58,980 bases of DNA, from the NCBI GenBank assembly GCA_018817505.1, contig JAHITR010000063.1, forward strand, positions 1 through 58,980. The letters are read 5' to 3'. The notes beneath the pieces were generated by a model. The model did not search any database. It was not told where the DNA came from and was given only the letters and a program-made list of their open reading frames with translations. Both the position numbers and the translations under genes were made by a program. The first letter of the stretch is position 1, and each line of letters starts with the position of its first letter. This document shows positions 1 through 58,980 of this stretch, in pieces. Origin of the DNA: Candidatus Bipolaricaulota bacterium (GTDB lineage: Bacteria > Bipolaricaulota > Bipolaricaulia > UBA7950 > UBA9294).

Positions 1-225
1 AACCTGGTGATTCAACTGACTTCGGCGAAGAAGCTGGACTTGGCGATGGACGTGCTGGGGCTGAACATCCACGCCTACCCGCAGTACGCGGATTCATATC
101 TGCGGCTGGCAAGGATCTATCTGCAGAAAGGTGATGACGTGTCTGCAAAGGCGACTCTTCTGAACGCACTGTCCATAGAGCCGGACAACGTCGAGGCCAT
201 CGAATTGCTGAAGATGGTCCAGTAG
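1..225 (+). CDS. C-terminal end of a TPR-repeat protein (5' partial)
   Basis: The reading frame is open from the first base, so the gene begins outside the window and only about 74 C-terminal residues are seen. They contain two tetratricopeptide-type helical hairpins: one around NIHAYPQYADSYLRLARIYL and one around AKATLLNALSIEPDNVEAIE, which has the usual A/L/P spacing of TPR repeats. TPR tails like this are common at the end of secreted or cytoplasmic serine hydrolases (beta-lactamase or esterase type) as well as in pure TPR proteins, so the catalytic part, if any, cannot be judged. TPRs mediate protein-protein contacts. No terminator is obvious in the 180 nt that follow. Confidence 0.7.
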   Translation, partial: NLVIQLTSAKKLDLAMDVLGLNIHAYPQYADSYLRLARIYLQKGDDVSAKATLLNALSIEPDNVEAIELLKMVQ

Positions 226-405
226 GGCGCACCCTCAAGACTGACTGCCTCTGAAATGTGTGTGTGAGTCTGACTCTTGAGAATGTGCCTTTGCTCTCCT
301 AGTGGACAGGTTCATTAGCGCGCTTGCGATCACGTGCCTGCTGACTGTACGGTGGTGTGGTGCAAGCGAACTTGAAACGCACCCTACCAAGGGGAAGCAG
401 GGAAC

Positions 406-804
406 ATGAAGCAGAGCCAGTCAGAAAATTCCGAGTCTCCAGCTGAACTGATCGACGCTCGAATCAAGGAGCTAGGCGACTGGCGAGGCGAGATGCTCGG
501 ACGGATCCGTGCCTTGGTCAAGCAAGCCGACCCCGACATCGTCGAAGAGTGGAAGTGGAGAGGTGTCCCTGTGTGGTCGCACGATGGGATGGTCTGCACC
601 GGCGAGACCTACAAGGATGTCGTGAAGATGACCTTCGCCAATGGGGCAACGCTGCAGGATCCTTCGGGGCTGTTCAACTCTAGCCTTGACGGAAACACAC
701 GGCGTGCTATCGACTTCCACGAGGGAGAGAAGATCGACGAAGAAGCGTTGAGGTCTCTCGTTCGTGCTGCTGTGGCAGTGAACAAGGCCGCGACCCAAAG
801 CTAG
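406..804 (+). CDS. DUF1801 domain protein
   Basis: A 132-residue cytosolic protein without signal peptide or membrane segment. The core EEWKWRGVPVWSHDGMVC followed by GETYKDVVKMTFANGA and LFNSSLDGNTRRAID is the pattern I know from the small DUF1801 (YdhG/YdeI-like) family, whose members fold as a compact alpha/beta domain related to frataxin-like iron chaperones. The biochemical role of this subgroup is not established. The start is the ATG after a purine-rich GGGGAAGCAGGGA stretch. A second, broken DUF1801 gene lies directly downstream, so two divergent copies of the same fold stood side by side here. Confidence 0.8.
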   Translation: MKQSQSENSESPAELIDARIKELGDWRGEMLGRIRALVKQADPDIVEEWKWRGVPVWSHDGMVCTGETYKDVVKMTFANGATLQDPSGLFNSSLDGNTRRAIDFHEGEKIDEEALRSLVRAAVAVNKAATQS

Positions 805-812
805 TCTACAGA

Positions 813-1078
813 ATGAGCATGGGCCGCATGACCGACTTCCAGTTTGTTGCTACGCGCATTGGGCAGACAACGCGAGGCGAGAGTTGTCTCACAGCGCGCC
901 TCAACTTCGTGCCAATAGCGGCGGCATTGGAGCCATTTCGCAGGGAGCTGGACATGCACAAGACGACCAAAGGTGTCCGTCAGATCCCTACAGCAAGCCC
1001 CTGCCAGATGACTTGGCTCGCAGAAAGGCTGAGTATTGCCTTCAGGTAGTGCGCGAACGTGAAGTCGACGCGATATAG
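813..1078 (+). pseudogene. Frameshifted YdhG-type DUF1801 gene remnant
   Basis: Two forward frames carry the two halves of one protein. The frame starting at 813 reads FVPIAAALEPFRRELDMHKT then TKGVRQIP. The next frame continues YSKPLPDDLARRKAEYCLQV to a TAG at 1076. Joined, they give the familiar C-terminal half of YdhG-like DUF1801 proteins (EPFRREL..KTTKG..QIPYSKPLPDDL). The switch falls at CAGATCCC|TACAGC, where one base is missing after 988. The N-terminal half of the family is not recognisable. I read this as a decayed gene; a sequencing indel could explain the frameshift but not the missing N-terminus. About 215 nt of apparently empty DNA separates it from the next gene. Confidence 0.6.
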
Positions 1079-1295
1079 TAGCTTCATCCCATCATGACTA
1101 GCGACAGCGGAGATTGGGGACAATGCGCACGACTTCGCCAGATCGGCAATTGGATGCGAGGGCTTGCCGGTCTCTCGCCAATGCGGGTTCAGTATCTCTA
1201 GACAGGCCGGTAACATTCGCTGTCTTGTACGGTTGGCTGTGGTCGGGTGCAGCCGCCGACACGACAATCTTACGTCATAGGAGGAGCCAGCTGGA

Positions 1296-1718
1296 ATGAT
1301 TGAGTACAAACTGGGAGCCGACGTCATTGATTGGGAATCGCTGGTTCAGCTCTATTATGAGGCCGACGGCGTCATCGGTCTTGGCAAGGAGCGGAACTTG
1401 CCGAAAATCAAGGAAGCATTTCACCATAGCTACAAGATTGTGACCGCATGGAATGGAAATCGGATTGTCGGCGCAGGCAGGATGCTGTCTGACGGCGTTT
1501 GCTACGGATGGATCCACGACATGGCTGTTCTTCCAAGTGAGCAGAAGCAGGGGATTGGACGTGGCATTGTCGAGGCATTACTGGATGGGAACGAGAAGCT
1601 TCTCGTTGGCCTAACCTCAGCTTTTGGCGCAGTAGAGTTCTATCGCAAGCTTGGATTTAAGCGACACAAGACTGCCCATGCCAAGTACCCGAGCGAATCG
1701 ACTTATCTGGAAGACTAG
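1296..1718 (+). CDS. GNAT family N-acetyltransferase
   Basis: 140 residues with the acetyl-CoA binding core of the GNAT fold: the beta4 strand MAVLPSEQKQGIGRGIVEAL contains the Q/RxxGxG/A pyrophosphate loop (QKQGIGRG), and the C-terminal FGAVEFYRKLGF matches the usual beta5-alpha4 end of the domain. The acceptor substrate cannot be inferred. The ATG follows GGAGGAGCC about 8 nt upstream. It is flanked by two pseudogenes, so it probably is transcribed alone. Other small acetyltransferase families are unlikely because motif A is clear. Confidence 0.85.
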   Translation: MIEYKLGADVIDWESLVQLYYEADGVIGLGKERNLPKIKEAFHHSYKIVTAWNGNRIVGAGRMLSDGVCYGWIHDMAVLPSEQKQGIGRGIVEALLDGNEKLLVGLTSAFGAVEFYRKLGFKRHKTAHAKYPSESTYLED

Positions 1719-1783
1719 GATACACCTTCAGTGCATTGAGTTGCGTGATCGGATTGCAGTTCTGCTCTGTCGTTTTATCAAGC

Positions 1784-2059
1784 GATGCCGATCGCCAAGG
1801 CACAGTGGATGACTTGATTCGCCATATCGAGCGCATTGTTGACGTGGCTCGTGTCGATCACGTTGGTTGGGATCTGATTTCCTTGAGCCCCAGCTGATCA
1901 AGCGACGTCTCCGATCACTATGCTCGTGAACTGGAAGATATCACGACCGTTCCGCGCGTTACCGATGCTCTTGTCCGTCGAGGCTACTCCGACGAGGATA
2001 TGCGGAGGATCTTGAGCGAGAATGCTTCGCGCGTGTACAGACAAGTCATGGCGCAGTGA
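1784..2059 (+). pseudogene. Remnant of a peptidase M19 (membrane dipeptidase) C-terminus
   Basis: The stretch encodes TVDDLIRHIERIVDVARVDH and then VG, the approach to the VDHVGLGSDFDG block of M19 dipeptidases. The next bases read GGTTGGGATCTGATTTC, which restores LGSDF only if one T is inserted after 1867. From 1919 the original frame resumes with YARELEDITTVPRVTDALVR and RGYSDEDMRRILSENASRVY, ending at TGA 2057-2059, which is the normal M19 C-terminus. Between them a short piece is lost and a TGA occurs. The N-terminal three quarters of the enzyme, including the other zinc ligands, are absent. This is a truncated, frameshifted relic. Confidence 0.7.
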
Positions 2060-2157
2060 CGACACTCAACAGACGCTTGTGTCATCCGATTGCCACGATT
2101 GAATATGGGGCTGGGCGTATTCGTGTTCGAGAGACAACACGGGACAAGGAGATGTTC

Positions 2158-2631
2158 ATGACATTGCAGAATGCGCCAATCGTGAAGGCGCAGATGCTCA
2201 TTCGAAAACCGATTCATGAGGTATTTGAAGCCTTTGTCGATCCCGCGATTACGACAAAGTTCTGGTTCACTCACAGCAGCGGGAAACTCGAACAGGGGAA
2301 GATCATCACGTGGGACTGGGAGATGTACGGGGCATCCGCGCAGGTGTGCGTCAAGGCCGTTGAGCGCAACTCAAGGATACTCATCGAGTGGGGGACGCCA
2401 CCTCTGCCCGTGGAGTGGCAGTTTGCATCCTATGCCGATGACACGACACTGGTGTGCATATCGTGCCGGGGATTCAGCGGAAGCGATGATCAGATGGTCG
2501 CACAAGCGATCGATTCCATGGGCGGTTTCACGTCAGTGCTCGCTGGGCTCAAGGCGTTGCTTGAATATGGCGTGGTCTTGAATCTTGTTGGCGATCATCA
2601 TCCTGATGCCCACCGGGGAAATAACGCTTGA
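2158..2631 (+). CDS. SRPBCC / AHSA1-like domain protein
   Basis: About 157 residues with the START-like SRPBCC fold of the AHSA1 group: an N-terminal strand-helix VKAQMLIRKPIHEVFEAFVD, then PAITTKFWFTHSSGKLEQGK, a WDWEMYG strand and a long C-terminal helix with the MVAQAIDSMGGFTSVLAGLK motif typical of these proteins. The family binds hydrophobic ligands in a deep cavity; the ligand here is unknown. The ORF track begins at 2056, but AAGGAG at 2146-2151 sits 6 nt from the ATG at 2158, and the upstream residues overlap the dipeptidase remnant, so I use 2158. Confidence 0.8.
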   Translation: MTLQNAPIVKAQMLIRKPIHEVFEAFVDPAITTKFWFTHSSGKLEQGKIITWDWEMYGASAQVCVKAVERNSRILIEWGTPPLPVEWQFASYADDTTLVCISCRGFSGSDDQMVAQAIDSMGGFTSVLAGLKALLEYGVVLNLVGDHHPDAHRGNNA

Positions 2632-2757
2632 TCTTGCCTCCGCGAGGCGGGGAATTCCCCGTGTCACGTGTCGCGTGTCGCAAGATGCGCATGCATGAAC
2701 CAGCGTTCAGTACGGAAATGATCAGTTGAGCAGCGTCGGACAGAGCGAGGAGGCGGA

Positions 2758-3642
2758 ATGAGAATCGCCCGAGTATCGGACGACAATACGACTGCGTATG
2801 TAAGCTACTGCCAGCGTTACGGCGCTGAGCATGATGAATCGTTTCTTCCGAACGACGCATTCGTTCCGACAGATGACTATCCGGCCTATCTGTTGTATTC
2901 GGAGGGTCGCGTGGTGGGTGCTGTCGGCTTGATGCGAACGCAGCCCTATGTCGGCAATGGGAAAGTGCGGCTGACGATTCTTCACTCGATCCAGTCAGAA
3001 TCAGAGGCTTACGCGCTCTTGCTGGCGGCGATTCGAGAACACACCGGAGATTCGAACTCTGTGTACGGATTCCTCCCCGAAGCTAAAGCCGAGGCGCGCA
3101 GATACTGGGAGGCCCTTGGCTTTGAAGTGGAGCGGTTCGCCTACTTGTTGGCCTATCGCTCAGAGACGGTTCCAGATTGTTCCGTGCCCGAGGAATACCA
3201 TCTGACGAGACTCAAAAAATCCGACGAAGTAGGAATTTGCGATCTGTGCAACTTGTGGAATCGCAACTACGGACATCAACCTGGATTTGTCGGTGCCGAT
3301 CCAAAGCGTGTGGTGGGCTGGTTTGACGAACCCGAGTACATTCCGGGCGGCGCCTTGCTGTTGCTGCATGATTCGACACCTGTCGGCACGGCTTGGGTCG
3401 GTCGAGATAATGAAGATGCGGATAGCGCCGATGTGTCGATGCTGAGTGTCCATCCCGATTATCGCGGACGGGGCCTGGGACGGTTGCTGCTACGCAAAGC
3501 CGTCGAAGTCGCGCTGAGCAATGATTTGTCTCCCGTGTACTTGTCTGTTGATGCCGCTAACGCATCGGCTGTCGGGCTTTATCTTTCGGAGGGATTCATC
3601 AAGGACAAAGTGATGGTTTGCTACACGCTGGCCATGGCGTGA
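2758..3642 (+). CDS. Tandem-GNAT acetyltransferase (mycothiol-synthase-like architecture)
   Basis: 294 residues forming two GNAT domains. The N-terminal one (about 1-135) is degenerate: it keeps the YWEALGF end but lacks a clear acetyl-CoA loop. The C-terminal one (about 150-294) has a canonical motif A, LSVHPDYRGRGLGRLLLRKA, and the NASAVGLYLSEGF helix. Two-domain GNATs with one active half include mycothiol synthase, but many are uncharacterised, so the substrate is open. The ATG follows GAGGAGGCGG immediately upstream. Neighbours give no pathway link. Confidence 0.8.
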   Translation: MRIARVSDDNTTAYVSYCQRYGAEHDESFLPNDAFVPTDDYPAYLLYSEGRVVGAVGLMRTQPYVGNGKVRLTILHSIQSESEAYALLLAAIREHTGDSNSVYGFLPEAKAEARRYWEALGFEVERFAYLLAYRSETVPDCSVPEEYHLTRLKKSDEVGICDLCNLWNRNYGHQPGFVGADPKRVVGWFDEPEYIPGGALLLLHDSTPVGTAWVGRDNEDADSADVSMLSVHPDYRGRGLGRLLLRKAVEVALSNDLSPVYLSVDAANASAVGLYLSEGFIKDKVMVCYTLAMA

Positions 3643-3856
3643 TGTGCTCCTGAATGCCGCAGCTGGCGAGTGAATCCGGGGTAGGACAGAGATGGGTGTG
3701 TTTTACCGTTCTCGGTTCGGCAGGTGCACGTCCCCCCGTAGCAAGGCGGGTTGGCGGAGTTGGCACACTTGACAGGATATAGAGATTCGGTCGAGCCTTC
3801 ATTCGAGAGGCTCGCACAGATTAATGAACCGTCTAGTTGATCCAAAGGAGGCAGGT

Positions 3857-4228
3857 ATGCAATTAGGTGCATTTTCGATGAGCTTGGCCGTGAGGGATCT
3901 CGAAGCATCCAAAGCCTTCTACGAGAAGTTGGGCTTTGTTGTTTTCGCGGGAGACGGTTCCCAGAATTGGCTGATTCTGAAGAATGGCCAGCACGTGATT
4001 GGCCTGTTCCAGGGCATCCTGGAAAAGAATATGCTGACCTTCAATCCGGGATGGGATCAGAGTGGAAACACGCTGGGCAGCTTCACAGACGTGCGCGAGA
4101 TACAGCGACAGTTGAAGGCTACAGGCGTGCAGCTCGTATCCGAGGCCGATGAAGACACGGTGGGGCCTGCCAGCTTCATCGTTATCGACCCGGATGGGAA
4201 CCCGGTTCTTGTCGACCAGCACATCTGA
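3857..4228 (+). CDS. VOC (glyoxalase/bleomycin-resistance fold) family protein
   Basis: 123 residues with the paired beta-alpha-beta-beta-beta modules of the vicinal oxygen chelate superfamily: SLAVRDLEASKAFYEKLGF opens module one and FIVIDPDGNPVLVDQH closes module two. VOC proteins include metal-dependent lyases, dioxygenases and drug-binding proteins; substrate and metal ligands cannot be fixed here. The ORF track begins at 3824, but AAAGGAGG lies 6 nt before the ATG at 3857 and the homology starts right after it. The 200 nt upstream hold only a weak inverted repeat. Confidence 0.85.
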   Translation: MQLGAFSMSLAVRDLEASKAFYEKLGFVVFAGDGSQNWLILKNGQHVIGLFQGILEKNMLTFNPGWDQSGNTLGSFTDVREIQRQLKATGVQLVSEADEDTVGPASFIVIDPDGNPVLVDQHI

Positions 4229-4397
4229 GTGCAATGCGAGAGCAGTCATGTTCATCGCACGCAGTTCAGGATTGACTATTCGTGAGATGTTCGATTGAAT
4301 GAGAATGGCACAATGATGTGACGTCGAGGGGAAATTGCTTGCAGTGCCCGAATGCCAGTAGATTCGCTGATGCCGACCGCTGCGATGGAGGAGCTCC

Positions 4398-4723
4398 ATG
4401 ACCAACGAAGAATTGACCAGTCAGGCTGCGCCCTGCTTTCGACTGAGAACAAGGTCTATCTGGGCGTATGTGCTTCATCGGGATCCAACGCCTTCTGCGC
4501 CGAGCGAAACGCAACAAGCTCGATGATGATTGACGCCGTCTATCGAGTTGCGAAGATCGTGGCCGTCTGAAAGGACGAGGAGGAGGCTGTTCACGCGCTC
4601 TCGCCGTGCGGCAACTGCCGACAGTTGATGCTTGAGATGGATCAAGCGAGTCTGAATACTGAGTTGCTTCTCGATTGTGGCATGGCCGTGACCCTTGAAC
4701 AGCTGCTCCCCCACGCTGCCTAG
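4398..4723 (+). pseudogene. Broken cytidine deaminase-like gene
   Basis: A GGAGGAGCTCC ribosome site precedes ATG 4398, which opens MTNEELTSQA in one frame. Downstream, another frame carries the core of a cytidine deaminase: CALLSTENKVYLGV, then SNAFCAERNATSSMMIDAVY with the zinc/proton-shuttle CAE motif, VAKIVAV, a TGA stop (4568-4570), and in the same frame KDEEEAVHALSPCGNCRQLM with the second zinc motif PCGNC. It ends ELLLDCGMAVTLEQLLPHAA and TAG at 4721-4723. The domain is therefore split by one nonsense codon, and the N-terminal part between start and core is deleted and out of frame. Zinc-binding residues survive, so the decay is probably recent. Confidence 0.75.
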
Positions 4724-4758
4724 CGGAAGAAGCAGTGATGACGAGGATGGAGGAACGC

Positions 4759-6381
4759 ATGACAGCAAGTCGATTCAGCATCGTTGCATCGTGGCTGATA
4801 CTCCTTGTGGCAATGGCCGCGAGCTTGGCTCCGCTCATTCCACGTGTGCCCCCTGCAAGTCCAGATGAAACCGCGTTTTCAATTGACAACGCACTGGTCC
4901 AAATCGACCGGATTGCCCAGGAGCCCCGTCCGATCGGCTCGCCCGGCAACGAGCGAGGGCGCGACGAGATCGCTGCCCAGCTCCGAGCGCTGGGTCTTGA
5001 GCCGGAGTTCCAGGCGTTCAAGGTGCGCAATTACTTCAGCCCCAGAGGCGAGCTCATCGAGCTTATGAACGTTCTCGCCCGCATTCCCGGCACGGCATCA
5101 ACCGGCGCCGTGGCACTGATGGGACATTACGACACGGTTCTCGACACATTGGGGGCAAACGACGATGCTGGGGCAGTGGCCATTTTGTTGGAAGCTGCGC
5201 GGGCCATTCTCGCTGGCCCTCCTTTGCGCAACGACGTCATTCTTTTGTTTACAGACGGAGAGGAGCCTGTGCCGCGCTTCGGCTCATCGGCTTTTGCGGG
5301 TTCACACCCGTGGTTCAGCGACATCGGATTCGTAATCAATCTCGAAGCCATCGGCTCAAGCGGGCCGTCGATTGTGATCGACATGAACGGTCCCGGCAGA
5401 TGGTTGATTGATCAGTACGCTCGGGGGACACCGTACCCGGTAGCGTTCTCGTTCGTCACGGCAATCACCGAGTTGATCGGGGGCTCAAACACCGACTTCT
5501 CCACGTTCCGAGACGACGGCGTCTCTGGCTTCGACCTTGCCTACTTGACGGGGTCGCCCATTTACCACACCATGGCCGATTCCCCTGAGAACGTGGGAGC
5601 TCGCAGCTTGCACCAACAGGGAGCAAACGCACTTGCGCTCGCACGTCACATCGGCAACCTCGACCTTGGCTTGGCCAGAGAAGACGCGGAGGCTGTCTTC
5701 TTCACCATCGGGCGCTATCTGGTGATTCGGTACCCAAGCTCATGGACACTCCCACTAATGCTCCTCACGGCCGGTGTGCTGATCGCGACTGCGTGGCGAC
5801 AACGCGGCTGGCTCCGAATGCTCCTCAGTTTCGGCACCACGATCGCCATAGCCGCCGTCTCTGCTGTCGCGGCCGTCGGGATCTGGACGCTGATTGTGGG
5901 CTGGCGGAGTTCAATGGGTATTTTTGAGGGCTATCTGTATTTGGCAGGATTCGTTGCGTTGAATGCAGGCATTGGAGCCGTCGTTGCCCGGGTGACAAGA
6001 CGGCGCACAGGCACAGGTTCTGATGCCATCGGGTGCGTGACGGTATGGTGGTTGCTCGGATTGTTCTTGGCCATTGCCGTTCCTGGAATGAGCTACTTGT
6101 TTGCCTGGCCAGCACTGGTGGGTGGTTTGGCCCTGCAGGGGCGATCCCCCGAGAAGGCCAGACTCGGGTGGCGGCTTGCGCGTTGGGCATTGGTGTCAGT
6201 GACGGTACTTGTCCTGCTTGTTCCGGCGGTTGACCTCTTTTATCAATTCGCGCAGCCCAGGCCCGGAAACCTCGACTCGCAAATCCTGGCAGTCATCGCG
6301 ATCCCGGCTATGCTGCTCGCGTTGGTGATTGAACTGCTTCGGGCCTTTCGAGTGCGCCCCTTGCGCAATCGGACGCTGTGA
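4759..6381 (+). CDS. M28 family zinc aminopeptidase with C-terminal membrane domain
   Basis: About 540 residues. A signal anchor (roughly 10-31) is followed by an M28 catalytic domain in which the two-zinc site is visible: GHYDT near 121, NDDAG near 133, TDGEE near 164 with the general-base/metal Glu pair, and YHTMADSPEN near 269. From about residue 330 there are some seven to eight hydrophobic helices. This order (extracytoplasmic M28 domain plus multi-pass tail) resembles ER metallopeptidase/Fxna-like proteins. It probably trims peptides outside the membrane. Start: GGAGG 5 nt before ATG 4759 is better than the upstream ATGs in the ORF track. Confidence 0.85.
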   Translation: MTASRFSIVASWLILLVAMAASLAPLIPRVPPASPDETAFSIDNALVQIDRIAQEPRPIGSPGNERGRDEIAAQLRALGLEPEFQAFKVRNYFSPRGELIELMNVLARIPGTASTGAVALMGHYDTVLDTLGANDDAGAVAILLEAARAILAGPPLRNDVILLFTDGEEPVPRFGSSAFAGSHPWFSDIGFVINLEAIGSSGPSIVIDMNGPGRWLIDQYARGTPYPVAFSFVTAITELIGGSNTDFSTFRDDGVSGFDLAYLTGSPIYHTMADSPENVGARSLHQQGANALALARHIGNLDLGLAREDAEAVFFTIGRYLVIRYPSSWTLPLMLLTAGVLIATAWRQRGWLRMLLSFGTTIAIAAVSAVAAVGIWTLIVGWRSSMGIFEGYLYLAGFVALNAGIGAVVARVTRRRTGTGSDAIGCVTVWWLLGLFLAIAVPGMSYLFAWPALVGGLALQGRSPEKARLGWRLARWALVSVTVLVLLVPAVDLFYQFAQPRPGNLDSQILAVIAIPAMLLALVIELLRAFRVRPLRNRTL

Positions 6382-6417
6382 CGGTGCAGTTGGTGAAAGG
6401 AGTCTGTAATAAACGAG

Positions 6418-6891
6418 ATGAACGGCCAACAGGACGCGAAACACAAATTCGATCAGCCGATGGACACGCCCATTAGCTATCGGGAGCTTTACGGACTACG
6501 ATTCGCCACGCACTTCATTCCATTCCTCAAGATCTTGGATCGAGCGACTGGCCGCGAACAAGTCATCGAGTGCTTGCGTGAATTGGCCCTCGAGGGAGCC
6601 AGAGAATACGCGGAGGCTGTTGTCGAGAAGGCAGGCAAGAACGACTTGTCCGTTTTTAAAGCTATCTACAGTCCTGACAATCCTGACAATCCTGATTTGT
6701 GCAATCTCCTGACCGTCGAAGTGTTGGAGAGCACCGACGACGTCTATCGGATCAAGGTTACGGAATGTCTGTTGGCGGAGGTCTTTCGCAACGGCGTTGC
6801 TGCCAGTATCGATTCTATGTCAGGCCGTAGGATCGAGAGGGTGTCTCATGCTGCACCTTCGCCTCGCCCCGCAATCGAAGCCTGGATTTAG
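6418..6891 (+). CDS. ATC-hydrolase-like protein with aberrant C-terminus (possibly truncated)
   Basis: 157 residues. The segment LLTVEVLESTDDVYRIKVTE followed by CLLAEVFRNGVAAS resembles the middle of the L-2-amino-thiazoline-4-carboxylate hydrolase family (..VTEClwAevFRe.gAA..G). The family normally continues for about 40 residues with an Asp and Cys-rich end, and these are absent: after AAS the product runs through a low-similarity tail to TAG at 6889. I suspect a frameshift near 6810, but I could not reconstruct the lost end convincingly. The 9-nt unit AATCCTGAC is repeated and gives PDNPDNPD near residue 83. AAGGAG lies about 15 nt before the ATG, farther than usual. Confidence 0.45.
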   Translation: MNGQQDAKHKFDQPMDTPISYRELYGLRFATHFIPFLKILDRATGREQVIECLRELALEGAREYAEAVVEKAGKNDLSVFKAIYSPDNPDNPDLCNLLTVEVLESTDDVYRIKVTECLLAEVFRNGVAASIDSMSGRRIERVSHAAPSPRPAIEAWI

Positions 6892-7068
6892 CAACGGCTG
6901 CTCATCGTGGGGACACGAGAAGAACCGGCAACCAAGAAGGCGTTATCCTAGAACTTGCGCTCGTGATGCGTGGCTTGCTGGCGATAAGCCCAGTGAATCT
7001 CGAAGGGATGTCTGAGGCGCAACGTTTCCAGGGGCGGCAAGGTGATTGTTGAGTAAGGGGGGACTCTC

Positions 7069-7506
7069 ATGAGGTTTGAAAAAAAAGATCAGAAGGCATT
7101 GCTTCTCTGGGCTGCTGACTGCGCTGAGCGCGTGCTGCCTGTTTTCGAAGCGAAGTGCGCTGCCGATGATCGACCTTGGGAAGCTCTTGAGGCAGCCCGC
7201 GCTTGGACCCACGGCTTGGTACCCTGTTCCGAAGTGCGCACGGCTGCCTTTGCAGCTCATGCTGCGGCTCGTGAGATCGATGATCCAGCGGCCTGTGCGG
7301 CTGCTCGTGCTGCCGGCCACGCGGCCGCAACGGCGCATGTTGCCAGTCATGCGGTTCATGCCGCTGCCTATGCGGTCAAGGCCGTCAGATCTAGCGCACA
7401 TCCCAATCAAGCCGATCAGAAGGCAGCAGAAGAACGCGAATGGCAAATCCAACACCTTCCAGTGCATCTGCGATCCGTCGTGTTTCCAACCTCGGATGGA
7501 AGCTAG
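7069..7506 (+). CDS. Imm5-like putative immunity protein (orphan)
   Basis: 145 residues with a strongly alanine-rich helical core: LLLWAADCAERVLPVFEAK, DDRPWEALEAARAWTHG, then the Ala/His-rich AAARAAGHAAATAHVASHAV and the closing EWQIQHLPVHL. This is the pattern of the small cytosolic putative immunity proteins with an Imm-5-like domain associated with polymorphic toxin loci. Such proteins are expected to bind and neutralise a cognate toxin. No toxin, secretion gene or other immunity gene is visible within several kilobases, so it is an orphan copy. The ATG follows AAGGGGGG with 8 nt spacing. The functional call is family-based only. Confidence 0.7.
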   Translation: MRFEKKDQKALLLWAADCAERVLPVFEAKCAADDRPWEALEAARAWTHGLVPCSEVRTAAFAAHAAAREIDDPAACAAARAAGHAAATAHVASHAVHAAAYAVKAVRSSAHPNQADQKAAEEREWQIQHLPVHLRSVVFPTSDGS

Positions 7507-7600
7507 CTTTCGGGGAACGTCCCGGACATGCTTGTCGTGCCATGGAACGGGTTGCCGACGAGTAGCTAGCCCCGGATGGCTGCCTGAGAAATGCGCTTGG

Positions 7601-7630
7601 CAACGGGCAGTGCTCTGGCACTGCCCGTTG
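7601..7630 (+). terminator. Perfect 12-bp hairpin downstream of the immunity gene
   Basis: CAACGGGCAGTG and CACTGCCCGTTG flank a 6-nt loop, followed by CTTTG. It lies 95 nt after the stop. The weak T-run makes it a possible rather than certain intrinsic terminator. Confidence 0.6.
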
Positions 7631-7740
7631 CTTTGAAGAAATCGCCAAGCAAACTCCGATTTCTTCGACCGACAGGCTACGATCTGATGGCTGCCTGTAT
7701 GCTGCGCGCAACTCGCAGTAACTGCCTGCGAGTTCCAATG

Positions 7741-7769
7741 GAGAACGCCGAGCGAAGCCCGGCGTTCTC
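7741..7769. terminator. 10-bp hairpin in the 7.5-7.9 kb gap
   Basis: GAGAACGCCG pairs with CGGCGTTCTC across a 9-nt loop. It is one of three strong hairpins in the 370-nt gene-free stretch 7507-7875, which otherwise shows no coding pattern. Orientation cannot be decided. Confidence 0.5.
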
Positions 7770-7825
7770 TGCAGCTCAATTGGCTATCCGCGGATAGCGG
7801 CTACTCATCTTCGATGACTAGCATG

Positions 7826-7856
7826 GAGAAACCCCAGCGTGTGCTGGGGGTTTCTC
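7826..7856 (-). terminator. Likely terminator of the ppdK operon (may be bidirectional)
   Basis: GAGAAACCCCAGC pairs with GCTGGGGGTTTCTC (one bulged G) around a 4-nt loop, 20 nt beyond the ppdK stop on the minus strand. The stem is GC-rich at its top and A/T-rich at its base, which suits termination in either direction. Confidence 0.65.
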
Positions 7857-7875
7857 TGATGCAATATGTGAGGGA

Positions 7876-10530
7876 TTAGCCTCTAATGGCGGCTTGAGCT
7901 GCTGCCAAGCGGGCGACGGGCACTCGGTAGGGGCTGCAACTGACGTAGTTGAGGCCCACCTTGTGGCAGAAGGCGATGGAAGAGGGTTCTCCACCGTGTT
8001 CGCCACAGATGCCCAGCTTGATATTGGGTCGGGTCTTGCGTCCCAATTCACAGGCCATGGACACCAGCTTGCCTATGCCAGCCTGATCCAAGACGGCAAA
8101 TGGATCCTTATCGTAGATGCCCATTTCGACATAGTCCTTGAGGAACTTGCCAGCATCATCGCGCGAGAATCCGCATCCCATTTGGGTAAGATCGTTGGTT
8201 CCGAAGCTGAAGAATTCGGCCTCAGTCGCAATCTCATCTGCTGTGACCGCTGCGCGCGGCACTTCGATCATCGTTCCGACGAGGTAGGGGATGTCTGCCT
8301 TGCTCAATCCGTTGGCCGCTAGGACTTCCTCAGCGATCCGAACGGACAATTCCCGCTGAAGCGCCAATTCCTTCACGTGCCCAACGAGTGGAATCATGAT
8401 CTCGGGCTTCACGGACGTGCCCGTTTTGTACACATTGCAGGCAGCTTCCATGATGGCGCGGACCTGCATTTCGGAAATCTCTGGATAGATGATGCCGAGG
8501 CGGCAACCGCGGTGGCCGAGCATGGGGTTGAATTCGTGGAGAGCTTCAACCTTCTCACGGATAGCTTCTGCGGATACGCCCATGACCTTGGCAACGTTTG
8601 CCTGACCTTCGGCGTCATGAGGAAGGAATTCGTGCAAGGGGGGGTCAAGCAGTCGGATGGTGGCTGGCAGTCCCTTCAATGCTTTGAAGATGCCCTCAAA
8701 ATCGCCGCGTTGCATGGGAAGCAATTTGGCCAACGGCTCGCGTCGCCCGGCTTCATCCTTCGCCAAAATCATTTCGCGAACAGCGATAATCCGATCGCCT
8801 TCAAAGAACATATGCTCTGTGCGCGTGAGACCGATGCCCTCGGCACCAAATTTAACCGCGACGCTGGTATCGTGGGGCGTGTCAGCATTGGTGCGAACGC
8901 CGAGGGTTCGGAATTCATCTGCCCACCCAAGCAACGTGCCGAAATTACCCGACACTTCAGGCTCGATGGTCTTCATATCGCCCTTGTAGACAATGCCTGA
9001 CGAACCATTGAGGCTGATCGATTCGCCGACCTTGACGACCTGTCCACCGACTGTGAACTGACCCTTGGCATAGTCGATGTTGAGTTCGCCAGCGCCAGCG
9101 ACACAGCACTTACCCATGCCTCTGGCAACGACCGCAGCATGAGATGTCATTCCGCCGCGGGCTGTCAGAATGCCCTGCGCGGCTACCATTCCGCCGATAT
9201 CTTCGGGGCTGGTCTCGATGCGTACGAGAATGACCTTCTTGCCTGCCGCGGCGGCTGTCTCAGCAGCTTCGGCCGAAAACACGACAGTTCCTGAGGCTCC
9301 GCCTGGGCTGGCTGGCAAACCTTTGGCCAGGATGGGAGCCTTCGCTTCAGCTGCCGGATCGAATGTAGGATGAAGAAGCTGGTCGATTTGCCCCGGTGCG
9401 ACACGCAGCAGGGCCTCCTTCTTGTCAATCATGCCTTCTCCAACCATCTCAACTGCGGTCCGCACGGCTGCAGCTGCCGTCCGCTTACCGTTTCTCGTCT
9501 GCAGCATATAAAGAACACCGTCTTCGATGGTGAATTCGATGTCTTGCATGTCTTTGTAGTGGGACTCGAGTTTGGATCGAATCCCCATCAGTTCAGCGTA
9601 AATGGTGGGCATCTCGTCGTTCAACGTCGAAATGGGTTGTGGCGTACGAATTCCGGCAACGACGTCCTCGCCTTGCGCATTCATCAAATACTCGCCGTAG
9701 AATTCGTTTTGTCCCGTCGCAGGATCGCGAGTGAACGCAACGCCTGTTCCGCAGCCATTGCCCATATTTCCGAAAACCATTGCCTGGACATTGACGGCAG
9801 TTCCGAGCAGTCCCTTGATGTCATTAATCTGTCGATACTTGATCGCGCGAGGGTTGTTCCACGAGCGGAATACGGCTTCGATTGCTCCCCACAGCTGTTC
9901 TGTAGGATCTTGCGGGAACGGGCGACCGGCTCGCTTCTCGATAACGGCTTTGAACCGCGCGACCAGTTCCTTGAGGGCTTCGGCTGAGAGATCGGTGTCG
10001 AGCTTGACGCCCTTCTCTGACTTCACGGCGTCAAGAATCTCTTCAAACGGGTCATGATCGCTCTCAGTTTCTGGTTTGAGATCCATGACAACGTCGCCAT
10101 ACATCTGCAGCAGGCGGCGGTAGGAGTCATAGGCGAATCGCTCATTGCCTGACTTCTTGGCGAGTCCGACTACCGTTTCGTCTGTCAGCCCGAGGTTGAG
10201 GATCGTATCCATCATTCCCGGCATGGACACAAACGCGCCCGATCGAACGGAAACGAGAAGCGGATTCTCCACGCTGCCAAATGCCTTCCCAGTTGCGGCT
10301 TCGAGTTTCTTAAGATTCTTTGCGACTTCCTCGCGTAGGCCTTGAGGATAGGTGCTGCCATGATCTGAGTAGTAGCCGCAGACCTCAGTGGTGATGGTGA
10401 AGCCAGGAGGAACGGGGATTCCCAGCTCAGACATCTCCGCAAGATTGGCCCCCTTGCCACCCAGCAGCTGCTTCATCGTTGCATTTCCGTCAGTTTGATC
10501 CTTGCTGAAGAAGAAAACGTTTTTTCCCAC
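7876..10530 (-). CDS. ppdK: Pyruvate, phosphate dikinase
   Basis: 884 residues, the usual PPDK length. It interconverts pyruvate + ATP + Pi and phosphoenolpyruvate + AMP + PPi, and in anaerobes often serves glycolysis or gluconeogenesis. The N-terminal ATP-grasp part begins [12 protein letters not shown] and has [12 protein letters not shown] and GFTITTEVC. The phospho-histidine swivelling domain carries [16 protein letters not shown] near 455-470, and the C-terminal PEP-binding barrel has the [17 protein letters not shown] signature and CGEHGGEP. The ORF track extends upstream, but AAGGAGG 6 nt before the GTG at 10530 gives the family N-terminus MGKNVFFF. It is the last gene of a run argS-ftsY-ppdK, 37 nt after ftsY. 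Confidence 0.97.
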
Positions 10531-10567
10531 TTCGTGCCTCCTTAAATATCCACTCCGTAGATTTCGT

Positions 10568-11479
10568 CTATTCGCTGTCAAAGAGCGCCTCAGCGAATTC
10601 AGCCGCCGAGAACGCGTGTAAGTCTTCTGCTGTTTCACCAACGCCGATGTGGGTGAGCGGAATGTGCAAAGCATCCCAAATGGCAAGGACAACGCCACCC
10701 TTACCTGTGCCATCTACTTTGGTCAGTACGATGCCTGTCAAGTCGATGGCGTCATGAAAATGATGCGCCTGCGAAATCCCATTTTGTCCAGTGGTCGCGT
10801 CGAGAACAAGGAGACGCTCGTCTGAACCTCGTCCCAGTTTCTTGGCCACCGTACGTTCGATCTTCTTCAATTCCTCCATCAGATTGTGTTTCGTTTGCAG
10901 CCTGCCCGCTGTGTCCACGAAAAGAACGCCGCCGGTTCGCATGGCGTGGTCGACGGCATCGTAGACGACGGCTGAGGGATCCGCGCCCGACTGATGGCGA
11001 ATGAAGTCAACGCCAATCCGGTCAGCCCAAATACCCAATTGTTCAATTGCGGCGGCTCGAAATGTGTCCGCGGCTGCGAATGTCATAGGAATACCTGGAT
11101 GGGCGGCGCGAATCTGCGTGGCCAGCTTCGCAATCGTCGTTGTCTTGCCTGCGCCGTTGACGCCGGTCATGGTGATCACCGTAGGCTGGTTGTCGGAGCG
11201 AATGCAGAGGGGCCTCTCGATTCCTGCCAAGCGTTCCTCAATCACCATTCTTAGGACATGCACAGGATCGTTGTCTTTGCGGGATAATGCGGCCTGCAAT
11301 TCCTTTACAAGGGCCATTGCCGTATGCGCACCGACATCTCCGGCAATGAGTGCTTCTTCGAGTCGCTCAACATCGTCTGCCGACAGTTTCTTTGCACCTC
11401 TCAGCACTTGCGAAATCGAGCCGGTGAATCCTGTTCGCGTCTTGGAGAGCCCAACTTTGAGGCGATCAATCCACGCCAT
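10568..11479 (-). CDS. ftsY: Signal recognition particle receptor FtsY
   Basis: 303 residues with the NG GTPase module of the SRP receptor, which docks ribosome-SRP complexes at the membrane for co-translational insertion. The helical N domain covers about 1-95. The G domain has the P-loop [16 protein letters not shown] near 107-122, [16 protein letters not shown] near 187 and [11 protein letters not shown] near 252. The acidic A domain of E. coli FtsY is absent, as in many bacteria. The true start is ATG 11479 (MAWIDRLK), whose ATG overlaps the argS stop (ATGTAATG) and uses the GGAGG inside the argS 3' end. That implies translational coupling. Confidence 0.96.
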
Positions 11480-13149
11480 TACATTTCCTCCGGTGCGTCC
11501 ATGCCCAAAATGTCGAGGCATTCGCCGAGCGCACCCTGAATCGCTGCCAGCAAAGCCAACCTAGCTGTCTGCAATGCGGTATCGTCAATCAAGACGCGAT
11601 GCTTGTCGTAATAGGCGTGGAATGCACGTGACAGATTGAGACCGTACTCAGCCAAAGCATGCGGTGCGAAATCGAGGGCGGCATGCGCAACCACCTGTGG
11701 AAACTGGTCAAGCATCTTGATCAGATTCAGTTCCTCCAATTCAGCAAGCAGCGACAAATCCGCCTGATTGAAATCGGAAATTCTGCTGGAATCGGTCTTG
11801 CGGAAGATGGATCGGATGCGCGTGTAGGCATACTGGATGTAGGTCGAGGGATTGTCTGAAGACTCTGCCCGAGCCAAATCAAGGTCGAAGTCTAGATGGG
11901 CCTCCGGCTTGCGCGAGATCATGAAGTAGCGAACCACGTCCTTTCCAAGATCTTGTGTCAAATCATGCAAAGTGACGAACCGGCCAGCGCGCGTGGACAT
12001 TTTCTGAATCTGTCCGCCTTCTTTCAGGCTGACGAACTGATGGACGGCATAGCTCAGCCATCCGTCCGGATATCCAAGCAGTCGTAGCGCCGCTTTGACG
12101 CATGTTTGCTCAGCATGATGATCAGCACCCTGCACATCGAGCACATAGTCGAAGCCACGCTCGTGTTTGTCGATATGATAGGCAATATCGACCATGAGGT
12201 AGGTCGGGCGACCATCTGAACGAATGAGAACAGAATCCTTTGCCCCGCCGTGCGCCTCAGATCTCAGCCAGATGGCACCTTCCTGTTCGTAGACTCCGTC
12301 GTTGGCCGTGAGCAGCTGGAGTGTCTGCTCGATCTTGCCTGCCTTGTGCAGATCAGCCTCTGAAAACCAGCGATCGAAGAATACGCCCAATTCGTGAAGG
12401 TCGCGCTTGATCACGTGGGTCATCCGATCGACCGCTGTCCGGCGGAAAAGAGCCTTTGCATCGTCATCGAACTTCGGAAATGGACGCGCCAGGTTCTGCT
12501 TGAGTTCCTCGGCCACTTCAATCAGGTAATCACCTTGGTATCCGTTTTCAGGAATCTCATGAGCGTCTTGGTACAGCTCTTGGTAACGCACCCACAACGA
12601 TTCGGCGAGCAGATCGATCTGCTGACCTTCATCGTTGAAGTAATACTCGCGCTGAACGTTGTAGCCGATGCGTCCATAGAGCGTGGCGAGAACGTCCCCT
12701 AGAACGGCTTGTCTACCGTGGCCGACGGTGAGCGGGCCTGTGGGGTTGGACGAGACGAATTCAATCTGAATGGATTTTCCCTCGCCCAATGTGGAGCTTC
12801 CGAATGGTTCAGACGTGGCCAAGATCCTCTTGAGGGCGTCTTGAACCGCCGCGGGCTTAAGGAATAGATTGAGAAAGCCTGGTCCCGCCAGTTCGACTCG
12901 GGCAACTGGATGGGACGGATCCGTCTCAATCTGATCCGTCAGGGCGCTATGGAGTCTTCCTCCGATGTCACGCGGAGATGCCCTCAGCTTGGATGCGGCC
13001 AGCATGGCGATATTGGATGTGTAGTCTCCGAATTCGGGCCGATCCGTCGGACGAATCTCCAGAAACGCTGCCGCGGGCTCGTCTCCGAACGCTCTGCAAT
13101 AGGCTGAGCGAATCACTCCCAGAATGAGGGTTTCAAGATGTGTCAACAT
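11479..13149 (-). CDS. argS: Arginyl-tRNA synthetase
   Basis: 556 residues, class I synthetase. Visible are the N-terminal Add-1 domain, the HIGH-equivalent NPTGPLTVGHGRQAVLGD near 130-147, the YHIDKHERGFDYVLDVQGAD segment, the KMSK-equivalent QKMSTRAGR near 380, and the C-terminal DALR anticodon-binding domain (YAYTRIRSIFRK onward). It charges tRNA-Arg. The ribosome site before ATG 13149 is weak, so translation may depend on upstream readthrough from the spoVS remnant, 24 nt away on the same strand. Its TAA overlaps the ftsY start. Confidence 0.96.
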   Translation of the reverse strand: MLTHLETLILGVIRSAYCRAFGDEPAAAFLEIRPTDRPEFGDYTSNIAMLAASKLRASPRDIGGRLHSALTDQIETDPSHPVARVELAGPGFLNLFLKPAAVQDALKRILATSEPFGSSTLGEGKSIQIEFVSSNPTGPLTVGHGRQAVLGDVLATLYGRIGYNVQREYYFNDEGQQIDLLAESLWVRYQELYQDAHEIPENGYQGDYLIEVAEELKQNLARPFPKFDDDAKALFRRTAVDRMTHVIKRDLHELGVFFDRWFSEADLHKAGKIEQTLQLLTANDGVYEQEGAIWLRSEAHGGAKDSVLIRSDGRPTYLMVDIAYHIDKHERGFDYVLDVQGADHHAEQTCVKAALRLLGYPDGWLSYAVHQFVSLKEGGQIQKMSTRAGRFVTLHDLTQDLGKDVVRYFMISRKPEAHLDFDLDLARAESSDNPSTYIQYAYTRIRSIFRKTDSSRISDFNQADLSLLAELEELNLIKMLDQFPQVVAHAALDFAPHALAEYGLNLSRAFHAYYDKHRVLIDDTALQTARLALLAAIQGALGECLDILGMDAPEEM

Positions 13150-13173
13150 GCGGTAAGCGTACCCAAATGCGGA

Positions 13174-13431
13174 CTATCTTTCGACGATGAAGCGAATGCC
13201 CGTTTTTTTGCTCGCTGTTGATCGACAGCTCCATGAATCCGGGAATGACTTTGATTGATGCCTCATCATGTTCGACCAGACGACGGGCAATGGAGATGGC
13301 CTTGATCGTTTGATTGACCGCTCCTGCTCCGATGGCATGAATCTCGACCACACCGTGATCTTCAAGGGCACCGGCAATGGCACCTACGCGGCGTTAGGAC
13401 TGGAGCGGGCAACAATCCAAAGTACGACCAT
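13174..13431 (-). pseudogene. spoVS: SpoVS-like gene with two compensating frameshifts
   Basis: SpoVS is an 86-residue Alba-like protein found in sporeformers and in several non-sporulating phyla. Here GGAGG precedes ATG 13431, which reads MVVLWIVARSSPNAA and meets TAG. The -1 frame continues VGAIAGALEDHGVVEIHAIG, AGAVNQTIKAISIARRLVEH and VIPGFMELSINSEQK. After a seven-A run the original frame resumes with TGIRFIVER and TAG. Joined, these give a full-length SpoVS. One base appears missing at GCCGCG|TAGG and one extra A present in CAAAAAAAC. It could be a young pseudogene, assembly error or, less likely, programmed recoding. It is first in the argS-ftsY-ppdK direction. Confidence 0.75.
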
Positions 13432-13591
13432 AGAGCCTCCTGTGTGGACGGTCCCCATGCGTATTGGTACGATCTTGGAAGTATATCGATCCGGGAACGG
13501 AGGGACAAACCTGTTTACCTAGAGCCAAATGTTTTGTTTCACCCTCCGCGACGAGCCTTCACAACTTCTTCAAATCCGGAGCATACAACTA

Positions 13592-15391
13592 ATGACTATG
13601 GCAACAACCAACGACAAAAGGGATTTTCGCCGCCAGATTTTCTTTTCGCTGGGCGGGATCGTGATTGGACTTGCCGTGGCCGGCCTGCTGGCTTTGCTCA
13701 TTAACAATGTGGTGGAGCCGACCATGCAAGTTGAGACGCAGGATCTTGTTGAGTTTCCTGGAGACGTGTTCTCCATTTGGTATCACACGGAATCCCCAAA
13801 CATGAGCACCAGATCCGCGTTGCTTGATCGCCTTGAGGACAGCTTGAGCGACCTGTTGATTCGACTTGATGTGACGATAGATGACATTCCACTTCCGATC
13901 GATGTGCTCGTTCATGATAGCCCCGAGATGATGCAGCAAACGACGATGCGCAGAAAATCAGGCAGCGCGATGTATTCGTTCTACTCGGTGATCGATCTTC
14001 TTCAAGGCGAGGACCCCTATTCGCGTTTGTCCGAATTGGTGCTTGCGTTTGGATGGGGGCGCTGCAGCTCGCAAGTGCTCTACAGGGGTATGCTGATGAA
14101 TATCTCAGCGGCAAACGAGGATTTCCATGTTCCCGTTGCAGCTGCTCCAGCGCGCCTTCTTTATTCTCTGGAAGACCTGCTCATGCTTGAGAAGATCGAT
14201 GCATTCGAGGACACCTTGTATCAACGATACCAGTCTCCCTTCTCGGCCCGACTCGCGATGGGAACCCTTGAAGGACTCAGCGAGTTTCGCTCCATGTTTA
14301 CCACGGTCGGCGACTCGGCAGAGTACGGGATCGCAGATCTTCAGGCGGCATCGCTTGTTCAGTATCTTATAGGCTGTGCGGGAGGGTTGGAGGCGTTCCG
14401 GGAGGTTTGGGGACCGGGAACGTCTGAAGCACTGATTACACGATTAGCCTGCGGCCCGTGGAGTGACTTGTTTGACGATTGGCTAACCGTTGCTCGATCG
14501 GTAGATCCATCCACGGCAGCGTATCAACGCTACAGAGCGCGATTCCTGTATGAGGCAGGCGATATTGAGGCTGCTGCTCAAATTACTGAAACGTGGCGTC
14601 CCAACGATTTGCCGAGCGCGGATAGCGTGTTGGCGGTTCGTGCCCAGCTTGCGGCAGGCCATTTTGAAGCCGCCTCTCGCTTCGCGAATGCTGCCGAGCC
14701 CGGCATATCCGAGGTTCTCGTGGATTGGGTTGCCGTCTACAATGGTTGGAAGCAAGTGTCTGATGGCACATTGACTGTATTCAGCAGAGGAACAAAGGCT
14801 GAGTTGGATGCACGGCTTCAGGAAGTGAAGGCGGCCTACGTCCGTGCAGCAACCTTCTTCGGATTTTCAGAGAGCGAACTTCCCGAGCATGCGTCCGTTT
14901 TCTATTACGGCTCGGCCAGCACTCGGGATACGGGTGAAGCCATACTTCCTGCAGCGGATATTCACAAAGCGATCTGGCACTTCTGCCCAGAAGACAACAT
15001 GGTCGTTGAGTTCGCTGGATCGATGCCTTCGTTTGTTACCATGAAAAGCTCAGCGTCCACCTTGTTGCGCCGTGGGCTAACGGCAGTGCTCACAGTGGAT
15101 CGAGATGAACTGATCTCGCGCGGATGCGAAATGCTTCGGTTAGCGGAGTGGACGCCTTTGTGGCGCATTGGATTTGGTGGCATGCCGGATCGACCTTTTG
15201 AAACCGAGACGGGACTCATGATTGGATATATCTTGGACACGTTTGGTTCTGACGTCGTGCGTGGTCTCTGGATTGCCACTGCGAGGATTGGAGGCGGTGT
15301 TTCTCTGGATACTGCCATTCAGAGCGCGCTGGGCACGTCACGAACGGAGATCGAGCGAACGCTGGTTGATTCAGTGCTCATCTGTGATTAA
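13592..15391 (+). CDS. Membrane-anchored protein of unknown function
   Basis: 599 residues from ATG 13592; the extra residues of the ORF track upstream overlap the promoter side of spoVS. There is one N-terminal transmembrane helix (about 20-42, SLGGIVIGLAVAGLLALLIN), so the remaining 550 residues probably face outward. The central part, about 310-400, is alanine-rich and helical (DIEAAAQITETW, LAAGHFEAASRFANAA), resembling degenerate TPR hairpins. The order suggests a helical solenoid between two globular parts, as in gluzincin peptidase-MA proteins, but I see no HExxH. I do not recognise the family. It ends 16 nt before the strong promoter of the transporter operon. Confidence 0.7.
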   Translation: MTMATTNDKRDFRRQIFFSLGGIVIGLAVAGLLALLINNVVEPTMQVETQDLVEFPGDVFSIWYHTESPNMSTRSALLDRLEDSLSDLLIRLDVTIDDIPLPIDVLVHDSPEMMQQTTMRRKSGSAMYSFYSVIDLLQGEDPYSRLSELVLAFGWGRCSSQVLYRGMLMNISAANEDFHVPVAAAPARLLYSLEDLLMLEKIDAFEDTLYQRYQSPFSARLAMGTLEGLSEFRSMFTTVGDSAEYGIADLQAASLVQYLIGCAGGLEAFREVWGPGTSEALITRLACGPWSDLFDDWLTVARSVDPSTAAYQRYRARFLYEAGDIEAAAQITETWRPNDLPSADSVLAVRAQLAAGHFEAASRFANAAEPGISEVLVDWVAVYNGWKQVSDGTLTVFSRGTKAELDARLQEVKAAYVRAATFFGFSESELPEHASVFYYGSASTRDTGEAILPAADIHKAIWHFCPEDNMVVEFAGSMPSFVTMKSSASTLLRRGLTAVLTVDRDELISRGCEMLRLAEWTPLWRIGFGGMPDRPFETETGLMIGYILDTFGSDVVRGLWIATARIGGGVSLDTAIQSALGTSRTEIERTLVDSVLICD

Positions 15392-15406
15392 TGAAAACCA
15401 CTAGAA

Positions 15407-15434
15407 TTGACAGCCCAACCAAGATCCGTATAAT
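15407..15434 (+). promoter_or_regulatory. Strong sigma-70 promoter of the 15.5-20.3 kb operon
   Basis: TTGACA at 15407-15412 and TATAAT at 15429-15434 are perfect consensus boxes with a 16-nt spacer. The predicted start near 15441 leaves a leader of about 110 nt before the ATG at 15551. Confidence 0.85.
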
Positions 15435-15471
15435 GGAAACTTAAGCGAGCGCGCCTTTCCACAAAGATTTA

Positions 15472-15534
15472 GCTCTGCCTAGGAGGTGGTTTTCGAAGAA
15501 GTAAGCGAACCCCAGACTTCAATTAGGCAGGAGC
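15472..15534 (+). promoter_or_regulatory. Foldable 5' leader closing just upstream of the ribosome site
   Basis: GCTCTGCCTA (15472-15481) pairs with TAGGCAGGAGC (15524-15534, one bulged G), enclosing about 42 nt that can form a further hairpin between GGTGGTT and GAACCCC. An AGGAGG-like stretch sits inside the loop at 15481 and the real AAGGAGG lies at 15538, just after the closing stem. It matches no riboswitch class I know. It may be an mRNA-stabilising or regulatory element. Confidence 0.4.
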
Positions 15535-15550
15535 ACAAGGAGGTTAAACA

Positions 15551-16237
15551 ATGAAGCGTAATGGCCTTCGGGCACTAGGACTAGCTTCTTGCGTGGTTGC
15601 ACTTTTCTCGATTTTTGGTATGGCCGTCAATCTTGACGGTATTGTCGCCAATGAACTGATCGAGGAAATCAGTAACGCAGCCGGCTTGAATTTGGTTGAT
15701 CAATATATCGCCAACTACACCGTGGAAGAGTTGACAGACCTTGCAGCACGCGGTCTGACACCTGGAATCAAGCTTGCGGCCGATCGAGCGCTCTTCAAGA
15801 TTAATGGAGGTATCATTCCTCTTATTGGTCTTGGCGATGATGCGCTCCTCGCACTGGCAGCAGCCGGTGACCAAGACGCAGCTGATGCGTATGTCTTCAC
15901 CAAGAGGGCTGCGAACAAGAATCCTGCAGCCGTCGAAGCTTCGATTGCCGCGGCAACTGCCGACACGGTCAAAATTGCCTTTGGAAAACTATTGGGCGGC
16001 TTCTATGGCCCTGGTTCCCCCACTGGCATGAAGACTGAAGCCGAACTTCTCGTCCTCGTTAAGGGAGAAGACCTTGGCATTCGTGTCGCTGCTGCAACCG
16101 CACTTACAACCTACTGGATCCTTGGTTCAGATCTGACGATTGCTCAGGTCGAGGCCAAGATCCTTGGTGTTACGCTGGCGTTCCCCGAATTGGCAGCCGC
16201 CTATCAGGGTTACCTGGCGTACCTTTATAGCCTCTAG
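15551..16237 (+). CDS. Small exported protein of unknown function, transporter-linked
   Basis: 228 residues. A signal peptide (MKRN...ALGLASCVVALFSIFGMAVN) is followed by an alanine/leucine-rich helical region with repeated units of the form LxxLAARGLTPGIKLAADRAL and LVLVKGEDLGIRVAAATAL. These look like short HEAT/armadillo-type hairpins. No catalytic or metal motif is seen. AAGGAGG precedes the ATG with 7-nt spacing. It is first in the operon under the consensus promoter and 25 nt before the binding-protein gene, so it may be an accessory periplasmic or surface factor for that transporter. I do not recognise the family. Confidence 0.75.
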   Translation: MKRNGLRALGLASCVVALFSIFGMAVNLDGIVANELIEEISNAAGLNLVDQYIANYTVEELTDLAARGLTPGIKLAADRALFKINGGIIPLIGLGDDALLALAAAGDQDAADAYVFTKRAANKNPAAVEASIAAATADTVKIAFGKLLGGFYGPGSPTGMKTEAELLVLVKGEDLGIRVAAATALTTYWILGSDLTIAQVEAKILGVTLAFPELAAAYQGYLAYLYSL

Positions 16238-16262
16238 CAGGCGATAAGGAGGAGGTTCTCAT

Positions 16263-18089
16263 ATGAAGAACGCGCTAATTTTGGCGGGTCTACTTGTTAT
16301 CACATCACTCGCTGTCTTCGGGCAGGGGTATCCTACCCAGCCGGCAGATGCGTTGGTTTTCCCCGTGGGCGTAGCAGGAACCGTGTATGAAGACATGGAA
16401 CTTGGCGTTCGTGGCGGAACGATCACCATCGCCAATATCGAAGATCCCAAGGGCTGGAATGACATGACTGCTCATGAAACGAGCACGACATACTTCACCC
16501 AGCGACAGCATCGCGGATTGGTCAACCTTGACCACATCTCGGGCGCCATCGTACCTGACCTCGCAAAGAGCTGGGAAATTTCTGATGACAGCTTGGTTAT
16601 CACGTTCCACCTTCGCGAAGGCCTCAAATGGTCTGACGGCGAACCGATTACGGCTGACGACGTTGTCTTTACGTACAACGATCTTCTCCTGAACCTAGAC
16701 GTCGACACGAATGGTCGTGACGGTCAGCTTCTTCCTGACGACACGTACCCCGTGTGCGAAAAGGTCGATACCTACACCGTGAAATTCACGATGAGCGTTA
16801 TCTTCCGTCCCGCGTTGAACTCCCTGTCCTTCTCGATTCTGCCGAAGCACAAGCTTGCTCAGTACGTGCACAAGCTCAATCCTGAAGTGCCAGTCGGAAC
16901 ATTCAATGAAGCCTGGACCCTCGATACGCCTCTTACCGAATTGGTAGGAAACGGTCCTTACATCGTCACGGATTACCAGCCGAACGTCAGCGTCACCATG
17001 ACGCGAAACCCGTACTACTACGGCTATGACCCGGCAGGAACCCAGCTTCCTTATTACGACACGCACATTTCGGCGATCGTAACCAACCAAGACGTCTCGA
17101 TGCTGAAGTTCCGAAACGGCGAGACCGACGTCTATGCCCTTCGACCGGAAGATATCGCAATTCTTCTTCCTGAAGGCGCAAGCAAGGGCTTCCATGTCTT
17201 GATTACCGACCAGCCCGGCTACGGTACGACGTGGTTCTTGATCAACCAGGACGTCGGACTGGCTGAAGGCGTCGATAACGAAAAGCGTGAAGTCTATCGC
17301 AACGTGAAGTTCCGCGAGGCCATGGCTCACTGCATCGACAAAGAAACGATGATCCAGAACGTACTGAACGGACTCGGCGGCCCGCAGTGGAGCCCCGTTT
17401 CCGTACCGTCCCCGTTCTATGCCGGTCGCGATTACTATGGCGGACCCATCACCGAAAACAACGCAGTAATCTTCGAGTATGACCCAGCGAAAGCTGCAGG
17501 CCTGCTTGACGAAATTGGCGTTATTGACGCTGACGGCGACGGCTACCGCGATCTTCCGAGTGGCGCCCCGCTGGCCATGGAGATCAATACCAATGACAAC
17601 ACGACGCGTGTTGCCAGCTGTTTGATCCTCGTGGACGACTGGCAGGCCGTCGGCTTGAACGTGACCTTCCAGGTCGTTGACTTCAATACGTTGGTCGACC
17701 GCCTGTTCGGTTCCTCGGGCGACCTGATTTATCTTGGCCTGACCGGTGGCGACGAGCCCAACAGCGGTGCCAACGTTTACAATTCTTGCGGTTCCCTCCA
17801 CGCCTATCGTTATTCGGCGTGCGATGAGCCGGACGAAATTGACACGCGCGTTGACGAGCTTCTGGGTATCGGCGCGAACACGTTCGATTTGGACGAAGCC
17901 TTTGCGGCATATGTCGAGTATCAGCAGCTTCTTTCTGCCCAGCTCGGCTATATCTACACGGTCGTTCAGTCGTTCCAGTATGCCTACTATGACTACGTCG
18001 GCAACGCCTTCAAGGCAAGCCCGACTTCGACGCCTGGTGGCAACAACGGTCTGCTTATGGAGCTCTGCTTCGACAAGCGACTGCTGTAA
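16263..18089 (+). CDS. ABC transporter substrate-binding protein, family 5 (peptide/oligosaccharide type)
   Basis: 608 residues with a signal peptide (about 1-20) but no clear lipobox. It belongs to the SBP_bac_5 group: IVPDLAKSWEISDDSLVITF and HLREGLKWSDGEPITADDVV are its hallmark motifs near 100-135, with TMTRNPYYYG near 245 and REAMAHCIDKETMIQNV near 350. Family-5 proteins capture di/oligopeptides, nickel or, in thermophilic anaerobes, oligosaccharides; the ligand is not predictable here. AAGGAGGAGG precedes the ATG. Codon use is strongly biased to C-ending codons relative to neighbours, as expected for a very highly expressed gene. A hairpin separates it from the permease genes. Confidence 0.93.
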   Translation: MKNALILAGLLVITSLAVFGQGYPTQPADALVFPVGVAGTVYEDMELGVRGGTITIANIEDPKGWNDMTAHETSTTYFTQRQHRGLVNLDHISGAIVPDLAKSWEISDDSLVITFHLREGLKWSDGEPITADDVVFTYNDLLLNLDVDTNGRDGQLLPDDTYPVCEKVDTYTVKFTMSVIFRPALNSLSFSILPKHKLAQYVHKLNPEVPVGTFNEAWTLDTPLTELVGNGPYIVTDYQPNVSVTMTRNPYYYGYDPAGTQLPYYDTHISAIVTNQDVSMLKFRNGETDVYALRPEDIAILLPEGASKGFHVLITDQPGYGTTWFLINQDVGLAEGVDNEKREVYRNVKFREAMAHCIDKETMIQNVLNGLGGPQWSPVSVPSPFYAGRDYYGGPITENNAVIFEYDPAKAAGLLDEIGVIDADGDGYRDLPSGAPLAMEINTNDNTTRVASCLILVDDWQAVGLNVTFQVVDFNTLVDRLFGSSGDLIYLGLTGGDEPNSGANVYNSCGSLHAYRYSACDEPDEIDTRVDELLGIGANTFDLDEAFAAYVEYQQLLSAQLGYIYTVVQSFQYAYYDYVGNAFKASPTSTPGGNNGLLMELCFDKRLL

Positions 18090-18104
18090 TCTCGAACAAC
18101 TAAG

Positions 18105-18134
18105 GTGGGGTGCGGCACTTGTGCCGCACCCCAC
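18105..18134 (+). terminator. Intercistronic hairpin between binding protein and permeases
   Basis: GTGGGGTGCGGCAC is followed by TT and the perfect complement GTGCCGCACCCCAC. It lies 16 nt after the stop. There is no T-run, so partial termination or protection of the upstream mRNA 3' end is likely, giving more binding protein than permease. Confidence 0.75.
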
Positions 18135-18160
18135 ACTCTATATCTCATAAGAAGGCTGGC

Positions 18161-19153
18161 ATGCTTACTTATATTTTGCGTAGAACGTTGTATATGTTGC
18201 CGCTTCTTCTTGTTGTGTCGCTGATCTCCTTCACGCTGATCAAGATCATGCCGGGTGACTACCTCACTTCGGCGCGTTTGAATCCTCAGGTCACTGAAGA
18301 GACATTGCAGGCACAGATTGAGCGGTTTGGATTGGATCGAAGCTTCATTGTACAGTACGGGCTTTGGCTGAAGAACATCATTCGATACGGTGATTTTGGT
18401 ACGTCATTCGATACGAAGATGCCCGTTTACAGGGCTCTATTTTTGGGCAACAAGCTTCAGTGGACTGTCTTTATTGCTTTTTCAACGCTTGTGTTATCGT
18501 ACTTATTTGCTATCCCTATTGGCATTTACTCAGCGACCCACCAATACAAACCGAGCGATCATATCGTAACCTTCCTTGGATTCCTCGGCCTTTCTATTCC
18601 CAACTTTTTCTTTGCATTGGTCTTGCTGTGGATTCTCGTGGTCATATTCAAGGTGGGAGATCACGGTTTGACTGTCGGTGGCGTCATGGACCTGCATTTC
18701 TATGGCGAGGCCATGTCGTGGTCCAAGTTCACCAATATTCTCTGGCACTTGTGGCCGGTTTGGGTGGTCATTGGCACCAGCAACATGGCCGGTCTGATCC
18801 GTCTCATGCGTGGGAATCTGCTGGATACACTATCTCTCCCCTACGTGAAGACCGCCCGCGCCAAGGGACTTACTGAGCGCGTCGTCATCTACAAGCATGC
18901 CGTACGCAACGCAGTCAACCCGCTGGTGACGATTCTGGGGCTTACGCTGCCAGGCCTTGTTTCGGGATCGGTCGTTGTGGCGATTGTTCTGAACCTGCCT
19001 ACCGTGGGACGGTCGTATTTTGCTGCGCTGCAACGTCAGGATGAACCGGTCATTATGGCAGGCCTCTTGTTCTTCAGCCTGTTCTTGTTGATTGGCAACG
19101 TTCTTGCTGACTTCTTGCTAGCGTGGGTCGATCCACGCATCCGCTATGACTGA
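18161..19153 (+). CDS. ABC transporter permease, DppB/OppB type
   Basis: 330 residues. MLTYILRRTLYMLPLLLVVS is the typical DppB-like N-terminus with the first transmembrane helix. About six helices follow. The EAA loop that contacts the ATPase is YVKTARAKGLTERVVIYKHA near 225-245. The protein ends WVDPRIRYD, as usual for this family. It pairs with the downstream DppC-like subunit to form the membrane channel for the family-5 binding protein. The start at 18161 is preferred because the ORF track's upstream residues lie in the hairpin. Confidence 0.93.
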   Translation: MLTYILRRTLYMLPLLLVVSLISFTLIKIMPGDYLTSARLNPQVTEETLQAQIERFGLDRSFIVQYGLWLKNIIRYGDFGTSFDTKMPVYRALFLGNKLQWTVFIAFSTLVLSYLFAIPIGIYSATHQYKPSDHIVTFLGFLGLSIPNFFFALVLLWILVVIFKVGDHGLTVGGVMDLHFYGEAMSWSKFTNILWHLWPVWVVIGTSNMAGLIRLMRGNLLDTLSLPYVKTARAKGLTERVVIYKHAVRNAVNPLVTILGLTLPGLVSGSVVVAIVLNLPTVGRSYFAALQRQDEPVIMAGLLFFSLFLLIGNVLADFLLAWVDPRIRYD

Positions 19154-19188
19154 TTCTTGGGGTAATGAGCAAAGGAGTAAACTCGATC

Positions 19189-20337
19189 ATGGCTAGTCGG
19201 AGAAAAAAGAAAGCACAAGCACAGCTAGAGGAGCAAGGCTACGTTAGCCGGTCCCAAGCGCAGATGATCTGGCAGGCTTTTCGTCGGCATCGCGTGGGCA
19301 ACGTGGGGACGGTCATTGTCCTGCTCTTCCTACTGGTCGCGATATTCGCTCAGTACATTGGCCCCATGTCGTTTTCCTATCAATCCCGCAAGCATCCGTT
19401 TGCACCCCCAACGACCGTGCATTGGCGAGATGACGACGGTTCGCTGTCGAGACCGTATGTCTATGCGACGACGCGGGCGATCGATAGAACAACCTACGCG
19501 GCGATATTTACTGAAGACATATCGAAGAAGTACTACATTCGTTTCTTCGTAACTGGAGGCAGTCAGCACAACCTATTCGGGTTCATCCCGACGACCGGTC
19601 ATTTGTTTGCCGCGCGAGCCGACGATGGCACAGAGGCACCTGTGTTCCTTCTAGGGACGGACATGTTGGGACGCGATATGTTTACGCGTTGCCTCGTCGG
19701 TAGTTGGGTTTCCCTGGCTGTAGGTCCGCTCGTCATCCTCATTGCCTTCCCTCTTGGAATCCTTCTTGGAGGGATTTCTGGATACTATGGCGGCGGCGTG
19801 GACATGTTCATTCAACGTGTTTGCGAAGTGTTCCTTGCCATTCCAGGCCTGCCTATTCTGATGGCCATGGGCGCTGCTCTGAGGGGATTCGGGCTGTCGG
19901 CGATGATGGTGTTCTTTGGCGTGATTGTCTCTCTGGCCATTATTAGCTGGGGCGGTTTCGCTCGCGTCATTCGCGGCCAGGTGTTGGCCATTCGCGAAAT
20001 GGATTTCGTGACGGCTGCATCCGCTGCCGGTGCCAGTGACCTGCGAATTATCGTCCGCCATATCACACCGAATATCACTAGCTATCTCATCGTCTCGGCA
20101 ACGCTACAGATCCCTGGAATGATGCTGACTGAAGCGGCGTTGAGCTTCCTGGGTTACGGCATTCAGGAACCAATGACCAGTTGGGGACAGCTGCTCAACG
20201 CGGCCACCAACATTGGCGCGATGGAATTGCATCCATGGATTCTAATTCCAGGAGCGTTCATTGTTGTCGCAGTGCTTGCCTTCAACTTCATGGGCGATGC
20301 ATTGCGTGATGCCGTGGATCCTTACTCCATTCTGTAG
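19189..20337 (+). CDS. ABC transporter permease, DppC/OppC type with periplasmic insertion
   Basis: 382 residues from ATG 19189 (AAAGGAG upstream); an alternative ATG at 19165 would add eight residues. After a basic cytoplasmic tail and TM1 (VGNVGTVIVLLFLLVAIFAQ) there is an insertion of about 100 residues before GTDMLGRDMFTRCLVGSWVS. This resembles the subgroup of OppC/YejE-type permeases with an enlarged extracytoplasmic loop. The EAA loop is FVTAASAAGASDLRIIVRHI, and the C-terminus FMGDALRDAVDPYSIL is canonical. No ATPase gene follows; a terminator does. Confidence 0.92.
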   Translation: MASRRKKKAQAQLEEQGYVSRSQAQMIWQAFRRHRVGNVGTVIVLLFLLVAIFAQYIGPMSFSYQSRKHPFAPPTTVHWRDDDGSLSRPYVYATTRAIDRTTYAAIFTEDISKKYYIRFFVTGGSQHNLFGFIPTTGHLFAARADDGTEAPVFLLGTDMLGRDMFTRCLVGSWVSLAVGPLVILIAFPLGILLGGISGYYGGGVDMFIQRVCEVFLAIPGLPILMAMGAALRGFGLSAMMVFFGVIVSLAIISWGGFARVIRGQVLAIREMDFVTAASAAGASDLRIIVRHITPNITSYLIVSATLQIPGMMLTEAALSFLGYGIQEPMTSWGQLLNAATNIGAMELHPWILIPGAFIVVAVLAFNFMGDALRDAVDPYSIL

Positions 20338-20365
20338 TAGGTGACCACAGGTAACTGCTGATCAG

Positions 20366-20392
20366 GGCCTTGCTGCGACAAGCAGCAAGGCC
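20366..20392 (+). terminator. Terminator of the transporter operon
   Basis: GGCCTTGCTGC and GCAGCAAGGCC form a perfect 11-bp stem around GACAA, followed by TTTCTTTG. Position and T-tract fit an intrinsic terminator 28 nt after the stop. Confidence 0.9.
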
Positions 20393-20459
20393 TTTCTTTG
20401 TGCCTGGAACATCACGCCAAAAGATTGTTGTGAGAGGAGCCAGGCAAAATGGCGAAACG

Positions 20460-20488
20460 TTGCATCAGAAGAGGGAATCCGTTATTCT
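20460..20488 (+). promoter_or_regulatory. Probable gyrA promoter
   Basis: TTGCAT (20460-20465) and TATTCT (20483-20488) are separated by 17 nt. The predicted start is about 15-20 nt before the gyrA ATG, leaving room for the GAGGGGG ribosome site. Confidence 0.6.
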
Positions 20489-20511
20489 TAGAGGTCTTCT
20501 GAGGGGGGATT

Positions 20512-22914
20512 ATGGATCGCATCGAACGCACGTTCATCGAAGATGAGATGGAGCAGTCGTACATCAACTATGCGATGAGCGTCATCCGTGGGCGCGCCAT
20601 TCCCGATGTCCGAGATGGTCTCAAGCCAGTACAGAGACGCATCCTTTACGGTATGAGGGAATTGGGAGTGACGCCTGGGAAGCCTCATCGGAAATCGGCT
20701 CGAATCGTTGGCGAAGTCATGGGTAAGTTCCATCCGCACGGCGACCAGGCGATTTACGACACCATGGTGAACATGGCGCAGGATTTCTCCCAGCGCTACG
20801 TGCTTGTGGATGGACAAGGCAACTTTGGCTCGATCGACGGTGACCCCGCGGCTGCCACACGATACACAGAGGCTCGTTTGGCGCCTATCGCAGTCGAAAT
20901 GCTCGAGGAATTGGGCGAGAAGACGGTTGACTGGATCCCCAATTTTGATGAGTCGCTCGATGAGCCAGTGGTTCTCCCTTCGAAAGTGCCTAACTTGCTG
21001 ATGAACGGGGCTTGGGGAATTTCCGTGGGAATGACGACCCAAATTCCACCGCACAATCTGGTTGAACTGGTCGATGGAATCATTGCCGTCATGGACAATC
21101 CATTCATTACGGTGAAAGAGTTGATGGCGCACATTCAAGGCCCGGACTTCCCAACTGGCGGCATGATTATGGGGCGTGACGGCATTGACGACATGTATCG
21201 GACAGGCACTGGCAAGGTCACTGTTCGCGCCCAAGCAACCATTGAAGATGATCGAATCATTGTCTCAGAAATCCCCTATCAGGTCCGCAAGTCGACGATT
21301 GTGGAGTCGATTGCCGCCAAGGTTCAATCTGAGCAAATTGATGGCATTTCGGATTTGCGCGATGAGTCAGATCGAGAAGGGCTGCGAATTGTCATTGAGC
21401 TGAAGCGGTCTGCCAATCCCAATGTGGTTCTCAATCAACTGTACAAATTCACATCGATGGAGCGCACGTTCTCTGCCAATTTCCTGGTGATTCTTGACGG
21501 CAACCCGCGAACTTTGTCCCTCAAGGAGATTCTCAATTGCTTCATCGATTTTCGGCGTGAGGTTGTGCGTCGGCGCACAGAACATCGGTTGGACGTCGCG
21601 CAGAAGCGAGCGCACATTCTTGAGGGCTATCGCATTGCGCTTGAGCAGATTGATCGGGTGATCGAAATCATTCGAACCTCCAAGGACACGGAAACGGAAA
21701 CCCGGCTGCTGCAAACTGAAATGGCGTTGTCTGATGAACAGATCGACGCCATCCTCAAAATGCGCCTGTCGCAGCTGCGCACGTTGGAGCGAGAGCGAAT
21801 CGACAATGAATTCGACGAGAAGATTAGGGCGATTGCTGAATACAAGCGTATTCTTGAATCGGACCTGACGCTTGACGAGACGATCAAATCCGAATTGCGA
21901 GAAGTCGCTGAACGGTTCCCTGAAGCCCGCCGAACGGCCATTGCCGATGAAGACGGGAATCTCGATTTCAATGATCTCATTCCTGACTATGATTTGATGG
22001 TCAGTGTCACCAATCGTGGATACGTCAATGCTCCCCGAGCCATCGATTTTAGATCTCAAGGTCGAGGCGGCAAGGGCGTGATTGGGCAACGCACCAAGGA
22101 TGATGATTTCGTTCTGCTGTCGAGCCTCGTCAATGCGAGAGACCAACTGCTGTTCTTCAGTGATCGGCTTCGCGTCTACCGCACGCAGGGGCATCGCCTG
22201 CCATCCATGAGCCGGGACGCACAAGGCAAGAACATTCGCAGCTTCATTCCGTTGGAGCAAGACGAGATGGTTCGCTCGATCTTGCCGCTGCGCAGTTTTG
22301 ATGACGTAGAAGGCATGCTGTGCTTGATGGCGACTGGCAATGGAATCGTCAACAAGAACCTGCTGACAGACTATTCCAACGTCTATGCCAATGGGATCAA
22401 TGCGCTCACCTCTGCAGACGACGACCGGTTGGTTGACGTCGTCTCGAGTGAGGGTGGAGGCGAGTTGATATTGGCGACCAAGAGCGGTCAATCGATCCGC
22501 TTCCGAGAAGAGGAAGTGAGGCTGACCAAGCGTCCGTCCAAGGGCGTCATCGGCATTCGATTGGATGCTGGAGATAGCGTCATCGGCATGGCTTGTCTGG
22601 ATCGCGATATCACCATGGACAAGAAGCTGCTTATGGTCACCGAGCTGGGCTATGGCAAACGCGTGTCGTTGGAAGACTTCCCAATCCAGGGACGAGGCGG
22701 CAAAGGCGTGCAAGGGATTAAGACAGACGACGAGTCAGGGGCGCTCGTGTCCATTGGTATCGTGTCTGATCAAGACGAACTGATCATTACCACCGAGCAG
22801 AAGGTCATTCGAATCATGGCCGGAGACATCAACATTTACAGACGGTATGCGCGTGGCGTACGCCTAATTCAGTTGGATGAAGACGATCGCATTGTGTCTG
22901 TCGTACGAACGTAG
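20512..22914 (+). CDS. gyrA: DNA gyrase subunit A
   Basis: 800 residues. The breakage-reunion half has [20 protein letters not shown], the quinolone region [11 protein letters not shown] (72-82) and the catalytic Tyr118 in [10 protein letters not shown]. The C-terminal beta-pinwheel contains the GyrA box QGRGGKG near 516 and a second copy near 725, marking this as gyrase, not topoisomerase IV. With GyrB (not in the window) it supercoils DNA. The residue equivalent to E. coli Ser83 is Gln79, while the following acidic position (E. coli Asp87) is conserved as Asp. It is followed 8 nt later by tyrS, probably co-transcribed. Confidence 0.97.
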
Positions 22915-22922
22915 GGAGCCTC

Positions 22923-24122
22923 ATGAGCGAGCGGATGGCAAGGTTGGTGGACGAACAGCTCAGCGTGGGTGTGGACACACTCGTTCCTCGCGACGAACTT
23001 ATCGCGAAACTTGTGAACTCTGAGAAGAAGGGCGTTCCGCTTCGGATCAAATTGGGAATCGACCCCTCTGCGCCTCACCTCACGCTTGGCCATTCCGTTC
23101 CTCTGCGGAAAATGCGACAATTTCAGGACCTGGGACACACGGGAGTTCTCATCGTTGGCGATTTTACGCGCCGCATCGGCGATCCTACGGGCCGAGCATC
23201 CACGCGCGTGTTGATGTCTGAAGCAGACATCAAGAGGAATATCGAGACCTACCAAGAACAAGCCTACAAAATCCTTGACCCACAGCGAACGGAAATCCGC
23301 TACAACTCGGAGTGGCTTGGCATTCTCAAGCTGGAAGACATCATCAACCTCACTGCGAAATATACGGTTGCGCGCATGTTGGAGCGCGATGATTTCTCCA
23401 AACGCTACGCCGAAGGCCGATCCATCAGCGTGCTGGAATTCTTGTATCCACTGACTCAAGCCTACGACAGCGTGGCCATCCGGGCGGATGTTGAGCTTGG
23501 AGGCGCAGATCAGCTGTTCAACCTGCTGGTCGGCCGCGACATTCAGCGGGAGTACGGCCAAGAATCACAGGTCGTCCTTACCGTCCCCCTGTTGCTTGGT
23601 ATCGACGGAGAACGAGCCATGAGTCAAACCACAGGCAACTACGTGGGGCTCAATGAGTCCGCTTCGGAGATCTACGGCAAGGTGTTGAGCATTCCGGACG
23701 CTCTGATTCAAAGCTACTTCGTCTTCCTGACTGACATTAATCCCGACACGGTGAACGATCTGTCTCCTCGCGATGCCAAGCGAATGCTGGCGAGAGAATT
23801 GGTGACCATGTATCACAGCGCCGACGCTGCCGCAGAAGCGCAAGAGGAATTTGATCGCATTCATATTCGTCATGAACGTCCGACAGAGGTGCCTCAAGTG
23901 AGTCTTGATCGATCTCTGGTCAAAGAGGACGGAGGCGTCTGGATCATTGACCTCCTGCAGGCCTCAGGGCTGGTAGAAAGCCGCTCGCAGGCCAAACGCT
24001 TGATCCAGCAGGGCGGAGTCAAAATCAACGATGAGAAGGCGTCCTCGCCCGAGCTCGATATTCCCTTCCATCCGCCGGTGATGATTCAAGTAGGCAAGCG
24101 AGGATTCACCGAGCTCGTTTAG
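22923..24122 (+). CDS. tyrS: Tyrosyl-tRNA synthetase (TyrZ-type)
   Basis: 399 residues, class Ic synthetase that charges tRNA-Tyr. The HIGH-like motif HLTLGHSVPLRKMRQFQDLG is near 51-70, the tyrosine-binding YPLTQAYDS and GGADQLFNLLVGRDIQRE near 178-205, and an S4 RNA-binding domain at the C-terminus (IDLLQASGLVESRSQAKRLI, QQGGVKIND). The catalytic loop that normally reads KMSKS is ERAMSQTTGNYVGL, lacking both lysines. Overall length and PHLTLGH form fit the TyrZ branch. GGGAGCC precedes ATG 22923. Confidence 0.93.
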   Translation: MSERMARLVDEQLSVGVDTLVPRDELIAKLVNSEKKGVPLRIKLGIDPSAPHLTLGHSVPLRKMRQFQDLGHTGVLIVGDFTRRIGDPTGRASTRVLMSEADIKRNIETYQEQAYKILDPQRTEIRYNSEWLGILKLEDIINLTAKYTVARMLERDDFSKRYAEGRSISVLEFLYPLTQAYDSVAIRADVELGGADQLFNLLVGRDIQREYGQESQVVLTVPLLLGIDGERAMSQTTGNYVGLNESASEIYGKVLSIPDALIQSYFVFLTDINPDTVNDLSPRDAKRMLARELVTMYHSADAAAEAQEEFDRIHIRHERPTEVPQVSLDRSLVKEDGGVWIIDLLQASGLVESRSQAKRLIQQGGVKINDEKASSPELDIPFHPPVMIQVGKRGFTELV

Positions 24123-24152
24123 CACGAGACGAAATAGAAATCGCCGAGGCGC

Positions 24153-24172
24153 CGGGGCTCAGTCGAGCCCCG
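24153..24172 (+). terminator. Terminator of gyrA-tyrS
   Basis: CGGGGCTC pairs with GAGCCCCG around AGTC, followed by TTTCTCCTT. It lies about 30 nt after the tyrS stop. Confidence 0.85.
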
Positions 24173-24196
24173 TTTCTCCTTCTTGCCAAAGAAGAA

Positions 24197-24225
24197 GGGG
24201 AATCACCGAATCTCGGCAATTCCCC
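24197..24225 (-). terminator. Terminator of the mbh operon
   Basis: On the minus strand GGGGAATTGCCGA pairs with TCGGTGATTCCCC (two G-U pairs) around GAT and is followed by TTCTTCTTT, about 27 nt beyond the mbhN stop. The two convergent operons thus each have their own terminator. Confidence 0.8.
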
Positions 24226-24252
24226 CAATTACATCACGCGAAGCGCGAGGCG

Positions 24253-24645
24253 TCAGTCTACAATCAGATTCTTGGAGAATCGGTCCGTATCCGCTAGCAA
24301 GAATTCGGGTGTTGTTGCCAACGCATCAACAGGACATACATCAACACACTGCGCACAAAACGTGCAGCGGGCAACATACATGCGAATCTTCTTGTTTTCG
24401 GGCAAGAACTGAATGACGCTTGCCGGACACACGCGAATGCAAAGCTGACAGCCGATGCATTTCTCGCGATCATAGGCGATCTTACCCCGCAGGTCCGCAG
24501 GAGCGGGCACTGGAGGATGAATCGACGCCTTGCCTGCAGCCACCTTGTTCAACAGTCCGGTTACCGATTTCGGCATGTAGCGCGCAGGAAACGGATTGGT
24601 CGCTGGCTTGCTGAACAACTGCTTTAACAACGTGCCAAAGATCAT
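24253..24645 (-). CDS. mbhN: Membrane-bound hydrogenase ferredoxin subunit MbhN (NuoI-like)
   Basis: 130 residues carrying two [4Fe-4S] motifs, CIGCQLCIRVCP near 62-73 and CTFCAQCVDVCP near 93-104. This is the NuoI/EchF/MbhN pattern that passes electrons from reduced ferredoxin to the NuoB-like subunit. The N-terminal 50 residues are a basic amphipathic segment that lies on the membrane arm. It is the last gene of the hydrogenase operon, 9 nt after mbhM, with GGAGG in the gap. Two terminators separate it from tyrS. Ech and Fpo subunits are alternatives, but the full 14-gene context fixes Mbh. Confidence 0.93.
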   Translation of the reverse strand: MIFGTLLKQLFSKPATNPFPARYMPKSVTGLLNKVAAGKASIHPPVPAPADLRGKIAYDREKCIGCQLCIRVCPASVIQFLPENKKIRMYVARCTFCAQCVDVCPVDALATTPEFLLADTDRFSKNLIVD

Positions 24646-24654
24646 GAATGCCTC

Positions 24655-25653
24655 CTACACGATCCGATCGAGCATCAGAAGCACCATCCCCAACAGGGAG
24701 ATGCCAGTAATCGGCAGCCAGAATAGCCGAGCGGCTTGTCCGATCTTTAGACGCGCGAACGCAACACGAACCACGATGACTGCGAAGAAGATCACCACGA
24801 ACACCTTCACAAGATAGAAGGCGACATCGATGACGCTTCCCCAGATTCCTCCAGTCACGCCCAACAATCCCGACAGCCCGTAGGGGAAGAACAGGGCCAC
24901 AGTGAGCGACCCCATGACCACCATTTTGATGGCATCCGCCAAATAGAACATGGCCATGTTGCGGCCCGAGTATTCAGCCAGGATTCCGCCTGCGATTTCG
25001 GTTTCCGCTTCAGGGATATCAAACGGTATCTTTGTCAATTCTGCTGGTGTCACGATCATCAACGCGCAGAACAGAAGCAACAGCCCAATGAATCCCAGCG
25101 GACCGACCAGACCCCAGAGAGGATTGGATGCCAGCACAGTCAAGGAAAACACCTGTGCGCCGGGCATGACTGAAGACAAGTACCAGCCCAGCGACAAAAG
25201 TGTGATAGCCAGCGGGAACTCATAGGCCATCATCATGACCAGTTCACGCTGTGCGCCGACGGTGGCAAAGGGGGACCCAGCAGCGAAGCCGCCAAGAACC
25301 ATAGCCAGAGACGGAACCGCGAGTAAGTACAGGATCAGGATGAGGTCCCCGAATCCACCGAGCAGCGGCTCGAATCCGCCCAAGGGCAGGTAGAACAACA
25401 ACGTGCCCACAGCCGCCAATGAGACCAGCGGCATGAGATTGAACAGCCAGGCCACGGCGTGATCGGGAACGACGTTTTCCTTCACCATCAACTTAACGAC
25501 ATCGAAGAATGGCTGACGTAGTGGCGGACCGATGCGGCCCTGCATCTGAGCAGCCAGCTTGCGGTCGAGCCCTTTGTAGATCATCCCCAGGAACGTACCT
25601 CCTACGAGGATGATGAGTCCCTGCCAGACGGCATTGAGAAGTGTGGCGCTCAT
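24655..25653 (-). CDS. mbhM: Membrane-bound hydrogenase subunit MbhM (NuoH-like)
   Basis: 332 residues, about eight transmembrane helices. It contains the two complex-I NuoH signatures GRIGPPLRQPFFDVVKL near 40-56 and FDIPEAETEIAGGILAEYSG near 213-232. It anchors the peripheral hydrogenase arm (J, K, L, N) to the membrane arm, and its conserved charged residues are thought to couple electron transfer to ion movement. The ATG overlaps the mbhL stop (ATGA), and AAGGAGG inside mbhL serves as ribosome site. Confidence 0.95.
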   Translation of the reverse strand: MSATLLNAVWQGLIILVGGTFLGMIYKGLDRKLAAQMQGRIGPPLRQPFFDVVKLMVKENVVPDHAVAWLFNLMPLVSLAAVGTLLFYLPLGGFEPLLGGFGDLILILYLLAVPSLAMVLGGFAAGSPFATVGAQRELVMMMAYEFPLAITLLSLGWYLSSVMPGAQVFSLTVLASNPLWGLVGPLGFIGLLLLFCALMIVTPAELTKIPFDIPEAETEIAGGILAEYSGRNMAMFYLADAIKMVVMGSLTVALFFPYGLSGLLGVTGGIWGSVIDVAFYLVKVFVVIFFAVIVVRVAFARLKIGQAARLFWLPITGISLLGMVLLMLDRIV

Positions 25654-26909
25654 CCGCAGATCCTCCTTGTCTTTTCACGCGACAGTCGTACGAGTTCTTC
25701 CTTCATCCGAGTCGTCTTGTTCCCAGCAGCATCGGCAAGATGCACACGATCCATGCAGCACATGCACGGGTCAATGGACGCAGCGATGATGGGAACGTCA
25801 GCGATTTCGTCTCCCAGGAATTTGGGCACCCACGCCATCAGATTGGAGTAGGTGGGAGCCTTAACCTTCCATACAGCCAGCTCTTCCACGCCTTCCGCAA
25901 GTCTGACATAGTGGATGACCTCGCCTCGCGGGGCCTCATGCCGCCCGATTCCTTCGCCCGAGGCCTTCTTCAACGCAGCCAAGAGAGCGGGAACTTTGGG
26001 AATAGACATGAGCTCACCTGACGGCAAGTTCTCCAGACAGTACTCAATGATCCCGATGGACTGCTGCACTTCGAGCAATCGCACGATGATGTTATCGTAA
26101 ACGTCTCCGCGAGGTTCTGTACCGAAATCTGCAGGCGTGATCGCCCTAATATCCATGTCCGCATAAGCTAGATACGGCATATCTTGACGAACGTCCTTCT
26201 TAACGCCTGACGCGCGGGCAGTGGGACCGACGGCACAGAGTTCGATGGCTTGATCGTATGTCAGCGCGCCGACATCGCGTGTTCTCATCTCCACGGACTT
26301 GTCATGCAAGAAGGCGTCAATCATCTGCTGGAGAAGGCTCTTGTAGTAGTCGAGCGCCTCGTAGGCAAGATGCGCCTTCTCTGCGGGAACGTCGCGGCGG
26401 ACACCGCTGAAGATCGGGATTGCATAATCGACGCGATTCCCCGTGAGTTCTTCCAGCAGATCCATCGATTTCTCTCGGACATTCCACGTGAGGTGCAGCA
26501 GCGTATCGAATCCGAGTTCGTGCGCGCCGACGCCTGCCCACAGCAAGTGCGAGTGTACGCGTTCCAGCTCACCGATAATCGTTCGAATGTACTGAGCCCG
26601 CGGCGGCACTTCAATTCCTGCGGCATTTTCCACGGCTTGCGTGAAGGCCAACGGATGCGAGATGGAACAAATACCGCAAATGCGTTCAGACAGATAGAGG
26701 GCCTGAATCAAATTGCGTTTCATGCCCATATACTCGATGCCTCGGTGGGCAAAACCAGGCTTGATATCCACGCCGACGATTCGTTCGCCATCCAGATCGA
26801 AACTGAATCGGATGGGTTCCTTCAGCGCCGGATGAACGGGGCCAACGGGGACGGTATACGTGGTGGCGGCGCATTGTCCCACTTTTAGATTGATGGAGTC
26901 GTTATTCAT
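25650..26909 (-). CDS. mbhL: [NiFe]-hydrogenase large subunit MbhL (NuoD-like)
   Basis: 419 residues, the catalytic subunit. Both CxxC pairs that bind the Ni-Fe site are present: RICGICSISHPLAF near 73-86 and DPCMCCMDR near 381-389. That separates it from Mbx/Mbs sulfane reductase and from NuoD, which lack some or all of these cysteines. PVGPVHPALKEPIRFSF at the start and PRGEVIHYV near 330 are standard for group 4 enzymes. It should evolve hydrogen with electrons from ferredoxin. The C-terminal tail after the last Cys is about 30 residues. It overlaps mbhK by 8 nt. Confidence 0.96.
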   Translation of the reverse strand: MNNDSINLKVGQCAATTYTVPVGPVHPALKEPIRFSFDLDGERIVGVDIKPGFAHRGIEYMGMKRNLIQALYLSERICGICSISHPLAFTQAVENAAGIEVPPRAQYIRTIIGELERVHSHLLWAGVGAHELGFDTLLHLTWNVREKSMDLLEELTGNRVDYAIPIFSGVRRDVPAEKAHLAYEALDYYKSLLQQMIDAFLHDKSVEMRTRDVGALTYDQAIELCAVGPTARASGVKKDVRQDMPYLAYADMDIRAITPADFGTEPRGDVYDNIIVRLLEVQQSIGIIEYCLENLPSGELMSIPKVPALLAALKKASGEGIGRHEAPRGEVIHYVRLAEGVEELAVWKVKAPTYSNLMAWVPKFLGDEIADVPIIAASIDPCMCCMDRVHLADAAGNKTTRMKEELVRLSREKTRRICG

Positions 26910-27429
26910 TGCGCCCCTCCCATTTCACCATTCGCTTGACTTCCTTGGCCGTCTCTTCTTCAAGATCCTTGCGCCATGGGTGAATCGTGGCGCCCTCGGG
27001 CAAGAAGAGGTTGCGACTGTCAGGAATGCCGACGACGTCGATTCCATAGAACTCGATTTTTTCACGTTCCGACGTCTGAGCACCCGCCAGCAAGTCTGTG
27101 ATGGTCGGAATCGACAAATCGGACTTGGGAAGCATCGTTCGAATGGTGAACGTTGCCTCTCCGTAGCGCTCGCCCCAACCCACAGTGAAGTGGTAGTTCA
27201 GTGCCACGTTTTCGCCCAGATCGTCTCCTGAAATCACCGAAAGGTGAGGCGTGTACTCGGTGCACAGATGGGCCACTGCATTGTGGAACGAATCGCGCTC
27301 GACGGTGATCCACAGATCATAGACCTTGCCAGGATCGATCGTCCCCACCGTACGTTCGATGGTACGATCGCCGAGATAGGCTCCTCCGAGCGCATGCTTG
27401 AACGAAGCAAAGAGATTCTCTACGTTCAT
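26902..27429 (-). CDS. mbhK: Membrane-bound hydrogenase subunit MbhK (NuoC-like)
   Basis: 175 residues. The C-terminal half has the NuoC/EchD motif EREKIEFYGIDVVGIPDSRN followed by LFLPEG and PWRKDLEEE, and the N-terminal half a small alpha/beta domain. The subunit has no cofactor and braces the large subunit MbhL, as the separate NuoC does in complex I. The ATG overlaps the mbhJ stop as ATGA, while its own end overlaps mbhL by 8 nt, keeping J, K and L at matched translation. Confidence 0.93.
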   Translation of the reverse strand: MNVENLFASFKHALGGAYLGDRTIERTVGTIDPGKVYDLWITVERDSFHNAVAHLCTEYTPHLSVISGDDLGENVALNYHFTVGWGERYGEATFTIRTMLPKSDLSIPTITDLLAGAQTSEREKIEFYGIDVVGIPDSRNLFLPEGATIHPWRKDLEEETAKEVKRMVKWEGRNE

Positions 27430-27875
27430 TCGCCCCCCCTCGATTTTTCTAACGTCTCCAACTTGGCAACCGCCTTGACCACGCCATCGATGATTGCTTC
27501 AGGACGCGAAGGGCATCCTGGCACATAGACGTCGACAGGGATCACTTCGTCGATTGGTCCGACCACGTTGTACGACTCATAAAAGACGCCGGACGTCGAG
27601 CCGCAACCGCCAACGACGACGACTGCTTTTGGATCTGGAGTTTGCTCATAGATGCGCTTGAGTCGTGGCAGCATCGGCTTGGTCACCGGACCGGTGATCA
27701 GCAAGACGTCCGCGTGACGGGGCGTACCCGTAAGCATAATCCCGAATCTTTCCACATCGTACCGTGGCGTCAATGCAGCCACGATCTCGATATCACAACC
27801 ATTACATGACCCTGTGGCTACGTGGAACACCCACAGCGCCCGCTTAAAAGAACGAGGTAGTGCCATGTCGCTCAC
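27426..27875 (-). CDS. mbhJ: [NiFe]-hydrogenase small subunit MbhJ (NuoB-like)
   Basis: 149 residues. It ligates the proximal [4Fe-4S] cluster through cysteines in GSCNGCDIEIV near 22-32, GGCGSTSGVF near 89 and VPGCPSRPEAI near 118. It lacks the twin-arginine signal of uptake hydrogenase small subunits, so it faces the cytoplasm like NuoB. It hands electrons from MbhN to the NiFe site in MbhL. ATGA overlaps occur at both ends. Confidence 0.95.
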   Translation of the reverse strand: MSDMALPRSFKRALWVFHVATGSCNGCDIEIVAALTPRYDVERFGIMLTGTPRHADVLLITGPVTKPMLPRLKRIYEQTPDPKAVVVVGGCGSTSGVFYESYNVVGPIDEVIPVDVYVPGCPSRPEAIIDGVVKAVAKLETLEKSRGGE

Positions 27876-28213
27876 CTAGCCAATACGAGAATAACGAACA
27901 CCAATCCGAGCACTCCGACGAACCATGCTGCATAGTCCGAGAGAATGCCGGTATGCCATGCCTTCACACGTCGGTAATAGGCGGATAGCCCATCGATCAT
28001 TCCCCAATACAGGTGATCCCCACGAACGTGGAGTCCATTGGAGGTTTCAGGCTCGTCGTTACCAGACAGGAAGACCTTCGTCTGCCCGGTTCCGCGTTTG
28101 TAGCCTTTGTTCCCAAACGAACGCACGATGAAGGACACCACGAGGATGCCGACGAAAAGCAAGGCCCAGGCAATGGGATTCCATACGCCGAAGCCGGAGC
28201 TTAGTCCACTCAT
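27872..28213 (-). CDS. mbhI: Membrane-bound hydrogenase small membrane subunit MbhI
   Basis: 113 residues with one helix near the N-terminus (about 14-33), a soluble middle with GTGQTKVFLSGNDEP, and a second helix at the C-terminus (WFVGVLGLVFVILVLAR). In P. furiosus Mbh the subunit at this position links the antiporter-like MbhH to the rest of the membrane arm; I assign it from position, size and topology more than from motifs. ATGA overlap with mbhJ. Confidence 0.85.
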   Translation of the reverse strand: MSGLSSGFGVWNPIAWALLFVGILVVSFIVRSFGNKGYKRGTGQTKVFLSGNDEPETSNGLHVRGDHLYWGMIDGLSAYYRRVKAWHTGILSDYAAWFVGVLGLVFVILVLAR

Positions 28214-28215
28214 TG

Positions 28216-29775
28216 CTAGCCTCCCAGTACCGCGTTGATGTACGCATCACGTCCGAGCCAAAGGGCCTTGGCTGCCGGCGTCACGATGTGATCGACAAAG
28301 AATCCGGGGAACAACCCGAACACAATGACCACCAACACCAATGCCGCCATCGGCAGCATCATGCCTAGCGATGGATCGGAAACGTGGGCCGATGTATTCG
28401 ATCGAGGTCCCAAGAATGCTGCTTGGAACGCCTTCACGAAGACAGCCAATAACATAATGCTCGACAGAACAGCCAATACGGCCAGGAATGGATTCAGCTT
28501 GAACGCCGCTTCATAGATGAGGAACTTGGAGGCGAAGCCGTTGAACGGCGGTACGCCAGCAAGGGCGACTGCGCCGATGGCGAAGAAGATGCTTGTCCAT
28601 TTCATTCGATGACCGAGACCGCCCATTTGATTGAGATCTCGCGTTCCGGCTGCTCGTATCACAACGCCAGAAGCGAAGAACAGCAGCCCAACGCAGGCGG
28701 CATCGTTGATCATGTGGAAGATGCCTCCCTGCATGGCGACCAACCCATATTCTGGCCTAGTCGCTATCACTGCCATACCTACGCCGACGCCCAACAGCAT
28801 GTAACCAATCTGGGACACGGCACCGAAGGCGACCAATCGCTTGAGATCGCTTTGAATGAGTGCCATCGTCACGCCGACGAAGATCGTCAGAAGAGCAAGA
28901 ACGATGAGGATCCACCCCACGGTCCCTGTGCTGATGCTCGCCCCAAACAGCGTGAACAAGATGCGAAACAACCCGTACAGGCTGGCTTGGGAATTGACCA
29001 CGAGAACCGCGGACATCGGAGCTGGAGACTCACCATACGCGTCAGGCGCCCACATGTGCATGGGTACAGCGCCAGCTTTCATAGCCAATCCCGTCAATAA
29101 GAGCCCGAGGGCAACCATGTCGGTCAGGCTTCCCTGAATGCTCCGTGCGAGGACAGCGATGTTGAGGTGTCCATATTGTCCGTACAGCAAGCCGATGGCT
29201 AGCAGGACAAACAGTCCGGACAGTGTGTACATGGCCATGACCTTGAAGCCAGCTTCCTGAGATTGTTTGAGCCAGACGCGGAACCCGACCATGCTGGCAG
29301 CAGCTATGGATGTGATTTCAAGGAACACGAAAAAGTTGAACATGTCCCCTGTCAGCACCATGCCAAAAACGCCTGCAATCAGCATCAGGAACAGACTGAA
29401 ATAAAGGTTGCCGCCTGAGCGTTCCTTCCAGTACGAGAAGCTGAAGAACGCGCCCGTGAGAGCGATGAGGGCCGTAATCAAGCCCATGAACGCGCTCATG
29501 CCGTCGACCTCGAACAGGATCCGTACAGGCACTTGGCCGCCAGAAAGCGGGAACGTGAACGTTCCGCCGCCCAGCTCGTACACGGTTGGGATGCCGCCCG
29601 ATCCAAAGACATCAATGGCGAGCATCGCAGCCAGTCCTGCCACAGCGAGGACGATGAGTCCAATGAGAGTGTTGCGTGCTCCTTTGCCGAGCTTGCCCAC
29701 AAGAGGCGTTGCAAACGCGCCGAGTAGCGGCAGCGCGACAAGGAGAATCGGTGCATGCAGAGTCAATGCGGTCAT
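28216..29775 (-). CDS. mbhH: Membrane-bound hydrogenase antiporter-like subunit MbhH (NuoN/MrpD-like)
   Basis: About 519 residues and some 14 transmembrane helices, the proton-translocating MrpD/NuoN fold. Visible are the glutamate motif in GDMFNFFVFLEITSIAAASM near 148-167, the lysine-bearing LAMKAGAVPMHMWAPDAYGE near 230-249 and a second lysine motif, LIQSDLKRLVAFGAVSQIG, near 300-320. The ORF track extends 124 codons upstream, but that part overlaps mbhG in another frame. The true start is ATG 29775 in an ATGA overlap with mbhG and an AAGGAG 6 nt upstream. Confidence 0.95.
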   Translation of the reverse strand: MTALTLHAPILLVALPLLGAFATPLVGKLGKGARNTLIGLIVLAVAGLAAMLAIDVFGSGGIPTVYELGGGTFTFPLSGGQVPVRILFEVDGMSAFMGLITALIALTGAFFSFSYWKERSGGNLYFSLFLMLIAGVFGMVLTGDMFNFFVFLEITSIAAASMVGFRVWLKQSQEAGFKVMAMYTLSGLFVLLAIGLLYGQYGHLNIAVLARSIQGSLTDMVALGLLLTGLAMKAGAVPMHMWAPDAYGESPAPMSAVLVVNSQASLYGLFRILFTLFGASISTGTVGWILIVLALLTIFVGVTMALIQSDLKRLVAFGAVSQIGYMLLGVGVGMAVIATRPEYGLVAMQGGIFHMINDAACVGLLFFASGVVIRAAGTRDLNQMGGLGHRMKWTSIFFAIGAVALAGVPPFNGFASKFLIYEAAFKLNPFLAVLAVLSSIMLLAVFVKAFQAAFLGPRSNTSAHVSDPSLGMMLPMAALVLVVIVFGLFPGFFVDHIVTPAAKALWLGRDAYINAVLGG

Positions 29776-30122
29776 CCCTTCAGCTCCTTCACTTTTCGAA
29801 CATCGAGGGTGCCGTAATGACGATGGACGAATACGGCAAAGGAAAGAAGCAAAGCCGTGGTCGCCAATCCGATGACGATGCTTGTCAGTGTGAGCGCCTG
29901 TGGTGTAGGTAGAACCATCTGTTGCGCTTCGGGTGCGAACGTATAGATCGGCGAGATTCCGCCGGTTCGATATCCGAGTGTGACCAAGAACAGGTTGACG
30001 CCCGTCTCGATCAGCGTGATTCCGATCACGAGCTTGATCAGATTGCGCTTGAATAGGAACGTGTACAGGCCCAGCACAACCAGCAGTGCGGCAACGATAA
30101 ACGGGAGGTTTCCAATATTCAT
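29772..30122 (-). CDS. mbhG: Membrane-bound hydrogenase subunit MbhG (MrpC/NuoK-like)
   Basis: 116 residues with three transmembrane helices, beginning MNIGNLPFIVAALLVVLGLY and containing LVIGITLIETGVNLFLVTLG, the glutamate-bearing helix of MrpC/NuoK proteins. It belongs to the Na+/H+ antiporter-like module (A-H) of Mbh, which uses the hydrogenase reaction to build an ion gradient. ATGA overlaps on both sides. Confidence 0.93.
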   Translation of the reverse strand: MNIGNLPFIVAALLVVLGLYTFLFKRNLIKLVIGITLIETGVNLFLVTLGYRTGGISPIYTFAPEAQQMVLPTPQALTLTSIVIGLATTALLLSFAVFVHRHYGTLDVRKVKELKG

Positions 30123-30595
30123 TCGGTCTCCTCCTTATGAGATCCAACGAGCATGACGATCACGACGGCGGCGATGCCGGTCATGACCTTCAATCCCACG
30201 GCCCAGTTCATGAGTGGAACCAGCCCGCCTGCGGTGAGAACGCCTGCGTTCGAGCCTGTCGGCACAGAAGCTCCAAACAAGAAGCCACCTGAGTTGGCGA
30301 ACAGGTTGTAGAAGAAGGCCGTTCCAATACCCAGGAATGCAAGTCCCAGGAATGCAAGGGCTCCGAATTCTTCAATGCTCTGAAGCCAGTGTAGATTCAG
30401 CTGCCCCTTCAAGCCCGCAGATCCAAAAGCGACCAGTAGCAGTGCGAAGGCACTGGCGACTACTGCGCCTCCTTGGAATCCGCCGCCTGGCGTGAGGTGT
30501 CCGTGCATGATCACATAGAAGCCAAACAGGATGATGAGCCCGTACATGAACCGAGTGACTGTGCGAACGATGACTGACATGGAATTGTTGTTCAT
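30119..30595 (-). CDS. mbhF: Membrane-bound hydrogenase subunit MbhF (MrpB-like)
   Basis: 158 residues, four predicted helices. HGHLTPGGGFQGGAVVASAF near 25-44 is the hallmark of MrpB (MnhB) subunits. A central hydrophobic pair and a C-terminal helix follow. It overlaps mbhE upstream and mbhG downstream by ATGA. Confidence 0.93.
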   Translation of the reverse strand: MNNNSMSVIVRTVTRFMYGLIILFGFYVIMHGHLTPGGGFQGGAVVASAFALLLVAFGSAGLKGQLNLHWLQSIEEFGALAFLGLAFLGIGTAFFYNLFANSGGFLFGASVPTGSNAGVLTAGGLVPLMNWAVGLKVMTGIAAVVIVMLVGSHKEETE

Positions 30596-30867
30596 CGTTC
30601 ATCCTCCCGGAGCTTGCGAAACAGGCCCAAAACACCAACGACAGCTGCGAACAGAACCGTCGCTTCGCCCAACGTGTCAAAACCACGGTAGTCAAACACC
30701 ACGGCGGTTACGGCGTTGTTCACAGCGACTTCTGGCTGTGCATTCTGGATGTAGTAGTCATCCATGACCGCCATCTGAGGCTCACCAAATGGTCGCATGT
30801 CGGCTACTCCGAGAAGAAGGAATGCGCCGACAAACAAGAACGCGACGAAGAGAATGGCTTTTCTCAT
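30592..30867 (-). CDS. mbhE: Membrane-bound hydrogenase subunit MbhE
   Basis: 91 residues, two helices. NNAVTAVVFDYRGFDTLGEA near 50-69 is the conserved piece shared with the extreme C-terminus of MrpA and with MbhE. The N-terminal helix is followed by an extracytoplasmic loop containing MRPFGEP. ATGA overlaps both neighbours. Confidence 0.9.
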   Translation of the reverse strand: MRKAILFVAFLFVGAFLLLGVADMRPFGEPQMAVMDDYYIQNAQPEVAVNNAVTAVVFDYRGFDTLGEATVLFAAVVGVLGLFRKLREDER

Positions 30868-31115
30868 TCTTCCTCCTTTCGAGCAGTACGGCGGATGGCA
30901 ATCACATAGATGGCCGTTGTGAGTGCGGCGCCAATAGCGGCTTCGGCAATGGCCACATCGGGTGCTTGCAGCATATAAAACTCAAGTGAAACCAATAGGC
31001 TTGCTGCAGCAAGAGCTAGAACCGATGAGAGCAGATCCTTGAACCAAACTGCCAGAGCAGCTCCGATGACGATGAGCACGAGGACGACGACATGAAGGAT
31101 GCTTTGTACAATCAT
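30864..31115 (-). CDS. mbhD: Membrane-bound hydrogenase subunit MbhD
   Basis: 83 residues from ATG 31115, which forms an ATGA with the mbhC stop and follows GGAGG. The longer ORF in the track overlaps mbhC out of frame and is rejected. Three helices are predicted. SLEFYMLQAPDVAIAEAAIG near 43-62 is the conserved MrpA-C-terminal/MbhD motif with its acidic pair. It corresponds to a fragment of the large MrpA subunit, split off in Mbh and Mrp-type complexes. Confidence 0.9.
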   Translation of the reverse strand: MIVQSILHVVVLVLIVIGAALAVWFKDLLSSVLALAAASLLVSLEFYMLQAPDVAIAEAAIGAALTTAIYVIAIRRTARKEEE

Positions 31116-31447
31116 GATCGATCCTCCAGTTTGTCTACGACAGCACCCTTCGGCTTGACTCCACTGCGATACGCCGCGCGGGCGATGGCGTGAGATCCTG
31201 TGGGGTTGGTTACCAACAGCGCGATCAGGGCGATAATGACGTGAATAGCCAACGTATTGTACTGGGCGCCGCCACGGGCAAATCCGTACACAATGACTCC
31301 CAAGGCAGTGAACAGTGAGCCGAACGTTGTGCACTTGGTCGCTCCGTGAAGCCTCGTGTAGACGTCGGGGAAGCGAACCAGGGCAATGGCGCCCAAGCCG
31401 TTGAACAGAACCCCGATCCCAAGTAGGACATATAGGAGTATGCTCAA
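31112..31447 (-). CDS. mbhC: Membrane-bound hydrogenase subunit MbhC (MrpG-like)
   Basis: 111 residues, three helices. LVRFPDVYTRLHGATKCTTF near 23-42 is the signature of the MrpG/MnhG/PhaG family. The C-terminal tail (YRSGVKPKGAVVDKLEDRS) is cytoplasmic. It is translationally coupled to mbhB and mbhD by ATGA overlaps. Confidence 0.93.
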   Translation of the reverse strand: MSILLYVLLGIGVLFNGLGAIALVRFPDVYTRLHGATKCTTFGSLFTALGVIVYGFARGGAQYNTLAIHVIIALIALLVTNPTGSHAIARAAYRSGVKPKGAVVDKLEDRS

Positions 31448-31713
31448 TTCAATCCCCCTTCTAGGTAGCGAGCGATATACAGTGTTCCAACGAATGACAA
31501 CAGTGCGTAGATGATGGCCACATCAATGAACACGACCTGATCAAAGGCCGCACCCAGGACGATCATCGACGCAACAACCAGCGTATTGAGTGTGTCAAGT
31601 CCGACGACGCGGTCGCCGACTGTCGGCCCCAGCCCGATTCGTAACAGACTAAACATCACGAAGAACGCGAAGCAGGCCGCGACGATGAAGAACACCAGGG
31701 GTTCAATGATCAT
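31444..31713 (-). CDS. mbhB: Membrane-bound hydrogenase subunit MbhB (MrpF-like)
   Basis: 89 residues, three helices. RIGLGPTVGDRVVGLDTLNT near 26-45 is the MrpF signature (..R..GPt..DRvva.D.l..). It belongs to the antiporter-like module. ATGA overlaps with mbhA and mbhC. Confidence 0.93.
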   Translation of the reverse strand: MIIEPLVFFIVAACFAFFVMFSLLRIGLGPTVGDRVVGLDTLNTLVVASMIVLGAAFDQVVFIDVAIIYALLSFVGTLYIARYLEGGLN

Positions 31714-32234
31714 TCCGCGATCCTCCTTGCCCAGTCAACGAACGATCCGCACACCGCTTCCGCGGACGGATCCGTGTCTCTCACGTTGATCCAATGCACG
31801 AATAGATCTCCACTCTCCTCATCCACATCGACGGTCAGCGTTCCCGGAGTCAGCGTAATCGAGTTGGCCAACAAGGTGGTTCCGAAATCAGTGCTCAGCC
31901 CGGGGCTGAGACGTACGATTCCAGGACGGATCTTGCCAGTGATGACCCGATAGGCAACATCGAGATTGGCTTTGGCCATCGCCCACAGGAACGGCCCAAT
32001 CAGATAGACAAGAAACAACAGCCAACGAAGAGGATTCAGCATTCGCAGCGAACTCTTTCGGCCTTCTTTCTTGCGATTGAATGCAACGCGCCCAGCGATA
32101 GCTCCGACGATGAGGGAAAGGACTGCGCCCGAAATCCATTCTTCGAGGCTCCATGCAACGATCGTTCCGCTGCCAAATGTCAGCAGAAGATAGAAGAAGA
32201 AAGCTCCGATGGCAGTGACAAAGAATGCAAGCAT
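31710..32234 (-). CDS. mbhA: Membrane-bound hydrogenase subunit MbhA (MrpE-like)
   Basis: About 174 residues: two N-terminal helices, a basic loop, a third helix (WLLFLVYLIGPFLWAMAKAN) and a cytoplasmic domain with TTLLANSITLTPGTLTVDVD, the conserved MrpE motif. I start at ATG 32234, 6 nt after GGGAGG; the GTG at 32240 used by the ORF track lies within the ribosome site. It is the first of 14 hydrogenase genes. A promoter candidate lies about 70 nt upstream. Confidence 0.93.
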   Translation of the reverse strand: MLAFFVTAIGAFFFYLLLTFGSGTIVAWSLEEWISGAVLSLIVGAIAGRVAFNRKKEGRKSSLRMLNPLRWLLFLVYLIGPFLWAMAKANLDVAYRVITGKIRPGIVRLSPGLSTDFGTTLLANSITLTPGTLTVDVDEESGDLFVHWINVRDTDPSAEAVCGSFVDWARRIAE

Positions 32235-32306
32235 TCTCACCCTCCCGATACAACGATTCTCGACGGAAGGTGCGATAGCGCACGGATTTTTCCGCCGAGC
32301 CAGCGA

Positions 32307-32336
32307 ATTCTACCCGAGGATTCGAGGAAGATTCAA
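32307..32336 (-). promoter_or_regulatory. Candidate promoter of the mbh operon
   Basis: Read on the minus strand, TTGAAT (32336-32331) and TAGAAT (32312-32307) are separated by 18 nt. It lies in the 143-nt gap between the PKD-protein gene and mbhA. It is a plausible but not consensus sigma-70 site. Confidence 0.4.
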
Positions 32337-32383
32337 GGATGAAATGCAATTCCCTTGCTTGCTAGAGAGCGATCCGGAGAGGG

Positions 32384-35300
32384 CTACTCAACCTGAATAG
32401 GAATGCTCAGGGTGTCTGATGCCCCGGAGTTGTCTGTCACAGTGAGTGAGACGGTGGTCGTGCCAGATGCGGGGAAAATGTGCTCAGCGAACGCCGTTTC
32501 AGCATCGATCGTTCCATCGTGATTGAAATCCCAAGCATAGGCAACGATTTCGCCATCGAAGTCCCAGGACAGCGTCCCATTGAACAGGACCAATTCTCCG
32601 GCAGACGGGCGACTGGGCATGTAGGAGAAGTCAGCGACTGGAGGCTGGAACGAAGACGGCGGAGATGGCGGCGCGGATGATGCGACATTGACGAACACCG
32701 CTTGAGTGTAGGCATCTGTATTTCCTGAGTCGTCGGTAACTGTCAAGGTAACATTGAATGTTCCTGCAGTCGGGAAGACGGTTTGAGCAAAGCCATCCGT
32801 AGAATCAACGATGCCATCATCATTAAAATCCCAGGCATAGGCGACGATATCTCCATCGATGTCAGATGACAGGAGACCGTTAAACAGCACCTGCGACCCT
32901 GCTGCAGGTACGGTCGGTGAGTATTCAAAGTCCGAGAGCGGAGGCAGTGAGGGCTCCGACTGCGTCGGCGATGTATTTGCCGCGATTGGTATCTGTCGCG
33001 TTAACGAATCAGTGCCTCCTGAGTCATCCGTGACTGTGAGAGTGACACGAGCGTCGCCAATGATTGCGAACGCGTATTCGGAAATGGCTGCCAACGAGTC
33101 CACCACTCCATCTTGATTAAAGTCCCAAGCGTAGACTGAAATCTGACCGTCTGAATCTGTAGATAGTGTCCCGTTGAACACAACGACGCTTCCCGATTGC
33201 GGCTCAGACGGTGAGTAGTCGAAGTCAGCGATCGGGGGGAGTAGGGTGATTGGCGCTGTCGTTGTTTCAGGGGCGCCCGCTCCGACAGTCACTTGCAAGG
33301 TGAGCGTGTCCGTGGCACCGGAGTTGTCAGTGACTGTGAGTGAGACATCATAAACCCCATCTTCAATGAAACGGTAGTCGACGATGGCTGCCGAGGAATC
33401 GGTTTGACCGTCAGCGTTGAAATCCCAAGCAAATGCCACGATTTGGCCGCCAGCATCTGTAGACAGGGTCGCGTTGAACAGGACAACGGCACCGGCCTCT
33501 GGTTTGGTAGGCAAGTAGGCAAACGCAGCGACAGGTGGGGTTCCGCTGGTCGGTGTCGGGGCTGGCGAAATGACCTCAACGGTCAGTGTGATGCTATCGG
33601 AATTGCCATCGTCATCGGTCACCGTCAATGTCACTTCATGGAGCCCAGCCGTTGCGAACGCATACTCTGCAAAGGGTGCAGTTGAGTCCGTTATCCCATC
33701 TGCATTGAAGTCCCACGCAAACGTCTCGATCAACCCGTCCAGGTCCAGAGAAGGCGTGCCGTTGAACCTGATGATTTCTCCAGGAGACGGAGCCGTTGGC
33801 GAAATCTGGAAACTGGCGATCGGCGGCTGAGCCGCAATCGGAGCGTCCGCTGGGGGCTCGACAGGTGTTTCATCTGCAGTGTTTGCTGGCGTGTCCATGA
33901 TGACGGGGGTCCGCGCGGAGTCGGTGATGACCACGGCGTAGGTTACGGTATCGGAATTGCCGCCATTGTCCGTGACGGTCAGAGAGATGTCGTAAGTGCC
34001 TGCCATCAAGAAGACCTTGGACGTAATCGCTTCATGGGAATCCGAGACGCCATCTCCATCAAGATCCCAAGCATAGGCCGACAAGACACCATCAAAATCC
34101 GACGAGGAGGTGCCATTGAATTGGACGATCTCGCCCGTCTGTGGCTGTGCAGGCACATAGGTGAAGTCAGCCACTGGGGGCTGGAACGAAGCGCTCGAAG
34201 GAGCCGCGGAACCTTCGCCTACGGTAACCGGATAGATGACTGTGTCTTCGTTTCCCGTATCGTCAAGGACTGTCAATGCGATATCAAACGTACCCGCCGA
34301 CTGAAACGCATGAACAACCACGGGTTCCGTCGAATCGACAACGCCATCGGCATTGAAGTCCCATGCGAAGGCGACGATGGTTCCGTCGAAGTCGAATGAG
34401 TAGGTTCCGTCGAACGTGACAGGAACACCTGCGATCACTGTTTCGGGCTCGTAGAAGAAGTCGGCCGTGGGCGGCTGGAACGTGATCACGACCTCGCGTT
34501 CTCGTATGTAGCCACCGAATGAGATCGGCAGCGCGGCCTGCGCTCCAACGACCAACTCAACCTGCTGTTGAGTGGTGAATACGAATCGTTCGGGGAGCGA
34601 GGTCTCATCGACGGATAGCGTATAGGTTCCGGGAAGAATATCGGCGATGGTGAAACGGCCAGCTAGATCGGTGAATGCATCGGAGAATCCGCCGTCAGTC
34701 GTCGACTCCAAAACGAGGCGTACTTGCGCCAATCCGCCCTCGTCTCCGGCTCTTGAGCCGTCCTTGTCCACATCCTCAAACACGTCGCCGGTGATCACGA
34801 CGACCGGGAGAAGGGGAATGTCCACCCAAAGCGTCTCTCCAGCGATAACCGTGACCGTCACAGGTTCGCCAACAGCCGCATTGACGGGGAGTTGATCGGG
34901 AGCAAGCGTGTAGTCGCCGGGATAAACGGGGGTGAACCGGAAGTATCCGTCGGCATTGGTGGAGACTTGCGTACGCCCTGCTCCCACCACGATGGTTCCC
35001 GCAGGCTCGTCATTCAGCCCGTATAAACCATCGCCATCACGATCAATGAATGCGCGGCCTTCGATGCGCCCTTTGGTCACCAGGAATGGAAGAGGAATGT
35101 TCACGTTGGCATTGAAGGAGATTCCCCATCCGAAGCTAATATCGTTGGCATCATGGCGATCCCACGAAATCGAGCCGTCAAACACGACATCCAAGTCATC
35201 CGTGAAATGAATGAAGAAGGATGCAGAGAGATCGAAATCATCTCGTGTGTTCCCAAATGTAATCGATGCTTCGTGAAGCGCAGTTTCAGGCTGGAAACGG

Positions 35301-37126
35301 ATGGATAGATCGGAAGATGAAGACAATGGTGTGTCCGCGATGACATCGAAGCTCTGGGACTCCGTCAGCTGGAAATAGAGGTAGAACGCCTCGATGGCCA
35401 AGCCAGCGCCTTGTGAATAGGTGGTCGTTCGTACGTGTGAATTCAGCACCAAATCCTGTTGCTCCAGCACCTTCCCTGTCAGGGAATAGGGGAACACGCC
35501 CGCTGTCTCTGTGAGGCTGACGGCCACCAGCGTGTCGACGTCGTTCTTGACGGACAAGTCGGCATATCGGTCCCACGAGAAATCGAGGGTCGAAGCCAAT
35601 GTGGGCCCGTTCTCCAGGGGTGTGGCCGTGAGATTGAACCCCAAGTCATCTTGAATGCGCGTCGGAAGAAGCGGATCACGATTGACGTTGTCCCACTCAT
35701 GGGACAGAGAGCTACTCAGAGATATGGCTGTCAGCCGAAGCCGCTGGGATACCTCGATTCCGGCTGAATCGGCTCGTTGTCCGGGAAAGAATGTGCCGAC
35801 AGAGTAGGCGCTTCCGCTGAAGAAATATCCTGATGAATCAATGGTCGTGTTGAAGAAAAGTGCGCGACTCGTAAGCGGGCCGTCCAGGCCGAGGCTACCT
35901 TCGATGTCCAGTGTCCAATCATCAAGTGGCGCTGCATGGGCAGTGGCCGTCCACAGGGATTTCGAAACCGATACCGCATCGCGAATCCCCAAGTAGCCGA
36001 TGCCTATGTTGGCCACATCTGGTCCAAGAGCAAGATACCCGGCAAATCGGGTTTCATTGTTGCTCCCGCCGCCGATCACAGACAGATCGACATACTCCGC
36101 ATCGATCTTCAACGATCCGCCCGTGCACGATAGGCGAACGAGATCTGTGAGAGACTGCGAAACACTGCCAATGGAGAACGTGCTGGGGGCTAGACGATAA
36201 AGCATCGAGAATGAGCTGATCCTGGCCTTCGTTGGCCCAAAGGGATCGAGAAGACTGAAAAAGGACGAGAAATACCCGCCAAGGATTTGTCCAGAAGTAG
36301 AGAATGTCAGCTGGCTGTCGAACGCATTGGTCATTACGTTCTTGTCAATCGAGATTCGAATTCGTGCAGGCAGCTCTTCCATGACGGTTCCCCCCACTGC
36401 ATCGGGAGCTGGGGGAAGAACGGACGTAAAGACAACGGCATCGGAGTTGACGCCTTCATAGATTGCAGATTCCGCCACGACAGTTAGCACATCTCGTCCA
36501 GGTTCCGTACCCATGGGGATAGTGATCTGAACGGTAAACGGCAGCCGTTCTTGAGGAGCCAGGTTTGCTGAGTCATGTGACAGTGCAATGGACAGTCCGC
36601 GAGATGAACTGGCCGTGAGAACCAACGAATCCTGAACATTACCTCGATTGATGAGAACGAATTCGTAAGTCATTGAATGTCCGGGGGCAATACTTGCTCC
36701 CGTAGGGGCAACGAGTTCAATTTGCGTCATGGGCGTAACCAGCACGGTCCCCATGGCTGTCCCATAGTTCAACGCGTCGGATTGTGCCGTGGCCGTGAAT
36801 GCCAAGACGTATTCGCCTGCGACGGCCCCAGCCGGGATGGTGGCGGTGACGAACAGCGTGCCTTCCTCATTTGGCTGCAGTGCAATGGAACTGGGAGCAC
36901 CGAGAAGCCCCCAGCCAGCAGGAGCGACAAACGATAGCGAGAAGGTCTCAGGATTCGGGGAATCGTTGATGAGTCCAAAAACATGCGTGACGAATGATCC
37001 TGGCGCTCCATCTTTCGGAGTGGAAAGGAGGCTGACCTCAACGGACATTCCGCCAAGGCTCACAAGGATCACCAGCAATAGGGCGATCAGCGTTCCCTTC
37101 TGTAACCTCTGGTTGCACGCCAACAT
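32384..37126 (-). CDS. Giant exported protein with NEW3-like, SdrD-B-like and seven PKD domains
   Basis: About 1580 residues with a signal peptide (LIALLLVILVSLGG). In order: two Ig-like NEW3/CARDB-type domains (about 30-240), a 430-residue beta-rich region of alternating strands, two SdrD-B-like domains (GRAFIDRDGDGLYGLNDEPA near 710; GDVFEDVDKDGSRAGDEGGL near 795), and seven PKD repeats of about 95 residues to the end, each with a WDFNADG-like core and LTVTDDSGN-like end. No sorting signal is seen. It probably is a surface or matrix protein; the Asp-rich loops suggest calcium binding. The start is uncertain (ATG 37126 or GTG 37153; neither has a good ribosome site). Confidence 0.85.
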   Translation of the reverse strand: MLACNQRLQKGTLIALLLVILVSLGGMSVEVSLLSTPKDGAPGSFVTHVFGLINDSPNPETFSLSFVAPAGWGLLGAPSSIALQPNEEGTLFVTATIPAGAVAGEYVLAFTATAQSDALNYGTAMGTVLVTPMTQIELVAPTGASIAPGHSMTYEFVLINRGNVQDSLVLTASSSRGLSIALSHDSANLAPQERLPFTVQITIPMGTEPGRDVLTVVAESAIYEGVNSDAVVFTSVLPPAPDAVGGTVMEELPARIRISIDKNVMTNAFDSQLTFSTSGQILGGYFSSFFSLLDPFGPTKARISSFSMLYRLAPSTFSIGSVSQSLTDLVRLSCTGGSLKIDAEYVDLSVIGGGSNNETRFAGYLALGPDVANIGIGYLGIRDAVSVSKSLWTATAHAAPLDDWTLDIEGSLGLDGPLTSRALFFNTTIDSSGYFFSGSAYSVGTFFPGQRADSAGIEVSQRLRLTAISLSSSLSHEWDNVNRDPLLPTRIQDDLGFNLTATPLENGPTLASTLDFSWDRYADLSVKNDVDTLVAVSLTETAGVFPYSLTGKVLEQQDLVLNSHVRTTTYSQGAGLAIEAFYLYFQLTESQSFDVIADTPLSSSSDLSIRFQPETALHEASITFGNTRDDFDLSASFFIHFTDDLDVVFDGSISWDRHDANDISFGWGISFNANVNIPLPFLVTKGRIEGRAFIDRDGDGLYGLNDEPAGTIVVGAGRTQVSTNADGYFRFTPVYPGDYTLAPDQLPVNAAVGEPVTVTVIAGETLWVDIPLLPVVVITGDVFEDVDKDGSRAGDEGGLAQVRLVLESTTDGGFSDAFTDLAGRFTIADILPGTYTLSVDETSLPERFVFTTQQQVELVVGAQAALPISFGGYIREREVVITFQPPTADFFYEPETVIAGVPVTFDGTYSFDFDGTIVAFAWDFNADGVVDSTEPVVVHAFQSAGTFDIALTVLDDTGNEDTVIYPVTVGEGSAAPSSASFQPPVADFTYVPAQPQTGEIVQFNGTSSSDFDGVLSAYAWDLDGDGVSDSHEAITSKVFLMAGTYDISLTVTDNGGNSDTVTYAVVITDSARTPVIMDTPANTADETPVEPPADAPIAAQPPIASFQISPTAPSPGEIIRFNGTPSLDLDGLIETFAWDFNADGITDSTAPFAEYAFATAGLHEVTLTVTDDDGNSDSITLTVEVISPAPTPTSGTPPVAAFAYLPTKPEAGAVVLFNATLSTDAGGQIVAFAWDFNADGQTDSSAAIVDYRFIEDGVYDVSLTVTDNSGATDTLTLQVTVGAGAPETTTAPITLLPPIADFDYSPSEPQSGSVVVFNGTLSTDSDGQISVYAWDFNQDGVVDSLAAISEYAFAIIGDARVTLTVTDDSGGTDSLTRQIPIAANTSPTQSEPSLPPLSDFEYSPTVPAAGSQVLFNGLLSSDIDGDIVAYAWDFNDDGIVDSTDGFAQTVFPTAGTFNVTLTVTDDSGNTDAYTQAVFVNVASSAPPSPPSSFQPPVADFSYMPSRPSAGELVLFNGTLSWDFDGEIVAYAWDFNHDGTIDAETAFAEHIFPASGTTTVSLTVTDNSGASDTLSIPIQVE

Positions 37127-37319
37127 GACGATTAACCGTATGTGATGTGGCACACATCCGAAAGGACCGGACCACAGTGGGAAAGGGACATTGGTACGTT
37201 GTTCAAGTGACCGGATTCAATCCCCCAGCGCGAATCGCCAAATGTCCCGAGCCGACGGGGCAATCGCCGGAAAGCGGAGTACGCAACTCGCTATGGTTGG
37301 GCGAAGCCAAGAGGTTGAC

Positions 37320-37724
37320 ATGATGGATGCACGAATACAACAAGAGATCGTATTGCGCTCTGAGGATCGCGTCGGCGTTCTGGCAGACATCACCCGCATT
37401 CTCAGCGACATGGGGATCAATCTGTTGTCCGTTCGGCTTGAATCCGTTGAAGGTGATTCGATCGTGCATCTGTTGACCAGCTCTCAATCATATGCCTTTG
37501 AGGCATTGCGCGATGCAGGATTTCACATCACGGAACGGGACGTGGTGTTATTGTCGTTGCCCCATCATCCCGGATTTCTACGGCGAATGAGCGAAGCATT
37601 AGCGCGCAAGGGAATCTCGATCAACGACCTTCATGTTTCGGTCCCTGATGAGGCAAAGGTGGGCGTCGTAGTGCTGACCTGCACCAACAACGCCCACGCA
37701 ATTCAAATCCTACGCGGCTACTAG
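37320..37724 (+). CDS. Double-ACT-domain protein
   Basis: 134 residues made of two ACT domains: EIVLRSEDRVGVLADITRIL plus DMGINLLSVRLESVEGDSIV (about 7-70), and LLSLPHHPGFLRRMSEALAR plus KGISINDLHVSVPDE (about 72-130). The beta-alpha-beta-beta-alpha-beta pattern is clear. Stand-alone ACT proteins bind amino acids and act as allosteric sensors, but no partner enzyme is adjacent; its neighbours are two giant exported proteins on the opposite strand. ATG 37320 follows GAGG. The residues upstream in the ORF track are not part of the domain. Confidence 0.85.
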   Translation: MMDARIQQEIVLRSEDRVGVLADITRILSDMGINLLSVRLESVEGDSIVHLLTSSQSYAFEALRDAGFHITERDVVLLSLPHHPGFLRRMSEALARKGISINDLHVSVPDEAKVGVVVLTCTNNAHAIQILRGY

Positions 37725-37728
37725 GTTC

Positions 37729-40700
37729 TCATTCACCTGCTGGCTCGATCAGCAGAGTTCTTCCGTCCGAACGTCCGAATACTTCAGGGAAGTAGAACTC
37801 CTGGGCCAGCGTGGGCAATACGCCGAATTCTCCTGGGACCACGGCACGAAGGCTATATTGGAACGTGTAGGTCCCTGATGGGAGATAGTCGGCAAACAAC
37901 ACGGCCTTCTCATCGCGGAATTCAGAACGGGAGTACCAACGCCACCACCACCAATAGAACCAGTTGGAGCCACTCGATGAGTCTCGGAACAATCCCGGTT
38001 CGGTCGCAGCGCGACTTGTGGTTGCCAGTGAAGGATCGATGGCTTCGCAGCCGGCTGGGAATGGATCCTCGACGACGACGTAATAGAGGTCATTCGGAGC
38101 AATGATCGTGAGACGAACTTGGATTTCCTCGCCGACAGAGATCGTGTCGATTTCAGGGCAGGGCTCGCCGATCGCACAGGATGCGGCGACATACTGTCTC
38201 TGAACGATAATGCCCCGCTGCAGCGCACCGACCTCCTCCACAGGGATGTAAGACGTAAGGTGGGCTGTGTAGTACAGCCGTCCCGTGCCCTCACCTCGTG
38301 CAACAGTCAATGTGTTGCTCGTCCCCGGCAAGAGATCATGAGCGCCAACCGAGAATTCAATCGGCTCAGTCTGCGCTGTGCCATCAGTCTGTCCCTCGAA
38401 TAGCTGAACGCCGTTGATGGCTGCCTCGAAACTGTAGGTCGGATTCAACTCGCCAGTCGCGACCATCCAATCGGTTAGTGAGATCAGAGCCCATGCGGTT
38501 TCTTGCGTCGTCTCCCAAATTCCGCCCGATCGTGCGACCATCAGCCAGCGAACGACATTGGGCAGCATCGGCTGATCGGGGTTCAGTCGAACCAAGGCAT
38601 CGAGGATGATGGCTGTCGATCGCGTGTCCGTGTTCATCGCCCACCAATCGTAAGTCGACTCCTCCCAGTGGATTCCCGTTGCGGAAATGATGGCCTGCGA
38701 ATAGAGATCCGAGAGAAGGGTGTCCACTGAAGAAGAACTGCCGTTGGAGAGCTGCAGAGTCAACGCCAGCCATGCGCGTGCATAATGGCTGAGCTTGCTT
38801 CGTACAGTGAACAGCTCACTGGCAGCATTGAGTGCATCAGTGTGCCGGTTTCCTTCAGAAAGCACATAGGCAATCCAGGCTTGGCGGTTGGCAATCACCG
38901 TTGATGTGAGGTTCTTGGGCGCGACCAACGAATTGGCGAGGAAGTCGAGGCCATTCTTGAGCGCATCTCGTTGAATCCCAAAATCAGCTTTCTGCGCCTG
39001 CAGCAAGGCATAAACAGCGTATGCAGACAGATAAGGATTCGATCTGTCGCCGTCCCACCATCCCCAGCCGCCATCGGCGTTCTGCCTTGCATAGAGCTTG
39101 TCAATTCCCTCAGTGACCAGGCTGGGAAGCTTGTCTGCCAACGCCTGGTTCTCGATGCCCAGTTCAACCAGGGCACGATAGGTGAGGACGTTGGGGAGGA
39201 ATCGACTGATCACCTGCTCGGTGCACTCGTACTCGAAGTGCTCGAGATAGTCGAGTCCCTGCTGCATAGCTGCAGCAAGAGACGTTTCCAAGCGAATCAA
39301 CAACTCGGAACGGTCCATATCAAGGCCAGGCAACAAGCCGATGATCTCCGTCCGGTTCCCAAAGCCATCCAGTTGACCGGCTGTCCCCACGATCTCAGGG
39401 GACGTGTACCTATAGACAAGCAACGTTCCATCTGGGCCTGTTGTCAATCGCGGACGTGCGGCATCGGACAAGTCCCCAGATTCGACGCTGAACGCGATGT
39501 CCACTGCATCGACATCTTGGACTGTTCCCCACCATACGACAGCCATCTCCCCTCGAGCGGGCACGGTCACTGTTTGGACGGCCCCTGTTTCAAGCGACAA
39601 ACCGGTTTGCGCAAGGGTGACTTCGGCGCTCAGGTCCTCATCCGTTTGGTTGGACACGTTGGCCAGAAGCTGCAATCGGTCACCGACCACGAAGAAACGC
39701 GGTGTGACGGGGCGGATGAGCAGCGGCTTGGTTACCAGCAGTTCTGAAGTGGATTCACCAACGTCCGTCTGGGTCGAGATCCCGACAGCACGGGCAACCC
39801 AGGTCGTCAGATTGTCGGGCAATTGGATGATCAGTCGAGCATAGCCCAGACTGTCCGTGGTCACAGAGCCGTCCCAAAATGCAGTATCCTCGAAATCTTC
39901 GCGAAGCGTGATGCCTTCGGGTAGTTGCGCTGCCGCACTTCGCATGACGGGATCGTGATCGGCGGCTCCAGCTTCTTCTGCCAGGGCAGTGGGCGCGAAC
40001 ACGGCGCCAACGCTCGTGTCATCTTGCTGTGCCTTGACGGCATCGAGCGTTTCGAGTTCTTCAAGCTGCTCAATGACCAAGCGATTGATGGAGAGAGTTA
40101 ATCCACTCGATGTGGACACACCTAGGCCGCGTCTTCCATAGAACGCATCAAGAATGGCGTTGGGCGTCCGCGGGCGAAGCGACAATACGGCAGCATCCAC
40201 CAAATCGAACGCAAGAGAACTGGGTAGCGGAAGGCCGTCGGCATCTGTGACCCATAGGTCATAGGCGATCTCAGTGCCGGGTAGCGATTGCTCGCTGGAT
40301 GGCACCATTTCGATGTGCAATGACTTGGGATCTCTTGACACAGTCAACGCTGCGTACCCGATCTTGGTTTCGGCAGCAGCGGTTGCACCATCGGCTGCCA
40401 ACGTGGCCGCCTCCAATCCCTGGAACAGCACAACACTGACGTAAATGTTGGGGATGTGCTCCAGCGTGATGGGGACCTCAATGACGGTACTGTTGGATTC
40501 CAGCAATCGGACATCACGGTAAAGGATGCCCCCTCGCTCAATGGTTAACAGTGCCCAGTGCGGCCCGGAATAGGGACTGGGCACAAGGATCTGCGCTGTC
40601 TCTCCAACTTCGTACTCGGTCTTGTCAGGAATCAATGTGATGCGATCATCATTGCTGCGTTGCCAAGAGACGCTTTCTGGGCCGCTTGCCCACAGAAACA

Positions 40701-43700
40701 GACTGGTGCGCGTTTCGTTCCCAGCGGCATCTGTTCCGATGGCAAGCACTTTGTAGGTTCCGCCCTCGGGCGGGGAGAATGAGAAGACGCCGACACCCTT
40801 TTCATCCGTTCGTAGCGTACCCGTCTCGACTTCGGTGTCATAGGTCTTCCAAGTCCAACGGCCACCCCCGGCTGCGTCCTGTTCGAAGGTGTTTTCCCAT
40901 TCCCTGTGGATGACTTGATATGTAAGATCCTGTGAGCCGATCCGCTCGCCAGCCCAATCGACGGTCACGACATCGATCGCCGTGTCGTCACCAGCCCGGG
41001 CGATCGATCGAGCCGTTGCCAGTCCGGCGTAGAAGGATGCTGCATGGACGATGATCGTGGATCTTCCAGAAATGACTTGGCCATCAGCCCCTCGCGTCGT
41101 GGCCTCAATCGTCAATGTCTGACTCCCGGATTGGACGTCCTTGACGCCGAAGACAAGGTTCGCGGGAAATTCAATCAGGAGGTTGCCATCGACATCTGTC
41201 GTACCTGAACCTTCCAGAACAGGCACGGAAGGTGTGGACGGCATCCACCAGCAGCTCCAGCAATCCCAGGGATCGTCCCGGTCTGAGAACGTATATCGAC
41301 TGAGGTGAGAAGGCGAGAAGTTGTAGGCTTCGGAGTAAATGCTCCATTCGACAGATTGTTGAGATACGGGCGCACCGAAGAAGTACTCGACTTGCACGTT
41401 TGTTCGTACAGTATCTCCTGCAACGTGTTGATCCTCATCTGGGGTGACCACGACCTGAAATTCGGGAGCGCGATAGGCAGCAACATCGAATGTGTCGGTG
41501 TGGTAGGAACGAGTGGTTTCAATTTCGATGCGATAGGTGCCAATGGCTGCATCGGTTTCTAGCTCAAACTGACCAGAGAACGTGCCGAATGCGTCGACGG
41601 CAAGCCGCCCCTCATAGATCAATGACCAATCTGAGTCTCTGACCGTCACCCCGACGGATTCGTCGCTTGGCAACGAGTAGAGGACATCTTGCTCATCTCG
41701 AAGGACGCCGCGGAAAGATACCGTTTGTCCGGGTCTGTAAATGGGACGATCGGTGTCGAGGAAGAGTCGCTCTTCAGAGCTTCCACCAGAGGAATAGCCG
41801 AAATTCCAAATAGATATTCCCGTCGTCCATTGCGAATTTCCCAGCGAGAACGGGACTGCGCTTGCTACAGTGATCCCTCGCCAATCATAGGCATCCGTGC
41901 CCGCGAAGATGGCGATACCATTTCCGTCTGTGACTGTTGCTTCCAGGGCATCTCCATCTGAATCATACGTTCGTAGAATTAGGCCGGGAATCGGGTCTCC
42001 CGTCAATAGATCGCAGGCCCACACAAGGGTTTCGGTGTCCGATGTCTTCATCGTGAGATTCAGCGGGCTGGCGATGAGCAGATGCCGATGCTGCCAACGA
42101 TTCCAGCTGACTCCTTGTGCATTTATGTCGATGAGATAAATGCCGGGCTCGAGTGACGCGCTATCAGTTAGTAGGTCGATGGGGGCATAACTCACTTTGT
42201 TGAGTTCGCCTGACAGGGACACTGTCCACTTGCGTACGAGAGCGTTCTTGGAGGGGGTGTAGTTGTACCAATCGTTGGTGGCCTTGAAGTACTCATCTAG
42301 GGAGAGGCGTGACAGCGTGAGCGCCACTGAATCAGTATTTCGGTAGGCAATGAATAGCTTGGCGGGCTCATAGGCATTGAAGGTGCCTGTTTGACCAGGA
42401 ACATGCAGCCAGGCCGTTGGATCAAGAGCGGCGGTTTGGAACCTAATTGTCATGGTTTGGTTCGTATGATTCCCGTATGGATCGGCAATATTGGGACCGA
42501 TCCGTACTTCGTAGGTCTGGCTCGGTCCTGAGTCGAACCAAAGCGCATAGGAATTGTCCCAAGAGCGGAAATATCCTGAGACTGTTCCAGGTTCAGGCTT
42601 AGGAAGGATGGTAAGGTTATCTAGAACCGTGTCTGGATCGATAGGGGTATTGAAGGTGATCTCAAGCGACGTATAGGGATAGACATCAGATGCACCGTTC
42701 CTTGGACTCACGGAAATGATCCTTGGAAGAGGGACTGTCTCGAAGCGAGACATGATGGCGTTTTCCATGCCCAAGCCCCCACTAGCACCGGTGACGCCGG
42801 GTTCTAGGGTGATGACATAGGTTCGTGAAAAATCCAATGGATCCCGAGGAGTGAAGGTGACGACGGCCTCGTTGATCGAGAACTCTCCGGGAATCGCCTC
42901 AGAAAACAGGCTGCCGAACAGGCCAGTTGTTCGAAGAACGAATCGCTCCCTGACGCTTTCCAAGGAAACAGGCATGTTGAATGCGAGAACAATGGACGTA
43001 TCAATTGGGACGAGGTCGGCGCTGGTTCGCGGGGACACCCAGACGATGTCAGGTCTCAGCGTCGAGAATCGCCAAACCACGTCTTCTGCGAGCAATCCAC
43101 CGGTAGTGTCTGTGAGTCCGCGTGGCACTGTGACCGTGTATTCGGTGCCGCCTCTGAGGGGGACGGTCGGTGTGAACACGTACATGGACGTGTTCACCCA
43201 CTCTCCGACGCCTGACACTGCGGGCTCGATGATGAGCGGCTGGGGGAGGTTGCTCCGATTGGGATCCGTCAATGTAAGGAGAGGAATCACCGGCCGATTG
43301 AACATGACAAAAATATCGCTATCGACGGCGATCTCTTCGGAATGGTTGACTGGCAGAATCTGAGAAACGTTCAGGAAGCCGACGGTTCGGAATTGAAACG
43401 CAAAGCCCTCTTCAAGAGGTTCCTGCAATGAGGAGGCGGCTTGCTGGGACAACGAAACGGTGTAGACCGTATCACGGACCCATTCGGAATGGGCCACGAA
43501 TCGTAGTGTGCGCTCAGTTGGCCATTCAAAGGAACCCTCGATATCAGGAGTGATTCCCCAGGCCGCTTCAACAGACACCTGATCCATGGCACGGTCGAAG
43601 AGAATCTCCACGACACCGTCGACCAGGAGATCTTCGCCCCTTGTCGGCGAGTGCTGGAGGATGCTCGGGCCACCGAGTGCTCCGGCGGAAATCGCCATGA

Positions 43701-43764
43701 AGACAGAAAATACGAGAGCAATTCCGTACCAACGTCTAGTAGTGCCGCAATTGACTTGACTCAT
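37729..43764 (-). CDS. Bacterial alpha-2-macroglobulin with thioester
   Basis: 2011 residues, exported (signal peptide about 12-32). The first 450 residues form Big_5-like Ig domains (FNRPVIP, FNMPVSLESV, SPRNGASDVYPYTSLEITFN). Then come macroglobulin domains with LFLDTDRPIYRPGQTVSFRG near 670, the A2M core DNLTTWVARAVGISTQTDVG near 1325, and the thioester site YECTEQVISRFLP (Cys1514) starting an alpha/alpha toroid (NADGGWGWWDGDRS). Thioester macroglobulins trap proteases covalently, protecting the cell envelope. Here the usual partner PbpC is not adjacent. No lipobox is seen. GGGGAGG precedes ATG 43764. The convergent ACT gene ends 4 nt away. Confidence 0.93.
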   Translation of the reverse strand: MSQVNCGTTRRWYGIALVFSVFMAISAGALGGPSILQHSPTRGEDLLVDGVVEILFDRAMDQVSVEAAWGITPDIEGSFEWPTERTLRFVAHSEWVRDTVYTVSLSQQAASSLQEPLEEGFAFQFRTVGFLNVSQILPVNHSEEIAVDSDIFVMFNRPVIPLLTLTDPNRSNLPQPLIIEPAVSGVGEWVNTSMYVFTPTVPLRGGTEYTVTVPRGLTDTTGGLLAEDVVWRFSTLRPDIVWVSPRTSADLVPIDTSIVLAFNMPVSLESVRERFVLRTTGLFGSLFSEAIPGEFSINEAVVTFTPRDPLDFSRTYVITLEPGVTGASGGLGMENAIMSRFETVPLPRIISVSPRNGASDVYPYTSLEITFNTPIDPDTVLDNLTILPKPEPGTVSGYFRSWDNSYALWFDSGPSQTYEVRIGPNIADPYGNHTNQTMTIRFQTAALDPTAWLHVPGQTGTFNAYEPAKLFIAYRNTDSVALTLSRLSLDEYFKATNDWYNYTPSKNALVRKWTVSLSGELNKVSYAPIDLLTDSASLEPGIYLIDINAQGVSWNRWQHRHLLIASPLNLTMKTSDTETLVWACDLLTGDPIPGLILRTYDSDGDALEATVTDGNGIAIFAGTDAYDWRGITVASAVPFSLGNSQWTTGISIWNFGYSSGGSSEERLFLDTDRPIYRPGQTVSFRGVLRDEQDVLYSLPSDESVGVTVRDSDWSLIYEGRLAVDAFGTFSGQFELETDAAIGTYRIEIETTRSYHTDTFDVAAYRAPEFQVVVTPDEDQHVAGDTVRTNVQVEYFFGAPVSQQSVEWSIYSEAYNFSPSHLSRYTFSDRDDPWDCWSCWWMPSTPSVPVLEGSGTTDVDGNLLIEFPANLVFGVKDVQSGSQTLTIEATTRGADGQVISGRSTIIVHAASFYAGLATARSIARAGDDTAIDVVTVDWAGERIGSQDLTYQVIHREWENTFEQDAAGGGRWTWKTYDTEVETGTLRTDEKGVGVFSFSPPEGGTYKVLAIGTDAAGNETRTSLFLWASGPESVSWQRSNDDRITLIPDKTEYEVGETAQILVPSPYSGPHWALLTIERGGILYRDVRLLESNSTVIEVPITLEHIPNIYVSVVLFQGLEAATLAADGATAAAETKIGYAALTVSRDPKSLHIEMVPSSEQSLPGTEIAYDLWVTDADGLPLPSSLAFDLVDAAVLSLRPRTPNAILDAFYGRRGLGVSTSSGLTLSINRLVIEQLEELETLDAVKAQQDDTSVGAVFAPTALAEEAGAADHDPVMRSAAAQLPEGITLREDFEDTAFWDGSVTTDSLGYARLIIQLPDNLTTWVARAVGISTQTDVGESTSELLVTKPLLIRPVTPRFFVVGDRLQLLANVSNQTDEDLSAEVTLAQTGLSLETGAVQTVTVPARGEMAVVWWGTVQDVDAVDIAFSVESGDLSDAARPRLTTGPDGTLLVYRYTSPEIVGTAGQLDGFGNRTEIIGLLPGLDMDRSELLIRLETSLAAAMQQGLDYLEHFEYECTEQVISRFLPNVLTYRALVELGIENQALADKLPSLVTEGIDKLYARQNADGGWGWWDGDRSNPYLSAYAVYALLQAQKADFGIQRDALKNGLDFLANSLVAPKNLTSTVIANRQAWIAYVLSEGNRHTDALNAASELFTVRSKLSHYARAWLALTLQLSNGSSSSVDTLLSDLYSQAIISATGIHWEESTYDWWAMNTDTRSTAIILDALVRLNPDQPMLPNVVRWLMVARSGGIWETTQETAWALISLTDWMVATGELNPTYSFEAAINGVQLFEGQTDGTAQTEPIEFSVGAHDLLPGTSNTLTVARGEGTGRLYYTAHLTSYIPVEEVGALQRGIIVQRQYVAASCAIGEPCPEIDTISVGEEIQVRLTIIAPNDLYYVVVEDPFPAGCEAIDPSLATTSRAATEPGLFRDSSSGSNWFYWWWWRWYSRSEFRDEKAVLFADYLPSGTYTFQYSLRAVVPGEFGVLPTLAQEFYFPEVFGRSDGRTLLIEPAGE

Positions 43765-44145
43765 GATGATCCTCCCCAGAATCGAACCTCAAGCACATGT
43801 CCCACACTGATAGGTGGAACTGTCGGTAAATGCAAATCGAACGAGTCCCCCAATCAAACACCTGGACAAGCAGTGAGTTTCACCCAGTGGCTCACATCGT
43901 GCGAGAGGGATTCGTGAGCAAAATCAATTCTAGGGGGATTTTCGAGCGATCTGAAGGTGGCTCATGCGAGATGTCTAGACTGCGAAGAAAGGTGGAACAA
44001 TTAGTTCGTAGGTCATTGACAAGTGAACCGAGGTGAAACGGAGGCAGCGCCCTCAAACGGGGCAGCTTCCGACCACAAGATGGATTTAAAGATTGCGGTG
44101 GACGGTCCATCGCATGGTTTCAATTCCTCAGAGAAGGTATCTACT
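43765..44145. other. Gene-free stretch upstream of the riboswitch region
   Basis: About 380 nt between the divergent alpha-2-macroglobulin and the riboswitch leader. Small ORFs on both strands have no recognisable content. It must hold promoters in both directions; a TTGACA at about 44017 lacks a convincing -10 box. I see nothing else definable. Confidence 0.5.
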
Positions 44146-44220
44146 AAAGGCAAACCGATCGAAAGGTCGGGACGCAAAGCTACGGACCTTAAAGACCAGA
44201 GCTCATCGTCTGAGTTCTCA
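44146..44220 (+). promoter_or_regulatory. Partial c-di-GMP-I (GEMM) aptamer, 5' core
   Basis: AAAGGCAAACCGATCGAAAG and then GTCGGGACGCAAAGCTACGG match the GEMM-I core: GGCAAACC, a P2 stem capped by a GAAA tetraloop (CCGATC/GGTCGG), and the GACGCAAAGCTACGG segment with the ligand-contact bases. The usual 3' strand (..AGCCGGGTTGCC) is not recognisable; instead a GAGCTCA/TGAGTTC hairpin follows. It is therefore a half-aptamer or a strongly diverged copy. Confidence 0.6.
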
Positions 44221-44223
44221 TGC

Positions 44224-44325
44224 AAGGGCAAACCCGGGGTGACCCGGGGACGCAAAGCTACGGATCTTTCGAGCGCATTGCGCTCGCGAATGCGAAGCAT
44301 TCGATAGACAGCCGAGTTGCCGCAG
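44224..44325 (+). promoter_or_regulatory. c-di-GMP-I (GEMM) riboswitch
   Basis: AGGGCAAACCCGGGGTGACC, then CGGGGACGCAAAGCTACGGA. The P2 stem CCCGGG/CCCGGG is capped by the GNRA loop GTGA; the GACGCAAAGCTACGG core is intact; a variable region with two small hairpins follows (GAGCGCATTGCGCTC, CGAATGCGAAGCATTCG); and the 3' strand GATAGACAGCCGAGTTGCCG matches the family end. It senses cyclic di-GMP and should control the exported protein whose ATG lies about 60 nt downstream. No terminator is obvious between them, so translational control is more likely. Confidence 0.88.
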
Positions 44326-44383
44326 CGTCTGATGGTGGCCGAGTCGCTAGATGCACTCAACAACCACTTCAGGAGGTGCTTTC

Positions 44384-44857
44384 ATGAGGACGCTTAAAGG
44401 TTTCGGTATTGTGATGTTGGTGGCAGTTTTGGTCGTAGGGATTGCGGTCATGGTTTCTGCGAAAAACGGCACAGAAGCAGCGGTTTCAGTTAATGCTTCG
44501 TTCTCGATTCCGTCTTGGATCTCCTTGTCGGCTGTTGGGAATGGCAACGTCAGCTTCTCAGATATTGCTGGTCCCGGATCCTATGCCGCTTCCAATGGAA
44601 CGCGGCTTCAGGTTCTCAGCACAACGAGCTGGACGATCTCCGGCGAGATTCTTTGGTCTGAATCGAAAATGCCTGAAGGCGCAAGTCAGCAGACGATCGA
44701 CAATGCGCTTGAGCGCTCCTATGACAAGACGTCGGGTAGCTGGGGAATCCACACGGTGAACGTTTCGTATCAGTTCAACGTTGAAGTCGACGACATGGCC
44801 AATATGCCTGAAGGCGACTACAGCCTGGTCATCCAGTACACGGCAACCACGGACTAG
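44384..44857 (+). CDS. Exported beta-rich surface protein under c-di-GMP riboswitch
   Basis: 157 residues. A signal peptide (FGIVMLVAVLVVGIAVMVSA, about 7-26) precedes a compact beta-sandwich-like domain: AAVSVNASFSIPSWISLSAV, GNVSFSDIAGPGSYAASNGT, LQVLSTTSWTISGEI and the closing YSLVIQYTATTD. The layout resembles camelysin/WxL-like or minor surface-layer proteins, but I cannot name the family. AGGAGG lies 7 nt before ATG 44384 and could pair with GCACTC upstream, hiding the ribosome site. Regulation by c-di-GMP suggests a role in attachment or biofilm. A hairpin terminator follows. Confidence 0.8.
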   Translation: MRTLKGFGIVMLVAVLVVGIAVMVSAKNGTEAAVSVNASFSIPSWISLSAVGNGNVSFSDIAGPGSYAASNGTRLQVLSTTSWTISGEILWSESKMPEGASQQTIDNALERSYDKTSGSWGIHTVNVSYQFNVEVDDMANMPEGDYSLVIQYTATTD

Positions 44858-44889
44858 CAATAACTCACGAATCTACCGGTGTAGCTATG

Positions 44890-44913
44890 GTGGGGGCGAT
44901 TTATCGCCCCCAC
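44890..44913 (+). terminator. Hairpin terminator after the riboswitch-controlled gene
   Basis: GTGGGGGCGA and TCGCCCCCAC form a perfect 10-bp stem with loop TTTA, 32 nt after the stop. The T-run after it is poor. Confidence 0.75.
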
Positions 44914-45096
44914 GCCCATTATCCTCGGTTCATGCCATAACGGCTCCAGGAACTCTGGAGTCCTTTTTGTTTGCCTTCTTGGCAGTCGATTCTTCGTTTG
45001 CATGCGTTCTCTGTTCCCCGTGTGCTCGCGGGAATTTCAGTAGGCCTGTTGTGAAGGCATCGAGTCTTCACGAAAAAAACACATCTGACGGGTTCC

Positions 45097-45420
45097 ATGG
45101 CTTCGACCATGAATACACTCAGGCCTGAACCGAAGAAATCTACTCTAGGACAGTTTCGGCCTGAAAAACCGATGCGCGGTCCATGGATCGGCTATCTGGC
45201 GATGAGCTGCGTGATTGGATCGTTCATCCTGAACAGCCTATTGGGCTGGGTCGCCGGAGTGCTTGTCGCAGGATGCGCTGTGATTTTGGGAAAGATGGGA
45301 TTGGACTCGAAGGGGCGAGGCTTGTCGGTGATTGCCATGCTTCTTGGCGTGGTTCTCATTGGTGTTTTGCTGACGGTTCTTCTCATCGGACAGGAGAACA
45401 TCGGAATGAGTCCAACGTAG
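45097..45420 (+). CDS. Small two-helix membrane protein, unknown
   Basis: 107 residues. A hydrophilic N-terminus (about 1-28) is followed by two long hydrophobic helices, WIGYLAMSCVIGSFILNSLL with a glycine-rich continuation, and LSVIAMLLGVVLIGVLLTVL. A short cytoplasmic-type loop GKMGLDSKGRG joins them. The GLDSKGRGLSVIAMLLG turn recalls DUF4190-like small membrane proteins. No clear ribosome site precedes ATG 45097; ATG 45109 is an alternative start. Function unknown. Confidence 0.55.
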   Translation: MASTMNTLRPEPKKSTLGQFRPEKPMRGPWIGYLAMSCVIGSFILNSLLGWVAGVLVAGCAVILGKMGLDSKGRGLSVIAMLLGVVLIGVLLTVLLIGQENIGMSPT

Positions 45421-45721
45421 TCTCGTACGCTGTTCTAGCGATGAGCGAACGGCCAAGCCGATGTCGACAAGTCTGCATTATTGTCTGGAGTTAGCGGTAC
45501 AGAATCAGGCTCGCAAGATTCACATGCGCTCTTCACAAATCCAACACATCTGCGGATTATCGTCTTTTTACTGCGAGCTCATAACCTCGCACCCCCGATA
45601 CCAGCCCTCCGGGGAGAGGGGCAATCCCCCTCTCCCTTGGCCTCTTGTACGGACAGGTTTCCAAGACCCAGTTCTCTCGAATCGAGTACAATACGTCCTT
45701 AAGCATGATCGAGGGGGAATG
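45421..45721. other. Intergenic region with a strong hairpin before gltX
   Basis: About 300 nt without a convincing gene. GGGAGAGGGG (45612-45621) pairs with CCCCTCTCCC (45627-45636) around CAATC, a likely terminator for upstream transcription. A TACAAT box near 45689 could be the gltX -10 element, but the -35 is poor. No T-box features were found. Confidence 0.55.
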
Positions 45722-47011
45722 ATGATTCGAGTACGCTTTGCACCCAGCCCAACCGGGTATCTTCATGTCGGCGGAGCCCGCACGGCGCTGTTCAATTGGC
45801 TGTTTGCACGCCATAACCACGGAACCTTCATCCTACGGATTGAAGACACGGACAAGGAACGTTCCACAGATGAATCGATCGAAGAAATTCTTGAATCGAT
45901 GCGGTGGCTTGGATTGGATTGGGATGAATACTATCGGCAGACGGATCGAACAGATGCTCATTTGCTTGCGGCGCAAGACTTGATGGACCGAGGCCTCGTC
46001 TATGAATCGGATGGCGCTTGGTGGTTTCGAGTTCCCACAGAAGGCAATACGATCGTGCATGATGACCTGCTTGGCGACGTCACATTCCCCAATGATTTGC
46101 TGAAGGATTTCGTCATTCGCCGGTCTGATGGCAGTTTCATTTATCACTTCGTGGTTGTCGTTGATGACGCAGACATGGAAGTCACGCACGTGATTCGTGG
46201 TGATGATCACTTGAACAATACACCCAAACACGTGTTGCTGTTTGAGGCGCTTGGGCGAACCGTGCCACGGTTTGTTCATCTACCCATGATCCTCGGTTCA
46301 GACCGTACAAGACTATCCAAGCGACATGGCGACACAGCAACGCTAGAGTATCGTGATCGAGGGTTCCTCCCTGAGGCGATGGTAAATTTCCTGGCTCGTT
46401 TGGGATGGTCTCACGGCGATGCTGAGGTGTTCGATCGAGCATCGCTGGTCGAACTGTTCTCAATTGATGAGGTGAACAAGTCGGGCGCCATTTTTGAGGA
46501 CACCAAACTCATGTGGCTCAATCAACAACATATGAAGCTGGCTGACTTGGATCGTTTGCTTGGCCTCGTTCGGCCGATGGTTCTTGAATTGAATCGAGTG
46601 ACAGCTCAGATGTGGGATGCCGTCGATCCAGGCCATCTACGGACGGGAGCACATCTATTCCGCGATCGCTGCAAAACGCTACGCGATCTTGCCTCAGCCA
46701 TGGAATTGCTGTTCCCTGTCCCCTTGATTCCCGAGGACGAGTTCCGGGTGAACGCGACGCAGGCTCCACTGATGATGTCTGTGGCCAACGCGCTCGCATT
46801 GACAAAGCCGTTCACACCTGAAGACATCGAGCAGGATGTACGTGCTGCCTTGGAAGCGAATCAAGCCACGCTCAAAGATGTCGCGTTGGTGTCTCGATTG
46901 GCAGTCACTGGGCGCAAGGCAGGACCCGGTCTGTTTGAGAGTTTTGCCTGCGTGGGGCGCGAGCTGGTCGTTGAGCGTCTGCGTGATGCGGCTCAGAGCG
47001 TTCTCGAATGA
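45722..47011 (+). CDS. gltX: Glutamyl-tRNA synthetase
   Basis: 429 residues, class Ib. The N-terminal motif RFAPSPTGYLHVGGARTALF contains the HIGH equivalent HVGG; FILRIEDTDKERS, THVIRGDDHLNNTPKHV and the KMSKS equivalent SDRTRLSKRHG near 235 are all canonical. The C-terminal anticodon-binding part is short, making the protein some 40-60 residues smaller than most bacterial GluRS. Whether it is discriminating or also charges tRNA-Gln cannot be judged here. The ORF track starts far upstream; GAGGGGG before the ATG pair at 45719/45722 fixes the start. It overlaps the next gene by ATGA. Confidence 0.96.
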   Translation: MIRVRFAPSPTGYLHVGGARTALFNWLFARHNHGTFILRIEDTDKERSTDESIEEILESMRWLGLDWDEYYRQTDRTDAHLLAAQDLMDRGLVYESDGAWWFRVPTEGNTIVHDDLLGDVTFPNDLLKDFVIRRSDGSFIYHFVVVVDDADMEVTHVIRGDDHLNNTPKHVLLFEALGRTVPRFVHLPMILGSDRTRLSKRHGDTATLEYRDRGFLPEAMVNFLARLGWSHGDAEVFDRASLVELFSIDEVNKSGAIFEDTKLMWLNQQHMKLADLDRLLGLVRPMVLELNRVTAQMWDAVDPGHLRTGAHLFRDRCKTLRDLASAMELLFPVPLIPEDEFRVNATQAPLMMSVANALALTKPFTPEDIEQDVRAALEANQATLKDVALVSRLAVTGRKAGPGLFESFACVGRELVVERLRDAAQSVLE

Positions 47012-48162
47012 GCGTCCGGGTCTTCATTGGGTTGGTGTCCTTGATTGGCGTGATCTCACTTTCTGGGGCATGTGCGGAAACGAGCCTTGTCCATTTCACA
47101 AACAGCACGGACTTGACGCCTGGTTGTTTTCCACAGGGCCTGAAGCTGGAATCCGAACCGATCGAGGGCATTGAATGGCCGCCATTCCATGAGGAAGCTC
47201 TTTTCGGGCAAGTTCGATTGGGCGAGGGGACCCATCCGGTGATGATCGACCGCCATGATGAGGGATTCGATCTCTATGTCGATCATGACCGTACAGGTGT
47301 TCTGCAATCGGTTACGTGGGATCGCGTTCTTGTGGATGGCACATCTTTGGCCAGCGTTCCGTTTATCGTGCAGTATCGCGATCAGCAAACGGCTTCCTAT
47401 CAGGCCTTTCTTATGTGGAATGGCTTCACGCCCACTGTGCTAACGCTGTGTCGCGATTCCTATCGCGCTGGCAAAATTCAATTGGGCGAATCGACCTACA
47501 CGTTAGTCCTGTTTGACGAGGACACAGACGCGCGCTATGACGATCTAGCAGATGGCACCTTGGTTATCGACTCAGATGGGGACGGCTACCTGCTCGTGAC
47601 GTCGGATTCGCATGAAGTGTTCTTCCTCGATGAGCCGTTCAATCTAGGCGGCTTGGTGTATGAAGTAGCTGCTGTCGCGGAGGACGGATCGTGGATCGAG
47701 ATTGTAGAGTCAGATGCACAGGTGGCACCGAGGTATCCGCTGCTGGATGGGTTCCCTGCACCGGAATTTGAGGGGATCGATGCCTCGGGAGATCCCTTGT
47801 CGTCTGGCTCACTGCGAGGGAGCCTTCTTGTGCTTGACTTCTGGGCCAGCTGGTGTACTCCCTGCATTGCTGAGTTGCCAACGCTGGAAAGCATTGCTGC
47901 CCAATTTGCTGATCAAGGCGTCCGCGTCCTAGGGATCAACCTCGACCGCTCCGAGAGCGCATTCCGATCAGCCTTGGAGACACATGAAATCAGCTACGAT
48001 CAAATTTATGATTCAGATCGCGGGCCGATTGGCGACCTCTATCGAATTGAAGGCATTCCGATGATCTATATCATTGACCGTGAAGGGATCATTGCCGCAC
48101 GTGGTCTTCGAGGCGAAGCCTTGATGGGGGCGATTCGAGAACTCATTGACCGTGAGGAGTAG
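47008..48162 (+). CDS. Exported TlpA/ResA-like thioredoxin with extra N-terminal domain
   Basis: 384 residues. A signal peptide ends near LSGACA. Residues 25-240 are a beta-rich domain with two isolated cysteines and an Asp-rich stretch (DEDTDARYDD, DSDGDGY) that could bind calcium. Residues 250-384 form a redoxin domain: FPAPEFEGIDASGDPLSSGS, the active site FWASWCTPCIAELP near 283, and the cis-proline IEGIPMIYII. TlpA-like proteins reduce disulfides outside the membrane, for example in cytochrome c or thiol repair. It is coupled to gltX by ATGA and lies 8 nt before the next thioredoxin gene. Confidence 0.88.
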   Translation: MSVRVFIGLVSLIGVISLSGACAETSLVHFTNSTDLTPGCFPQGLKLESEPIEGIEWPPFHEEALFGQVRLGEGTHPVMIDRHDEGFDLYVDHDRTGVLQSVTWDRVLVDGTSLASVPFIVQYRDQQTASYQAFLMWNGFTPTVLTLCRDSYRAGKIQLGESTYTLVLFDEDTDARYDDLADGTLVIDSDGDGYLLVTSDSHEVFFLDEPFNLGGLVYEVAAVAEDGSWIEIVESDAQVAPRYPLLDGFPAPEFEGIDASGDPLSSGSLRGSLLVLDFWASWCTPCIAELPTLESIAAQFADQGVRVLGINLDRSESAFRSALETHEISYDQIYDSDRGPIGDLYRIEGIPMIYIIDREGIIAARGLRGEALMGAIRELIDREE

Positions 48163-48170
48163 AACAAACG

Positions 48171-49208
48171 ATGAAATGGGCAGAGGCATGTAGATGGTGT
48201 GCGGGAGTTGTCTGGTTCCTCCTGGCAATTCTCGTGGCGGCATTCAGTGGATCCGCGCAGAGTTCCATTCTTGAATTCTCGTTCGACAGCGAGTCGCTGG
48301 CCATCCCACTCAACGGCGCGGCGTCTGTCTGGCTGCGAATAGACAATGCTTCTGTGTACGAAGCTGATGCCATTGAAATCGCGTGGCTGGACGGTCCCGT
48401 TCTTCTGAATCCAGTTGAGCCGATTGAGGTTCTCGATGCGTTCTCGGACGGGAGCATACCCATTATTTTGTCGGCGGGTAGTGATGCAGCGCTCGGGGAA
48501 AGCGAGGCTGTATTCGAAGTCTCCTATACCTACTGCATCAATGACCTTTGTTTCCAAATCATCGAACAGATGGCGCTTCGCCTTGAATTCATTCCCGCTG
48601 TTGTTGACCCTTTGGACGTCCAGATTGTAGATCCCGTTCTCATTCCACCCGAGGCTGAACCGTCTGCGTTTCCACCGCTGTTTGCAGTCATTCTGGGTTC
48701 TTGCCTGGCTGGTCTGCTGGTCGTTGGGAACATGTCGGGACGGCGCTGGTGGGTGACGCTTCTTCTCGTGGTCGTGATTGGCGTGGGATTGGGCTACGGG
48801 ATTCTGCTGAAGCAGGATCAGCAAGCACAGAGTATCGGAGCCGTATTGTGCACATCATGCGTCGGGATCGAAGAGACGCCGCACGAGCCCCCCGATCTCT
48901 CGGATAACGCGCGCGCCAGAGTTCAAGCGCTGACAGACAACACCGAGCTGCTTCTATTCACAGCCGTATGGTGTCACGCTTGTCCCTATGCGAAAGCCAT
49001 GGTGCAGCAAGTGGTTGCCGTCAATCCCCTGGTGACTGTTCAGCTCATTGACGTGGATGAATCCCAGAATGCAGCCAGCCAGTATGGCATCGTTCAATCA
49101 GGGAGAACGATTGTCCCTGCCATCCTGCGAGTGGACACAGGGGAAGTTATCTTTGGTATTGAGGATCTCGAAGCCCGGTTGATGTCCTTGTTGGAGGGAT
49201 CGCCATGA
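48171..49208 (+). CDS. Membrane-anchored thioredoxin with Ig-like ectodomain
   Basis: 345 residues. After a signal anchor (about 12-30), residues 33-145 form a beta-rich Ig-like domain with a Cys pair in SYTYCINDLCFQ, reminiscent of the N-terminal domain of DsbD. Two helices follow (FPPLFAVILGSCLAGLLVVG; WWVTLLLVVVIGVGLGYGIL). Then a CTSC motif and a thioredoxin-like domain with FTAVWCHACPYAKAM near 262 and cis-Pro in RTIVPAIL. The architecture is like a DsbD in which the eight-helix electron-carrying core is reduced to a short linker. The downstream polyferredoxin gene overlaps by ATGA. Confidence 0.85.
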   Translation: MKWAEACRWCAGVVWFLLAILVAAFSGSAQSSILEFSFDSESLAIPLNGAASVWLRIDNASVYEADAIEIAWLDGPVLLNPVEPIEVLDAFSDGSIPIILSAGSDAALGESEAVFEVSYTYCINDLCFQIIEQMALRLEFIPAVVDPLDVQIVDPVLIPPEAEPSAFPPLFAVILGSCLAGLLVVGNMSGRRWWVTLLLVVVIGVGLGYGILLKQDQQAQSIGAVLCTSCVGIEETPHEPPDLSDNARARVQALTDNTELLLFTAVWCHACPYAKAMVQQVVAVNPLVTVQLIDVDESQNAASQYGIVQSGRTIVPAILRVDTGEVIFGIEDLEARLMSLLEGSP

Positions 49209-49972
49209 AGATTGCGCGGGCACGTCGCGTTGGCCAGTCGCTGGGGTTGCTGTTGGGATTCTTCGGCATTACCGGCATTGGGATGACGCATCTGATCTTC
49301 CCCGGCCTTCACTGCTATGCCTGTCCTTGGGCGATCACGGTCTGCCCCATTGGATTGGCGCAGAACCTGGTGATCTTCGGAACGCCTCCCTACTTTTGGA
49401 TGGGGATGATCGTCGCCTATGGCTTGGCAGCAGGGCGCGGATTCTGCGGATGGTTTTGTCCGTTTGGCACGTTGAATGATCTGCTTTCTTTCCGCAAGGT
49501 CAAGATTGGGGACGCTTTGTCCTACTCCAAATTCGTTGTCCTGGCAGGAACGATTCTCGCGGCCTGGATCTTTGCCGACACGATGTTCTGCAAGCTCTGT
49601 CCAGCAGCTTCGATTGAGGCTTCGATACCCTACTTGATCATGGGGGTGGCAAAGGTCAATCGCCCATTTCTTGTTCACATGGGGACACTGGCCGCGACGT
49701 TGGCGGGTATGGTGCTGATCGCTCGTTTTTGGTGCCGCTACCTTTGTCCGATGGGCGCGCTGCTCGCATTGTTCAATCGGGTGAGCTTCCTCAAGCTCAA
49801 GTTGGACAAGCATCGGTGCAGCGGATGCGCGGTTTGTACCACAGTATGCCCGATGGGGATTGAACCTCACGAACAGTATGACAACCACAATTGCATCAAG
49901 TGCGGACGCTGCGTTGACACGTGCCATCTCGGGGCGCTGTCCTTGGGATTCGGCGTGAAGGACGACAAATGA
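49205..49972 (+). CDS. NapH/NosR-like membrane polyferredoxin
   Basis: 255 residues. About four to five helices alternate with cysteine motifs: HCYACPWAITVCPIG near 36, CGWFCPFGTLND near 81, FCKLCPAASIE near 128 and CRYLCPMGALLALFNRVSF near 178. Two classical [4Fe-4S] sites follow near the C-terminus, CSGCAVCTTVCPMGI and CIKCGRCVDTCHLGAL. NapH-type proteins move electrons from the cytoplasm or quinones across the membrane to periplasmic redox partners. Placed after two extracytoplasmic thioredoxins, it is a candidate electron donor for them. ATGA overlaps link it to the thioredoxin gene and to uppP. Confidence 0.92.
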   Translation: MKIARARRVGQSLGLLLGFFGITGIGMTHLIFPGLHCYACPWAITVCPIGLAQNLVIFGTPPYFWMGMIVAYGLAAGRGFCGWFCPFGTLNDLLSFRKVKIGDALSYSKFVVLAGTILAAWIFADTMFCKLCPAASIEASIPYLIMGVAKVNRPFLVHMGTLAATLAGMVLIARFWCRYLCPMGALLALFNRVSFLKLKLDKHRCSGCAVCTTVCPMGIEPHEQYDNHNCIKCGRCVDTCHLGALSLGFGVKDDK

Positions 49973-50748
49973 TCCGCTACATGCTGCTGGGGCTCGTACA
50001 AGGATTTACGGAATTCCTTCCCGTATCGAGTTCAGGGCATCTTGTGCTGGCCGAGCATCTTCTCAATCTTGATCCTCCTGGCGTGCTGCTTGAGACGATG
50101 TTGCATTGGGGAACCCTAGCAGCGGTGCTCATTGTCTTCCGTCAAGACATCGTGTCCTTGTTGAAATCCCTGCGAGGCAAGGGGCGCGTCGAACAGCGCA
50201 AGGAAGTCGGATTTCTCATTGTTGGCACGGTTCCGGTTGTTGCCGTCGGCTTGTTGTTGCGGGAGACGATTCAATCGGCCTTCTCGTCGTTGATCGGAGT
50301 GGGCATCGGGCTGCTCATCACAGCGACACTGCTTGCTGTCAGCTACTTGGCGCGGCGACGTGCCCGACGTGCTGTGATCCACTTCCCCGACGCAGTGGCT
50401 ATCGGGCTGGCGCAGGCCATCGCGGTCTTCCCTGGCATCTCTCGTAGCGGTACAACCATTTCCGTCGGAACGCTCACGGGCTTGACTGCTGCCCAAGCAG
50501 CCCGGTTCTCATTCCTATTGGCCATTCCTGCATTGTTTGGAGCCGGGCTTCTTCATTTGCCAGAAGCGGTGCAGTCGCTGGGAACGCAGAATGGGGCAGG
50601 CATCCTCCTCGGAGCAGCGTGTGCTTTTGGCAGCGGATGGCTCGCGCTCCGCTCTGCGCTTGCGCTCATTGCACGGGGCCGCTTCTGGATTTTTGCCGTG
50701 TACTGCGCTCTTGTGGGCGGCGCGACGATTGTCTGGTCAGTCCTCTAG
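49969..50748 (+). CDS. uppP: Undecaprenyl-diphosphatase UppP (BacA)
   Basis: 259 residues, eight helices. The family signatures are GLVQGFTEFLPVSSSGHLVL near 8-27 with the catalytic Glu, and AIAVFPGISRSGTTISVGTL near 152-171 with the second catalytic region. It dephosphorylates C55-PP so the carrier can be reused in peptidoglycan and surface polymer synthesis. It is the last gene of the gltX run, joined by an ATGA overlap, and ends 35 nt from a convergent gene. Start at ATG 49969 rather than the ORF track start. Confidence 0.96.
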   Translation: MIRYMLLGLVQGFTEFLPVSSSGHLVLAEHLLNLDPPGVLLETMLHWGTLAAVLIVFRQDIVSLLKSLRGKGRVEQRKEVGFLIVGTVPVVAVGLLLRETIQSAFSSLIGVGIGLLITATLLAVSYLARRRARRAVIHFPDAVAIGLAQAIAVFPGISRSGTTISVGTLTGLTAAQAARFSFLLAIPALFGAGLLHLPEAVQSLGTQNGAGILLGAACAFGSGWLALRSALALIARGRFWIFAVYCALVGGATIVWSVL

Positions 50749-50783
50749 CACAAAATGCAGCCCGAGTTGGGAGATAGAGGGGC

Positions 50784-51980
50784 CTACTCCAGACCCTCTC
50801 CCAGTACAGAGATGAACGTGACGACGGCGATCGCAGCCACAAGAAGGATGCCTACAATGGCCGCGCCCACGGAAGAAACTGTTTTCGCAGGGACGACCTC
50901 ATACGAAATCGTCTGCCGCCCCAGTTTCGTGCCCGGTTCGTCTGCTCGCTCCACCCAAATTTCCCACGTCCATCGTCCGATGTCAGATTCTGTGGCCGCT
51001 TTGTTGAACCACATCCACTCTGAATTGAGAGGGCGAGGCTCGCTCACCAGGCTTTTTCGGGAAGCCACATAACGTGGCGTCCCCGACGTCGCCCCGTCAA
51101 GCGTGGCATAGACCACTTGCCCTGTAGGCTTTGTGACGCGGGCATAGGGAACGAGTGCGTACGATGTTCCTGGGGCGGTCATTGTCAGAACAATGCGATT
51201 TCCCACCTGATAGCTTGCGCCGTCGTTTGCTGTGCCAATCTTCAAAGCGATGTCGCTGGCTGATTTGCCAGCGACAACGACGAAGCGATCGATGATGTAG
51301 TTGCCGTGGACGCCTGCCTCAAGCGTCGTTCGAACACCGAACGGGCTGGCTGGGTCAGGGTTGAATGGATCGACAATGGTGTATACACCATCTCGCTTGC
51401 CCGTCAGAATCACCCAGTGACAATCCTCACTCTGAGTGGAGCCACCGTTGCAGAAGGCTCCCCAGTGGACGCCAGCGACCACCAAATAGCCTTGCCGTAG
51501 CGCGTGGTCAATGACCACCGCAGACACAGGATTAATCCCGACCTCGCTTCGGTTCACGTGTGTACTGATCTCCAGCTCCGCAGGCAGCTGTCCCCAGATG
51601 AGGCAGCAATTGCCTTGCAGATCTTGAGAGCATTGGCCGTAGCCTCCAGTCTCACGCAGCCAATCATTGAAGATACCGGGATCCATGCCTGTACGAGCTT
51701 CTCCTGAGCAGGAGCGACTCGCTGAAACGGAGACGGCGATGTCGTAATAGGCGAGAACGGACGAGAATGCAGTCACCAAGCACCCCGTCGTGCAGATTTC
51801 ATCAGGACAGCCTCCGGTTCCCAATATGCAATTGCCCCAGGCATCTTCACCCTCCGTGTAGGCCTGATTGAAGGCAGGCACGACTCGAGGCAACTGGATG
51901 TCTTGGCCGAAAGAAAGAAGACCCATACTGACGACAAAGAACAGGCTCATGCACCATGCTTGCCGCCTTGGTTTCTTCAT
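50784..51980 (-). CDS. Exported C39-like cysteine peptidase with C-terminal anchor
   Basis: 398 residues. A signal peptide (about 9-25) is followed by a papain-like C39_2 domain. The catalytic Cys is in CTTGCLVTAFSSVLAYYDI near 66, the His in DCHWVILTGKRDGVYTIVDP near 187, and the Asp/Asn within VDPFNP. The domain has many extra cysteines (GNCILGTGGCPDEICTTGC, CSQDLQGNCC), which suggests disulfides outside the cell. A beta-rich region (about 250-360) and one C-terminal helix (AAIVGILLVAAIAVVTFISV) complete it. It probably is a surface-anchored peptidase. ATGA overlap with the upstream HAD gene. Confidence 0.8.
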   Translation of the reverse strand: MKKPRRQAWCMSLFFVVSMGLLSFGQDIQLPRVVPAFNQAYTEGEDAWGNCILGTGGCPDEICTTGCLVTAFSSVLAYYDIAVSVSASRSCSGEARTGMDPGIFNDWLRETGGYGQCSQDLQGNCCLIWGQLPAELEISTHVNRSEVGINPVSAVVIDHALRQGYLVVAGVHWGAFCNGGSTQSEDCHWVILTGKRDGVYTIVDPFNPDPASPFGVRTTLEAGVHGNYIIDRFVVVAGKSASDIALKIGTANDGASYQVGNRIVLTMTAPGTSYALVPYARVTKPTGQVVYATLDGATSGTPRYVASRKSLVSEPRPLNSEWMWFNKAATESDIGRWTWEIWVERADEPGTKLGRQTISYEVVPAKTVSSVGAAIVGILLVAAIAVVTFISVLGEGLE

Positions 51981-52663
51981 AGGAGAACCTCTCGGAGCCG
52001 TGTTGTTTGAGACGTGACGATTGTGGGTTGAATGGTAGGGATCACACGATCTTCATCGTGCTTGATCCAAGCGGTATACATACCTGCGTTGTGGGCACCC
52101 ACGATGTCTGCATCATAATTGTCTCCCACGAACAGTGAATGTTTCGCTGGCACATCCAATTCATTCAGCAACAACCGAAATGCTTGCGGATCCGGCTTGT
52201 AGACGCCAACGTCGCCAGCGACGATGATGGCATCGAACAGGGTGTCGAATCCGAGTGCCTTGAGCTTGTCCCACTGAAGAAACGTCGGGCCATTGGTAAA
52301 CAATCCGAGTCGATAGGTTGATCTGAGATCAGCCAGAAACCCATCGATGCCCGGATAGGCGAGAACTCCAGATTCACGGCGTATGTCATCATAGGCTTGT
52401 GATACCTTGAGGATTGTCGACGCATCGGAGAATCCCTGATCCTCGAACAGCGTGGTCATGATTTGAAGGCGTATTGTGTCGATTGACTCCGCGGTTCGTT
52501 CCAACTCAAGCCAACGAGTGTTGTAGCGATCAGCGGCTGTCGTCAGGTCTCCCAAACAATCGAGCGGACATGAGGCGCGACTCAGCGCCTGCTCCAAAGC
52601 CTGCTGTGTGGAAAGGGGATAATAGCTCAGCGTCCAGTCCAAATCGAAGCAAACCGCCTGCAA
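51977..52663 (-). CDS. HAD family hydrolase (phosphatase)
   Basis: About 228 residues. Motif I is VCFDLDWTLSYYP with the nucleophile Asp, motif II is LGLFTNGPTFLQWDK, motif III the Lys in VGVYKPDPQAF, and motif IV GDNYDADIVGAHNAGM. It is a haloacid-dehalogenase-type phosphatase of the subgroup with a helical cap; the substrate is unknown. The ORF track runs into the divergent rsmD gene. The start is doubtful: I use TTG 52663 just before the first strand, while ATG 52771 would add 36 residues and overlap the rsmD ribosome site. Confidence 0.8.
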   Translation of the reverse strand: MQAVCFDLDWTLSYYPLSTQQALEQALSRASCPLDCLGDLTTAADRYNTRWLELERTAESIDTIRLQIMTTLFEDQGFSDASTILKVSQAYDDIRRESGVLAYPGIDGFLADLRSTYRLGLFTNGPTFLQWDKLKALGFDTLFDAIIVAGDVGVYKPDPQAFRLLLNELDVPAKHSLFVGDNYDADIVGAHNAGMYTAWIKHDEDRVIPTIQPTIVTSQTTRLREVLL

Positions 52664-52772
52664 TTTCTCCGCGAATGGTTGAATGATAGGGCGCCCCTCT
52701 CTTATGCTTAGTTGAAGCCGCGAACGCAAACGATCATAGCAACGCGGATTCAAAGCTGCAAGGGGGCGCATT

Positions 52773-53375
52773 GTGCGCATCATCAGTGGAAGTCGCAAAG
52801 GGCGCAAGCTCGTGGAATGGGAGCAAGAAGGCATTCGCCCAATGCGCGATTTCGTGCGCAGCGCCCTGTTCAGTATTCTCAATGACTTCGTGCCTGATGC
52901 CGCATTCCTCGATCTGTGCTGTGGAACAGGCAGCGTCGGTCTTGAGGCCCTGTCGCGAGGAGCCTCTTCTTGCCTGTTCGTTGATCTTTCTCCGGATTCC
53001 TGTGGCATTGTGCGGCGCAATCTTGAAGCGCTCGATTTCCTGACCGAAGGACGTGTCATCGAAGGGGATGCCGTCGCTGTGATCGGCGAGCTCGGACGTC
53101 GAGCTAGACGATTTGACGTCATTTTCATTGGCCCTCCCTACTATCAGGAGCTGGTACCTGCCATCCTGAGCGCGTTGGCCGATGGTCGGCTCCTGGCCGA
53201 GGATTTTGTGGTCGTCGCTGAGATTCATCACAAGGAGACTGCGGCCGATGCCTATGGCGTCCTCGAACGAGTCGACACTCGACGCTATGGCGACAATCAA
53301 CTGTTGTTCTATCGTCGTGCAGACGGCCAGCCGATAAGTAAACCACAGGAGGAATCAGCATGGCGGAACGAATGA
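52773..53375 (+). CDS. rsmD: 16S rRNA (guanine(966)-N(2))-methyltransferase RsmD-like
   Basis: 200 residues from GTG 52773 after AAGGGGG. The N-terminus MRIISGSRKGRKL and the SAM-binding motif FLDLCCGTGSVGLEALSRGA near 46-65 are typical of RsmD, which methylates G966 in 16S rRNA. RPMRDFVRSALFSIL matches the family's RPTxxxVREALFNIL element. Motif IV, normally (D/N)PPY/F, reads IFIGPPYYQE near 118-126, so the acidic/amide residue that binds the target amine is a glycine. It overlaps surE by 16 nt. Another N-methyltransferase activity or a weakened enzyme is possible. Confidence 0.85.
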   Translation: MRIISGSRKGRKLVEWEQEGIRPMRDFVRSALFSILNDFVPDAAFLDLCCGTGSVGLEALSRGASSCLFVDLSPDSCGIVRRNLEALDFLTEGRVIEGDAVAVIGELGRRARRFDVIFIGPPYYQELVPAILSALADGRLLAEDFVVVAEIHHKETAADAYGVLERVDTRRYGDNQLLFYRRADGQPISKPQEESAWRNE

Positions 53376-54157
53376 TCCTGATCACCAATGATGACGGTGT
53401 GAATGCACCCGGCCTGCTGGCGCTCAAGAAGGCGCTAGATGGCGTTGCTCGTGTCGAAGTCTATGCTCCGGATCGAAACTGGTCTGCAGCCAGCCGCACG
53501 CGAACGTTCCACAAGCCGTTGCGCGTTGACGAAGTGCGGCTGCTCGATGGAAGTCGCGGCTTCGCGACCAGCGGAACGCCCTCAGACTGTGTGTCGCTCG
53601 CTCTGCTCGGCTTGCTGGATCGGTTGCCCGACTTGATCGTGTCTGGGATCAATGATGGACTGAATCTGGGGCGCGATGTGTCCTATTCGGGCACCGTGGC
53701 TGCGGCCATGGAAGGAGTCCGCTCAGGCGTTCCTGCTGTGGCAATCTCGTTCGATACCAGTGGGGATCGCTCCGAAATGCCGAACTACACCATGACCGCT
53801 GAGTACGCTGCCCGATTTGCCGCCTTCTTGTTGGATCAGCAGGAGCTTCCAACGAACATCGTGCTCAATGTCAACGTTCCCTATGCGCCGATGGGAAGAA
53901 AACTGGAAACGCGTATCACGCGACTGGGTGGAGACGCTTACAGCAACTACCTCGTCACTGGCAAGGATCCACAGGGGCGCAATTACTACTGGATCAGCGG
54001 GGATCCACTTACCAAGGGATCCAAAGAGGCCGAAAGCACGGACATCGGGGCCATTTCCGCTGGCTACGTCTCAGTGACACCCATTCATCTGGACATGACT
54101 GAACATGAGCTTCTGGCACCGTTGGCTGAGTGGCTGCCGAGCCTCAACGCGGTCTAG
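53360..54157 (+). CDS. surE: 5'/3'-nucleotidase SurE
   Basis: 265 residues, close to the family length. The metal-binding start ILITNDDGVNAPGLLALKKA, the Asn of YAPDRNWSAAS, SGTPSDCVSLAL near 72 and SGINDGLNLGRDVSYSGTVA near 94-113 are diagnostic. SurE dephosphorylates nucleoside monophosphates, often in stress survival. AGGAGG precedes ATG 53360 inside the rsmD 3' end, indicating coupling. It meets a convergent gene at a 4-nt overlap. Confidence 0.96.
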   Translation: MAERMILITNDDGVNAPGLLALKKALDGVARVEVYAPDRNWSAASRTRTFHKPLRVDEVRLLDGSRGFATSGTPSDCVSLALLGLLDRLPDLIVSGINDGLNLGRDVSYSGTVAAAMEGVRSGVPAVAISFDTSGDRSEMPNYTMTAEYAARFAAFLLDQQELPTNIVLNVNVPYAPMGRKLETRITRLGGDAYSNYLVTGKDPQGRNYYWISGDPLTKGSKEAESTDIGAISAGYVSVTPIHLDMTEHELLAPLAEWLPSLNAV

Positions 54158-54426
54158 GCCTTCCAGATTGTCCACGCGCCAACGATGAGGAACAGACCGC
54201 CTGCAACATAGTGCAACACCCGCGTGCTTGATTCTGGCAGCAAGCGGGGCAATGTGCAGCCGAGAACAACGGCCAGCACTGTGGATGCAAGCAACGCAGT
54301 TCCAGCTCCGATGAGGACAGCCCACGGATTGTTGCGACTGGCCATTGCCAGCACTGCCAGTTGCGTTTTGTCCCCCAACTCTGCGAGAAAGATCAAGGCA
54401 AAAGTGGCCAATATCGTTCGGATCAT
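54154..54426 (-). CDS. Half-size TMEM165/Gdt1 (UPF0016) family membrane protein
   Basis: 90 residues, three helices, one copy of the family motif: ALIFLAELGDKTQLAVLAMA with the E-x-G-D-K-T signature. Full-length members have two such repeats (about 180-200 residues) in opposite orientation and export or import Mn2+/Ca2+. A single-repeat protein would have to pair with itself or another half, and no second half lies nearby. ATG 54426 follows AAGGAG. The longer start in the ORF track lacks a ribosome site. Confidence 0.85.
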   Translation of the reverse strand: MIRTILATFALIFLAELGDKTQLAVLAMASRNNPWAVLIGAGTALLASTVLAVVLGCTLPRLLPESSTRVLHYVAGGLFLIVGAWTIWKA

Positions 54427-54538
54427 AGCTCTCCTTGGCAAATCAGAGCGAATTGTATTCGACGAAGCAACCGCTGTAAACGTGGTTTGTGAGCAAGCGG
54501 ACTCCTCACTACACTACTCACAGGATTCGGAGGATGAC

Positions 54539-55054
54539 ATGTTTCGACGAGTTGTGTATCAGTACTACACGAATGTGAACTACCTCACCTGTGAACAGTG
54601 CCTGGCTTTGCACGGCCTGATTCGCAGGAAACCGGAAGCATTCCCGCGGATCGATCACGATTGTGCGTCTTCGATTCTGCCCATCCTGAGGAAAGAATTG
54701 CGCCAGTCCCGTGAAAAATCGCGACGGATGCGCCTTCGAGCACAGGGAGAACTGGCGCGCCGATCGCTGTTTGAGCGAGCGCTGAGTATTCTGCCCATTG
54801 AACCTGACGAGTCGCTGGAACTGCTTGCTCGGGCGGCTAGCATTGACCTATACATCCCCGACATCGAACGGCTGGTCCAAACACACGACGGCTTTCTGCG
54901 GTCACACCCCGATCTGCGGGATCGATTGCGACGCCAATGGCTGAAGGCCTACTCTGACAAATTCGGTTGGCGACGATATGAGCTGTTGCCCGAAGTGATG
55001 CGACTGCAACGGGAAAAGGCGGGCTTAGCTCGCATCCAGGAGTTGCTCGGATGA
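54539..55054 (+). CDS. Helical cytosolic protein of unknown function
   Basis: 171 residues from ATG 54539, preceded by GGAGG. The N-terminus VVYQYYTNVNYLTCEQCLAL is followed by a strongly basic, helical middle (RKELRQSREKSRRMRLRAQG) and a C-terminus with LLARAASIDLYIPDIERLV. It has no membrane helix and no motif I recognise. The upstream part of the ORF-track entry is antisense to the Gdt1-like gene and is rejected. It overlaps the ComEA-like gene by ATGA, so the two are expressed together; a link to DNA uptake is only a guess. Confidence 0.65.
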   Translation: MFRRVVYQYYTNVNYLTCEQCLALHGLIRRKPEAFPRIDHDCASSILPILRKELRQSREKSRRMRLRAQGELARRSLFERALSILPIEPDESLELLARAASIDLYIPDIERLVQTHDGFLRSHPDLRDRLRRQWLKAYSDKFGWRRYELLPEVMRLQREKAGLARIQELLG

Positions 55055-55434
55055 AGAAACAAGCTGTGGTCATTCAAGAGCGTGGTCTGATGCTCCTGAT
55101 CGGCGTGGCCGTATTGACCTCGGGTTTGCTTCTATTCACCGATCAAGTGACCACCAGCCACGTGTCGTTCCCGGCGATGATTCATCTGCAGCATGTTCAA
55201 GTACTGCTACCGGACTTCGTCGAACGGATGCCTGTCAATATCAATAGTGCAACGAGTGATGAATTGATCACACTTCCTGGGATAGGCCCTGCATTGGCGC
55301 AACGAATCATCGAGGAACGCCGTGAGAACGGGCCATTCGGAACGGTCGAGGACCTGGTGCGAGTTAGCGGGATCGGGCCCAAGACGGTCGAGGGACTGGT
55401 CGATTGTGCTGTTGCCAGCCCAACCGACATATAG
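55051..55434 (+). CDS. ComEA-like helix-hairpin-helix DNA-binding protein
   Basis: 127 residues. An N-terminal membrane anchor (LMLLIGVAVLTSGLLLFT) is followed by a linker and a double helix-hairpin-helix domain: VNINSATSDELITLPGIGPA and LAQRIIEERRENGPFGTVED, ending LVRVSGIGPKTVEGLVD. The NINxAxxxEL..LPGIG pattern is diagnostic of ComEA, the extracytoplasmic DNA receptor for natural transformation. ComEC is not in the window. The upstream gene overlaps by ATGA. Confidence 0.9.
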   Translation: MKKQAVVIQERGLMLLIGVAVLTSGLLLFTDQVTTSHVSFPAMIHLQHVQVLLPDFVERMPVNINSATSDELITLPGIGPALAQRIIEERRENGPFGTVEDLVRVSGIGPKTVEGLVDCAVASPTDI

Positions 55435-55443
55435 CCTGATCTC

Positions 55444-56415
55444 CTAGTAGAAAACCGTGCGTGTTCGATGTCTCTTGCTTTGCGCTTTGTATCGCGGATT
55501 CTGGCCCTGATGCCACAGCATCTGATCCACATCGCGAGCGGTCCAACGGTATCCAGCATTCGCGGCTGCTTCGATGATTAATTCGACGGCATGAACGCTG
55601 CATGCGCGAATCTCGATCTCCTCGTCAGACCCTTCAGGTATCAGGCGCTCCGCCTCGATGTCGGCAATCAACTTCGGCGTGTACTCGAGAATTCCTTCGA
55701 CACGAAGCACATGAGGAACGAGGTTGTCTGCGAAGATCGTCAGCTCGTCAAGATCGTCGAATTGGCCCAGGCCATGCTCTCGCAATGCAAGGGAGAGGTC
55801 GGATGCCAACAGCTGTGAGCGTTTGTAGAAAGGCACTTCAGCGCCGTGATAGAGACTAACATCGCGGAACAACGGTTGCTCGGAGAGGAGACTCACCAAG
55901 TGCGATGCTTGATGATCGGCTGCCTCAATGCACCTTGTGAAACTACCATTGAAGCGAGAGACTAAATCCTCACCGAGATCGTTCCACGACGTGGCAAACC
56001 GGTCCATGAGCTCGGCCATGGCGGCGTTTTGAGTATCTTGCTGGAATAGTGCTGCGCAATCTGATGCCGAGATGCCAGCAAGTTGTTGGGCAGTGAACGG
56101 GCCGTTCGATGCAAACCGCTCTGTCAATGCGGTGGCGATGGTGTAGTAGCCAGACATGCCCGAACGCTTGTGCAGATGAGGGAAGTAGCCCGAACCAAAA
56201 TTGACGGCTGCGAGGGTCATGAAGAACCCAATCGTATCCTCTGTCTCACCGACAAAGTGAGAGTTCGTATCCAGCGCAGGAATGACCGGAGATTCAGCTA
56301 GCAGAGGAGTGATGGTGACCGGGATGTGCTCAACGATGATGTGGACGTGGCGTGATTGCTCAGCCACCCAGCGGCATTGATCGCGGATGTCATCAAACAC
56401 GCTCGTCCCTTCCAT
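55444..56415 (-). CDS. Queuosine salvage protein, QNG1/DUF2419-like
   Basis: 323 residues. The C-terminal half, FADNLVPHVLRVEGILEYTP followed by EEIEIRACSVHAVELIIEAA, matches the DUF2419 (queuosine 5'-phosphate N-glycosidase, QNG1/C9orf64) family, which releases queuine from queuosine monophosphate. The central NFGSGYFPHLHKRSGMSGYY replaces the NFCFW-type motif of eukaryotic members, so this is a divergent bacterial branch. The presence implies salvage instead of, or besides, de novo queuosine synthesis. AGGAG lies 6 nt before ATG 56415. Function is inferred from motif memory and needs a profile check. Confidence 0.65.
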   Translation of the reverse strand: MEGTSVFDDIRDQCRWVAEQSRHVHIIVEHIPVTITPLLAESPVIPALDTNSHFVGETEDTIGFFMTLAAVNFGSGYFPHLHKRSGMSGYYTIATALTERFASNGPFTAQQLAGISASDCAALFQQDTQNAAMAELMDRFATSWNDLGEDLVSRFNGSFTRCIEAADHQASHLVSLLSEQPLFRDVSLYHGAEVPFYKRSQLLASDLSLALREHGLGQFDDLDELTIFADNLVPHVLRVEGILEYTPKLIADIEAERLIPEGSDEEIEIRACSVHAVELIIEAAANAGYRWTARDVDQMLWHQGQNPRYKAQSKRHRTRTVFY

Positions 56416-56519
56416 CGCATACTCCTAAGCTCTTGGGTCCAGATAATTGTAGCCTAAGGGTGTGGAGGGTTGCTGCCGAGGCCCGCTGCAATTCGCGACA
56501 GAAGGAAAGGGGTAGCATT

Positions 56520-56556
56520 CCGCCGTTTGGAGAGCATGTGGTCCCCCAAACGGCGG
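56520..56556 (-). terminator. Hairpin terminator of the ECF sigma operon
   Basis: CCGCCGTTTGG and CCAAACGGCGG form an 11-bp perfect stem around a 15-nt loop, 25 nt beyond the last stop of the sigma-factor operon on the minus strand. The T-tract is poor. The rest of the 165-nt gap shows nothing. Confidence 0.6.
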
Positions 56557-56580
56557 AAAGCAAGAGCGATCCGATCCCTG

Positions 56581-57165
56581 TTACGCTTCAGTCTCGTGTG
56601 GATCAAATTCCTCTGTTCGTCTTGGTTGAACTGAGGGCATCGGGCGGGGGGCGGGTGCGGGACGCCCGGAGCGTGCTGGGGACGCTGGTCTCGGGGGTCG
56701 AAATCCGTGCCCGGTCACCATGCTATTCATTTGCGTCGCCTGAATCATGGTCAGATCAATGGCTAGATTCTTGTCCATGCCCGCATCGACGAGTGTCCGA
56801 TAGTAGGTGGCGAGAGATGTGGCGATATTGGCCATCGATTCAGGCGTGTAAACTGCATCATTGATTCCCCGCATCAGCACGGGGATTCGCTCGGACATCA
56901 CATCGAGCAGCTCTTTGACGGACTCAGTATCCTCAAGCTCCTCTTCTGTGTCCTCAAGCTCGTCCTCCATATCCTCCAACTGATCCTCAAGTTCGTCCAG
57001 TTTGTCGGCGCGAGCATCGAGTTCATCGCGCAGCTTCTCAAGCTGTGCGCGCTCGTTCTCCAATTTCTCGCGCTCGCGGTCCAATCGAAGGCGATCACGT
57101 TCCATCTCTTGTTGGATCTTTTCCTTGGCTTGTTCCATGGCTTCGTCTCGATTCTTAGAGAACAT
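56581..57165 (-). CDS. Coiled-coil protein in the ECF sigma operon
   Basis: 194 residues. Residues 5-90 are an almost uninterrupted charged coiled coil (EKIQQEMERDRLRLDREREK, then ELEDQLEDMEDELEDTEEEL). A helical domain (about 90-150) contains LATYYRTLVDAGMDKNLAID and LTMIQATQMNSMV; a proline/arginine-rich tail (RPPRPASPARSGRPAPAPRP) ends it. No signal peptide or membrane helix is seen. The start overlaps the anti-sigma stop (ATGATG within GGAGCATGATG); I use the second ATG. Being third in the operon suggests a regulator or effector of the sigma-factor response, but the family is unknown to me. Confidence 0.75.
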   Translation of the reverse strand: MFSKNRDEAMEQAKEKIQQEMERDRLRLDREREKLENERAQLEKLRDELDARADKLDELEDQLEDMEDELEDTEEELEDTESVKELLDVMSERIPVLMRGINDAVYTPESMANIATSLATYYRTLVDAGMDKNLAIDLTMIQATQMNSMVTGHGFRPPRPASPARSGRPAPAPRPMPSVQPRRTEEFDPHETEA

Positions 57166-57539
57166 CATGCTCCTTTCTTGCGTCTTCCTATGATTTGAAC
57201 CTTGTGGCCTAATACCTTGAGGTTCCCCTGAACAGGCATTCTTTGGTTGTCTGCAGCAATCGCGAAATGGACGCCAATGAGGAACGATCCGACATCGATG
57301 CGTGCTTTCTTGGGTGCATCGAGGGTCGGAGAGAGCACATCCCACACGCGATCGATCGGTACGGGCGTTGCATCGACCGCCAATGCGAACTGGTGGCGCA
57401 GCTGAATGACGTGGGCCAGCTCCTTCTGACATGCTTCGCAGGAATCGATATGGCGAGCGAGCCTCCCCATTTTTGTCGCTTCCAGATGCCCAGACACGTA
57501 CCAGGGCATCCAATCTTGTACGGTTTGGCAAATGCTCAT
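57165..57539 (-). CDS. Anti-sigma factor with zinc-finger (zf-HC2) domain
   Basis: 124 residues. The N-terminal anti-sigma domain has the Cys-His zinc site: an early Cys (CQTVQDWMPWYVSGHLE) and HIDSCEACQKELAHV with the HxxxCxxC motif near 30-37. No transmembrane helix is present, so it is a soluble ZAS-type anti-sigma, possibly responding to redox or metal through the zinc thiolates. The C-terminal half is small and beta-rich. It overlaps the sigma gene by ATGA, the usual arrangement for co-produced partners. Confidence 0.85.
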   Translation of the reverse strand: MSICQTVQDWMPWYVSGHLEATKMGRLARHIDSCEACQKELAHVIQLRHQFALAVDATPVPIDRVWDVLSPTLDAPKKARIDVGSFLIGVHFAIAADNQRMPVQGNLKVLGHKVQIIGRRKKGA

Positions 57540-58048
57540 GTCAGCTCCTTGGCCATTGCTTGCCTTGCGTGGTGCATTCTCGACTTGACTGTGCCTTCAG
57601 GGATGCCCAGCATGTCTGCGATCTCGCGCATGCTGAGGTTTTCGTAAAACACCAAGTGCATGACCTCTCGATGCATCGGCGAAAGCGTCTCCAACGCCTC
57701 TTGTACGCACAAATCGACGTGAAGATTTCGCGTTGGATCGCGCGTTTCTGCAGATGAATCGGTCTCAGGCAATCGCTGTCCCTTCGCTTCTTTGCGTATC
57801 AGGCTGTGAGCCTGGTTCCTGGCGATGCCGAGGATCCACGTCAGGGCCTTGGATCGTCCCTTGAAATGCCTCGCACCCTTCCAGACTGCCATCATTGTCT
57901 CCTGGAGGACTTCTTCTGCCAGATGGGGTTTCCGAAGAATCGACAGGGCATATCGATAAACCGCATTGGCATACTGGTCGTAGAGAAGGTGAAACGCGCC
58001 TCGATCCTGAGTGGCTACGAGTGCGAGCAATCTTCCTTCACCTGTCAA
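57536..58048 (-). CDS. ECF-type RNA polymerase sigma factor
   Basis: 170 residues with the two domains of an extracytoplasmic-function sigma factor: sigma2 (LLYDQYANAVYRYALSILRK, LAEEVLQETMMAVWKGARHF) and sigma4 (LSPMHREVMHLVFYENLSMR, EIADMLGIPEGTVKSRMHHA). It should direct polymerase to a small regulon, probably including its own operon, and be held inactive by the anti-sigma encoded next. The start is TTG 58048 with GAGGAG 6 nt upstream. Confidence 0.93.
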   Translation of the reverse strand: MTGEGRLLALVATQDRGAFHLLYDQYANAVYRYALSILRKPHLAEEVLQETMMAVWKGARHFKGRSKALTWILGIARNQAHSLIRKEAKGQRLPETDSSAETRDPTRNLHVDLCVQEALETLSPMHREVMHLVFYENLSMREIADMLGIPEGTVKSRMHHARQAMAKELT

Positions 58049-58237
58049 CGATTTCTCCTCATCCCTTGCTTCACTCCGTCAAGCACGGTATGCGATCAGT
58101 TTGCCCTACCATGAATGAGTGGTCCATTGCAGTCGTTTAGGTTCACTCGTCGAGAACCAGGGAAGAAATGGGTATAGCGAGCCTGACCCATGAGGCAAAG
58201 AATCCATCAAGGAAGATGCATTTCTGAAGCTGCGTAG

Positions 58238-58980
58238 CTAGTACCCGGCATGCAGATCGACGCGGTGCGGGACCGATTCTCCACGGGCGATGGCATTGAG
58301 GGTCTGAGCCAAGTCAGCCATGCGCCGCTGTTCAAGTTCCTCAAGCTGGAAAGCGCCGCCTCGGTGCGGGCTCATCACCACGTTGTCGAGCTCGTGAAAT
58401 GGGAAACGTGACGGTGGCGTGTTGGAGCGCGATTCGGGAGCGGGTGGGTAGTTGTACCAGACGTCGATCCCGGCGGCCGCGATCCGCCTCTCTCTGAGAG
58501 CAAGGTACAATGCCCCTTCATCGATGATGCCCCCCCGCGCGATATTGACCAGCACGCACGAGGGTGGCAGCATCTTCAACTCGGCTGCTCCAATCAGACC
58601 CTCTGTCTCGGGCGTCAGGGGCAGCGCAACGATCAGAACATCCGCGAGTGGCAGGAGATCGAAAAGCACCTCAGGGCTATGCGTCTGAACTGGCTTCGTA
58701 TTGGCTTCATCGACACGTCGCCGAATGGCGTGAACGTTCATGCCAAGGGCATGGCACGCACGAGCGATCCGCGATCCAATTGCTCCAAATCCGAGAATGA
58801 CTGCCGTCTTGCCGTCCAGCAACAGGGTAGGCGCCCCGTCGTAGCGGCTGCGCCAATCATGCATTCGAAACGTCTGATCCACCGGGATAAGCGATTTAGC
58901 GGCAGCAAGCAACAGCGCAATTGCCAGTTCCGAAGCCGAAGATGCATTGTGATGAAGGTTGTAGACAGCCAGATCGGTCC
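58238..58980 (-). CDS. D-isomer 2-hydroxyacid dehydrogenase (5' partial)
   Basis: The frame is open through the end of the window, so the N-terminus is missing; about 247 residues are seen. The Rossmann domain has TAVILGFGAIGSRIARACHA (GxGxxG); the catalytic Arg is in VNIARGGIIDEGAL and the His in MSPHRGGAF. The segment AAGIDVWYNYPPAPESRSN replaces the usual (L/I)DVFxxEP, so the Glu of the His-Glu relay is not in its common context. The form is known to me from a subgroup with long tails ending FPFHELDNVVMSPHR. It reduces a 2-oxoacid with NAD(P)H; the substrate is unknown. Confidence 0.88.
   Translation of the reverse strand, partial: TDLAVYNLHHNASSASELAIALLLAAAKSLIPVDQTFRMHDWRSRYDGAPTLLLDGKTAVILGFGAIGSRIARACHALGMNVHAIRRRVDEANTKPVQTHSPEVLFDLLPLADVLIVALPLTPETEGLIGAAELKMLPPSCVLVNIARGGIIDEGALYLALRERRIAAAGIDVWYNYPPAPESRSNTPPSRFPFHELDNVVMSPHRGGAFQLEELEQRRMADLAQTLNAIARGESVPHRVDLHAGY

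Follow-up and report, generated by a model that had tools for sequence, protein, structure and literature searches.

In the 58,980-nucleotide stretch of Candidatus Bipolaricaulota DNA analyzed here (the window), the spoVS gene upstream of argS (spoVS-B) has a broken reading frame and is altered at residues that are invariant in its intact orthologues. The neighboring genes are intact, and the same gene is eroding in parallel in related genomes. We consider it highly probable that spoVS-B is a young pseudogene, with SpoVS function having become dispensable several times independently, both SpoVS copies of the genome drifting, the promoter being kept for argS-ftsY, and the two copies acting together. 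The window copy taken as a single pseudogene is ordinary; what is new, to a modest degree, is the recurrent joint loss of two SpoVS paralogues. Among the papers searched, none joined Bipolaricaulota and SpoVS.

Frame breaks and altered residues in the window copy

The source genome (G000) is a MAG of 2.66 Mb that is 92% complete and 5% contaminated. The window corresponds to contig 136 of this assembly and is mostly syntenic with contig 4 of the congener G004. The SpoVS sequence was located on the minus strand at positions 13431–13174 with an ATG at 13431, and it can be read only with two changes of frame (Table 1). The original prediction held that a -1 shift at GCCGCG/TAG and a +1 shift at seven A's were required, and that the first and last segments share one frame. 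Frameshift-aware alignment against the orthologue consensus bore out both statements: it identified just two events, the loss of one base and the insertion of one base, and the terminal TGIRFIVER-stop was found back in frame 1. Owing to these two breaks, a full-length open frame of approximately 86 codons is absent from the window copy, which is not translatable as one protein.

Table 1. Coordinates of spoVS-B, its frame breaks, and the surrounding operon features in the window.
Feature	Position	Strand	Description
sigma-70-type promoter of the spoVS-B/argS operon (putative)	13480..13508	-	TTGTCC-17-TATACT
Ribosome-binding-like site 5' of the spoVS ATG	13436..13440	-	sequence GGAGG
spoVS-B segment 1	13390..13431	-	14 codons, MVVLWIVARSSPNA, frame 1, poorly conserved
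First frame break, GCG TAG	13384..13389	-	one base missing (~13387-13384) compared with orthologues
spoVS-B segment 2, conserved SpoVS core	13204..13387	-	VGAIAGALEDHGVVEIHAIGAGAVNQTIKAISIARRLVEHDEASIKVIPGFMELSINSEQK, frame 2; PF04232 E = 4.1e-15
Second frame break, A7 run	13203..13209	-	one extra base compared with orthologues
spoVS-B segment 3	13174..13203	-	TGIRFIVER-stop, frame 1 again
argS, downstream operon gene	11479..13149	-	intact
ftsY	10568..11521	-	intact
Pyruvate phosphate dikinase-like gene	7876..10713	-	intact

SpoVS is a small protein of the DNA/RNA-binding type, and the middle segment of the window copy and the G004 orthologue both match its family (PF04232). With a score cut-off of 24, the middle ORF alone scored 55.7 bits (E value, 4e-15), and the best frame segment scored 69 bits. 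The G004 orthologue also aligned over residues 3–84 to PDB entry 2EH1 (E value, 8e-17), the SpoVS-related protein of Thermus thermophilus (PDB 2EH1/2EK0) that belongs to the Alba-like superfamily. When the locus was searched against plasmids, no match was obtained.

The sequence between the shifts had been described as well conserved, which proved accurate; the C-terminus is well conserved too, but the first 14 codons are not. Segment 1 carries the changes K5W, V6I, A7V, and S14A, all at sites that are invariant in all intact orthologues. In comparison with the intact spoVS-B of G004, which shares 69% protein identity with the G000 copy, pN was 0.32 in segment 1 and 0.15 in the core, a twofold nonsynonymous density, and all nine residues of segment 3 were identical. 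Over the gene as a whole, 7 of 29 invariant sites were changed, one of which (V15) is the frame break itself, compared with 0–5 in intact copies; invariant sites were defined on 17 intact orthologues, and intact copies were scored leaving out one at a time. These values indicate that constraint on the remaining spoVS-B sequence is relaxed. Since most of the SpoVS core is conserved, the decay must be recent.

The housekeeping run after spoVS-B had been reported as otherwise intact, and this was confirmed for argS, ftsY, and the pyruvate phosphate dikinase-like gene. The window's family shares the order spoVS-B, argS, ftsY with other families of the phylum; a second paralogue, spoVS-A, follows rny. 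Taken in G000 alone, the promoter match was equaled by 2.8% of shuffles; the same element (TTGACA or near, a spacing of 16–17 bp, and TATACT) occupies the equivalent position in most relatives, including most of those with an eroded spoVS-B. It is present in G006, G017, and G025 despite their erased spoVS-B, at 207, 277, and 142 bp from argS, respectively, compared with approximately 370–490 bp in intact relatives. At the threshold used, no such element was detected in G012, G020, G004, or G007. The simplest reading is that the operon promoter is kept by selection for argS while spoVS-B wears away. Single-base indels, a retained promoter, and intact essential downstream genes are also seen in other bacterial pseudogenes that head operons; nothing fundamental differs from these, and all that sets spoVS-B apart is that its decay recurs in parallel within one family. 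A divergently transcribed 620-aa ORF (13529–15391, plus strand), which gave no Pfam match, is conserved beside spoVS-B in G004 (55% identity) and G029 (32% identity).

Parallel decay of spoVS-B and spoVS-A in relatives

Intact spoVS-B was found at the same locus in G004 and at about 15 more loci; most relatives, and most of the phylum, retain it there. These orthologues carry neither indel and need no shift, which answers the question of whether relatives share the window's frame changes. In other genomes of the family, the gene is eroded to different degrees. The G023 copy has one indel and changes at 4 of 29 invariant sites, and some damaged copies, including this one (contig coverage, 3.26), come from low-coverage MAGs. 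The G029 copy has in-frame deletions and has lost both its ATG and its stop, what is left in G017 is a C-terminal fragment that carries an additional shift, G025 retains 11 residues (DKTGMRSIIEK), and G006 retains a trace. Nothing recognizable as spoVS-B was found upstream of argS in G012 and G020. An apparent break in spoVS of G085 was discarded as a scaffold gap (N run). Recent decay, one of the options initially proposed for the window copy, is thus supported by intact syntenic orthologues, altered invariant sites, and graded erosion in relatives.

A search for an intact spoVS elsewhere in the source genome did reveal a second copy, but this is the different, rny-linked paralogue spoVS-A, which is split over two contig ends and altered at invariant sites. 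Its first half ends contig C3 and its second half ends contig C40; the break possibly reflects strain variation or low coverage at the gene. Changes were observed at 5 of 23 invariant sites, compared with 0–3 of 29–32 in intact copies. Because the G000 copy is open as far as seen, with its middle lying at the contig break, the statement that both paralogues are damaged is weakest for G000. In relatives, frameshifts or stops interrupt spoVS-A in G019, G025, G030, G031, and G017; the gene is heavily altered in G012 and G029, has an internal deletion in G026, and is missing from G006, G020, and G023. Most damaged copies of spoVS-A carry another residue in place of the invariant Asn21 (H, S, F, Y, S, Y, K), and these replacements span all four of the clades described below.

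A tree of RNase Y and ArgS requires a minimum of four losses for each paralogue. The four clades concerned are the same for both, namely G000 within its genus, the genera g3 and g9, and three of the four species in genus g7. Where both places were readable in genomes of the family, both copies were intact in 13 and both damaged in 8, and an intact spoVS-A with a damaged spoVS-B was found in none. The sole mixed case is G030, in which spoVS-A is frameshifted and spoVS-B is open with five changes at otherwise invariant sites. An independent-pairs sign test gave p values of 0.125–0.25, with significance out of reach for n = 4 pairs. Of the 45 genomes outside the window's family with a completeness of 85% or more, 37 have two SpoVS copies, eight have none, and none has exactly one; the four one-copy genomes outside the family are all less complete than 85%.

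The two-or-none copy number and the joint decay suggest that the pair behaves as a functional unit and not as a mutual backup. Redundancy, by which one copy is lost since the other remains, was rejected because exactly one copy was never seen outside the family at this level of completeness and because both copies decay together. YmdB (PF13277) is the usual neighbor of rny and spoVS in Firmicutes. None of the 33 genomes in the window's family contains it, and it therefore cannot explain the SpoVS losses. In addition, no SpoVS was found in the Bipolaricaulota families f2, f3 (nearly all), f8, and f9.

Alternative explanations

Two assembly or sequencing errors in a gene that is intact in the living organism would also produce the observed frame changes. 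One break sits in a homopolymer (A7), the net frame is restored, the source genome is a fragmented MAG of 241 contigs, and scaffold or contig breaks do occur at SpoVS copies (the N run in G085 and the contig ends at spoVS-A of G000). Nevertheless, we regard this explanation as unlikely. In about 42–45 kb of coding DNA syntenic with G004, no further frame break was upheld on inspection, and the probability that both indels would fall within the 258 bp of spoVS-B by random placement is approximately 4e-5. A uniform rate of random error would not place two indels in this gene alone, so the clustering exceeds chance. Indel errors also leave unexplained the missense changes at invariant sites of segment 1, and the same gene is truly eroding in relatives, in some to remnants. 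Apparent frame breaks at 44152–44854 and 52589–53318 were dismissed because the sequences concerned are a riboswitch-bearing leader and intergenic DNA, both by chance open in G004. The leader contains two tandem c-di-GMP-I riboswitches at 44139–44325 on the plus strand (RF01051 at 44139–44216 and RF03167 at 44218–44325) and precedes a gene for a small secreted-looking protein at about 44402–44854.

Translation of the locus in its present state could be envisaged in two ways. A functional shortened SpoVS-like protein of 72 aa could be made from the middle frame (GTG at 13351 to 13133), which is open and matches PF04232 over residues 2–51. Such a product is very improbable: it would be missing the first strand of the SpoVS family and the greater part of the first helix, its C-terminus is frameshifted and unrelated, and no relative has such a form. 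Programmed recoding, in which the ribosome would yield full SpoVS by shifting -1 at GCG/TAG and +1 at the A run, would agree with the conserved SpoVS core, and the A_AAA_AAC within the zero-frame CAA AAA AAC belongs to a known class of slippery heptamers. This heptamer would give -1, the opposite of the +1 shift needed. GCG TAG is not slippery and offers no re-pairing, intact orthologues need no shift, relatives are without such sites, and residues are decaying; no shift site of the right direction conserved in relatives was found. We are aware of no other case in which two opposite shifts follow each other within 86 codons, and we give recoding almost no credence. A young pseudogene accordingly remains our preferred explanation for spoVS-B.

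A possible paired function of the SpoVS copies

For spoVS-B to have decayed in this manner, SpoVS function would have become dispensable independently several times, and spoVS-A and spoVS-B would then both have drifted. The 5' leader and promoter would have been retained because they drive argS-ftsY. Their joint decay may mean that neither copy works on its own or that both serve the same process. The paired loss would reflect copies acting together, in the same pathway or as a heterodimer of the Alba-like fold, and not as a mutual backup.

Two SpoVS paralogues, spoVS1 and spoVS2, have been described in Bacillus thuringiensis, where their effects are partly overlapping and partly distinct and one copy can partly compensate for the other (PMC8510167). 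Bipolaricaulota genomes likewise carry two SpoVS paralogues, but unlike those of B. thuringiensis, these are divergent, adjoin rny and argS, and share one fate, being either both retained or both lost. A paired function of SpoVS-A and SpoVS-B is plausible because SpoVS has been placed in the Alba superfamily (PMC11621453) and two partly overlapping copies are known in B. thuringiensis; the SpoVS-A/B heterodimer is only a hypothesis. We tentatively propose, while leaning slightly against it, that the rny-linked and argS-linked copies are obligate partners, perhaps as an Alba-like heterodimer, in a non-sporulation process, and that both die when this process is dropped; on this view, the process was abandoned on four or more occasions in one family and probably on several further occasions in the phylum.

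The decay series presents natural stages of one gene at one syntenic place. To our knowledge, Bipolaricaulota is not a phylum known to sporulate, and the all-or-none SpoVS pair offers a handle on the role of SpoVS outside endospore formers. The trait that the four clades lost along with the pair would be the process that SpoVS serves, and comparison of gene content between sister species makes such a non-sporulation role of the SpoVS pair testable.
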